64,000 nucleotides of DNA from Dendrophyllia cribrosa (lineage: Eukaryota; Cnidaria; Anthozoa; Scleractinia; Dendrophylliidae). Location: contig JAJLRJ010000005.1 of NCBI GenBank assembly GCA_024195265.1, forward strand, positions 19,152,036 to 19,216,035, written 5' to 3'. The position numbers and the translations under genes are program-made. Each line of letters opens with the position of its first letter. Position 1 is the first letter of the stretch. The notes under the pieces are model-generated. The model made no database searches and was not told where the DNA came from. It saw nothing but the letters and a program-made list of their open reading frames with translations. Shown here piece by piece: positions 1 through 64,000 of this stretch.

Positions 1-1274
1 TTGGTCAGATGAATATAGAAATACACGACAAGCTGAAAATAATAACTGATAATCATATGAAGCTTGTGAATGTCGGCCAACAGTCGGCCGACAGTTTACC
101 GACAGTTTATTGAGTGGAGCTCTCCTTTCCGACGGGAGTCAAACCTATGACCCTCTAAATCTCAGAATGGCCCTTATCGTAGGCGAGAAACCGCTGATAT
201 GTTGGCGTGGCGTACTCATCTACGATAAGGGCTATTGAAAAGGGGAAATATGCGAAAAAAAAAACGTTGTAAAGTGAAAAAAAAAAAAACAGAGATCCGT
301 ATATCTTTACTTGCAAGAACCCATGTGAATAACGTTCTTGGAAATTCTACTCGAACTGAAGAACTACAATTCCTGTACTTTGCGCAAGGTTGGTTTACTT
401 CTTGGTATGTGACACATCTTTATTTTCAAAAGCAAAAAAAAAACTTTAGGATTTCACTGGTATGGATTGAAACGCCTTTGATAATAAAAAAAATGATTTC
501 TAGTTAAATTCGACCACAATTACTTTATTTATTTAACTATTCATTTATTTTCTCTCAATTCTAAACTTTCTAATTGTAAAAAATTATAACTTTCTCCCTG
601 TACTTTTTCTTTAATCTGCTCGCCTAGAATAGCCTTTGCTAAACGCGGGCAGCTAAAATGGGTGTCAGTAAAACGCGGGGTCGGGGCCGGGGTCGGGGTG
701 GGATTAGGTCTAGGATTAGGTATGGGATTAAATATAATCCCTTTACCTAATCCTAACACAATGCCTAATCCCATACCTAATCCTAGACCTAATCCCACCC
801 CGACCCCGCGTTTTACTGACACCCAGCCAAAATGTAACTGTTTTTTTTTTTTTAAATAAAGACTTTTTGTTGTTTTGTTGTTTGTTGTTGCATCATGGAA
901 TCCTTCACCGACCTTCACTGACACATAAAATAGCAAGACACTGTTGCAAAAAACGAATTACTTGTGTAAAATCGCCTTCACGCAGAGTAAGTACATTTGG
1001 AGCACCACCTCTTGTCTCAAATGGAAAGTCGATCCGGTGAAAAGCGCTACATTCAAGCGCGAAATACGCCTTTCTCCCATCCACACAAGGAAAGTGGACG
1101 CTCACAAAAAGAGCAATGCTACGTTTAAAGCCAAAATTGACGCATTTCGAGTCTTCGTGCAGTGGGTGATTTGCCGTGCTTCCGTGTTTTGCTTCTCACC
1201 GGTCACATTTCCCTTGAGTCAGAGTTGAAAGAGCATATACAAGAACACGAACAAGAAACAAGAACACGTCATAC
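1..1274. other. PDZD8 intron with repeat debris
   Basis: No exon recognised. The stretch lies 3' of the last visible PDZD8 exon (minus strand), so it is most likely intron. It contains a small foldback (about 169-235, arms ending CCCTTATCGTAG / CTACGATAAGGG), a longer foldback at 661-823, and at 905-1240 an open stretch on the minus strand that looks like degenerate transposable-element sequence. The short frames here are low-complexity or repeat-derived and I do not call them genes. Confidence 0.5.
661..823. repeat. GGATTAGG-rich foldback (palindromic MITE-like repeat)
   Basis: Two arms of about 60-70 nt are reverse complements: GGTGTCAGTAAAACGCGGGG followed by G-rich and GGATTAGG-like units, and its mirror ending CCCCGCGTTTTACTGACACC. 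The spacer is about 35 nt. The G-rich arm could also form quadruplexes. The frames on both strands of this block come from the palindrome and are not genes. Confidence 0.8.
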
Positions 1275-1391
1275 ATAACCCAGCAGGATGTCCTTTTCAT
1301 TTTTCTCGTATGATCTGCTCCAGACGCACACGTTAAGGTACTGGTCTTTCTTTAGGACATCAAACTTGACAGTCTCATCCCAAACTGGATC
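1275..1391 (-). CDS. PDZD8: PDZD8 exon 8, first part of C2 domain
   Basis: 39 codons, phase 0 at both ends, bounded by ...TTTTTAG acceptor and GTATGA donor. Encodes a C2 beta-sandwich segment (DPVWDETVKF, then YLNVCVWSRS, then DILLGY). The following exon, which should finish the C2 domain, is outside the window. Confidence 0.8.
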
Positions 1392-3215
1392 CTAAAAACA
1401 GGGGCAAAGGCAGTGATTACATAACTGTATGGTAAGTGCTAGTGCTAGTGGGGCCGATACCAGGTGGCAGGAGGTAGATCAGTTTGCTATTTTACAAGCG
1501 TGGCTGAGGAGATGAACTCGGGTCTGCCATCAAACAGCTCCTGCAGTGCTAGTGGTCAGAGCGGGACTTGAACCCGGGAATTTGGAAATCCGGATTTCAA
1601 GTCCAGCGTTCTAACCGCTCGACCGAGTTGCCTGATTTTCTAATTATAGCCCCCATCAGGGAGAAAGAATAAGTCAAGTGAGTTAAAAGATAAAAATTGA
1701 AAGTAGAAAATAAGATGCACTTATGGGGGGATTACAATGAAATGCCATTTTTGAGCTAGTGATCGGTTTTATTTTATTAATTTTTAAGCAATCCACAAAT
1801 ACTTTCACTTAATCAGCGGCGTAGCCAGGATTTTTTCAGAGGTACGCACAATCACTGTTTCCAAACACTCCCACTGCCTCCTCCCTCCACCCTTAAGTCC
1901 CAAATCTATCTTTTTTTCGACTTTTTCGGGTACGCACGTGCGTACATGCGTACAGGTAGCTACGCCCATGTTAATTATATAGCAGGTAGATCAAGGTTAT
2001 ATAAAGTTTGTGAATTTTGGGGTGAAAAAAAGGATGGGGTTTGTGAGATTTGGAAAAATACGAAATCTAAGAATGTAAAGTTAATAATTAGTAGATGGGC
2101 ACCCAAATAGTCCGCCATCAACCTGAAGTGCTCTTTTGTGGGTATCAACTAGTTCTCGTTCTTCCAAAAATATTTTTCTTTCTTTCTTCCCTTCTTTCCA
2201 ACTCTTACTAAAATAAATCCCTCTTAAGCGGTACTTCACATACCGTGGTGCTTGCCGAGACTAGCTTGGTTTTTATGTTGTCTGGTCCATCTACAACAGT
2301 CAGTGATGACACAGACACTGTTCTCTGCTTGCTCCCTGCAGCCGCTACAGGAGTATCTTGATCTGAGCTTTTCCTCTGAGCTGCGGAGTTGTCCTGCTTT
2401 GCTTCCTTGGTTGGTAATCCAGTAAACGTCTGATCTCTGTGGCAAGAACAGAAAACAATGTGAGAAAATACAGTGTGACATTGAAGTAACGAAATGTAAA
2501 TTCCGGAGCATTTTGTCAAAAATAAGGTAAGTTTCGCTTACAGCTGTACAACGAAATTTCAGCGAATTTTCTTCATTGGCCATTATTTTAACACCTTTCT
2601 TGGGAAGTTATTAACTACAATTACAGTATACAAATACTACTAAAACGTAGGTATGAAAGGGAAAGGAATAAATAAATAAACGAATTGCCCAAATTTTGAC
2701 GAAACGTAGGCGATAATCACCGAGAAAAAAGACAGAAAATTCGTCGGATTTATTTGAATTTTACGTGGTTAAAACAACAAAAAATGAGCAAATATAGCAC
2801 TGACAATAATCTAATTTTAACGAAATTAGATTAATTTCGTTAAAAAATCACTTGAAACGAAATTTTGACGAAGCTTTCACAACGTTTCTTAAGTCCATTG
2901 AGGCGAAATTTCCACACAATTCCACGAGAACAAAAAGCGAAACTCTCGAATTTTTTTTCCAATTATAATTCCATTTCCAATTTATTCGTCTCAATCAATT
3001 TGTTTATTTGCATTACTATTATTCCGAAATCAAACTACCCTGAAATTTTCTTACTTTCAGTTGGGCCACTTAGTAATGGGAACACAATACGTTTTTCAAC
3101 GTATTTTATTTAAAGGAAGTCTCAGAATGTGTTCCATCATATGTCTTTTATCTTGTTGGGTTTTTCCTGTTCTTGCTGGAACTACTGTAAGTACTGGTCC
3201 CGGTTGTTTAAAAGT

Positions 3216-3250
<35 letters not shown>

Positions 3251-4640
3251 GCGGATAACACAATTGGTTTTGTTAATGCCTATCCACTGAATAGTGATTT
3301 ATCCGATGGATAGCGTTATCCACCTTTTGAACAACCGGGGCCTGTTGGTTAGCTAATAGCGACCTTCAGATTGGACTACGAGTACGAGATTGAGTACGAG
3401 TACGAGTTTTCAAACCAAATTCGTGTGCCTCATATACTTAATTATCACACCAATCTTATCCCTAACGTTTATTTACGTGTTAGTCAGCAACAGGAAGGAG
3501 TTACAGTTCGGTGGATACAATTATCTCGAAATTCCAAAGTCGTACTCGTACACGATTTCGTACTCGTAGTCAAATCTGAAGGTCGCTATTGTGTAGTGAT
3601 GTGCGTATTGTTTATTGCCCTTTGAATCTTTTTGTTTTACTTTCCTTCACATTCACTTGAGTCTCGTAAAACCAAAACCGAAGTAATTAGTGCGGCAAAT
3701 CACAACAAACACAGACAATCCAATGAACCAATCAAAACTCGAAACAAATACATGTAACCGGCGCCAAGCGCGGGAAAATGCGTGCAAGTTTGTCACAATT
3801 GGTTTTGATTTTGCTTACGATTAGTTAAGAAAGTGGCGGGAGATATTATAACCAAATCACAAGGCGTATCAATGCAAAACCAAAGCAATTATTCTTTTGA
3901 CACTATAATTTTTAAAAGCACTCGACCTGGTGACTTGTTGTTCAACGTCAGGCTTGGCCTGAGGGCTGTGTTCTACAGTTGTCATCCCAGAGAGAGCCTT
4001 TTTCCCTGTTGACAAAAAGTGTAGAAATGAGTTAATTTAAATAGTCATTGTGGGATGCCCTGGCTGCCGTACATTGTATCTGCGAAACGGCGTATGGTTT
4101 TGCACTTGGCCTCGGTTTGAAAAGGAGGCTAAGAGAAACTCAGAAATGGGCTATAAAAAAGTAGCTCAGAGTACAAATTATTTCAGACCTTGTTTTCCTT
4201 TCAGTTTCTTCTCAGCCTTCTGTCTCAGCTCAGTGCTTTTTGATAGCATTTCCCTAATCTCACTGTTTTCATCTTCAAACAGTGGGACAACTATGTTGAC
4301 GAATTCGTCCTCAGACTCATTATCATCGTCATTGTTCAGTGTTACATTTTTGAAGTCCACCACTGTCTTGCTATTTTGTTCTTTCTCCACGGGGTTTTCT
4401 TGCATGCTCCCTTGTTGGGTTATTCTTGTTGGCGGACGTTGAACTGTGGCAGTAAATCTAATTGAGTAAAAAGAAAGATTAAAAACACCTTTAACCCTTC
4501 CAAGAGTGCCAGCAATCAATCAAATCAAGAAAAATTCCATATTTCTGTAATGTGCAATAATGAAAAACAAATGATACCATGCAAATGTACCACCCAAGAT
4601 TTATTTGAATTATGTTTCATTTTTTGGGTTAGGGTTAGTG

Positions 4641-4720
<80 letters not shown>

Positions 4721-4808
4721 TTTTTTTAATAAGAAAAAACTTGATTAAAAATAGCAATAATTATAATTTTCAATAACTATAAATTGATACTCAAATTTAC
4801 TTAATTAT

Positions 4809-4855
<47 letters not shown>

Positions 4856-7800
4856 CATCGCAGCACAATCTGCAATCCTACATTATGTATTACATAAATA
4901 TTGCAGAGGACCATAGGTTTGGCAATATTTATTGATTAATAATAATATTATTTACCTGCTTTTATTCTTGATCATCTTAGCAGCCTGTTTGAGTGACTCT
5001 ATCTTGTGCCCATCAATAGCTACAAGAATGTCTTTGGCCATCACTCCCGCTGAATATGCAGGAGAATCAGTGACTATAGTCTCTATCACAATGGCTTTAC
5101 CAAGGTCATCCTCATTGATTTCTTTGCTCAGTGTCAGACCAAATGAAATTTCACTGTTCTCACGACTTATCTCAATCTGCAAAGAATCAAGAGATAATCA
5201 ATGTACAAGTTCATTTGTACACTGCAGACTAAACACGAAGTTCCGGCATAAAAGGCTTAGCTCCTCCCTCATGTCACACCTTTTGGATGTGAGATGCAAA
5301 TGAAGGCGTCTTTCAGTCACAAAACGTGGTTAACTTGCACGTCCTTTAAATATAATTTGCTTCAAAAATCGAATTAAACCAAGATTTTACCTAAGCAAAA
5401 AAAGAAATAGAAGTTCATAAAGACTGCTGATATAACTTTCATAAAGTAATTTCCAAATTGTGTTAGCAATGGTCTTAGTAATGATGCATGTTTGCTGTCA
5501 GTCGTAAATGCTTCAGTGGTTGATTGACGACTGGAGGTGAGAATGGTCAGGCCAGGCTCCTTTTATACCGGAACTTTGTGTTTAATGATGATTGATGTAT
5601 ACACTGTAATTGCATGCACAGTTGTGTGTGCTACAGTCTTGAAGGGACAGTGTCCAGGCCAATATACATGTAACAAATAAATGCCAAAGAAACGATATTG
5701 TTATGCCGAGAACTGGCAAACAAACGAAATATTCTAAACGGCTCTGGAAAGCGTAAATATCTCCTGTCAGTATCAGAGACTTTTTCCTAAGATCAACGAA
5801 TCGGCAACATTGAGAACAACAGTCCTGTTATATCTTAATTTTGATCTATAAAAAGAAAACAATCTCTCAGGCATGTACTTGGGGTAACCCTATTCTAAAG
5901 CAGGGCTGAAATGCTTTTTTTGCGATAAGCAGGATTTGTGCTAGGCCTGTCACCTTACATGTATATGACGATATTATTAAATATCTCGCCTCTGTCCTTT
6001 CGCGGCAATTTTCTTTCTTTTGGTCACGCGCCACGTGTAATATAATGCCGAAACTCCTGTATGTAAACAAAAACAAAGGCGTGGCTAACTAGGGTCCTTT
6101 AAGCTTCCTTAGTTTATTATTTTGAAATAGTAAGAAAAACTCACCAAAAGTGACCAAAGCAAAGAAATGTCAAAGGTCCAGCATTGTCCATTATCATTTA
6201 TGCTTCATGTGCCCCTGTTATTGTTTTGGTTTGCACTGAAGCAAGGCTTCTATTGTCCAGAGGTGCGTGAAGCATAATGGACAATACTGGGTCTTTAACT
6301 GAAGAGATGAAATAACAGTTACAAAAGCTCCACAAGAATGGCAAGTTTGGATTGCTGACCACCTGTCATGAAATCAAACTTGATGAACTGTAACTACTGC
6401 TTCTGTTTTGCTCTAGAGAATCTTTTTATCCAATTTAGTTGTTTATTTGGCGGCATTTGGCGATATATACACACTGAAACATGGAAATACACTGTAAGGT
6501 AAACAAAAGTTATTTTGGTGGGACTCCCCCTGCCCCTTCAAGGCCAGGATATCTGAGGGGAAAACAAAAGGAAGGTGACTGGAGTGATGACTCTGAAAAT
6601 AATTATGTTTTAACTTTTTACAAATTTTAAGTAGGACTCATTTTTTTTTCAACAATATGGGTGAGTGAGAAGGCTGGAGTAATTCTTTTTCTAGTCATAT
6701 ACTCTTTCAATGCTTGTTTAGCAGGCAAATTCAAACACTGTCTTCATTACCTCAAATGTTGGCCACATTGCTCTTCTGTTCTCTGCAAGCTGACTCCAGG
6801 GAAGGAGATCCACAGACAGGCTACAATAATACTGCCACGCCCCATTGTCCAATTCAGGTAGACGGGTACATCCTACAACAGTGACCTCAAGTTTGCCGAC
6901 AGTAACCAGACTGTCATGTACATAGACCTCTTGGGTCTCATCTTGAGGTGAAAGCTCTGGGAAGAATGGGTTATACCTAATCTTGTAACTTGGTAATGTG
7001 TGTTTCTTTTGTATTGACTTGCGCAGGTGACTTATTATAAGGGAGGTAAGTTGAGGTAGGTTCTTGCCCTCAAACTGGGATTCTGCCTGAAAATCTACTT
7101 CTGGTTCCTGAAAAAAGGAAGTAAAACCATAGTTGAATAAAAAATATTTCTACAAAAGTAAAGGTAATTAAAAAGTTACATGTATGTGCATCTGCAGTGG
7201 TGTAGTGGTTATCCTGTGCAGTGGTGTAGTGGTTAGGGCATTGGACTTTAGTTCTGAAAGTCAGTGGTTTGACACCTGGTTTCAGCCATTGTGTTGCTAC
7301 ATTGGACAAGACACTGTACTCCACAAAGTGTCTCTTCACTCAGGTGTATAAATAGACACTGCATGGTGCTGAGGTTAACCCTGTGATGGACTGTACTCCT
7401 GGGTGCTTCATGCTACAGAAATAACAACTTACAACAGCAATAACATCCAGAAATCAGGATAAGCATGGGCCATCTGGGCTGCCTGTGGCTGGTGCGTGAC
7501 TTTACCTTCTCCTTAAAGGGACACTGTCACGAGGGCGCATGCGCGAGTTTTTCGAATCGAAACTTGAAAAGTTCAGCCTGAATTTTTCAAGTTGAACCAT
7601 CAATTTCAAAATGGCGTCGACTGGTGGCGGCGGTGGAGGGAAAAGAACCAATTCGGGACGGAAGAGGAAGTTCAAGGATCAAGCAGAATATAAGATAGCG
7701 TGGTCTAGAAACCACAAACGAATATATTTGGAAAATCGGATATTCAGGTCATGGAATATCGTCGAAAGTATGCTATGTTTTCATGACTTTGGCTTCAGTT

Positions 7801-10800
7801 TGCCCTCCTCAGGGCGAGTGGCTCCTTGACGGAATCAAAAAAATGAAAAATGAAAGGGAGTAAAGGAAAGAAAAATGATGAGCCTACGACACGAGGTATT
7901 CCCAGGCGGTCACCCATCCAAGTACTAACCTCGCCCGACAGGGCTTAACTTTGGTGATCGGACGAGAACCGGCGCATGTCAACCCGTGACAGTGTCCCTT
8001 TAAGTTAAAGTTGCACCTTATCTTTTTTTGCATGTGCAAGAGGAGAGGAGGGGAGGGGAGGGGAGGGGGGAGGGGAGGGGAGGGAGGCGTTTCTATGTAC
8101 ATGTATACTTCTGGTTACTGTAAAAAGGAATTGGTCGAATCAATAAAACGTGGGGGTTGGGGATGAACTTTGCACTTCCCGTACCCTCAACTCCTAGGTT
8201 CCCACACTCCTGTATGGGCCAACTGTGTGTGCTTCCTGCTTTACGGAATCCTTCAGTTGTTACTACAGGCCGTTTTCATATGCAGTCCTGAGAGAATTAA
8301 AGCCCATTTATTTTCTCTCAAAATAACAGGCTGTATACTACAGAACTGATATAATTACATTAATACAGAGCATTAATCTAGTCCTAATGATAACTACATG
8401 TCTGTAATAACAGGATTCAACAGCAGTACATGTATTCATATTGTACATCCATGTTTGTACTGTTCCATGTACATGTACATCACATACCTCATAGAAAGCC
8501 AAGGACCAGTGTGTGAGTGGGTGCCTACTTAGCTGCAACCTTGCACGACCTCGGAGAGAAGCCAACTTGACTGCCAAGTACACAGACTTGTTAAATACAA
8601 GATCAACCTGTATAGCCATGTGACATCCCCCATCGTATTCAAGATCCAGAGCAATGTCCAGCTCCTTGGGGACCTCCTTGGAATTTTTTGTTCCTATTTT
8701 CATCACTGTAGCACCTACAGGTGATAAAATAGTTATTTAAAGAACAAGGCTGTGGTAAAAGGGGCTGAGTGCCACAGGAATTTGGTGTCATTTCAAAAAC
8801 CAAAAAATGAAACCGAAAAATAAAATTGGTCTAGTTTTGTGATAAAAATACCATAAAATGTAGCAAAACTGTCGATCAGTGTCTCTAGTCAGACTGAGTC
8901 TGAATGAATTGTCATATTTTTGTCTTGAAATGGGCTTGAACAGACCACAATTTGTTCCTCTTTCAAGAGTTGGTTGATTTCATTCTCTTGGTGTTTAACC
9001 CTTTAAGCCCTTATATCAAAATTTAAATTCTCATTTCTTGTCCCTATACATTTCCTACAGAAGTAGTGGGGAGAAATTGTTTAGATATCAAGAGAATTCA
9101 TCTTGTGCAATCATGTCCATAATTCTCATGACTTTTTTGATTGATTAGGCATTGATATTATGAGGAGAAATTTGATGCTGATCACTCTTAGGGCTTAAAG
9201 AGTTAAAGGAAACCTCCACTCTTGAAGAAAATATTACCCAAAATGCTCAAAACGCTCTTGGGTACTTTAGAGCATTTTGGGTGATATTTTCTTTTAGAGT
9301 GGAGGTTCCCTTTAAGTGTTATTTTTGTAAATACTGTAAGCAGGGATGTAGCTATGAGCTGGCTACCTGCTAATTTCATCAGCTGAAAGAGAACTTATCA
9401 CCCGCTGAAATTTCACTAGAAAACAAAGACTTTAGGAGGTTTTGAAGGTGCACAAGCCAGAAAAACTGTGGCTGAAATTGTTAATGAGCCTGCTAAGTGT
9501 TTTCTTAGCTACACCCCTGAATAAGCAAAGGTGTTGTGGTATGGATTTGACCAAGAAAGGTCAAAGGAAAGTTTACATGTACATTGTATTCCATCCATCC
9601 AGTCATTTTAAGAATACATATGTTAAGTTTTACGAGTATGTACTAAGTGACATTATATGTTTGTCTTGCCCTTAATCAGACATTGACTTTTTTAAAATTA
9701 AGTTCACATGGATTTAGAACAATTCTGATTGGTCGTATACCCATTATTATTAGACATTTACTGGGTACAATGTAAATTAAATCAATCAGCTGATGTACGC
9801 TTTCTTTGATATATTAAATTAATACCACAAACAGAAAATATTCATTGTACTTTCACAACCTGATACAAATATGAGAGGGAGTTTCGGAAAATCTGAAAGA
9901 AGTTACGTATAACTTCACCTACAGCTGTTGTTGGGTTCACGTAATATATACACCTTCAAAATTTCATTTTTTTCTTGACTCCCTTTTGTGTTTGAATCAG
10001 CCTGCTTAGGATGTTGATTTGCATGCCTCTACTTTCTGAAGTATATGTAAATTCACCTGTAATAACAGGAAGAGATGTTCCTAGTGAGAACTCTTCAATA
10101 GTTATTTGCTCAATCACTTTGCTTGCAGCTTTTCCTTGGATAAGATCTGAGAACTCAGAGTTCATCTTTTTCAGAAAGAATGATTTCATCTGAGGAGAAT
10201 CTCGCCATTCCCTCCAAAGAAAGGCCAGCAAAAGATTCAGGCTCATACATGACTCTTGCTCAGTGGCACAATCATCCTTAAAATAATCTGCAATAAACTG
10301 CAAAAAGTAATAACTGTATCAGTATTACAGTTACTACAGTGCACTACAGGTCAGAGACAAGCAAAACCAGAACATACATGCATGCAAATCATCTACACAG
10401 GGTGAGATGAAAATGAAAGTTACTAGCATGGAGCAACATGTGTATGAGAAGCTAGCCCAAAAGTTAATACTGTAGTTATTTTATTCAGGGTATGCAGTTG
10501 CGAATGTGACTAAAAATTGAGTACTGATGACTTTTAAAGTATTGTTGCTGCTTTCCAAGTATGATTAACTTATGAATAACAAAGAATCATGAAGGTGATA
10601 ATCATTCAATTTCTATTGTTCATTATTTTTTCTTACATTTCTAAAGTTAATGTTCCTAATGTTCACTTTCGTTCAGGAACTGTCTGCTACAGTACACACA
10701 CTTCTTTCTAAACTTAATGATGAGAAAAAGGCAGCTAATGTTGCTTGCCCCTTGGGTAAACTGCGCTTAAAATACACTAGCCCGACAGGTTGCTCCACTA

Positions 10801-11881
10801 GCCCCTGGTTATTGGACAGTGTTTTTGTTGTGCCCTGAATTACATGTACATCTGCCAACACACACCAAGAATAAAGGTACTGTGACCCGTTCTTGTGTAC
10901 TGGTACATTTCCGGATACGGTACTTTATAAAGCCCCCTCCTGATTCAATATGGGTATGAATTTATGCAGTTGATGCATGCTACAGTACATGTATTTGCTA
11001 TGTATGACTTCTGATTGGTTCATTGAATTATCTGTGTCTATTGCGATTGGCCACAGTGATAACTTTGGTTTTGGTCTTGTGACACTCAGTTGAAAACTGC
11101 CATATTTCCAGTACCACTAAATGCTTCTATTTATAATACAGATTAATTACAGATTAATTTAATCTGGTACTGCTATCTTTAATCTTTAATCGGGTACTCC
11201 TAAAACAGTTAAAACTATACTAGGAATTTATCTAGATATCTATCTATTTATCAGTGGAAAACACAAAACAAAAAACAAACAGACAAACAAACAAGAAAAC
11301 AAACATACACAATATAGATAGGAATATAAGGTACCAAGATTTAGCCGCAGCCAGGCAAGACAAAATTAACATAAAGTTGCATAATTCATTTTTTACTTTG
11401 TTCAATCGATCTACCATTTGAAAAGCAGGTTTCACGCTGATAAAACGCTAAAACGCTATCACTATGTATTTTAAAGAAGGAGAAACATTGCCTGAACGAT
11501 TGACATTTAAGATCAAAGGATTACACACAAGAAATGAAACTAATAATATAAGCTTACTGTAATGAAGTCTAGAAAACTGTAATAATTATTGTTGTCGCTT
11601 ACCTCCGGATTTGTGACGCTTGTGCGCTGAGGGTACAGATTTCGAGCATCCCCTTCCCGTGATGTCCACCATTTGTACAGTAAAAAGGCTTCCAAAAGTA
11701 AAACAGAAAAAACTCCGATCAAAAAGGCGAGAATTAAAGCTATAATCATGAGCAAAATCAGCTGCAACAGAGAGAATACGGCATGTTGTTGTGGAGAAAA
11801 GAGTAGGAGACTGGAGACGAAATCAGAAATCCGCTGACCAAGTCGCTGAGTGAGAACGCCCAGAATAGAGAAAAATACCAT
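1275..11881 (-). CDS. PDZD8: PDZD8 (partial gene, 8 exons visible; 3' end off window)
   Basis: PDZD8-type ER protein, which in animals tethers ER to other organelles and moves lipid through its SMP domain. Exons in coding order, read from splice sites: 11603-11881, 10057-10297, 8488-8714, 6751-7107, 4956-5176, 4189-4457, 2244-2434, 1275-1391. Phases join without a break. Order of domains: N-terminal hydrophobic membrane segment (exon 1), SMP domain (exons 2 to 4, with motifs such as LWREWRDS and THWSLAFYE), PDZ domain (exon 5), acidic and Ser/Lys-rich linkers (exons 6, 7), and a C2-like domain beginning DPVWDETVKF (exon 8). The rest of C2 and any C1/coiled-coil region lie left of the window. 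Exon 7 is in phase only with the second AG of a tandem acceptor (AGAG). The initiator ATG lies within the terminal repeat of a TIR element, so the start is less certain than the rest. Confidence 0.88.
1557..1636 (-). tRNA. tRNA-Ser(TGA)-like sequence, probably a pseudogene
   Basis: Minus-strand sequence has a D-arm-like GGTCGAGCGGTTAGAACGC, an anticodon-arm-like CTGGACTTGAAATCC (anticodon TGA), a variable-arm-like stretch and a T-arm-like GGGTTCAAGTCCC. The seven terminal nucleotides at the two ends do not pair as an acceptor stem, and one T-stem pair is off, so I read it as a tRNA-derived repeat or pseudogene. Confidence 0.5.
2244..2434 (-). CDS. PDZD8: PDZD8 exon 7, Ser/Lys-rich linker
   Basis: Open frame of low complexity (Ser, Thr, Lys, Gln rich) joining the PDZ-linker exon to the C2 exon. 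The sequence ends ccacagagATCAG at the acceptor. Only the downstream AG gives a frame that stays open and joins exon 6; using the upstream AG leads to an early TAG. Donor GTATGTG follows ACCACG. Confidence 0.65.
3196..3342. repeat. 147-bp foldback MITE
   Basis: Near-perfect inverted repeat: the GGTCCCGGTTGTTTAAAAG end, with inner TGGATAACGCTATCCACCGG, is mirrored by CCGATGGATAGCGTTATCCA and an ACAACCGGGGCC end. Lies in PDZD8 intron sequence. Confidence 0.85.
3355..3590. repeat. 236-bp TIR element (GAGTAC-rich)
   Basis: Ends AATAGCGACCTTCAGATT and AATCTGAAGGTCGCTATT are inverted repeats, and the inner ends carry GACTACGAGTACGA and its complement. A related fragment occurs near 36470. The open frame inside is part of the repeat. 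Confidence 0.8.
3659..3907 (-). repeat. ~260-bp dispersed MITE family, copy 1
   Basis: Reverse-oriented copy of a family also found at 22344-22586, 24318-24597 and 63735-63990. Shared inner blocks include CCAATCAATGAAC-like, GCGCCAAGCGCGGGAAAA and ACCAAAGCAATT segments. Ends resemble TTTCAATTGAGTGTCG and its complement, though this copy is diverged. Confidence 0.75.
4189..4457 (-). CDS. PDZD8: PDZD8 exon 6, acidic linker
   Basis: Follows the PDZ exon in phase (acceptor ...CTCAATTAG). Encodes a linker with an acidic run (NDDDNESEDE) and a basic, helix-prone end (KAEKKLKGKQ). The donor is inferred as CAAG|GTCTGA because the frame meets a stop shortly after; this boundary is less certain than the others. 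Confidence 0.65.
4640..4853. repeat. TAA/AAT microsatellites
   Basis: Two trinucleotide runs (about 4640-4720 and 4806-4853) separated by AT-rich sequence in a PDZD8 intron. Confidence 0.95.
4956..5176 (-). CDS. PDZD8: PDZD8 exon 5, PDZ domain
   Basis: Encodes most of a PDZ fold in one exon. The carboxylate-binding loop region reads FGLTL, followed by the beta-strand IVIETIVTDSPAYSAGV and KDILVAIDGHKIESLKQA, the typical PDZ pattern of hydrophobic strand, SPA..AGV turn, GD-like loop (KDILVAIDG) and helix 2. Acceptor CTTTGCAG, donor GTAAAT. Confidence 0.85.
5177..6171. other. PDZD8 intron, no gene seen
   Basis: AT-rich intron sequence between the PDZ exon and the preceding SMP exon. I see no exon, RNA gene or clear repeat boundary here; the short frames lack any family resemblance. 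Confidence 0.5.
6172..6298. repeat. 127-bp foldback repeat
   Basis: Inverted ends AAAGGTCCAGCATTGTCCATT and AATGGACAATACTGGGTCTTT, with inner GCTTCA / TGAAGC also paired. Confidence 0.75.
6751..7107 (-). CDS. PDZD8: PDZD8 exon 4, end of SMP domain and linker to PDZ
   Basis: 119 codons, phase 0 at both ends (acceptor CTTTTTTCAG, donor GTAATG). The first part completes the SMP domain (FEGKNLPQLTSLIISHLRKS, then HTLPSYKIRYNPFFP). It is followed by a beta-rich stretch with LEVTVVGCTRLPEL and the phrase WQYYCSLSVDL that leads to the PDZ exon. Confidence 0.85.
7193..7450 (+). mobile_element. tRNA-derived SINE
   Basis: Starts with a tRNA-like head (GTGGTGTAGTGGTTAGGGCA, B-box-like GTGGTTTGACACC). 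The tail has the words GTATAAATAGACACTGC and TTAACCCTGTGATGGACTG, also found in the copies at 19855, 22905, 30690 and 56795. The tRNA-like head is partly duplicated at its start. Confidence 0.75.
7513..8003. mobile_element. TIR element containing a 5S rRNA-derived segment
   Basis: Terminal repeats TTAAAGGGACACTGTCACG and CGTGACAGTGTCCCTTTAA bound 491 bp. The left half has an open frame from ATG at 7611 (72 codons, Gly and basic-rich start). The right half holds most of a 5S rRNA on the minus strand. A fragment with a similar end occurs near 26055. No transposase is seen, so it is non-autonomous. Confidence 0.8.
7881..7975 (-). rRNA. 5S rRNA-derived fragment (pseudogene in a mobile element)
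   Basis: Minus strand matches the 3' three quarters of eukaryotic 5S rRNA, including the internal-promoter region: GGTTCTCGTCCGATCACC, AAGTTAAGC, GTTAGTACTTGGATGGGTGA and CCGCCTGGGAATACC, ending in a GTCGTAGGCT-type 3' end. The first ~25 nt of 5S are missing. It sits inside a TIR element, so I treat it as a 5S-derived repeat module. Confidence 0.8.
8041..8087 (+). repeat. GAGGGG purine tract
   Basis: Simple repeat of GAGGG/GGGGA units; minus-strand proline-rich frame is an artefact of it. Confidence 0.9.
8488..8714 (-). CDS. PDZD8: PDZD8 exon 3, SMP domain
   Basis: Enters with GT completing a Gly codon from exon 2, then 75 codons. Carries the SMP core DIALDLEYDGGCHMAIQVDL, VYLAVKLASLRGRARLQ and THWSLAFYE, segments that line the lipid-binding groove in this family. 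Acceptor CACCTGTAG, donor GTATG. Confidence 0.88.
9203..9315. repeat. 113-bp foldback repeat
   Basis: TTAAAGGAAACCTCCACT is mirrored by AGTGGAGGTTCCCTTTAA, with the inner arms CAAAATGCTC / GAGCATTTTG also paired. Confidence 0.85.
10057..10297 (-). CDS. PDZD8: PDZD8 exon 2, start of SMP domain
   Basis: 80 codons plus one base. Contains the N-terminal SMP helix region (ESCMSLNLLLAFLWREWRDS, then KKMNSEFSDLIQGKAASKVIE) and EFSLGTSLPVITG. Acceptor CTTTTTGCAG, donor GTGAAT. Confidence 0.88.
10298..11602. other. PDZD8 intron 1
   Basis: No exon seen. Around 11005-11100 is a diverged partial copy of the ~260-bp MITE family (TGATTGGTTCATTG, ACTTTGGTTTTGG, GACACTCAGTTGAAAACTG). Confidence 0.55.
11603..11881 (-). 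CDS. PDZD8: PDZD8 exon 1, start codon and membrane anchor
   Basis: 93 codons ending NPE with donor GTAAGC. A long hydrophobic run (LLQLILLMIIALILAFLIGV and onward to LLLEAFLLY) is the N-terminal membrane anchor that holds the protein in the ER, followed by KWWTSREG. The first codons, MVFF, coincide with a sequence (ATGGTATTTTTC) that is the terminal repeat of the TIR element to the right; no other Met is available upstream of the membrane segment in this frame. Confidence 0.75.
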
Positions 11882-13683
11882 AATAATCTTTTATGTGCAG
11901 GCTCAGCCTCACCGGGGTGTGGCATAATGAATTCAGAGTACATGTAGTAACGCTAGAATGTAGCATTGTGTGTTCGTATACAAATGTGCATTTTAGGCCC
12001 AAATCGCACTTGGGACAATTTTGTACATTTTTATCGAATTTCAATTTATTTAAGTGTCTGACTTGGCAAAGACAAGTGCGACCTACACTTTTCAGAGAAA
12101 CGAACTGGGCAGACAAATAAAACTTTAAAAACACCGCCGCCCGCTTATTGGTCCACGTTGCACGTTCAATTCGTTCGTCATTATAACGGAAAATCACCGC
12201 AAAGACAAGTACGACCTACTTTTGCCAAGGCCCAAATCGCACTTGCGGACAACTTTTGAATTGTCCGCGACAATTTGGACAGAAATTGGTATACAAAATT
12301 GTCCGAGACAACTTGTCAATTTCGGAGCTAAAATTTGCAAGACAATACGAAAATTGCACATTACGGTATGGAAACAATTTTAAAGGTGTGGAGCACTTCG
12401 ACTTTCAATCTGAGCATCAAGCCTTTTCAAAGCGCACGTGGCTTTAAATCTCATTAGTATGTATTTTATGCAGTATGAAACTGGCTTGTCATTGAACACC
12501 GTCATTGAACACCGCTAAACATGATTCGATTAAAAAATAACGCAAAGTATTTTTTTTATTTCTAAGCCTTTTCAAGGGTTTTTCTACTTTTAGTGATTAA
12601 ATTGTTTTTGCACATTGCGATTTGCCGTGATAAATTTGAATAAAAAGAAACGTGCTGCATATTGATTTGTTTTTCTCAAGGAAGAGCACAATGGTTAATC
12701 AAGAAGGCATTGTTATCTGGATTCGCGGGTGCGTTGGAATGTATCGGACAAGCGTGTTGTCCTGCCAGGAGGCAGGACTTCGGCTCCTTTGAAAATTCGG
12801 CTGTTTTGTCGAAACTTTTTCGACTTGGCAAAAGTAGGTCGCACTTGTCTTTGCGGTGATTTTCCGTTATAATGACGAACGAATTGCACGTGCAACGTGG
12901 ATCAATCAGCGGGCGGCGGTGTTTTTAAAGTTTTATTTGTCTGCCCAGTTCGTTTCTCTGAAAAGTGTAGGTCGCACTTGTCTTTGCCAAGTCAGACACT
13001 TAAATAAATTGAAATTCGATAAAAATGTACAAAATTGTCCCAAGTGCGATTTGGGCCCAAGTCGAAAAAGTTTCGACAAAACAGCCGAAACTTCAAAGGA
13101 GCCGAAGTCCTGCCTTCTGGCAGGACAACACGCCTGTCCGGTACATTCCAACGCACCCGCGAATCCAGATAACAATGCCTTCTTGATTAACCATTGTGCC
13201 CTTTCTTTGCGTTATTTTGGAATCGAATCATGTTTAGCGGTGTTCAATGACGGTACTGAGTAATATTGCAAAAAAGCGGGGAAAACAAGCCAGTTTCTTA
13301 CCGCATAAAATACATACTAATGAGATTAAACGCCACGTGCGCTTTGAAAAGGCTTGATGCTCAGATTGAAAGTCGAAGTGCTCCACACCTTCAAAATTGT
13401 TTCCATGCTGTAATGCGCACTTTTCTTGTTGTTTTGCAAATTTTAGCTCAGAAATTGACAAGTTGTCTCGGACAATTTTGGATGCCAATTTCTTTCCAAA
13501 TTGTCGCGGACAATTCATAAGTTGTCCGCAAGTGCGATTCAGGCCTTACGCAAATTGCAAAGAAGATGACGCACGTGCACGTGCAGTTCGTGCTAAATAC
13601 AAAAGAAATTGGAAAAATCAGGCTTACATCAAGCACCACCCAAACCTGCACTTTAAAGAGTATTATGGTATTTTTCATAGTTT
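11869..13683. mobile_element. 1.8-kb TIR element with a nested foldback
   Basis: Ends read GAAAAATACCATAATAATC...GTGCAGG on the left and its near complement on the right (GCACTTTAAAGAGTATTATGGTATTTTTC). A short deletion derivative of the same family lies at 30770-31046. Inside are several mirrored blocks: 11997-12229 matches the complement of 12845-13059; 12230-12530 matches 13210-13549; 12680-12840 matches 13060-13205. No transposase frame is seen; the open frames are mirrored repeat sequence. Confidence 0.75.
12230..13549. mobile_element. Foldback element with ~300-bp inverted repeats, nested
   Basis: Ends AGGCCCAAATCGCACTTGCG and CGCAAGTGCGATTCAGGCC, followed inward by long inverted repeats. 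Its centre carries an inverted copy of the flanking 11997-12229 block, so it is a palindrome within a palindrome. Confidence 0.7.
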
Positions 13684-14511
13684 TTGGAGTGGAGATCTCG
13701 TGTATATACCCACCACAAAGACTAAACATTAGACTACACGGAAATAATAGATCACAAACAAAGAGAATACAATGTAAAACCGTGGTGGGTACATACATGA
13801 GATCTAAGCCGTTTCTGGAGTGGTGAATTGGGAAGGGCCTGAGTTGGCTGCATCGCCAAAGCTAAGGTTCGTGTTACATCAAGGAAGAGCTCGCTGCTCT
13901 CGGTCGCAATCGCAAAGAATCAATGAACTGCTTTCTAAATGGCTAGGTGGTTTCGAAACAGTAGGATAAATGGTGAAAAACTTGTTTGTACGCATAACTT
14001 GAGTAGAGTTGTGTGATGATCGTGCGAGAAACGCTCTTTAATGTTTTCGATCGTGTTGTCCATGCCTGCATGGCCAGAGATTGAAATTAGCCGAATGACA
14101 TTCCTCGCTTTCTCTTCGTCTTCTTTGATGACGAGTCGCTTGAGGACTCTTGAGCATTTAATATGCCATCCCTTTGCTTATCCAAATAAAATAGTGACTC
14201 CGATTTTGGGTCAAACTCGAAATTTCAGGCGTATCGTCACAAAATTACATACCAAAAAATTGCCCTCTGAAAGGAGACATTTGCTCTGGGCTTGCGCGTT
14301 ACTTAAATGAACTATTGTCCATGTGCAGTTGAGCTCGAATGGCCTGGACGCTAATGCACGCAAGTCACCAATAGAAGCCAAAATGGACTCAGTCGAAGCA
14401 TATTGCACTGAAAAAATGGCAAAATGATGGGTTTTTTTCGCTGCAACTAAATCATATTTCCCACCAAAATGTTCACTAGATCCCAGTCTCTTAAAAACCG
14501 AGTGTGGATGT

Positions 14512-14682
14512 AGACTGCTAGCTGTCCCTTTTCAGTTAATCGAGCGGGCGAGCTAATCACAAAAACAAGCTCGGCGAGACTGGAGCGAGATTACTTTCGC
14601 TCGCTCACCGCTCGGTTGATCGCCGATCGCGTGATTTGCTCGCCCGCACGACTATTCCGAGAGGGACTGCCAGCAGTCTAGT
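14512..14682. repeat. 171-bp foldback repeat
   Basis: GTAGACTGCTAGCTGTCCC...GAGCGGGCGAGC is mirrored by GCTCGCCCGC...GGGACTGCCAGCAGTCTA. Confidence 0.7.
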
Positions 14683-15307
14683 GTGGATGTTGACATTACG
14701 CCTATTAAAATGAGTTATACCGCTAAAAGCGATGACCGCGCGGTCGAACTCCATACAAGCCTTTACGTGACATTGGTCATTTCAAGGTCAAAATAACGGG
14801 ACTTTTTTTTTTAAAGTTATTAAAATATTTTAACGTTTCCAGATAGAATAACCAAATTACTGGAATCCGAGTGTGGATTTCCGAAAAGTAATTCATAAAT
14901 GGGCTAAATTTTGATTTTCCTTTCAAAATATGGCCTTTTCGCTGTGATTTGAAGGGTCAAATTGGGGGTCTGGGAACGAGTTATAAAAAAATAAAGGCAA
15001 ATGTCATCCAATTTTTTGCCATGATTTCCCTAGTTTCGAAAATCCGGGTGGATACTCGTGATTTTTAACATATTCCAAAAGGTTTCTATATTTTGCGGTA
15101 TTCATATCTTGAAGGCTTTATGTATTAAATGTCTCGAGAAATTGTGTCCGCATGTGAAAGGGATACACGTGTCACCAGGGATTTGGGTATCTTGGGAGGG
15201 TACCGGGAGATACACAAAACACGGCGGGAAATATGGACTAGTGATATATATGTACAGGGATGCACAAAACAAGGGGATCACATATCACTGTGACAGCGCC
15301 TTTCAAT

Positions 15308-15658
15308 CAGACTCGTATCCAGTCGCTATTAATTGGTTCTTGGGTCGAGAGAAAATAGGCCATTTCCGAGTTGCCTTTAGCCTCTGTATCAAAGCGAGGC
15401 TAGGTGCGAAACCTTTCACATGTAAATAAAACTTTTTTGCATGTGAATGAAAACTCATTTTCATATGAAAGGTTTCGCACCTAGCCTCGCCTTGATAGAG
15501 AGGCTAAAGGCAACTCGGAAATGGCCTATAATTGAGGCGCGCGGGGTGTCACGGGAAGGATCGACCCTTCCCATGACACCTCGCGCGCCTCAATTCACCC
15601 TAGTATCCAATCTTCTCTCGCCCCAAGAACCAATTAATAGCGACTGGGTACGAGTCTG
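15308..15658. repeat. Nested inverted repeats
   Basis: Outer arms TCGTATCCAGTCGCTATTAA and its complement near 15611-15655, and inner arms with GCGAGGCTAGGTGCGAAACC and the complement near 15470-15530. The frames here are mirrored repeat sequence. Confidence 0.75.
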
Positions 15659-15678
15659 CCTTTCAATACCATTTGTTC

Positions 15679-16222
15679 TCCTCTCTGAATTTACCATTAT
15701 CGTTAAGTCTCAATTGCTCTGAATTTACGATTATAGTTAATTTAGAACACTGACAGTCTGAAAAGAATTCTGGGAAATCAGCATTTTTGTTGAAAAAGAA
15801 CAATAGGACTCGAACCTACGACACTTCGCTGACTTATCCTCTCTTCTAACCACTAGACCACCACGCTGCTGGTTGAGCAAACCTCAATTTTTTAACATAA
15901 TAAAATTCATGCGCTTATTCTACACCCTGTTGTAAGCCTATAAAATCACTCGCTAGAAAATAATTTTAGAAAGTAAATGGAAAAGCTTGATCACCAAACC
16001 TCAACAAAAAGCTAACCATTTGAAATTAGCGCTTAGGCCTAATCACTGTAGATCAATGATATTCTATGCAAGACTCAAATAAATATCTTGCAGATTTAAC
16101 GTCCCATCGCCTTGTTGTTCGGTGGTCTAGTGGTCGAGAAGACGTTCCTAGTAGCGGTAGTTCCGGGTTCGAATCCAGTCCAAATAACATGTTTTTTTTT
16201 ATTTCTTCTTTTCTGAAATGTC
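15679..16222. mobile_element. Twin-tRNA TIR element, copy 1 (one end lost)
   Basis: Begins with CCTCTCTGAATTTACCATTA and an inner ATAGTTAATTTAGAACACTG, the same terminal sequence as the complete copy at 28505-29158. Contains two tRNA-like sequences in opposite orientation: minus strand about 15808-15880 (GGTGGTCTAGTGGTTAG, GTAGGTTCGAGTCC) and plus strand about 16108-16190 (GGTGGTCTAGTGGTCGAGAA, GGGTTCGAATCCAGTCC). Similarity to copy 2 stops at about 16222, so the second TIR is missing. Confidence 0.75.
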
Positions 16223-17228
16223 CTATAACACGCGAACTCTCAAGTTTAAACGTTGGACCCATGAAAGCAGAAACTGAGAAAATGAATTGAAATCCACCAA
16301 TTACAACCCATAAACATGACCTTTTGACCATTTTGCGTAAAGAATCATTGTTTCGAAAGACGTCTGGTATGATTTTAAGGCAGTGAAAAACGAAACCGTT
16401 AGTTGAGTTTTGAACTTCGGAATATTGAAAAGCACTGTAAAAGAAGAATGGAGACAAGAAAGACAAGAAAGAAAGAAGGTAAGAAATATAAAGAAATCAA
16501 ATTTTACCGTTCGATTTCGTTTGGACGTGAAAAGTCAGTGACAGACTGAACTCCAAAATTACGTGTATGATTGACGTCTTGTAAACACGTAAAACTTTAA
16601 CTCTATTATCACAGAAACCATAACTTTAATTGTTGTCTTACAACTGCAACACGAAACTAGCCTGTGAACTGGTTTGGTGGAAAATGGGGCACAAGAAAAA
16701 TCGGCGATTGGATCGTCAGCTAGAACCTTTTCACAGGCGGAAAATGGCACTCTATCTCGTGGCATATATTCTGACAGGGTGGCTTATGTACGAAAGTCGA
16801 AAAAACGTAAGCGAAAAAAGGTTTACAAAACCGGGGATTAAATTTCCGCATTCATTAACTAGAGTTTGAAAGGGTGCAGGCCGGCGGTTGCCATTTGCAC
16901 GGTGTCAATGTTGTCCTTGCTAAGGTCAGGACATTTCGCTAATGAAAAAAAAAAAAAAAAAAAAACAATTCCTCCATTCAGTAAAGCGGACGCTGAAATT
17001 CTACTTGTAATAACTTTTATTCACTGTAATGTTGACTCTCATTATCTAATAAATATAGCCGATGTTTATATTAGGAGTCCAGTGGAACAACACAACAACG
17101 AACCACCAATTAAGTTGGCAAAGAAGCGATTATTTTATTCATTCGTATCTTCCCTTTCTGCCTTACGTAATGGCACACACGTCAAATTACTCAAAACACA
17201 AAAATACTGTAAATGTCAAGACATTAAA

Positions 17229-20200
17229 TCACTGGCTCTTAAGAAAGAGAGCAGCGCCACACTGGGTCCATCTGCTCTGGTTACCACCACACGGCATGTT
17301 AAAGCAGGTGACAGTCTTATCACGGTCAGCACTATAGTAGATTGGGACGGAGATGCAGTCGCTCTCAGGATAGGGGTCAGCGGTATCCTAACAAATAGAA
17401 AACTGAAGTTATGACCAATTATGATACATCATATATTTAACTCGCGCGTGATTGGTCTTAACACATCACGTGACACAGCCAAACCAGGGGAATATCCGAT
17501 GATATTCCCCAAGTGATATACCCCAGTTTTCCAAATTTGCGTTTTACGTTCGCATGTTCAGTTTTCGTCCTAAATATATTGTTAAATTGAACAGAACTAA
17601 TTGTTTTAAACAGACTAGAAATATTTGTGAACGCCAACAGAATTATCTTCATGTTTAACAGTTTGGCCAACTCTCCCAAACAGAGAGGCATTGTGAAAAG
17701 ATATTTGAAGGATAATAAACATGATAACCTCCATTTGGCTATAAAAATACGTAGGGATATTTGTTTTTTGCACATTATCCGTCTAGAAGCAAACAGTTTT
17801 CCGAGAGAGAAGCTCGAGAAAAACTGTGACCTTCTCGAAACATTTAATGTCCGCGGACAAATATCCGGCATCGTTCACAAGGACCGTGGGGGTCAGGAAA
17901 CTTGAATAGAAATGATGAATATAGGAATTACACAATATATGAACTGCGGAAATGAAATGAAATAAGAAATGACTCTCGCTGAAGCCTGACAATAGAAAGA
18001 GGCAAACCTTTGATACCCAGGCCACCGCAGCCGTGGGGATGGCAGAGACACTGGGGGAGTCTCGTTGATTTTCTGTCAGTGTGTTGCCGTCAAAACTACA
18101 TCCCTCTAATTGAAGTCCGCCGAGCTAATCAGAACAAAAACAAGATGTGTATTTCAGTATTTAAAACCTATAGAGTTAGGTCAAATTCAAAGAAAGGAAT
18201 TGCAACAGGAGAACGTACGTAATCCGTTCCTTAATTATGAGACATCATAAATGACAAAACAAGGAAATGTGCCCAATAAATATGACCCATAAAATGCACA
18301 GATAATTTATTATAAATAACCCACTTGAAAGCACTGCGTCGTTTTACATAAAGTGATTGAGAGACTGACTTTGCGAGAGCTGGAACGAAAAGTTTATAGC
18401 ACTAAAACAACAACAAAAATGATGCAAGGCTGATTTAAACAGCATCAGAGTCAATTATAAAATATCCACGACGCAAGTAAAAACATGCCACCCCACCCCC
18501 CAAAACTAAACAGCTCCCTATCAAACAAACCTTCACACCTTCCCTCCCCTCCCTAAGTAGCAGGCTCTGAACACAAACTTCTACACCTTCCCTCAATTAC
18601 CACCCCAAGCATTAAATGACACTATGGATTCAAACCTTTCCCCTTTCTCTTCCCTCTCTGGTTACAAACCTTTACAGTGAACTTGGCTCCTTTAACCTGA
18701 GCCTCTTTCCAGGACACGGCAAGTTTTAAACTGTCTATTGACGTCTTCATCGCTCTGACAAGTAAAAGAAACATGAAATAGTCAGTTCAGAGAGAGCGAG
18801 TGTTGGAAAATCGAAGGGCTCGAAAATGTCCTAAAATTGATAGTGAGCTGGAAGTAGCGGCACGGCACCGTTATAAAGCCGACGCAACCCCAGTCGTCCC
18901 TCTTGGAAGTCGCAAGATGCGGTGGATGCTGAAAGGAGGAAAATTTCCTATTGGGTGACCAGCGTGACAGGTAATAACCGTGATGTGTTTTGACGCAATC
19001 TGCAGTTACCATTGCAGTGCCCTTGTTTGTTGACTACTTCTAAATCTCATTAATTATTCATGACGAGAACACAAAGGAAATCACTTTCGTGAAGGAGGTT
19101 TGGATTCCCGGTTTTAATTTGCGATTTTATTCCTTCGTTTTCTCCGCAATTAATGATCAGTTTGAGAACCTTTATCAATGAAACGCTCTTCCTCGTGTTT
19201 GATATATCACCTGAACAATGAGAGGAAAGCGAAGTTCAGCAGAAAAGTCTGTCAAACAAAATTACCGTCAGGCTGGTCACACAAGATTTTGCCGTCCTCT
19301 TGAATTAGGTAATAAAGCAATTATTGCGGAAAATTGCTTAAGACTGAATTGGGACGATTTAGTTGAGGGTGTGGTTTACAATACACGGACATCTTGTGCA
19401 GCCTGTTGTTAGTTACGTTAAACTCACCTAGCTGTCTGCTGTCGCAGCGCATTAAGGAAGGTGTCAGGATGGAACAGCTCAGAAAGATCCAGCACTTCCC
19501 TTAACAAGGAGTCTGAGTTGCACTTCTCCACCCAGGAGCCCAGGGCTAGGGTCTTAGCAACAAGGGCCCTTAACCACTGAATTGGGTCCTCTGGGCCCTC
19601 AAATCGACTGCTCCAAGAGAGGGGAACCTGAAGATGAATACGGCAAAGATAAGTACAGCAAACTAACAATGATGTATATAACACTCGCCGCGATAAGAAA
19701 GTTTTGTACAAACTGCAATCAAATCTGTCGTTTTACAGTATTTAAACATTAGGAAGAGCATTGTTTATATTTTCGCGTTTACGTGTTTGCAAGTATGATT
19801 GCAGGGATTTTAGCCATCGTCCGCGAAAAATTTTAAGTCGCACACGAGCCACAAGCGGTGCACATGGCCGGAGCTTAACCGGGTGTCTGTAGCATGAAGC
19901 AACAAGGAGTATTGCTACTCCTTCCTCGATGGGACCAGTCCGTCGAAAGGTTACCCCAGGCATTATGACCACCTGTACAAATGTTATACATCTGGGTGGA
20001 GAGAGACAATGTGAAGCAATTAAGGTATGTTGTCTCAGGAAGCAACACGACAGAAGAGACCAGGGAAAAAACCACCGACATTCAACGCGCTAACCAACAT
20101 CATGGTAAAGGCCGATTTACACGACACAACTTTGTCGCATGTGATTTTTTTGTAGCGCGCGCTGCTTGCGTCAGGCGAAAATTACATACAACACGCATCA

Positions 20201-20662
20201 TATAACATTGTATGTGGCTACGATTGTCGTAGGGTTTTAAAACATGTTTCAAAATCCTACAACTTTGTTGTGTTCCATGCAACAGTTGTGAACGAGTTGT
20301 AGGCTGATTTAGACGACGCGATTCGTGTCGTTTGTATGGCGTGAGCAGGTTGCATGCGATAGTTGTAGGCAAACGTTGTGCCGTCTAAATCAGCCTTAAT
20401 GAAAACAAGCCATAAATAAAGGGTATCTGGATTTTATGCTATTACTCACCTCTTGTTTAAGTAACGCGCCCGCAAGAGCCTGAACATCTGCGTCTAACAA
20501 CGTAGTTCCTCGGATGACCTTACTGAGGGAGGAGAGGGAGGCGTACACGATTTGCACCAATCGGATGGCATTGTACCTCTCCAGCAGCACGAATGACGTC
20601 ACTGGAGATTCCTCACCAGTCTCTGACGGGGCTGAGATTTTCATCTGGTTAAGTTGGGATCC
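17229..20662 (-). CDS. DYNC2H1: DYNC2H1 C-terminal exons
   Basis: Exons (coding order): 20450-20662, 19428-19627, 18670-18754, 18008-18124, 17229-17387 (stop TGA 17229-17231). They encode the C-terminal barrel region: [20 protein letters not shown], then [18 protein letters not shown], then a [20 protein letters not shown] strand block, and the end [20 protein letters not shown]. These phrases are diagnostic of dynein-2 rather than dynein-1 or axonemal heavy chains. Confidence 0.9.
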
Positions 20663-23600
20663 CTATGAAATAATGTAACGTTAGAAATTAACTTTGTCGA
20701 CATCACAAACAGAAAACGGTGTCTTGAATGTGTGTTGTGTTATGTGTTTCTCAAAACCAAGCATACTCTTGAAAGTAACCCAAGAGGTTTTTAATTCATG
20801 GAAGATGCAGTGAACAAACAATGGGTATGGCACTTTAAGGAGACGTTCTGCGGATCATAAGAAAACGTAACAAAGAAAGCGAGTAAAGGCATGCAAAGGT
20901 TGCGACAACATTGCAACATAAGTTGCACGAAAAACATTACACGGTGTAACATACCCTGCAAGGGGCATTTCCCGGAACGTTTCCGTTACCGCAATCGTTG
21001 CGAGGAGTAGACTTCGGTTCTACTATAACAATTGCGGCAACGAAAGAAAGAAATTTGTCTGTTGCACGGTATGCTCTATGCAATTGTTTTGAAAAAATTG
21101 TATCGCAATTTCGTTGCCACAAGTTGGATGCAGCGTTGCCTAGTGTAACACAACCTGAGAAAACGGAAGAACAAAAGTGAGAAGGAACAAAACAAATGTA
21201 CCTGGTTGAGTTTCTTCCACAAGTTCAGTATAGGTGATAGTTCAGTTGACCATTTCTCTTTGTCGAACTTGTGCGCTTCGAGATCAGAGCGCATCAGAAC
21301 TTTGAGCTGGCTAATCACCTTCAAAACAGACAACATGTTAGCTTTGTTTACTACTACTAGTGCCTACTACTAAGGCGCCCTCAGGTGGGCCCGAGTGTGG
21401 ATGCTCTTCCGCGTCCTGTCGCGCATTTGGGCGGAGGGTGGCCGTGTCATTGGACGGAATTCAGCTTCACTTCTTGTATCGGATACAGATGACAAAGAAA
21501 CAACAAATAAACATAAACATGAAGATATGACATAGGAAAAACGTCTTACGTTATCAAACGTAATTCACAGTTCCGTCAACGTAAATGATGTATATGATTT
21601 TTTTTGTGGGCATTGGGGTGGAGAAAACTTAAACATGAAAGATTACAATAAAGATTTTTATTATGAACAAAACGTTACGTGGAAACACTCCAGAATACCT
21701 AGGAATCTACAAACCTGTGAACTGATGATCCTTTGAGATGAACGCTCGATGTTCGCAGGTAATCCAAAAAAAGACGGTTTATCGTCCTCAGGAAGAGAGT
21801 TTATGATCTCCACGTAATCCTAAGGACACAAACAACTCCTTTTATGTACTATATCAAACACGAGGAAGAGTGTTTCATCAGCAGGTTAGCAAAACACCGA
21901 GAAATGAGTTGAAAACACGAGTAACCGAGTTTTGTTTTAACCGACTCCGAGATGTTTGGATACCTTACAAGCCTGCATATATTTTTCTTCTCTGACCAGG
22001 TCATTTGTCAGTCCTGTGGCAATTTTGGCCGGACGTAAAGTTTGTCTGGTTGGAGAATTTAATTTTATATGCATAATTGTTATGTATACGGTTTTATCAT
22101 TCGCAGTGCCACAAAAAGACTAATGTTTGGCACCACAAGACATGTTGTATAGTCCCACCTATGTCCCACTGAGTGAAATTTGAGCTTTTGTTTCAGATAG
22201 TTCCTGGTTATTTTGTCAGGCCAGACTGAGCTTTCACCAGTCAAAATGCCAATTTGCCGGACATTTGTCTGATGACTAGCTGTTATTTGCAGGTTTATGA
22301 AACACTTTTTCGAGTGCTTGATATAGCTTCTCAAACTGACCATTAGAGCAGTTTTCAATTGAGTGTCGAAAGTAATTACACAATTGCTTTGGTTTTGCAT
22401 TGCTACACTTTGTAATTGGCTAAAAAATCTCGCGCCACTTTCTCGACCAATCAGAAGTAAAACCAAAACCAATCGTGACTTGCTCGCACGCGTTTTCCCG
22501 CGCTTGGCGCCGCCGACATGTAATTGCTTCGAGCTCTGATTGGTTCATTGGATTGTTTACGATTGCTGTGATTGGTCAGAGTCTGTGATTTTCTTTGTTC
22601 AAACTTGATGAATTATTTATGAATTTAAAAACACTGTATCTAAATTATGAAGACGCCCCAATTTAGCAAATAGTTTTGATGATATTCCTCAACATGAGCC
22701 TCCATGCATTGCAAGCTTGTAGATTTAGTTCAATACCGAGGATACGAATATTGTCAATTCAAAGTAAAAGCACTCACCCTGTGATGGCAAGAGGTAGGTA
22801 GAGTCACATTAGGAATAACTTTCTTTGGTCTTGCGGACCGGCTTCCTCCCTAAACGAAGAACGTTAGCAAATTAGAGATGTAACACAGGTAGAGTCGTAC
22901 CAAGCCAAAGATGGCCCACACGGCCGGAGCTTTACCCGGTTGTGTAGCATGTATCAACTAGCAGTATTGCTACTCCCCATCGCAGGGTTACCCCCCAGCA
23001 ATTTGTCGCCGGTACCCATTTATACACCTGGGTAGAGAGAGACAGTTTCTTGTCTAAGGAAACAACACGATGACAGAGACCGGGCCTTGAACCACCGAAC
23101 TTCCGGTTAAAAGTCCAATGCGTAAACTACTTCACTACCACTACACTAGATGTAACAAAAGCAACGAATAAAAGAACCAACGTAAGGCCTCTACGTTTGC
23201 AATTTTAAATTCTGATTCCTTTGTCTAGCATCAGTGCCATCTTGTAACGCAGACTTCCTCAGAGGTCGTCACGCGCTTCTTCCCTGGGCAGAGAGGAACG
23301 ATTGCGTGACGAGCCCGTGTTGGAGGTTACATCAGAGTATGTACATTCACATTTATGGTGATTTCAGTGTTAGGCGACATAATTTCTCTCCTTTGAGAAT
23401 AAAACTCTATTTTCGTGGAAATGATTTCTGTTGTTTCTGTCATCCAACACGGCCGCCGTGTAAACCACCAACAGGAGACTGCAGTAATCTCTGAGATTTG
23501 TTTTATCAAGCCTTAACTCACCTGTCCAGGGAACACCGCTTGTTCAAAGTACTGTAGTAGATACGACTGCAGAACTTTAGCATCAAAGTTGTTGTCGATG

Positions 23601-26600
23601 CGACCACCATAGATAGCGTTCTCGAATAAACCGTGAACAAACTTCCATTGAACAGACCCTGAACCTGCGAACGCAATAAATATCCCATTTAGCACTGTGA
23701 GGAATCAAGAATCAAGTCCACAGATCGGTTTCAATTTTCTATACTGAGTTTGAAGTAAAAAAATTGAAGAGTAAATTATAAAACAGATTTAAAACGACCA
23801 AAAGATCTTAACGTGACATAAATATGCATTGTGTGAAACGAGACTGTCTAGACAACTGGATGACATAATTACACTGAGGAATAAAAAAAAAATTTCCTAC
23901 AGCAGTCATGTTTTAACACGTACACAGGGGAATTTAAGAAGTTTACAGTGCTCACATACAGTGTTAAAAATGTAAGTAAATTTCGTTTATCCTTCGAGAA
24001 AACGAACAATTTAGACAACTTTATAAAATTCGCCGAAATTACTTTCCATTTCTTTTGCACGGTACTCTAGGTAGACCTAAAAGTTAACTTAGAGTATTGA
24101 ATGTATTTTTCTTACCAGCTGCTGTACACAGTCTGTCAATGATCTCAGCTTCTGCTCGCAGATCACCGAAAGCGAACTCGTAAAACTTTGTCCAGCCCTG
24201 CAGAAACAAGATTTAATGCGTGTGTACTATCCGCAATCCGCAGTGGCTACCGATTTACATTCAACCTGCAGTGCAGGCGTTATTTTGGCGGTGAACTGCT
24301 AAAATAATTCACTAAGTGTTAGAGCAGTTTAAGTGTCGAAAGTAATTACACAATTGCTTTGGTTTTGCATTGCTACGCTTTGTGATTGGCTAAAAAATCT
24401 CGCGCCACTTTCTCGACCAATCAGAAGTAAAACCAACACCAATCGTGACTTGCTCGCACGCGTTTTCCCGCGCTTGGCGCCGCCGACATGTAATTGCTTC
24501 GAGCTCTGATTGGTTCATTGGATTGTTTACGACTGCTGTAATTGGTCAGAGTAATTACTTTGGTTTTGGTTTTACGACACTCAATTGAAAACTGTAAGAG
24601 GGGGGCTTATATGGGAGAGAAGGCTTAATAGAGGAATTATGGTTGTTCTAACTTTTGAGTCCGTGGACGAAATCCTGTGGTGTGACCATTTAAATGAAAG
24701 CTATTGAGCAGTACTTTGCTGTGGTGCTGTTTATTATGCTGTATAAGGTGGTTCTAACTTTTGAGACTGTGCATGAAATCCTAAAGTGTGACCATTCAAA
24801 TGAAAGCTACTGAGCAGTACTTTGCTGTGGTGCTGTTTATTATGCTGTATAACGTGGTTCTAACTTTTGAGACTGTGCGTGAAATCCTAAAGTGTGACCA
24901 TTCAAATGAAAGCTACTGAGCAGTACTTTCCTGTGGTTATTATGCTGTACAAGATGGCTCTAACTTTTGAGACTGTGAATGAAATCCTAAAGTGTGACCA
25001 TTCAAATATAAGCTACTGAGCAGTACTTTCCTGTGGTGCTGTTTATTATGCTGTACAAGGTGGTTTTAACTTTTGAGTCTGTGCATGAAATTCTGTGGTG
25101 TGACCATTCAAATGAAAGCTCTTCAGGAGTACTTTCTCATGGTATTGTTTGTTTTCTAGTATTTTAGTTAGCAGTGTATACTGAAAGTGGCAAAAGCAAC
25201 AGACACACGAACACACTGTACCTGTGGAATGTAGTTCCTTCGTTCCTGCACTATAGCATGGAACCAGGCCAACACAAACAGCGCCTGTGCCCTGATGGAT
25301 GAGTTACCGCGGCTGATAAACTGCGGGCTCCACGAGTCGTACGTACGTTGAAGATTTTTCTTGATTCCTGGTGGAGCCTGAAACACGAAAATGTATACCA
25401 GATTATACCAATTATACCAATGGGGATACATTTACTCAGTGACACCTACAAGTAGGGAGCTTAAGCAACGACAACGGCAACGCCCAGGAAAACGACACTT
25501 CAAAAAAGGATTCGCGCTATTTTAAACTACTTTGCAGTTGCTCTAATTTGTCTTGTTTGTCTGATGTTGTCTGATGCGACTGGATTGTCCAGGAGCTGAA
25601 ATTGTAGGGACGGCTTTCAAGTACAAATAGGGAACGGAAAATTATTTGTCGTGTGTTCACGTTCTCCACAAAACCTATAATTTGATTATTTGACGTTGAT
25701 GTTTTGCAGGGAATGGCAAAGAAATGTACCAAAATGTAAAACGCATGTGTAGAGGCATTGTTTTCGCTCATTGAACCTATTGTTTTGTGTTGTTATCGCT
25801 GCCGTCGCTGTCGTGGTTGCTTAAGTTCTTATCTCTCCGACGATGATCTCCTACGCACCCGTTATTTGGATAGTGGGGAGGAGTGTTGCGTGACGACCCA
25901 AATAACGGCTGCGTAGGAAAGTACTCCGACGAAGAATCGGAGCGAAAAGCGTAAACGAATTAATATTTAGACAGGAAAAGAAACAGGGAAGTCCTTTTAG
26001 AATTGTACAGAATTCTATTGAATATTTCACTGGGGTAAAAAAAAATGTGCTTTAAAGGGACAATGTCACAGAGATTTTGCTGTCTTTTGGTCAAAATTTT
26101 ACTAAATATTTTCAAAGCACAAAATGCTCTTTGAACATCGAGAGGAAAAATAATTTTAATAATAAATATTTAAAACTAATTAATGAAAATATTTAAAAAT
26201 ATTAAATAAATAATATTTCAAAATAATTTTAAATATCAAGGGAACTCTTTTGGGGACAACACTTCATAATCATTGTCCGGGTGGTCGGTTAAGGTCCTTT
26301 AAGGTCCCTTCTCGCATTATTATGTACGGCACATCCGGAGGCCCCTTGAGGTCCTTTCTCGCGTAATTATGTAAGGCACAACAGAGGTCCCTTAAGATCC
26401 CTTAAGGTCACTTCTCGCATAATTACATACGGCACATCAGAGGTCCCTTAAGGTCTCTTCTCGCATAATTTTGTACAGCACATCAGAGGTCCCCTAAGGT
26501 CTATTCTCGCATTATTATGTACGGCACATCAGAGGTTCCTTAAGGACCCTTCTCCCATTATTACGAACGGCACATCAGGGGCCCCTTAAGGTCACTTTTC

Positions 26601-29600
26601 GCATTATTAAGTACAGCACATCCGGAGGTCCCTTGAGGTCCCTTCTCGCGTAATTATGTACGGCATAACAAAGGTCCTTTAAGATCCCTTAAGGTCTCTT
26701 CTCGCATTATTAAGCACGGCACATAAGAGTTCCTTAAGGATCCTTCGCCATTATTATGTACGGCACATCAGAGGTCCCTTAAGGTCCCTTCTCGCATTAT
26801 TATGTACGGCACATCTGAGTTGTGGCGTCCGAAACATAAGAAAACTGACAAACTACTAACCTCGTACGTGACTTTCAGACTGGACTGCAGGAGGATTGTG
26901 GGAAACTTTGGATGAGACTCAGCTGTCAGCCACAGGCGGAAGTTCTCATGAGGCTCCAGAGAGTTGAGTTCCTGAAGCCAAAATGTTTGTTCATGGCAAC
27001 AATTAACTGCCAATTTAGCTCTATACAAAATGTTTCTTTAAGAAAGCTTACAGAAGACTCCTACGGAGACGTCCTAAGGGCTAGTCACGCAACGCTTCCG
27101 CGTGACGAGCCCTTGGGACGCCTGCGTTGGAGGCTACATTCGTTATCAAAAACCTTCGACCACTTGACTAAATTTTGGTTAATTTTGTAGTGCATTAACC
27201 CCCTCCCCCTATATCAATGTTGGGTTGTGATTGGAGATACCGGGGGCTTGCCAACCGCATGAAGATTGATTTGGGTTCCAAAGTTTAGATCCAACATTGT
27301 TATTGGGGGCCCGGGGGAAGCGAACATCAGCAATGTAGACTGAAAATTGTTAAAAAGTCAATTAAAATATAGGGTGGTCGAAGGTATTTTGCAAACGATT
27401 GTAGCTGTTGAGGGAATTCTCGAAAAGAGAAAGAAATTTTCAGCTAATTTTCTGAGATACAAAGGCAGCACTTGATAACGTTGTCCGAGACCTTGACAGA
27501 ACTTGAAAATATAGCCAGACTTTTACAAGTTGTAATCAATTTCTATCCTGCCGTCCCCAGGCAAAGAGACTTACTAAAAGCTTCAGTGCTCTAGTATGGT
27601 GTCCTTTATTTTAAGTTTTATGTACAATGATGCAAATATGACCTACATGGCATTTAAAAGTGTTACTAGACATAGCTGACAAAGACCCAAAATTTTGGGA
27701 TTCATCTTGAATTTTGATTTTAGGCCTTACCGGGAGGACCTAGACAACTAAGTGTTACAGTGGGTGGATTAAGTTGCACTCACCTTCTCAAGAGTAGGAA
27801 GCCAGGCCGTAACAAGGTGAAGGTTCTTTAGGCACAACCACTCGCCATTCCGACCACAGTCATGTAGAAACTGCAAGGCGATGTCTGCTTGACCCTGACC
27901 CATGGCGACCTACAGACACACAGGTTGATAAATAAAAGTTATGATATGGGAACTCTTCAGTTAGGAGAGTGTATCTTTAGACTAGAAAATCTGTGTGTAT
28001 AGCCTCTTTTGGCTATTATTGGCTGTTATTACCTGATGATATTTATCCACGCCGATGACGTCAGCAGCCGTGTCTTGCAATTCCTGAAGAATAACACATT
28101 TTTAAAGGAATTAGTTAAAGACGGGTATTTCTCGAATGCACGCATGGCGCGTTATCCTAATACAAACTCAGTTGCCTTGAAGAGGCGTTATGCTTTTTAA
28201 CCGACAAAACAAAAAGGAAAGCAAACTTACTTGGGAGGGGTCCGTTCCTGGCGAGATCACGACCAATATAGGCTCCCCCGGAACTGTTTCCTTTACCAGG
28301 CGCTTGAGGTTTAGTGCAGGGGGGGACAGCTCTTTCATACCTAAGGATGACAGCAGGGCGTTTAAACTTGGAAAGATAATAAGGAAGAGGAGCGCAGGGG
28401 ACGAGAGAAGATTTCTTCCCAGGCCACTCCAAATTCTTGAATCTCTTTTGTAACCGAACTTCTCCCCAGTCTTTCCTAGGTCATACTTATGGATTCAACA
28501 TGATCTCCTCTCTGAATTAACGATTATCGTTAATTCTTAAATTGCTCCGAATTAATGATTATAGTTAATTCCGAACACTGTTCCCAGGACATTTCAGAAA
28601 AGAAGAAATAAAAAAAAACATGTTATTTGGACTACGGGATTCGAACCCGGAACTACCGCTACTAGGAACGTCTTCTTACCACTAGACTACCGAACAACAA
28701 GGCGATGGGAAATTATATCTGCAAGATATTTATTTGAGTCTTACATAGAATATCATTGATCTACAGTGATTAGGCCTAAGCGCTGATTTCAAATGGTTAG
28801 CTTTTTGCTGAGGTTTGGTGATCAAGCTTTTTCATTTACTTTCTAAAATTATTTTCAAGCGAGTGATTTTATAGGCTTACTAAAGGGTGTAGAATAAGCA
28901 CATGAATTTTATTATGTTAAAAAATTGAGGTTTGCTCAACCAGCAGCGTGGTGGTCCAGTGGTTAGACGAGAGGATAAGTCAGCGAAGGGTCGTAGGGTC
29001 GTAGGTTCGAGTCCTGTCCGAACACCAAGGATTGTTCTTTTTCAACAAAAATGCTGATTTCTCAGAATTCCTTTCAGACTGTCAGTGTTCGGAATTAACT
29101 ATAATCGTTAATTCGGAGCAATTTAAGAATTAACGATAATCGTTAATTCAGAGAGGAGGACGGGTTGTATGGATTTCATTCAACCTCGTCACCAGGACCT
29201 CGTTCAAAGTGGAGAGGGTCCTGGAGACGAGGTTGGGATTTCATCCACTGACCAACATCGTCCCCAGGGCCTTCTCGCGCGTTCAAAATGGCGGAACGGA
29301 GAAACCAGTGGGGTGGAGTGGGTAAACACAAACCCAGGTAACAGAAATCTTACCGATAACGATTTGAGTCTGTAAAACAACATATAAGAAATAACTTGAA
29401 CTCAAGCATGACTTACGATGATGAGGAATTTTAAAATTGGTTAATAGCCTTGGTCAACCTTACCGAGCGCTTTTGAAGCAAACAAGCTCATGGCACTCTG
29501 TAAACGATCTGGTCTGATGGCTTGGACAATTAACACCTGCATACAAACAAGAACAATCAAACGCAAGTCCAATGTCCAATGTAAAACTTGTCTAGCAGAA

Positions 29601-31689
29601 GCACAAACAAACGATTACGCGACTAACATTCAAGGATCAACAGCCCAAATGCATATTTACATCAAACTAGCTAATTTCAGTATCAACCCTCGCTTTTAGG
29701 CTACGACAATTTCATCAATGTACGCTTAACGGAGCAGGTGAAGTTGTCAAAGATTTGCAAGGACATTTCGTACAAACGAGGCTTAGTGAAGAATTTTGAG
29801 CTGGTGACGTAACATGCATAAGGACTATTTAAAAAAAACACCAGTGAGAAACTTGATACCTGTTGAAAGAGGCTGATCTTCTTGACTATTGACCATGGGA
29901 TGTTCTGTTCACACTGTGAACTGCGCTGGAATGGCATCCACAAATCAGAGCTGTCCATTTGAAGAGTCTTGTACAAGTTTGAAAAGGTGTTCTGAGGAGA
30001 GAAACAGCTCTTGTTATGTCTGACCCATCTAACTAGTCTTGTATGTCAGGAAGTACTGGAGAACTTCCTAAAACTCGTGAAACTAAATGAAAGAGTCATT
30101 GGTAGTCAAATGTTAAAGTGCCTATAACGTCAGTGTTCCTGATTGTTCCAGGATTGGACTTTTTTGCCACCCATTCGCACTAAAGAAGACTACACAATAA
30201 CTAACACCATCGATTCCGAAGGTCTACCCACGAGTTTAACCTAAATTAATATTGAGTGCGTAAAGTGGCATTTGGCGCCAAAAACTATACTGTAGTTAAA
30301 GGAACGTTGTGGCCAACAAACCTTCAGAGATCCCACAGCAGCGGCGCGATCAGAATCAATCCAAGACGGGAGGCTGTCGTGAAGATTTTTCATGGATTCC
30401 TACCCAAAAAAAAGTGGGAGTAGTAATTCAGTAGTAATTAAAAGAACAAAATAAAATAACTGAAACGAACAAAAAAAAAAGGATGAAAGAAAAGATGTGA
30501 TGTTTTCCTTCAGCGTTAATTGGGTGAGCCATTTCACCGATAGATCCCTTTGGAATGATTGTTTATTTTGTCTGGATACAGTAGCTTATTTTATCGTTAA
30601 AGGGAAACGAGTGTTTCACGAAGGCCCAAACCATCGTTTCTTATGCACTAGCATTGTTACTAACCATGGGCTGTACCATAGGTAAAATGACACACGACCC
30701 ACAGGTGACCCACTCAGCCGAAGCTTAACCCTGTTTCCGTACCATAAACCAACTAGGAATATTTCACACTAAAGAAACTATGAAAAATACCATAATACTC
30801 TTTAAAGTGCAGGTTTGAAGGGTGCTTGATGTAAGCCTGATTTTTCCAATTTCTTTTGTTTTCAGTACGAACTGCACGTGCTATGCTTCAACTTTTTGGT
30901 CATTTGCATACGGTGCTACGTCCTAGCGTCCCTACATGTACTCTGAATGCCCTTTTGCCAAACTAACAAAGGAGACTTGAATAATTACACCCCGGTGAGG
31001 CTGAGCCTGCACATAAAAGATTATTGTGGTATTTTTCGGAGTGGCCTATTGCTACTCCCCCTGGATGGGATGCTAGTTCATCGCAGGGTTACCTCCAGCA
31101 TTATGTCGCCGGTACCCATTTATACACCTCGGTTAGAGAGACAACGTGGAGTAAAGTTTCTTGTCTAAGGAAACAACACGACGGCAGAGACCAGGCTTGA
31201 ACACGGACCTTCAGATCGGAAGTTCAACCGCACTAACCACTACACCACCACACAGGCTAACCACTACACCACCACACAGGCTAACCACTACCCCACCGAA
31301 CCTTCACGGGTTGTACCAAGGCATTGTCCAAATTACTACGAATCGTTTCGCTGAGGCATCCCGGGTTTCCTCAAAGGAAAGAGAGCAGACTCTTTGCATT
31401 TTGGACCTACCTGTCTTTTAAAGACACTCTCTGAAACCAGCAGACCTGTAAAATATTCCCATTCCTGGGTAAAAAATTGAAAGCCAGTTAGTGATTTTTT
31501 TTGCATAGTTGCAAGCAGCAAGCGACGTTAAATAGCTTATCCTTAAATCGTTTGAATAACATGTTTAAAAAAACAGCAGCACAGATTCAAAAGTGACTAA
31601 AGCATAATAACAAAACAACAAAAAGATACGGGAAAAGAAATACAAGAGAACAGAATCAAGAGAACGTAACTGCAATGGCGGATTAAGGC

Positions 31690-31749
<60 letters not shown>

Positions 31750-34700
31750 TTCACCTTGTCTTGTCTCGAAAATGTTTTAGAGTTTCGAACATTTTCACTC
31801 CACACCCCTCCCCTCTCCTCCCTCCCCTATCCCCAATTGAACTGATCAATTAATACACAGAAAACCAGAACTAATTATTACCTTTGCCTCAAACAGTTCC
31901 GGATGCATACCGTGAACCAGATGTATAGCAAACGTTAACCTGTCAGCCTAAACAAGAGAAAAAGAAGAAAAAAGAAAATAAGACTCTGAATTAGATGCAA
32001 GTATAACTAAATAACAATATAACGAATTCAGTACGAATAGTTTTCTAGGATTACCTTGAAAAGCGACCTGCACACATATTCGTAAACCAATGACTGCAGG
32101 GAGCTTTTTAGTGCTTTGATCCTTTGCTCTGTGCTACTAGATTCCTATTGAAATAAAGTATGTTACTGCAGTCTATTTTAAGGGTTACACGAGAATTTAG
32201 TTTTATCGACTGAGTCGATAAGGTAAATTGACCACCGTAAAAAGATTCAAATAGTTGACGTTTCGAGCGCTAGCCCTTCGTCGGAGCGAATCAAGGAATT
32301 GTGGGTAGTGTGTGGTTTTATATAGTAAGCGGTGGAGCCACGCTATTGGTGGAAATTTGGTGACGTGAAAAACAAATGTAGATTAGTTGAATGAAAAGCG
32401 TTCGTTGATTCCGTGGGTTTTGAGAGTGCCGATTTGAAAGATGATTTCTTGTTCTAGGTTTTTAACGGCCTTAACCTTTTACTCCCAAGAGTGCCCAAAA
32501 TCAAAATTCAACAAAAATTCCAAATTTCGTTTTGTCGAATACTGGAAAACAAATGGTACCATGCGAAAGTACAGCTGAAGAGGTTTCATTTGAATGGTCA
32601 CACCATAGGATTTCGTCAATAGACTCAAAAGTTAGAACAAATGGTACCATGCGAAAGTACAGCTGAGGAGGTTTAATTTGAATGGTCACACCATAGGCCT
32701 TTCGTCAACAGACTCAAAAGTTAGAACAAATGGTACCATGCAAAAGCACTGCTAAAGAGGTTTCATTTGAATGGTCACACCATAGGATTTCGTCAACAGA
32801 CTCAAAAGTTAGCACTACATCACACGTCTCCATAATTAGGGAGCTTACGCAACGAGGACGGCAAAGCCAAGGAAAACGTCACTTGAAAAAAGGAATTGCG
32901 CTATTTAAAACTACTTTTGCAATTGTTCCAATTTGTTTACATGACTGGATTGTCCAGGAGCTAAATTTGTAGGGTCAGCCTTTTATCAAATAGAGAAAGG
33001 AAAATTAACCGTCGTGTGTTCACGTTCTCCACGAAACCTATAATTTGATCATTTGACATTTATATTGTTTTGCAGGGAAGGCAAGGAAATGTACCAAATG
33101 TAAAACGCACGTGCTCAAGCATTAGGCCGGTTCACACTAGGGACCAAAGTGCACTTGAAGTACACTTGGAAATCAAGTAGACTTTAGGTCTGCTTTGGAA
33201 AGACGAGGCAATAGATTTTTAGGCATAACTGCGCACAGCGTGCGTGTTTAGATGCAAATTACTTGCGAGCCCAAGTTGGTATGCAGTTGATTAGCTTGAT
33301 AAACAAAGTTGCAGGACTAAAGTACGATATACATAAAACGCTAAGTCGATAGTAAAATAATTTGTCTTATCAAGTCAAGTTTTATTTGAACTTAATTCAG
33401 CAAAAAATCGCCTCAGAGCCTGGTGTAATACTATGCTCACTTTGTTGATTTTTGGGAAATTTTTTGTGCTCGTCTTAGGCTACGTTCACACGGTACCGGA
33501 CAAATGTTCGACCGGTTGAAATTTCGTGCGATTAGGTGTTCCGTTCACACGAAACCACGCTAACCGTACGAAAATTTAGACGCCTAGCCGTTCAAAAATT
33601 TGAACGCCAAAATCGGGGACGAAGTTTTAGCCGGTACGGTCAATAATTTAACCAGCGCGGTGTGAACACCTTGACCGTCTAAATGTTTGTACGGCAAAGG
33701 CGTGGTTGCATGGATGCGTGGTAACTCAGCTAGAAGATGCGTATGGGCAGATGGTAAAACCACTGACAAAGGTTAAACTTCAACCGGTTAGACAGTTCCG
33801 TGTGAACAGAACGAAAATATTGCACGGTTCCGTGTGAACAAAATGTCCGGTCAAATTTTTCAACCGGTTGAAAATTCGTCCGGTACCGTGTAAACGTAGC
33901 CTTAAAAACATGTTTTTGTTTCGCATGAGTATTGAATGCGTGCATGGCTGTAGTGTTTTTGATTGCCTAAGCCTGAGAATTAGACTACAACATTTTTTCT
34001 CAACGTATAATTTTTTACTCAAAGTCGGCTTGAAATACGCCTTCCAATACAACAGCTAGAGTAAAACTTGAGATCCTGCTTGAGAGCAAACGCAGAGAGC
34101 TTGTTTCCTGTGGAATTCAAAGTTGCGCGCCACGTGCTTTTATCTGCACGGCTGCACGGCTGCACGGCTGCACGGCTGCACGGCTGCACGGCTGCACGGC
34201 TGCACGGCTGCACGGCTGCACGGCTGCACGGCTGTGCTGTCATTGGTCAAGTGCGCTCCCAAGTAAGGGGTAGATCTTACTTTGAAGTGCGCTTGGATCC
34301 TTTGTTTTACGCATATCGCCAGGGCAACAAAGAAACCAAAAAGTGCGGTCATTAAAACGTTCACACTCCAAGTACGCGAGCTTTGTGATTCCGCACAAAT
34401 CAACAGCATGTGCCATTCAAAAAGACGTTTTTAATAAAAAAGAAGGGAAATATGGAGCTTTTAGAAAACGAACTACTGCAAATTATTTAACTTTTTAATT
34501 ACATTTAGTTGATAGCGGAGCACTCGCCGGGCCGAAGGCCCGGCTGCGCAGCCCCATACTCATAGAACCTAGCCCGTCATTTTTCATGGTCATGGCTAGC
34601 GGAATGTTTCGCGGGCGCGTGTCTGCAACATGTGTGTCGCGCACGGCTACCTCGCATGCGCGTATAACGCCACACGCGCGGCTACACAGCCGTCAGCTCG

Positions 34701-37700
34701 GTAAACACGTTTGAAAGTTTTAAAAAAGTTGGATCTTTCGCAGTGTTAGGCGGAGCAGTAAAGTCGTTATTTCCCTGCATTTTTTCGCGGTTTGCTTCTC
34801 AAGACAGGAATACTAATTAAGGAATACTCAGAAGCCGCTTTAGTGGAAAAATAAGAGCTTTCAGGGATAAAATCTTGCTTCGAGGAACTTCATATTATCA
34901 ATGCAGGAGCAATGCGGGGAGATGCCTTGTTTTTATTACGGATTTCAGAACCGAAGAAGCGGAGTTTTAACGAATTTCCAAGCAGTCTAGTGCTTTAAAG
35001 GTAAAATAAATCACATTTTTCGATGGGAATTTATGTTGATATCAATTTTTGATTGACTTTTCCTTTGTGTTCTCTTAAGTTTTGGAGACATGTTTATGAA
35101 ACGTTCAAATTAAGTCGTGTTGTTATCTTGAATTTCAACGAGGACAGCTCTGCCTTGATGCGCTATAAATGGTACGTGTTCTGCTTTTAAACATAAATTA
35201 ATGGAGATTTGAATAAAATTTTTCGAAAGAAGATTGTATTGTCCGTTTTTATGTCTTTGTTCATTCATTACATAGATTAAAAATCGATTTTATGTAAACA
35301 AAACAAGACTTAGATTTTCTGTCTTCACTCGCGTCGCCTTATGCAAATATGTTTGCGTATTTTTGCAATTTTGATTTCCAAATCAGTTTCTCGGGCAATT
35401 TTTGACAAACAAAAACTGTATTTTATTCGGAAAGTAGTCGTACTAGTTATTCTAGACAGAGAAAAGTTGTTTTTGTGAACTTTTGTACGGTCTAAATGTA
35501 CTGTGCAGACGGTCGGGTAATACTGTTTTTGAGAATAGCTGAAATTGAAAATAGCCCTTTCGTCAATATTAATTCTTGTGCTTCCAACCTTTCACCTTAG
35601 TTAAGTTTCACCTTAGTTAAGCTTGTTCAAAGTGCGACGCTATTAGGCTTGGCCTATCTATATATATTATTAAGTATTGTTCCACATAAGCAACACATTG
35701 TTCTGCGGCATTGGCTCTTTCCCACATAGAATATCTTTGATTTCAAGAATAGAGGAGGACCTGATGGTTAATAATTATATTTCATTATAAAAATAAAGAA
35801 AATCCATTTGCGTCAAATAAATTTTAGGAAATGTTCGTGCTTAACCAATCAGAATAGCAGAAGACAATAGCTAATAATTTTGCTTCTTTCATGAAGTTCC
35901 CCAAATACAATTTCTTTTAAAATTGTATGTTGTGCGATTGGGTCTCAAATTACTTGAAACCTTAAAAAAAATTAGACAAAATGCACCTTGAACCTTAACT
36001 TTTTAGCGGTTTTTGAGTCAAGGCCAATGAGATCACTAGTTTTAACAATGAAAATTCTTGACATTCCATCGTGTTTCAGGGACAGTTTGACATTCCTTTG
36101 CCGTTGGCGCTATCCTTCTTATGCGGATCATTACTTAATTTTTACCTCTTTGATACATTTTACAATGCGATTTAAACGTGTAAATAAATCAGATGAGTGC
36201 TTCTATTGAAACGTAAGTCAGACTTAAAAAACGCTCCCAGAAAGGAGTTCACACTACAAGTACGTACCAAGTGCACTTCAAGTGCACTTAAGAGCCCTAG
36301 TGAGAACCGGCCTATTGTTTTCGCTCATTAAACCTATTGTTTCGTCGCCGTCGTGGTTGTGTAAGCTCCCTAATGACTCGGGGAGTAAAAGGGTAAAATC
36401 GCTCTAACAGAGATTAGCAGCGGATAGGTAATAAACAACAAATAATCATAAACGATAATGATTAGGGTCCTTTAGATCGGAGTATGAGTACGGGTTTGGG
36501 AACGAATCGAATATGCGAGTGTTTAGATAGTTATGTCTCGCGTTAATTTCTTTCCCAAAACCTTTCTTTCCTGGAACCGCACTTGCCACAAGAATTTTCA
36601 TTTCGCCTACACTTTCTTTCTTTCTGTGAAAAATTAAGATTTAGTCTCAAACTTTTACTTGTTTGTTTTGGTTTAATTGTTGTCGGAATAAAATCGGACA
36701 AGAAATATCACATCGGAAGCAGGATTTCGGTTGATAACCAACATCACAATTTGTACCACGTGATGTTTTTAATCCAGTAATATTGTGAGAAAATTAAACG
36801 GTGGTATATAATGTTAAATATGGCTATCGTACCTGCTTTGCTTCCAGGGATCGTTGGAACAGTCTGAGGAAAGCACTCAAACTAAAGCGATACATGTTGT
36901 TTAGTTTGGCCAGGTCACTAATTACAAAGAACAACGTACTGCCACTCTCAGCCAGGGAAAGGTATGCATCACGCTCCTATCACGCGAACAAAATACATTA
37001 ATCACGCGAGTACCATTTACTTATGGATACGCATTTCTTTGCGAGGGAAATTGAATATAAATGAGTGTCAATTCATACCTTATGAAAGGCTTAAAATATT
37101 TTTGCAGGATTCGGCAACAAAACTTGGTTCGAACCAATTATGAAAAAAATCATAGTGCGTAGTGAAAATTTCACAAACGATAGCCATGAAAAATTTCTGT
37201 ATGTTGCGTACTGTTTCTTCACTTTTATAGTGTAAAAAACAATTACTTCATTTAAACGTCAATACTAAATTGAGGAAACTGTTTTTATGCCATTTCTACG
37301 TGGTCATCCGAGCCACGTAAAGGTGTAACCGCTTGCAGATATACATGTAAGATAACGGCTTTCTTGTTCTCACCTGATCTAAAGTGGTCTGTATTCGATG
37401 CGCATCCTGAAGTGACTTAGCGATGGTCATACTGCTTGCTTTAGTCTTATTCAGTGATTCCAACAATACTTTATTTTCCAAGATGTTTCCTTCTGCACTT
37501 GCTAATGTCTGTCAAACAAAGAGAAAGAAAAACAGTGTAAATTAGTCGAACCGATTTCATTTAGGACACAGCAAACGAGAGAACATGCATATCCTAATTG
37601 CTGGTAAAAATCTAAAAAAAGGATTGTTTCATGACGCCATGATTTTGTTGGACTGATCTAACTAGCAATGTGATATAAATGTAATGCCAAGTTCACAAAA

Positions 37701-40700
37701 TGGAGCAAAAATCCCAAAACAGATTCTGATACAATCCGAACGATCCACCTGCGGACATGAATTGTTGGATTAAAATCTAAGATGGATCCCTAAATGAAAG
37801 GAAAATTGAAATTTTTCAAACTTCAGTTTCCGGCTTTAGTAGTTAAGGACTTGGCGGTACCAGATCAGTTTTGCAAAACTGATCTGATACCAAGCCAAGT
37901 CTTAACTACTTCCCATCTGTTGGATTAAAAAATATAGAAAAATCAAATGAAACTATATGTTGATTAAAACAAAGTGCGTTTATTTCATTGCGTGATACAA
38001 TTCTCGGAAACACAGGATGTAATACCCAGAAACAGAGAACGGGGAATCCCCCGCTTACAAGTCTGAACATGTTTTGATAAAAAGGAAATGAGTCATCACT
38101 AATAGTTATTGTTTCAGATCACGAGACGGTCGTGTGATATTTTTAACCAATCAGAGGCTTCACACTTTGATTCACAATTGTGAACTTTTTCAGTGAAAAA
38201 GTTCACAATTGTGAAGTTGTTTGTGAAGTTAAGATGCCTTACTCTCTAAAACAGCTCGATCAGCGATATGAGAATGTTTGCCACAATATAAAGAATGCCA
38301 AGGATTACACCTTAGAACACCTGAAGACAACTATTGGAATTGATTTGAAAGATTTTTTCAATAATCTTGATACTCAAAACTTGGAGGAATGCGAAGGGGA
38401 GTTTGATGCAATTGAAGAGAGCATTCATCAATGCCGAGTGGCTATACGAAATGAAAAGTCTCGACGCTTACTGCAGAATGATATTACGAGGTTGACTGAG
38501 CAAGATACTAAGAAAATGATGCGGAAACATGTATTTAAGCTAAAGAGGAGAAAGTCAGTTTTGGATTCTGCTACACCTTATGCCATGAAGTCGGAGGGGT
38601 CAATTGAACATTAAAATGGAAAATGCAGCACTACCATGGAACTGTGAACTGAACTTTTTAGTTTTATATTGTTTAAATTTTGTAGTGGCCATAAGCGAAA
38701 GTTGTACTACCATTCTCATGAATATACCGCTTGTCATCGAAACAACTGAGTGAAACTTTATTAATCTCATAACTGCCTAAAAAATTACAGACAAATGTAT
38801 TGGAAACAAAAACATTAATTCTGACCATCTACTACTACTGATTTACATATCAAGTGATTTTAGATAAAACAATGGGAAATATCGCTAACGCGTTAGCCGA
38901 TTTTAAGCCAAGCTTTTCCGCATGATCGTCATATGGCTGTCTTGTAGGTAAAGAGATCTAGAAGTTTATGATTTAGTTTAATCTTAAAATGGCTGAGAGT
39001 GAAACTGGTTTATCTGATTTGTTCGATGTTAATGCAAATATTCTCAGGATTTTCGAATTTGCTAGTCGTGTGAAGAAGAGTATTTCATCTTTCACCAAAC
39101 ATACATAACTGAATGATGCATCATCCACCTTCTGATTGGTTGAAAAAATCATACGACTGACTCATGATCTGAAACAATAGCTATTAATGATGACTCATTT
39201 CCTGTTATTAAAACATGTTCGCTATTTTTGTTTTCTGGGAATTTAGACACGCACCGCTTATAGCTATTGTTTTAAAAATATAATCTCATATAATAGTATA
39301 GAATGAATTGTAATTTGGAAATTCATGATGAATTTGAGAATATGGGAGAGTTGACCTGTCCCTTTTGTGATGAGCAATTGGCAGAAGTTGACAGAAGTGT
39401 GATAGTGGTCAAGTCATGCTGTAGTGAACAAGATATAAATAGTATAGATGGCATGAGTGTTTGTCTAAATTGTGGTTCCGTACATGGATATAATTATGTT
39501 AAAGAGTATGTTAATTTTTATGAGAGTATGTATAAAATACGGCGAAAATCGGTATATCATCGGAAATATCATATCCAAAACACAATAAATAACATCTGTA
39601 GCCAACACAAATTACAGATATCAAACAATTACAATAATAGAACTAAAATCATGAAAATTTTTGAGGAGATAGATAAAATTTTGCCACAGATAAATGGAAA
39701 CCGAAAACGTATGATAAATATTGATTACATTTTAAAACAATTATTTAAGATGTTAAAATTACCAACTGAAAATGATATACCTTTATCTAAATCGAAAAGA
39801 ACATTAACTTGCTATAAACAATATTGGGATAATATCCTATTGTTAATAGGTGATCAAATACAAACAATTATTAATAAATGATCCAATATCGTCATGCAAA
39901 GGGGGTTTTCCCTATGAATGAGTTATTGAATGAAAAGTTTGTTAGTAAAATTTACTCTAAAAGTTTACTCGGAAGTGAATTTTTTATCATATTGTTTCTC
40001 AAATTTTTCATCAAGAGTACAAAGATCAATTATCGTTTCGTCTAGCAACCTCATATTATTGATAAAATTGATATGGTTAAATTGCATTCCTCTTAAAAAA
40101 GACCGTAAATCAACGAGTACCTTCTCATATGTTGTGTACGCATATTTAGACATTTCTATTTTTCTTTTATAGTTTTTAATTTCGCTGTATGTCTTAATCA
40201 ATAAACCACTACCACTAATTACTCCTAAAATAATAGGGTTCAATGTTATTGAACCAGCTATTGTACCAATGGATATTAAAGAAACTGATGATAAATTAAT
40301 AGCTAAATTCAATCTCTTGAAAATATTTGAAAGCCTTCTTATAGCACCAAAAACGCTTGTGATAAAATCGATATAATGCTTTGATTTCAGATAGTTTTTC
40401 TTTGCTGATGCTTTTATCAATATGATTAAAATTGAAGATGTCTGTTTCAGTCATTTATATTATATATTTGGATAATAATAATTAAATTTTAGGATTTGAA
40501 ATGAGGCAATATAATAATCCAGAGATTTGACCCATTATTGGAGATCTTTTTAATTTCTTCGGTATTGAAAGGCAGCAATATGTGTATCCAGGCCCCTTTT
40601 CATAGTCATTGTAAAATCTTCCAAATGCATCATGAAAAATAGCATGTTTAATTAAAAATTGGTATTTGGTATTTAGAGTACAAGAACCTGGTCCTATTAA

Positions 40701-43700
40701 TCCAATGTCAGAGTGTTTTTCTAATATTTGGTTAAATGATATTGGCTTATTCAAATAGTTAACGTACAAAAATTGATATATTAAAGCCGATTTTAATATT
40801 TCATCTTTAGTATTAGGATGTAGGTTTTTTTGGGTTGTGAAAAATTTATTACAAAAATTAATTGCTTGCTCCAAATTCGGCATGTATATTTATTGATTAT
40901 ATTATTTCAATCTCTTTCTTCACATATTATAGTTGTTATGAATTGATATGCAGCATCAACACCTGTGCCTAAAAATGCATTAATGTTTAAAATGTTGCCT
41001 TCATCGATATTTGCATTTATATTATTTATAATTTGATTCTTTCCTCCCGTCCCCATATTTGATGGATGGACGGTATTGTTATTTATAACTCGAAATCTAA
41101 CTATTTTGAAAATACCTTGTTGTAAATTTGGATCATTTTGATCTAATATATAGATCAAACATTTTTTCAGTGTGAGATTTGCAGGACATATGATGTTTCG
41201 CTGTCCTTCAAAATATATATGCCACTTAGCCAATGACTTGTCTAATTTTCCATAAAAAAATATTTTTCTTTTGCTATTTAATATTTTATATTCATTTAAA
41301 TCAATATCTGTCTGCATAGTCATCGTCTGATTTTCATAAACAAAGGGAGAATCATAAACAGAACTTTCAACATCTGATTGAGAACCTTTAACGCCATAAA
41401 TAATCAGCTTTGCTGGGCCTTGAACAACATCGTCAGCTGTCCCTTTCCATTTCAGATCCAGATAAATGAATTCAGGTGGAGAAATCTGCCATTTATGCAT
41501 GTGAATAATTGACCTTGAATACTTCATAAATTTTTTTGTTGATTGTTGATTGATATTCAGGCTTGTGCTCACAACGTCAACGCTCACACTCGTCATGGAA
41601 GCGGGAAAGAATTCAATACAAATCGTATATTCTCCTTCTGGAAGTTTTAACATGTTGAAACCAAGTCTCCCAGAGTATTCATTGAAAACATCTTTTGTTA
41701 TTTTCAAATCATACGCCTTCTTATTGAAATGATGTGGAGAACTTGAAAAATCAGTTATTCCAGTCACTGTTATATTATGTTCAGAGCTGGATTCATCCAC
41801 ATCCTCCATCAAATACCGGAATTCATCCTTCAAGTGGGAGGTTGACGATATATGCGATTCATTGACATATTTTTTGAGTTCAGCTTCTGTTTTGATCAGT
41901 TCCTCTGCCAGAGCTACTGTCTTCTCATTTAGCTGTGTATCAACATATTGTTTTGATGTTGCTTCATTGGATGTTTTTGGATCGGGAAGACCGATGATTT
42001 TCTCCGATCTCATATCAAGAGTACCAGTCATTGTTCCACCTGATAAAGAAAGCCTTTTGTCTGCTTCATCATCTACATATCCTTTATTCACAGCATGATC
42101 AACTGCTGTTGGATCTTTTATATTGAAAATTGTATTATTATTCATATCCAAACCAGTCTCCATCGACAACATCTCTTTTCGAGATAAGAATATATTTTTT
42201 ACATCGTTATATGAAACAAGATTGTTGTAACTTGCAGCTAAATCCAAGTATGTCTGTGGTTTCGATTTTACAACATTATAAAGTTCTTTCAAATCAATAT
42301 CCTTAGTGACTTCGTGTGTATGTGAGGGGGTTGAAGGATGATAATTTTTTAATGTTCTCATATTCACAGTTGATAAATCATTATTTTCATCAGTGACGAC
42401 GTTTAATATTTTTTTATTTTTTGCATCATAATTTTCACCTTCTAAATTTAAAAAATGTGTTTTTCCATGATAAAAAGGAAAAGCATCATTATCACCTGAT
42501 GCTTGAACATTTAATAAAGCATGATAATTAGCATCTAAATGATCAGTTAATACTATTCTTTCATTTTTCATATATGCATCTGTAATATTAGCTTTTTTAT
42601 TATTATAATTTTTAAGAGTTATCATATTAGTTGCACAAAGATCATTATTTTCATCAGTGTCCATGTTTGTGATTAATTTTCGGTCCATATCGATTTCTCC
42701 AGGTAGAATTAATTTATGTCCCCGCAGATCCAAATCTCCAGTCATATGAGTTGTTCCATCTAATTTTAAATAATGCGTGTCTCCATACTCTTTATTAACA
42801 GCATCTTTTTCTGAAATTGGTGTTTTTAAATTTCTTATCTTATTGTTTTTCATATCGAGATTTGCTGTAACATATGGTAAATGTATACTAACGAATGTAT
42901 TTCTAACAAAATTGAAATCAACTACATCATTCAAACCAGTAGCTGTTCCTATATTTACTATTTTTTTATCTTGCATATCATAATTACCATCATCTGTCAA
43001 TTTGAAGCCAACGCCTGGCAGGCCTGGTGGCCCTTGTGATGTTGTTGTTGTTGTTGATGGTAGTAATCCGTTTGAAAAACTCATTATATATAATATGAGT
43101 ATATTATATTTTTTCATTGAAGTTCTTAGTTGTGAATTTCCGTGGCTTATCAATATATATGAAGCAATATGAATCATTAGTGGCTTTTTCATAGTCAGAT
43201 TTTTTTATACCAAGCTCTCTACTAATCCTGTTTTGTTCGTTTGGAGAAGGAAATTCAAAAATGCAGTAATGTGTAGAGTTAAGACGGATACATTTGTCAG
43301 TGTCATAAAACGATTGACTAAGATATATGCAACTGCAATTTTTGTTTCTTGAGTTAGTGTAGTAGTTTCTTATTTCTGCATCATTTTTACTACCAGTATT
43401 AAGATAGTCATCAAAAATAACCAACTTTTGGTTATCACAATTTAATTCGGACAAAGGCAATATTTGATCATTACTTGCTTCAATAATTGGGTAACCCACC
43501 TCTTCACTGATTGGTTTCAATGTTTCCAGTAAATGTTGATATTTTGATTGTTCCAAGTTTTTAGCATATAGATAAATTTTATCGAAATAGAGTAGCCTAT
43601 AGATCATGTCTAGCAGAACGTTTGTTTTGCCTGACCCAGATGGACCGCAAATTAGAAAACGGAAGTATCGGTCAGGCATGAAAGGATATAACTGTTTATA

Positions 43701-46700
43701 ATTTGAGGTTACATCATCATCGGCATCGTAATTTGGTATTATCATTTATATTATATGGGTATATTATTTCAATATAACATGGTGTATAACACGGTGTACA
43801 ACACAGTGTACAACACGGTGTAAAATGCTCTTTTTTATATATGATTTCCAAATTTTATGTAACCTAATAATATAATAAAAATGAGTTTACTTAAATGGAA
43901 AGAACTTGCAAAAAGAAAATCTGAATTAGGAAATAAAATTAATTATGTTCATGATGCAATCACAAAACATAATCTTGGTCAGCAGATAAGTCAGGAATCG
44001 TTGACGAAGGTATTCAAACCAGTAACTAGTAAATTAGATGATGTTATCGACAGTAATTTAGATTTAAGGGTACCTATAAGAAAGAAACGAGCACCTAAAA
44101 AAGGTGACCAAGGTATTGACTACATGCCTGAAGTTGACCCTTTCGAAGACATGCAAGTTGATGATTTATTTGGTGATTATGTCCCACCAAATCAAGAAAA
44201 ACAACTGGTGCCAAAACCACCAACATATGAAAAATCTTTACAAGATCTTCTGGAAGGAAATAAGGATATTTATGTTGATCCTCAGTACTTTGGTGATGAA
44301 CCAGATGAATTACCACCAGAATATGAAGAAGAAGAGATGGACTATGGATTAGATGATGAAGATACAAGTAATTCGATTCTGGATGATCTTGGTATTACCA
44401 ATTATGAAAATGTGGATAAGATATTGAATCAATCAACAATAACACCCCAAAAGACTAAGACATATCTTAATAAGATTATAAAAAATGCCAAAACAAAAAG
44501 GGGCCAATTAAGTGGCTATAAATCAAATGTTACAAAACAATACAATAAGGGGGAGATATCATCAGGTGAAAGGCAAATGCGAAACAAAAGAATAGACAAC
44601 GCAAGAGTTACTTTAAATGAATACATAAAACATTATGAGACTAAACTGCAAACAATGAAAGGTTCCGGAATCAACGGCCGAGGAAGAAAACAGAGAGGTG
44701 GAAATATTATGTTTTTTAATGATGTAAAGCAGCTTTCGAAAAAATTGGAATTGATTATTGGTGAAAGATTGGCAGGGAATACCAGCATTGAGATGCGAAA
44801 TATGGGAGTTACTATATTGGACACATTATTGAAAATGTCGAAAATCAATAGGTCACAATATAGTAAATTGTATAGTCAATATTTCAAAATATAATTTATG
44901 TAACTTTATTATATAAATGGAACGAGAGATAGTTTTATCATCTTATAGTGTAAAAAATCAATTGAATAATAAACCTGAGGATTTTACAACTAAATTTACT
45001 AGACCTATAATTTTGGATAGTAATATGCAATATGTTATTGGTCTTAACAGAATTATCAATATGAGTTTTACATGGTTTAATGTTAATGCTGGATACAACA
45101 ATCAATTAATCAAATATAGCTCCGATAGTGGTTCAACATTTAACAACATCACCTTTCCAGCCGGAGTATGGAATTATACAGACTTCAATACATATATTAA
45201 GGATATAACGAAGACTGGTGATACGTATCCTATCAATCTTGAATTCGATAATACAACATTTAGGGTTACGATTACATTGGCTCAGAATTATCAGCTTGAT
45301 TTGACGCATTCCAATTTTAATGATCTAATCGGGTTTGATAAGACAGTATTATCTAATGAAACAAATATAGGGCCGAAAGTGCCCAATCTCGGTCAAGACA
45401 CAGATATCCTGAATATCCATTGTGACCTAATTAATGATTCACTTGTAGACGGTCAAGATACAGACATCATTTATTCCTTCTCGACCAGTGTACTCCAACC
45501 TAGTTACTCCTTTACCCTCGAACCACGAAGAGTCACATTCAATCCAGTCAATAAGAATAATATTAGTAGTATCAGGGTATACATTACTGATGGAAAAAGA
45601 AGATTAGTTAACCTGAATGGAGCAGATACATCTTTCTCACTAATTCTGAAAAGTATAGAATAATATAACATAATAGTATAATGAAACCGTATGAATTCAA
45701 AAGATTTTACCATCCAAAACTTGGTAAATTTGTATATCAACACAAAGGGTCTGGGCTTATCGTTGATAATATTTTCAAACCATTAAAGAGTGTGGCATCA
45801 TCTGTTTTCAAGAAATTTGCTAAGCCAATAGCAAAGAAGGCGTTAGAATCGGGGATATCCCATGCAGGTGAGCGACTGGGTAAGGCGGTATCAGAGAAGT
45901 CAGGAGACCTAATAATGAAAAGATTGGCAAATTTGAGAAAAGGAGCTACAAGACAAACAGCAATTGTTCCATCCTCACCCATTAAACAGCAACAGCAAGA
46001 TGAAAGTACTGATACGATACTGAATAGACTCATTTCTGGAGATGGTTTGAGGAGAAGACGTAGAGTGGGATTAGTATAGAATCAATAAAATGATTTTAAT
46101 ATGAATATTTTTTTTAATTGTTAAAATTTATCTAACATAATATTATAATGTCATTTAGAACAGATAATTTTCTTCAAAGAAATGAGTTGGTGCGATTCCA
46201 ACTCGATGATGTAATCAGGTCCCCAGCTAACGGTCAACATCAGGTCAAAAATGGTTACAAGTTCACAATCAACGATCGGTCATCATTCTACGATTGGTAT
46301 AATGCCTATATTGAAGTCCAATTCCAAGTACAGAAATTAGCAGACGGATCGGGATATGCTGCTGCTGACAGAATCACAGTCATTAATGGAGCGCATTCCT
46401 TAATTGACCACATAATGATTAAAAGCGCTGGGAAAATTGTGTACGACACTGATAATCTACACAAGGTCACTTTTGTGAAGAATTTGCTAGAGTATTCTGA
46501 TGATTATAGCAGATCAGTCGCTAAAAACAGTTTCTGGTATTTGGACACGAATGCTACAACAGCCAACACGAATACAGGATTTGAAGCTCGCCGGTTGCAA
46601 ACTCAAGCACTTCGAGACAATGGGACTGGTGGTGCTAAAAACATTAATGTGATTATACCATTGAACAGGTTCTCATTTTTTGAAGAACTTGAAAATAAGA

Positions 46701-49700
46701 TGCTTGTACCAATGCAAATACAATTTAACATTGAGCTACAAAACGACGGTGAACTCATTCACATGGCTAATGGAACTGATGCTGGAAGAATTGTTGTTAA
46801 TAGGTTTTTGCTATGGGTGCCAAAACTAACCCCAAAGGATTCATTGTATGACAATTTCGTTAGTTCATTTCTTAAAGAAACTCAGTGGAAATATTTAAGG
46901 GAAATGTACGAAGCATCAGCTCCTACACAATCATCAGGATTTTTCCAGATTTCAAGCAGTATTGACAATGTCAAACACATTTTTGTTTACTTGAAAAGAA
47001 CAAACCCGCCTAATGATGCAGTTGAAGAAGACAGTCCTTATCTAATGAACACTTATAAACTTAATGCTGCTAATAATAACTCTTCCCTTTTAAACTGTAG
47101 ACTAGAATATGGAAATGGAGTCTTTTATCCAGAAACAGAGTATGATACAGAATCAAAAGTGAGAATCTTTAACGATTTGATGTCATATACTATGCGGAAA
47201 AATGACTATAACAGCGGAACTCAGCTGAACTTAGCAAACTATAGTTCTCTGTATGGGTTGATTTACTTTAATCTTACGTATCAAACTGAAAAAATAACAA
47301 GAGATCCGAAACAGCTAATCTTCAGGTATAGACTAAGCCAGAATGCAGCTGCAAACTTCAATGTTCATGCTGTAGTCCTATATGAAGAATCTGTTGTCAT
47401 TGACAAGGTGGGTAATGAATTGGTTATAGTGTAAAATAAATATCCTTATTTCATATATATTATGTGAAATTTTATATAATATATATTATATATAAGAAAT
47501 GACTCAGCTTTTTGAAATCAAAGTAAATTTGTCTGACAATCAAAAGAAGAATCTTAGCAATGCTTTCAAAAAAAGGGAAACTATTGTTCTCAGACTATCA
47601 AATAAATCTCTTCATGGCAATGACGTTTTATATGTATCATCGATGGTGAAGAAGAGATTGGAGAAGAATCGTATGATGAATAAGGGTATGGATATCAAAC
47701 TTGTTAAAAGTAATATCAGAAAACAGGTTGGAGGTAGTCTACTAACTTCTATCTTAAGTATTGGAAAGACACTAGCACCAACTATAGGCAAAACCCTTGG
47801 GCTATCAGCTCTTGCTGGATTGGCTTCAGAAGGTGCTTCTCAGATTGTGAAATCAATATCTGGCAAAGGCGTACAGTCGGGTGGTTTTCTCGTACCACAA
47901 GACAAAATTAATAAACTGATAGAATATAAGCATCTTTTATCTGCGAAACAAAAACAGGATATATTGAATGCCCTTCAATCAGGTTCAGGTGTTCATGTGA
48001 AACCAACAAAAACACAATCAGGTGGATTTTTAGGCACTCTGTTGGCAAGCATTGGTGTTCCACTCCTTCTAAATGCTTTGACTGGTAAAACTGGTAGTGG
48101 GGCTCCACGAATGGGAACTAGTAAGAAAAAGGGTATGGGAGCTCCAAGAATTGGTGTATATAGACCACCTCCATTTTATGGGAGTTGGCCCGATAATACG
48201 ATAGGTATGGGGATTAAAAAAAAAACAACCAAAAAAAAGACAACCAAAAGGGGCGAAGGCTTGCTATTAGGGAAAAGCAGCCCTTTCAATGGTATTCCTC
48301 TTCTCGGAGCAATACTGTAAAACCGAAATTCCACAAAGACATCCCGTTAAGTAATCATGATCTAATAAAATGGTGTAGATATTTGAACATCCCAATCAAA
48401 GATGTTCTGTCAAGGGATGAAAGAGTTTCACATAACCATAGACAGGCGTTATTTATCTACAATCTTGAACCCTCATATATGAGTGGAAGCCATTGGGTGG
48501 CCACATATGTCAAAGACAACGTGATAAATTATTTTGACAGTTTTGGTATGCCTCCATTTCAAGAGATCGTAAATCATGCGAAAAGAAGGAATATGACACT
48601 GCTTCACCAAAACAACCAAATCCAAAACATAAAAACGTCTACATGTGGCTACTTCTGTTTATACTTTCTGAACGAAATGAATAAGGGGAATTCGTATTAT
48701 AATTTATTGCAAGTATTTGACATATATGATACAATGAAGAATGAGAGATTCCTCGAACATTATTTTAGAAATATCTAACTTATATATATAATGGTAAAAT
48801 CATATTGTGTTAGACAGAAGAAAGTCACTGAATGTGTTCCAGGAAGCGAACGATATGTGAAAACTAAAAATGGTCGAACTATGTTGAAATGCACTTGCGC
48901 TGAATGTGGTATAACAAAAACTAAATTTATAAAACAAAAACAGGGAAACTAATTGAGCCCTCACAAGATGGGGGCTTTTTAAATATAGAAGGTAGTCACA
49001 GTCTTGGTGAAATAGCAGCTAAAAGCGCTTTAAAAGGTTTGTATAATTTAGGTAGAATCGGAGCATCAAAGGCAATTAAATCTGGTTATGCTAAACAAAA
49101 AATAAAAGGAATGGCTGATAAATATTTGGATCAAGCCTTAGATAGTTTAACTTCAGATATTAGTAAGAAACTAGATCCATTGCATAAAGGTAGTGGGATT
49201 GATATTCATAAGGCCATTGGGAAGCTTCCGAAACCAAAAGGCGGTTGGACATTACCCGGCCATAAATATACTGGCCCATATAATGATTTAAAGAGTCAAG
49301 TGAAATATGACCCAACAACTGGCCAAATATTAGAAATATATGACCAACCTACAGGAAGAACTGATGAAATAGCAATGCAACATGATGTCGATTATTCAGT
49401 CTGCAAGGATGATAGGAAATGTAAAAATAAGGCAGACCGAAAAATGGTTCAAGCTTTAGACAACGTACCGTATAATGAAAGACAATGGGGGCATTGGTTG
49501 GCTAGAAACACGATTGATGTAAAACAAAAACTTGGATTAGGTGTTAAAAGGAAGTCAAAAAACGTAAAAAGGAGTTGAGTAATGATTGGGCTGAACTCCT
49601 TGCAAATGAACTACATAAACCAATCAAACGGAAATTTCAAAAGAGACGTGTTATTGTTAATGGAATAGATGATATTTGGAGCGCTGACCTTGTAGAAATG

Positions 49701-52700
49701 CAGAAGTTTTCAAAATGGAATAAAGGATATAGATATTTGTTAAACATCATTGATGTGTTTTCGAAATTTGCTTGGAGCATCCCTATTAAAAATAAAACAG
49801 GTAATACAATTACTGAATCATTTGATGATGTTATTAAAAAATCCAAACGGAAACCTAAATTTATTTGGGTAGACCAAGGGTCTGAATTCTATAATAAAAC
49901 TTTCAAAGACTGGCTAAAGAAAAATAATATTGAGATGTATTCTACTTTCAATGAAGGTAAAGCTGTTATTATTGAGAGATTTAACAGAACATTAAAATCT
50001 AAAATGTGGAAACAATTTACAGCTCAAAATACAACACAATATTTAGACATGTTACCAAAACTATTAAATGAATACAACAGTACAAAGCATTCAAGTATTA
50101 AAATGAAACCTATTGAAGCATCTATGAAAAAGAATGAAGGAACTGTTTATTTCAATCTATATGATACGGAACTATTATCATATAAACCAAAATTTAAAGT
50201 TGGTGATAAGGTTAGAATTTCAAAGTATAAACGGAATGTGTTCGACAAGGGTTATACACCAAACTGGACTGAAGAAGTGTTTACAGTCGATAAGATACAA
50301 TACACTAATCCTATAACTTACAAATTAAAAGATCTCAATGATGAAGACATACAAGGGAGTTTTTATGAACCTGAACTATTAAAAGCCAAGCAGGATGTTT
50401 TCCGTATTGATAAAGTAATTCGGAGGGATTATAAAAAGAAACAAGCTTTGGTGAAGTGGAAAGGATATAGTGATGATTTTAACAGCTGGATACCGTTAAA
50501 AGATGTCAAAAATATATAATGTTTATATATATCATGAGTGGTATTAAGAAATATATTAAAAAAATAAAATTTCAAATTAATGAATGTGAAGATGAATTAG
50601 ACAATCTTCACGATAAAATATACGATCATGAACGTAGGTTGGATATGTTACAATATAAGGACAAATTATTGAAACTTTATCATAAAAAAATACATGAAAT
50701 TGATGAAGATATAACATTGAAACAGTTATTGAAGATTATCTGCAATGAGATAGAAAACAATAAATACGATGAGGAATGTAATGTGTTGAAACAAACAAAA
50801 GTTGATGACGTCAAATATCTCAAACGTGAATACAATAAGCAATGCAAAATGTGATTAATGAGACTTTGTTTTAAAAAATAGGTTAAAGAGATGTTACTAT
50901 TTACAAGTATCCTAGAAATTTCTAAGATATTTATATCTTTGCATTCGCTATTCATTGGTAGCCAAAAATATTAATGTTTCTGGCTATTACGCAATAATGC
51001 AAAATATATAATTCTTGACCAATATTATCCGCACTATTATGAAACTATTTAAAATAATATCTATAGTATAGTATTATATATGGAAAATCAAAATGTTAAG
51101 AGAGGTCGCGGTAGACCAAAAGTTTTCACAACAGAAGAACTAAAAAAACATAAAACCTTATGTATGTTAAATAAAGAGTGGTATTGTAATATTTGTAAAA
51201 ATGATAAAAATTATACACTTGCAGGGAAATGGTGTCACTTGAAAACAAAAAAGCATATGAAGAATGTAAATGTCAACAATATAATGCAACGAATCATCAA
51301 CATAACACAAAAAAATAATCCAAATTACACACAAAATTAATTATTTTCATAGTTATAGTTCGAAGGATCCATGATTGGATTATTTGAATTCTCGACTATA
51401 TTTAAACGCACATTTGTAAAACTATTTAAAAGATTATCTATAGAATTATTATATATATGAAATCAGAAAAATCTAACCTTATAGATATGAATAAGAGTGA
51501 TCTTAAGAAACTTAGTAAATCAGAACTCATCAAATTGCTTTTAAAGCAACAGAATAAAAAGCCTAAAATTATCGTGGTAGATGACGAAAAACAACGTAGG
51601 AGACCAGTTCCTACACCGAGAAAATCTGTTAGGGATATGGTCAAAAACTATGAAGATAATATCATTTTACCACCAGTGCCAGCACCTAGAACTATTAAAC
51701 CAGTGCCAGCACCTAGAACTATTAAACCAGTGCCAGCATCTAGAACTTACAAACCAGTGCCAGCACCTAGAACTAAGATAGAGCAGACAGACAAAGCTCT
51801 TAAAGGCTATACAAAGTCTTATGAAATTGACATAAAAAACAACAAAGACCCACTAATGCAACTACAAAACACAAGAAAGGCTGTTGCATACCATATGATC
51901 AGTGTATTAACATCAATGAAAGGATTAAAATTCGTTGAAACGCTTAAGGTAACATTTACAAAAATATCAAATGGAGAAACAGTGTATAAAACTGCCTATT
52001 TCAACAGTCTAGTTCAAACAATCATAAACAATCTAGAGATCACTGAATCACTACAAGTGTCAAAGCAAGACATATTAAATAAAATTGCAGTTTGGATTTC
52101 AGAGGGATCTGGTTGGACTGTTGAATCTGTTGACAATCATTATCTTAATGTTGTAAGATATCAACCAATGAGAGGCTCTTCATATATTAAACTACCACAA
52201 GAACTAAGAAATAGTGCCAAAGGTTTGATCAACATGAAAAACGAAGACAATCAGTGTTTTAGATGGTGTCACATTAGACATTTGAATCCTCAAGAAAAAT
52301 ACCCACAGAGAATTAAAAAATGTGATAAAGAATTTATTGAAAAATTGAATTACTCAGGAATTGAATTTCCAGTCAATCAAAAACAGTATAATAAAATTGA
52401 GAAACAGAATAATATCAATATCATTGTATTTGGATATGAAGAAAAACAACCATTTCCTATTTACATATCCCAAGAAAAATTTGAAGATCAAATGCATTTA
52501 TTATTGATAACAGAAGGCGAAAACAAACATTATGTATTAATAAAAGACTTCAATAAATTTATGTACAATCAAACAAAACATGAACATAGAAAGCATTTTT
52601 GTATGTATTGTTTACAATGTTTCAGTAGTGAAAGAGTATTATTAAATCATAAAGAAAATTGCATTATCATAAATGGAAAACAAGCCATAAAAATGCCGTC

Positions 52701-55700
52701 AAAGGATAATAACATATTGAAATTCAACAACTTTCATAAGCAGTTGCCTGTACCATTTGTCGTCTATGCAGATTTTGAAGCTATTGTAGAAAAAATAGAA
52801 GGATGCAGACCAAACAATGACAAATCCTATACTGAATCGTATCAAAAACATACTGATTGCGGATATGGTTATAAGGTTGTATGCTGTTATGATGATAAAT
52901 ACACCAAACCTGTACAAGTGTATAGAGGTGAAAATTCAGTTTATAAATTTATGGAAGCTATGCTTGAAGAAGTCAAATATTGTCGTAAGATGAATAAAAA
53001 ATATTTTAACAAACCATTAAAAATGACAAAAAAGGATGAAGAAGAATTCCAAAAAGCTGATAAATGCCATATATGCGATAAAAAGTATACAGAGAAAGAT
53101 ATTCGAGTTCGAGATCATTGTCATATAACTGGCAAGTATAGAGGATCAGCGCACCAAGATTGTAATCTGAAACTTAGAGTAAATCCAGCAGAGATAAAAA
53201 TTCCTGTTATATTCCATAATCTAAGAGGTTATGATAGTCATTTTATAATGCAAGAGATTGGTGAAATTGTTAAGAAGCATACATATACAAATAAGAAAGG
53301 TGAAAAGTGTCAAATGAATATCAATGCCATACCTAACAACATGGAGAAGTATATGGCTTTCATGTTGGGTAATCATCTTACCTTTATTGATAGTTTCCAA
53401 TTTATGAGCTCAAGTTTGGAAAAACTAGTGAGCAATCTACCAAAAGAAGCATTAAAATATACCTCTCAAAAATTCAAAGATAAAAAGCTTGATTTGATGT
53501 CAAAGAAAGGCATCTATCCATACGACTTCATGGACAATTTTGACAAATTCAATGAAAAACTACCAACAAAAGAAGAATTTTACAGCATATTGAATAATGA
53601 ACACATATCAGATGAAGACTATAAACATGCTCAAAATGTGTGGAAAACCTTCAATCTTCAAAATATGGGTGAATACCATAACTTATATCTTAAATCTGAC
53701 ATCCTTCTGTTAGCAGATGTATTTGAAAACTTTCGAAAGACCTGTTTAAAATACTATAAATTAGACCCTTGTCATTATTTCACATCTCCCGGTTTGTCGT
53801 GGGATGCTATGCTAAAAATGACTGATATCAAATTGGAACTAATGACTGACATTGATATGTATCAATTCATTGAAAAGGGTATGAGAGGTGGTATTTCTTA
53901 TATAGCTAATCGATATGGAAAAGCAAACAATAAATACATGAAAACATATGATGAGAAGGCGCCCTCAAAGTATATTATATATCTTGATGCTAACAATCTG
54001 TATGGTTGGGCAATGAGTCAATACCTTCCAACCGGCGGTTTCAAATGGATGACAGATAAACAGATTAACAACATAGATTTAGCTAAATATAATGAAAACA
54101 GCGAAAAAGGTTTAATATTAGAAGTTGATTTAGAATACCCCAAAGAGTTGCATAACCTACATAACGACTACCCATTAGCTGCTGAGAGGGTGTGTGTAAA
54201 TAAAGGTATGTTGTCTGGGTATTGTAAAAAAATAGCTACCAAATATAATATATCAACAGGTCTAGTGCAAAAACTAATTCCAACTTTAAGAAACAAAGAT
54301 AAATATGTTCTACACTATAGAAACCTTCAATTATATACAGATCTTGGATTAAAAGTCATTAAAGTTCATCGAGTATTAGAATTTAATCAGTCACCTTGGC
54401 TTAAACAGTATATAGACTTCAACACCAACAAACGAAAAAATACCAAAAATTCTTTTGAGAAAGATTTCTTCAAACTTATGAATAATTCAGTATTTGGAAA
54501 AACAATGGAAAATATCAGAAAGAGAGTAGATGTTAGATTAGTTACTGATGAGAAAAAACTATTAAAAATGGCTGCTAAACCTACTTATGTAAGCAGTAAG
54601 ATATTCAATGAAAATCTTGTAGCCGTTCATAAGATCAAAGAAACACTAACCCTAAACAGGCCGGCATATGTGGGTATGTGTATTCTTGATCTTAGTAAGG
54701 TTTTGATGTATGACTTCCATTATAACTATATCAAAAAGAAATATGGAGACAAAGCTAGACTACTATTCACAGACACTGACAGTCTCACATACGAAATTGA
54801 AGCTAAGGATGTGTATCAAGATTTTTGGAATGATAAAGATAAATTTGATAATAGCGATTACCCAGAAGATTCTCCATATTTTGATAAGACAAATAAAAAA
54901 GTAATTGGTAAATTCAAAGATGAAGCTGCAAGTATACCAATAACTGAATTCATCGGTCTACGATCTAAAATGTATAGTTACATGAAAGACAACCAAAAAG
55001 GAGGAAAGACTGCCAAGGGAATCAAAAAGAATATTATCAAAAATAATATCAAGCATCAAGATTATAAAGAAACGTTATTAGGAAATAAACAGATGCATCA
55101 CACTATGAAAACAATAAGAAGTCAAAACCATCAATTAGGAAGTTATGAAATCAATAAAGTATCACTCAGCTGTTTCGATGACAAAAGATATATACTGGAA
55201 GATGGTATAAATTCATATGCTTATGGACATTATAAAATGAAAAAGAATTAAATCAAAAAATAACTTTCCTTAATTCAATCCTGTGTAGACTTCCTGTGTT
55301 TCCGAGAATTGTATCACGCAATGAAATAAACGCACCATTTGTTTTAATTAACATATAGTTTCATTTGATTTTACCATTTAATATTTCCATATTTTTTAAT
55401 CTGATTTTTCCATGTGATTATTCCATGTGATTGTGCCATCAGATGGGAAGTAGTTATAAGTTGGCTTGGTATCAGATCAGTTTCGCAAAACTGATCTGGT
55501 ACCGCCAACTCTATAACTACTGGCTTTAGATCGGCTAATAGGAAAGTCATTTTCGTCAACTCTCTTCTAAGCGCTGGATATCATGTGGTATTTGATGTTG
55601 TAATTTATTATCCTGGTTTTAGTGCATGTCTCGTACCTCCAACAGTGATTCCTCCAGCTCAGCCAACTGCACTTTTAACTCCTCTTCTTTCCTCAGCAAT

Positions 55701-58700
55701 TCAGTTTTCTGTACTTCCAGTTGTGGCTTCTCGTGTTGAATGGTCATTCCCAACAGCTTCAATATAGAAATACATTAGAATCATAACTTACAGCACACAG
55801 AACGTTACTGAAACACTTTCCAGGTTGTAAGTTAACTCTTTTACTCCCAGAGCCCATTATGTAGTGTAGTTCTAACTTTTGCGTCTGTCGTCGAAATCCT
55901 ATGGCGTGATCATTCAAATGAAACCTCTTCAGCAGTACTTTTGCATGGTACAACTTGTTTTTCAATATTTTACAAAATGAAATTTGCGATTTTCTATGAA
56001 TTGCTACCTCTGGCCTAGAGGGTTAAAGGGTTAACACATAACCTGCAATCCAAGAATCGTGGTCATACCTGCTCTGTAAGTCCAGCGCGTGTGGTGGTGA
56101 AATTCACCTCAGAGATGATAGCAAACCCGTCTGGTGGTAGCTCAGGCTTAGGATTCCTTGTGGTCATAAACAACCTAAATAGGGAAAAACATCCATGGTC
56201 ATGACGCTACATCTAAAACGATTACACGACGTACTTAATAAGCTGATATTTTCACTGATTACCCTCGAGGCTTCAAAGCTTCTGTTAATTCGCCACTCCA
56301 GAAACTTTGGGGAGACTAAACACCACCTTTTGGCACTAGGCTTTCTGGGATCGTTTGGGTAACCAGCGTTAGGTATAATAGGTTGATGGTTTCCAAAGGC
56401 AACTACTAACCAATCTTATTACACACTGGTTACCCAAACGATCCCAGAAATCCTAGCGCCATAAGCTGTGCTCAGTCTCCCCACAGTTTTTGGAGTGGTA
56501 AATTTGTTCCTCGAATAATTTTAGCACGGCTATCGAAGGGAAGTTTCCGACATACTAAAACTTAGGGCGCTAAGGCTTACCATTTGCCAGAACTAACCCG
56601 CCAGACCGGTCCTTTTGTAACCAGAATGCGGCTTTTATAAGACTTGTTCCTGCAAGTTCATCAAATAGGTCCACACTATTTCCGAATTGACCAGTCTGGC
56701 CGACCAGTTCTGACAAATGGTAAGCGCCCTTACGATGTCGGTATTCAGGAGGTCTGATTCAGAAGTATTCAGAAGAAATAATGTAAGGTAAGGTCCTGTG
56801 CGCACATGAGCCACAGGAGACCCACACGGCCGCAGGAAGCATCTAGGAGTAGTACTCCCCCCTGGATGGTATGCTAGTCCATTGCAGGGCTACCCCCAGC
56901 ATTATATCACTGGTACTCATTTTTACACCTGGATGGTATACGAATGACAGTTCATCAACAATGTACTAATGAACTGCTATTCATGTACTTTGATGTACTT
57001 ACTTAAAGTCCTCATTGTAATCAATGATCTTCTCACCAATTTGCACCACATACCGAGGACCTGAACAAAGGAGAAGACCGTAAACACAAATACGAGAACT
57101 AAGAAAGTTGCGGCAGTTTTTTGGTGTTGCGGAAGTTGTGATCACCAAAAGACGTCACACATAAGATTCAAAATACACTAGCCAATACCAACACCACAAC
57201 ACGATAGGTATAGTATACCCAAAGTTGCTTCTATTAGCCGATCGGTTTCGGTGCAAATGCAGAAACCCACGTTGCTTTTCCAACTCTGCGGCAAAAATTC
57301 AATTTTCTCTTAATATCGTAACTATTGATTGTCCATGTGGCGATTTTTTCTAGAAATACATTGTTTGCTTCCCGACTGAACTTAATGTTTCCAACAGCAC
57401 GATCAAACCATAGTTAATCGAGGGACTGGTTATGAAAGCTTGCAGACTTCAATGGCGGTACTAAAGGATCTACAATTTATGTTGAACTGTACTTGACCGT
57501 GCACAACGCACGCTATGACTGAATTACTTAATGGCTACATTTCTATTGGTCAGTTGCTCGAACAAAAGGTCAACATCTATTGTGGTTGTGCACGGTCAAG
57601 GCCGAAAACGATAACAAAAATATCAAACAGAGACAGTTCTCAGGTTTCATAACCATTTCGCTTTATTAACTATGGTCAAACGGGACATCCTTAGGTAAGC
57701 AGTTAACGTCGCTCACCTTGGCTGATAAAGTCACCGCGAAGGATTGGGTACAAGACAGGTTCCACACCGTCCATCTCCTGAATTACAAGAGTCTTACCAA
57801 ACCGCACAGCAAGCTCGAGGGCGGTGGAAAAGTTAGAGTCCTGAAATGAACAGTGATGTAAACTAGTAGTAAAGCTATGACCACGATTTGAAATTTGTCT
57901 CGGAAACAAGTTTCCAGGACTTTTTTTTTTGGACTCAAGCAGATTTTCCAGGGCTACAAACTCACTCACATTACATCAAAATGAATGAAAATAATAATTT
58001 AAATGTGACTGAAAACTAATATCATTTGGCTTCGTTTTAATAGGTTACGTAAACAGGTTAAACAGGTCAGTACCTGTTGATTAATGACTTCCAATCTCTG
58101 ATCTTTCAGATGAGTCTTCAGCCACTCGGTCGCACGGGATGATGGGTCAACTAAGAACGGTCTCATAGTGCTCTGTCGAGAAAACGTTTTATGGCAATTA
58201 AATAATGTTACGGAGGGACTGCGACAAGCGGCAAAGCATTGTATGAAATGGTATATGGACACTGTAAAGTGTTGTCTAAGCCTTTCATTACTATTATCAA
58301 TCACTGAATCATGAGCGGATGTGGTAGTGTGACCATTCAAATGAAAGCTATTGAGCAATACGTTTCTGATGTGCTGTTTATAATGCTATACAGGTGGTTC
58401 TAAATATTGGGTCTGTGGGTGAATCCTTAGTTGTGACTATTCAAATAAAGGCAATCGAGCAGTACTTTCTTGTGGGACTGTTATCAAACTGTAGCAGGTC
58501 GTTCTAAATTTTGAGTCTGTGGATGAATCCTAAAGTTTGACCATTCAAACAAAGGTTTTTTGAGCAGTACTTTCTTGTGGTGCTGTCTATAACACTTTAA
58601 AAGGTGGTTCTAACGTGGGTGGTTCTAACGTGGGTTCTAAAGTGAGACCATTCAAATGAACGCTACCGAGCGGCACTTTCATATTGTGCTGTTTAATTTT

Positions 58701-61700
58701 CATTATTTTGCAAAAGGAGATTTAGGATATTTTTTTAAATTGTGAATGTGGACACTAAAGCTGTAAACGAACCAATGTGGAATGTGGACACTAAAGTTGT
58801 AAACGAACCAACCTTTAATATAACAAGTGCGTTCTCCATAGAAAGATCATCAGAAGGCAGTCCCTCGGCCTTCCACCCAAGCTGCTCACTCTCTGTACTC
58901 ATGAACCTTCTAAAGTCAAATCCACGAAGCCCGGCTGCCTCGCACCATTTGGCCATGGTAGCCTTCCTCACGTCTTCAGGGGCACTGCTCAGGTAAGTAA
59001 TAAAACCAGCGGCTACCTGAGCCCGCCTGGGGAGTTGCTCCAGTTCAGCGGTCAGCTCGTGGACCTGCTTAGCAGACACGAGTATTTAGTAACGTGATTT
59101 TCCTTTAAGAATCAATATTTCATATGAAATAAACAAGGTACTCGTGCGCTGTGTCATTGGATAAAACGTACAAGCTATGACTATACAAAAATATATAAAA
59201 GAAAAGAAAGAAAAGGAAAAGGAAATTAAAAGGAAAACTTGCTTTCTTTTTTCCATCGAGTTATGGAAACTTTCACGAAAGCCGCTATGGAAAATGCACT
59301 TTTTTCATATCATTCCACAGCGTTGAGTAGACAAAACTCGATGGAAACAGAGAAGAGTTCCTATTTCCTAAACCCTAACCTGATATATCCCTTAGCAGCT
59401 TATAAACAGTCGCAAAGCGAGGCATGCTTAAAAATCCATTCACAAACAAGGCTGTTGTCTAATTTTTCTGACATTTTGGCTTTGTGGGCTGCATGGAATT
59501 TTTCTTAGGCAACAGCCTTACGTACATATCAAAATAAGTTTTAATTGCAAGTGAATAGAAACTAATACTCTTGTTAAAGACTACAATAGGCGACAAAAAT
59601 AGTTGACACACTGTATAACAAAAACGGTTTTCGTGCCATATTTATCACTGTATCTTTCCATTCACTACACTCTGCCGCATTAACCCCCGTTCCCCAATCC
59701 AATGTTGTAGGATTGTAGCGACAGACCTGACTAAACGATACACAACATTGTCTGGGGAGGGGGGGGGGGGGGGGGGGGGTTGGGGTTTTGAATAAGGGGG
59801 GTGGGGTTGAAATGCCTCTCGTCCCGAAAAAAATTGGGTTCGAAATGACAATGTGTCAACAATATTGTCGCCTATTGTAGCTTCCTTCGCAGGCAACTCA
59901 TAGGAGAGATTAGGAGAAAATTGGGCGAAGCCTGAGAAGAGCGTGGGCGCGGTATCTCGTCCCCAGTGCTCGTCTTCTTCTATAGTCTCTCCAGTCCTCC
60001 CAAGCCAGAGTTGCCTGCAGAGGAGACTAATTAAAGACTTGGTCACGCTTTGAGCCTTATGGCAACTTGAAAATTGCATTTTGTGTGAGCATGCCATGAT
60101 AGCAATGCTGCGCCGTACCTGCCCTGACCATCTGTTGAACTCGCCTTCCAGTTTAGATACAAGTGTCTCAGCTGCTGGGATGGTCTCCTGTGCCTTGTCA
60201 AGTTCCATCTTCAGCTGTGTCGCCTCCTGAGTCCGCAACTCAAATCTAATCAACAAGAAAACACAGAAGTGACCCAGGACTGTTTACAAGGTGGGGGAAT
60301 CATAGCAAAAGGGCAAGTGGGTTTTACTAGTAAAAGTGTTGCCATGGAAAAATGTGGTAAGGTGTTGTGTAAGCGCCAGTATCGATCCGTGCGTGATGAT
60401 AATGATCATGAAAAGAACAGATATCATGTCAGTTAACAAGACCAAAACAATTTACACACAATGACGCTTTTTCTTCCATTTACTAAGTCAAAGCGATTTT
60501 CAGTTGCCAAACTACTGTGGAAGCATTTACTATAAAATGCTTGCAACAATCATTATAACGACCAAATTTAAAATACTTTTTTCGGTCGATGAACAACCAG
60601 GGTTAATTACGAAAAAGTGGAAGAGTTTTCATTAAATTAGTCCATGTACCGACTACCCTGCTTTACATGAGAACAAGGGTAATCTGAATTTCTTTATATG
60701 TTTTCTCAAGACGACATTGAATGGGGCAAGACTTTTTACCAGAAGGAGACTGTCGGTATAAGCGTACGTTCATACCTCTTTCTCATCTCGGCCACTTCTC
60801 TGTCTACTTTGTCCAAGGCGTTTCCTAGCTTTACGAGTCTTTGTTGAGACTCGGCGAGATTCCTGGATTCAAAGACGAAAATAGAATTAAGATAATTAGA
60901 TAAAACGACGGGATGGGTCGCTCAGGAATATACTTGGCACTCTAGAAAAAGATGCTAAAAAAAAGTAAAGGAGTAACATCTACGGAGCTCGTGCGTTTTG
61001 GTAGATCTAGTAAGAGTTCTTCAATCACAGTTACAACGCTTCAATTGGCTTAATCAGAGGCAAACAATTCTAACGTTTCTAAGGTTTAGCACATCTTCTT
61101 TGAGGTAATCAAGCAACATCATTCTTGACATAATTAAATGTTCACTTTTAAAAATCCATAGCTCCGAATGGAGAATTGGTCAAATGAGAGGTTGCAACAA
61201 CAGTCAAATAACAACATTTAACCCTAAATCACAACGCAGTACTAGCACTTTTATTTAATCAGGAAAGTCCAAAGGCAGACGTGTGTGCCCATTAAAAGGC
61301 TGATTGGTAATTAAGCCCACGTATACACAATACTGTCATTCAGCAGAGGTAATCGGGTTTAATTTGTCATTTGACGATGGCACTTACTTCTCCAGTTGAG
61401 CCTGCTCGTTTTCCAGGGGTTCAATCTTCTCCAGAACCACAGAGAATTTCACGTTAGCCACCACCCAGGCGGCCAGTGGAGCGGCGGCTACACTAGCTCG
61501 CTTGGCAGTCTACAAAGAGAAGAATTGCAGACCATCATTGTAAATTGTGAGGGTGAGGTGGTCTGTTGGTTAGCGTGTCCGACATCAACCAGAAAGTCGG
61601 TGGTTGAAATCCTGGTCTCTGTCATGGAGTTGTTTCCTTAGGCAAGAGACTTTAACCCTTTCACTCCCAGAGTCAATTATGGAGACATGTAGTGTAGTTC

Positions 61701-63593: not shown

Positions 63594-63734
63594 CTTTGTG
63601 AATGAAAAAAATGAAAAGGAACAGCGGAGTGTTAGGGCTTTAAATAAACTTCGTACAGAAGAACAAGCGAGATTTACCATGTATGGTAGTTCGTAAAAAT
63701 TAAACTCTTACCGTCCTAAAGTTAGAGAGGTCTT

Positions 63735-63990
63735 CAAAACTGAGTAAAGTAATTTCGCGATTGCTCTGATTTTGCATTCCTATGTGTTGTTATTGGCTAA
63801 AAAATCTCGCACCACTTTCTCGACCAATCAGAAGTAAAACCAAAACCAATCGTCACTTCCTCGCACGCGTTTTCCCGCGCTTGGTGCCGGTTACATGTAT
63901 TTGCTACGAGTTCTGATTGGTTCATTGGATTGTCTGCGTCTGTTGTGATTGGCCAGAGTAAATACTTTGGTTTGTGTTTAACGATGCTGT
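63735..63990 (+). repeat. ~260-bp MITE family, copy 4
   Basis: CTCGCACCACTTTCTCGACC, TTCCCGCGCTTGGTGCCG and CTGATTGGTTCATTGGATTG match the other copies; ends are diverged. Confidence 0.85.
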
Positions 63991-64000
63991 TAGGCAGTAC

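Follow-up and report, generated by a model that had tools for sequence, protein, structure and literature searches.

Two successive -1 frameshifts probably link the zinc-ribbon, phospholipase A2 and integrase frames of a Polinton in Dendrophyllia cribrosa

Results

In a Polinton/Maverick-type element of Dendrophyllia cribrosa, the zinc-ribbon, phospholipase A2 (PLA2) and integrase frames very probably constitute a single translation unit, read through two successive -1 programmed ribosomal frameshifts. The reading is supported by the conservation of both junctions among copies of the element, by slippery heptamers that replace one another while the -1 relation stays, and by downstream structures that covary. 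The original prediction had proposed such a cascade for these three frames and also for the step from a precursor into the protease; the former is strongly supported by our comparison, the latter moderately. All coordinates are positions in the window, i.e., the 64,000-nt stretch of the D. cribrosa genome that was analysed, and the slip sites are called S1 (precursor to protease), S2 (zinc to PLA2) and S3 (PLA2 to integrase).

According to the proposed mechanism, a first shift would occur at G_GGA_AAC, with a stop codon and a predicted hairpin behind it, and a second at A_AAA_AAC, ahead of a predicted pseudoknot. Most ribosomes would end after the 53-aa zinc protein, some would shift once and produce a zinc-PLA2 protein (262 aa), and few would shift twice and produce zinc-PLA2-integrase (576 aa); few enzyme molecules would thus be made, each tagged at its N-terminus with the zinc domain. 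A third, similar shift from precursor to protease (426 aa) is plausible and less certain: the A run at this site could act via polymerase or ribosome slippage. The three product sizes given in the original prediction, and the -1 step into each of the protease, PLA2 and integrase frames, agree with the window coordinates (Table 1).

Table 1. Positions of the element, its relevant reading frames and the candidate frameshift signals in the window
Feature	Position	Strand	Description
Polinton/Maverick-type element	37838..55521	.	outer bounds suggested by inverted terminal repeats
Precursor ORF	47499..48320	+	ATG 47499, stop 48318-48320; poly-K, then 20-residue end
Slip region S1	48218..48239	+	A_AAA_AAA 48218-48224, A_AAA_AAG 48233-48239
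Protease frame (adenain-like)	48218..48778	+	-1 to precursor; first Met is residue 88
Zinc-ribbon ORF (DUF5679-like)	48791..48952	+	entry frame of the proposed cascade; 53 aa
PLA2 frame (parvovirus-type phospholipase A2)	48925..49578	+	-1 to zinc ORF; PF08398, E 2.6e-9
Slip site S2	48943..48952	+	G_GGA_AAC 48943-48949, TAA 48950-48952 directly after
S2 hairpin (predicted)	48955..48977	+	5 nt after S2; arms GAGCCCTCA/TGGGGGCTT, loop CAAGA
Integrase frame (rve core and chromodomain)	49548..50519	+	-1 to PLA2; PF00665, E 2e-13; PF00385, E 1e-7
Slip site S3	49557..49563	+	A_AAA_AAC
H-type pseudoknot (predicted)	49569..49626	+	5 nt after S3; stem 1 49569-49576/49594-49601 (AAGGAGTT/AACTCCTT); stem 2 49583-49589/49620-49626 (TGATTGG/CCAATCA)

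The element and its genes

The inverted repeats (37838-38020 against 55289-55521) match at 74% over 233 columns, with 86 nt at 91%. Pfam searches matched PolB, an rve integrase with chromodomain and an A32-type packaging ATPase in the element. The same searches on 46148-47431 and 44917-45660 gave no significant match, and the double jelly-roll major capsid and penton are assigned to these regions by position only. The zinc ORF scored just under the cut-off for PF18930 (E 6.4e-6; 26.6 bits, cut-off 27), and the match of the protease frame to Peptidase_C5 was also below the cut-off (E 0.007); no solved relative of the protease was found by sequence. An end of the precursor's kind recurs in 109 of 120 relatives among the matches listed (3056 in all). 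The PLA2 frame has its first Met at residue 63, and its PLA2 domain begins at residue 107. The first Met of the integrase frame is residue 51, after the motif WSADL, in which rve integrases have their first catalytic Asp.

The overlaps between frames, predicted to span 26-105 nt, measure 103, 28 and 31 nt at S1, S2 and S3, and each contains a canonical heptamer in the right phase, as had been claimed. Across twelve ORFs of the element there are 37 in-phase heptamers per 4452 codons, so that the probability of at least one in the overlap is 0.25, 0.08 and 0.09 (S1, S2 and S3, respectively). With codons shuffled within each overlap these values were 0.56, 0.47 and 0.39, and by this test signal and chance could not be told apart in the window by itself. 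In DNA this rich in A, the heptamers of the window exceed chance only weakly when taken alone. Since these probabilities are not small, the single sequence is not compelling, and it is conservation that decides.

Conservation of the zinc-PLA2 and PLA2-integrase junctions

The junctions were read in 101 copies, namely the window and 100 others picked by hand from the same genome. They form 19 clusters with mutual nucleotide identities of about 52-90%. Copies in which the relation was -1 and the frames open numbered 95 at S3, 88 at S2 and 60 at S1. Copies within one genome are not independent, and modules have been exchanged between them: in L036, a window-type S3 block sits on a diverged body. 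Among these copies a heptamer, the -1 overlap and downstream stems are mostly kept at S2, and the heptamer and overlap at S3, where the pseudoknot was found in 12 of 19 cluster representatives. Neither freely varying heptamers nor mostly continuous frames, either of which would speak against the cascade, were seen at S2 or S3 in the copies examined from this genome.

At S2, the 88 copies with a -1 step and open frames (out of 101) span 16 clusters, and 87 of them have a heptamer, which stands directly before the stop in 82 of the 89 copies counted. The heptamer type changes by lineage (G_GGA_AAC, T_TTA_AAC, T_TTA_AAA and a few poly-A forms), and the preceding codon switches with it, its third base matching: CAG, TCG, GGG or AAG before GGA AAC, and AAT, GAT or TTT before TTA AAC or TTA AAA. 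By stability, the hairpin was in the top 2% of windows in all 16 cluster representatives assessed, with spacers of 4-7 nt; clusters L079, L114 and L115 yielded no representative for S2. Its arms fall into six sequence types with pairs altered on both sides, i.e., covariation; the pairs were tabulated in 10 of the 20 distinct S2 sequences. One identical hairpin occurs after G_GGA_AAC, T_TTA_AAC and T_TTA_AAA, and a single hairpin sequence is common to 10 of the 16 representatives. The loops vary by one base, and a gap-free alignment throws the stems out of register. The hairpin is broken in single near copies such as L032, which has only a shifted 6-bp stem. A stem-loop able to form a pseudoknot had been predicted 5 nt after two sites; this spacing holds for both the S2 hairpin and the S3 pseudoknot, while a pseudoknot at S2, pairing the CAAGA loop with a later TCTTG, is unlikely and was dropped, as a 5-nt loop leaves no linker.

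At S3, the -1 step with open frames is found in 95 of the 101 copies, all of them with A_AAA_AAC, and this heptamer is present in all 19 clusters. Among the 96 copies with a -1 relation and the heptamer, the preceding codon is TCA (70), CCA (25) or TTA (1), its third base, which is the heptamer X, being invariant; the zero-frame stop follows after 4 codons in 79 of these copies and after 13 in 15. Each of the 12 representatives with the pseudoknot beat all of its 52-62 control windows. Besides the window's own pair, stem 1 takes the forms (T)GTTGAGT/GCTCAAC(A), AGGTTTTGAGT/GCTCGAAACCT, AGGTTTTGAGT/GCTCAAAATCT and CAGATTTTG/CAAAATCTG, and stem 2 the forms CTGATTGG/CCAATCAG, CGGCTGG/TCGGCCG and GGCTGG/CCGGCC. 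Two of the 12 pseudoknots are of the window's type and six of one other type. Given such shared hairpin and pseudoknot sequences and the exchange of modules, the sequences point to only about six independent structure types at S2 and about five at S3. Stem 2 lies where the protein has its conserved residues NDW and KPI, and protein constraint may thus account for part of its invariance. No pseudoknot was found in seven of the 19 clusters, all of which keep the heptamer (L077, L081, L087, L094, L105, L113 and L115), and a plain hairpin ranked in the top 5% of windows for only 10 of 19 representatives.

Alternative explanations

The frame breaks could have arisen by ordinary indels as copies of a single fused zinc-PLA2-integrase gene decayed: continuous versions occur in relatives, a 1-nt insertion turns PLA2 and integrase continuous in L035, and the chance of a heptamer in a single sequence is appreciable. 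However, decay would hardly leave the identical -1 step in the same place, with open frames, across 19 clusters at S3 and 16 at S2, nor heptamer types that swap with the phase kept, nor covarying structures. We consider it very improbable and, at S2 and S3, nearly refuted by the conservation. Translation of PLA2 and integrase from starts of their own (by leaky scanning, by reinitiation downstream of the zinc stop, or at a non-AUG codon such as the TTG before SNDW) appears improbable as well. The claim that the protease, PLA2 and integrase frames lack a usable ATG carries weight for the integrase, where 83 of 97 -1 copies have none before the anchor and the window has its first one after WSADL, and for the protease (none in 52 of 61); for PLA2 there is an ATG before the anchor in 85 of 90 -1 copies, so the argument is strong only for integrase and protease. 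This PLA2 ATG, for which many near copies have ATGTGGTAT inside the zinc gene, would suit separate starts, as would the fact that gene callers begin the integrase of relatives at MSKNDW, where fused relatives read LSENDW. Yet this ATG arises incidentally from the E-C-G codons of the zinc gene, and in the window a stop cuts its frame off; the invariant in-phase heptamers, the third-base pattern and the structures would all be left unexplained. As for splicing, GTAAAA after the S3 heptamer of the window resembles a splice donor, but no intron is required where frames overlap by about 30 nt, and 31 of 96 copies have GG or GC instead of GT at this place; we give hardly any credence to frames joined in this way.

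The situation differs at S1, where 95 copies were readable and the precursor-protease relation is -1 in 61, +1 in 20 and zero in 14. A heptamer is present in 58 of the 60 open -1 copies, A_AAA_AAN in 57 and only CCCTTTC in one; in the window CCCTTTC (48281-48287) is a third in-phase heptamer, probably by chance. A search for downstream structure gave nothing above background in the window, and a structure in 1 of 16 representatives. Because the frame relation follows the A-run length and no conserved structure was found, the sequences argue only moderately for frameshifting at this site. Here alone, the polymerase may slip along the long A run and so supply the protease frame instead of a ribosomal shift, an alternative that we hold to be somewhat unlikely. 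It would account for run lengths and frame relations that differ even between near-identical copies, and for the missing structure; against it, -1 is the commonest state and A_AAA_AAN is nearly always in phase in the open -1 copies.

Comparison with known systems

Double -1 frameshifting in gag-pro-pol is known from MMTV and MPMV/SRV, with sites of the A_AAA_AAC and G_GGA_AAC types. The proposed Polinton cascade resembles these in having two successive -1 steps, the same heptamer types, a downstream pseudoknot (predicted here) and the integrase last. Unlike these retroviruses, the Polinton is a double-stranded DNA element with PolB, and no match to the reverse transcriptase family was found by Pfam in the ten ORFs scanned; its middle enzyme is a phospholipase, its entry protein is a 53-aa zinc ribbon and not a capsid precursor, and some of its relatives hold the same fusion in one frame.

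If true, a conserved tandem cascade with the integrase of a virus-like transposon as its last step would represent convergence with Gag-Pro-Pol. It would explain why integrase and PLA2 frames are often without a start codon of their own; predicted relatives are started at internal sites such as MSKNDW. It also predicts fusion proteins that all begin with the zinc domain, which would offer a handle on whether Polintons make infectious particles. By analogy with Gag-Pro-Pol, our guess would be that the zinc domain brings the enzymes into the particle; integrase and protease may be packaged by frameshift fusion, as the original prediction has it. A fuller scenario, to which we would give about even chances, is that Polintons of this lineage arrived on their own at a two-step -1 cascade in the retroviral manner: PLA2 and integrase would enter the virion on a zinc-ribbon tag, in low amounts that fall from step to step, with exchangeable slip sites and covarying stimulators. 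They would then be large eukaryotic DNA elements that express their integrase through tandem programmed frameshifting.

In adintoviruses, a related virus group, a -1 frameshift was proposed for Penton from KnotInFrame, and a similar relationship was noted for Hexon-Adenain, which is likewise a step into the protease (PMC11071296). The accessible portion of that account contains no zinc, PLA2 or integrase junctions and no conservation test. An insect Maverick CAP/PLA2 protein provides a Polinton with a parvovirus-type PLA2 domain, and the accessible portion of its description gives no frameshift link to the integrase (PMC5803895). We found no report of zinc/PLA2/integrase frameshifting in the accessible parts of the literature on Polintons and adintoviruses; the trick is known from retroviruses and seemingly undescribed for these DNA elements.

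Relatives in other genomes

In other genomes, PLA2 tails such as PKNVKSRRVKKTGKKN followed by a stop, and integrase N-ends of the type KKRKKPSS..NW, can be explained as two frames of a single DNA string, judging from proteins only; such a string would force A_AAA_AAC_G. The tails and N-ends stem from different records, their pairing being inferred. Among the matches listed, 38 of 120 PLA2 relatives have such a tail, 61 of 120 PLA2 relatives are continuous with zinc, and 32 of 120 integrase relatives are continuous with PLA2. Two predicted proteins (P0032 and P0035) are fused zinc-PLA2-integrase by their Pfam domains. The integrase of the Trichoplax MELD virus (P0106) has a zinc-ribbon-like N-terminus (by eye) as in the cascade, but in one continuous frame and with no PLA2. 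Since some of the distant relatives are continuous at these junctions, the predicted frameshifting is a feature of some lineages and not of all Polintons.

Scans of viral contigs (IMG/VR) found no relatives, nor did a tblastn search of a phage collection with the integrase. A search of genome contigs yielded eight loci, in contigs labelled bacterial MAGs. The gene orders of six of them (L001-L006) differ from that of the window, and in L005 PLA2 and integrase lie in one frame and the protease has its own ATG.

Frame layout of the window element

The window contains a Polinton/Maverick-type element in which five genes follow one another in successive frames. The precursor and zinc frames have an ATG start, and the protease, PLA2 and integrase each lie -1 relative to the preceding frame. 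The zinc ribbon is DUF5679-like, with a match slightly under the curated cut-off. The original prediction of three -1 steps, each with a canonical slippery heptamer (X_XXY_YYZ) in the frame overlap, was borne out: an in-phase heptamer (i.e., set in the zero frame of the upstream gene) was found in all three overlaps, which measure 103, 28 and 31 nt (precursor/protease, zinc/PLA2 and PLA2/integrase; predicted, 26-105 nt). Frameshifting by -1 at heptamers of these types is well known. The window sequence alone is suggestive only. At the background rate of the element (37 in-phase heptamers in 4452 codons, counted over twelve ORFs), the probability of a heptamer in the overlap is 0.25, 0.08 and 0.09, in gene order; after shuffling the codons of each overlap, it is 0.56, 0.47 and 0.39.

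Features of the element in the window
Feature	Position	Strand	Description
Polinton/Maverick-type element	inverted repeats at 37838 and 55521		Pfam domains: PolB, A32-type ATPase, rve integrase with chromodomain, parvovirus-type PLA2
765-aa ORF	40907-43204	-	collagen-like GPPGLPG stretch, repeated DM.N.KI motifs, fibre-like look; 13 in-phase heptamers in 766 codons
Five-gene block	47.5-50.5 kb	+	precursor, protease, zinc ribbon, PLA2, integrase
PLA2-frame TAA	48915-48930		5' of S2
S2	48943-48949		putative zinc/PLA2 slip site
S3	49557-49563		putative PLA2/integrase slip site

Conservation of the zinc, PLA2 and integrase junctions

The genome from which the window comes spans 627 Mb in 22 contigs. 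Searches of it with the integrase gave no fewer than 124 near copies, and with a more distant PLA2 no fewer than 150 matches. Junction blocks were hand-picked for spread (60 integrase-based and 40 PLA2-based). Together with the window they number 101 and, at 90% nucleotide identity across the C-terminal half of PLA2 and the junction, form 19 clusters; identity between the most dissimilar clusters is 52%. The frame relation in each copy was read from protein anchors flanking each junction. In four copies (L036, L052, L053 and L054) the integrase is 96-98% identical to that of the window, and the precursor and protease only 44-49%; element modules seem to have been exchanged between lineages.

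The predicted arrangement held in most of these copies, with continuous frames in only 7 of 101 zinc-to-PLA2 and 2 of 101 PLA2-to-integrase junctions. The zinc-to-PLA2 step was -1 and open in 88 blocks; besides the zero-frame cases, three were +1, two closed and one unreadable. An in-phase heptamer was present in 87 of the 88. Its type differs by lineage: G_GGA_AAC, T_TTA_AAC, T_TTA_AAA and a few A_AAA_AAA/A_AAA_AAT (89 copies from 16 clusters, including L073, whose match sits further down and is not the true site). A zero-frame stop follows the heptamer immediately in 82 of the 89. The original prediction had counted freely varying heptamers against itself; at S2 the type does switch, and the phase is kept. 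Apart from selection for slipping, little would readily account for such swaps between canonical heptamers. In the window, a PLA2-frame TAA precedes S2, where most near copies are open up to ATGTGGTAT; this stop would be without consequence if PLA2 is reached through a slip at S2.

A hairpin of 8-10 bp is predicted to begin 4-7 nt 3' of S2, and in all 16 representatives (three of the 19 clusters gave none) its energy placed it in the top 2% for stability among windows of that length from the same block. The hairpin sequence is identical in ten of the 16, so that six types exist in all: GAGCCCTCA/TGGGGGCTT (window), GCCAGTCA/TGGCTGGC, GCCAGCCG/CGGCTGGC, GCCCTCAC/GTGGGGGC, GGCCCGTC/GGCGGGCT and AGGCCCGTCT/GGGCGGGCTT. 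Among them both members of pairs are altered, and one hairpin sequence is found behind three heptamer types. L032, one of ten tabulated S2 sequences, has merely a shifted 6-bp stem.

At the PLA2-to-integrase junction, 95 of the 101 blocks have an open -1 step, the exceptions being zero-frame (L035 and L098), -1 but closed (L092 and L107) or +1 (L093 and L096); the frame of L035 is continuous because of one additional A 3' of the heptamer. Here the heptamer does not vary: A_AAA_AAC was in phase in 95/95 open -1 copies. The codon before it is TCA, CCA or TTA, so the encoded residue varies while the third codon position, as a rule the least constrained, stays constant. G opens the following codon in every one of the 96 copies counted. 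The zero frame then continues for 4 codons in 79 copies and for 13 in another 15, with single copies at 8 and 34. The predicted pseudoknot was recovered in part. An H-type pseudoknot is possible in 12 of 19 representatives (spacer 5-10 nt), each scoring above all control windows of its own block (52-62 each) in our stacking sum, whose absolute values are rough because it uses approximate energies and perfect helices and omits loop energies. Two have the window's type, six a second type and four further types. No pseudoknot was found by this score in the remaining seven, of which six have an NW-type integrase N-terminus and L115 another type. Those six clusters (L077, L081, L087, L094, L105 and L113) keep A_AAA_AAC, most with a longer PLA2 tail beyond it. 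A simple hairpin at S3 ranked in the best 5% of windows in 10/19 representatives.

We propose that translation would begin at the zinc ATG and that ribosomes would slip at S2, perhaps delayed there by the stop codon and the hairpin, to read PLA2; a second slip at S3, ahead of the pseudoknot, would give the integrase, with yields dropping stepwise. By binding DNA or capsid, the zinc domain at the N-terminus of PLA2 and integrase could carry them into the particle.

The precursor-to-protease junction

A slip into the protease (S1) is plausible, not established. Among 95 readable copies the step was -1 in 61 (60 open), +1 in 20 and zero-frame in 14. A heptamer was present in 58 of the 60, in one of these solely CCCTTTC, and downstream structure stood out in only 1 of 16 representatives. 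Frame and heptamer here agree with the original prediction in most copies, the exceptions in frame being the 34 copies just counted as +1 or zero-frame. The run of about ten A at S1 differs in length among near-identical copies, which may reflect real indels or assembly error.

Precursors in other genomes show a lysine run and then a separate end. Of 120 listed among 3056 relatives, 109 end like the window's (108 by pattern, P0250 by eye), one is slightly extended (P0287), four continue into the protease (P0257, P0260, P0348 and P0349), five depart from the frame where the lysine run lies (P0253, P0255, P0302, P0312 and P0327) and one is truncated (P0356).

The original prediction knew of no report for Polintons. 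For adintoviruses, a -1 shift at the Penton end has been proposed from KnotInFrame, and a similar relationship noted for Hexon-Adenain (PMC11071296, available portions), a proposed step of similar kind to the window's precursor-to-protease step. This is the nearest earlier idea and anticipates the protease case in part. For a tandem -1 cascade into a Polinton integrase, we found no report in the available portions of the literature searched, including PMC12567637, PMC8097293, PMC5803895, PMC3671162, PMC8310308, PMC10120064 and PMC12721341.

Relatives in other genomes

Predicted protein relatives were collected for the integrase (7995 candidates scored, 120 of 7774 listed) and PLA2 (120 of 2204 listed); among those listed are P0097 from the stony coral Oculina patagonica and P0106 from a Trichoplax MELD virus. 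PLA2 tails like GVKKPKNVKSRRVKKTGKKN-stop and integrase N-termini of the form VKKRKKPSSKENW..KLADELH are compatible with a single DNA sequence read in two frames -1 apart. With K-N-(V/G) in one frame and K-K-R in the other, A_AAA_AAC_G is the sole possible string; since tails and N-ends are separate records, we infer their pairing. PLA2 N-ends MWYNKDQICE are what the zinc motif ECGITKTRF gives when its DNA is read at -1, so that the zinc-to-PLA2 step is probably -1 in those relatives too; the DNA of L018, a copy in the window's genome, shows this for its own variant.

By regular expressions, the 120 listed PLA2 tails were compatible (38), lysine-run (58), running into the integrase (4) or other/cut (20), and 61 of the 120 have zinc and PLA2 in a single frame. 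The integrase was continuous with PLA2 in 32 of 120 listed relatives by regular expressions and in 34 by Pfam assignment. Each of the four junction combinations is apparently represented: two -1 steps in the window, zinc-to-PLA2 alone at -1 in the P0027 type, PLA2-to-integrase alone broken (lysine run) in the P0156 type, and no step in P0035. Some lineages thus probably make the fused protein naturally, with frameshifting as one route to it. At the lysine-run junction of the P0156/P0163 type, the tail occurs in two frames (VKKKTPKI-stop and KKKRPKFSMARKISR-stop) and also continuous with the integrase, as if the A-run length had drifted.

Polinton-like genes also occur on contigs filed under bacterial MAGs (L001-L006; Nomurabacteria, Ignavibacteria, a Muriicola and a tubeworm endosymbiont); these contigs probably represent DNA of eukaryotic or viral origin that was misbinned.
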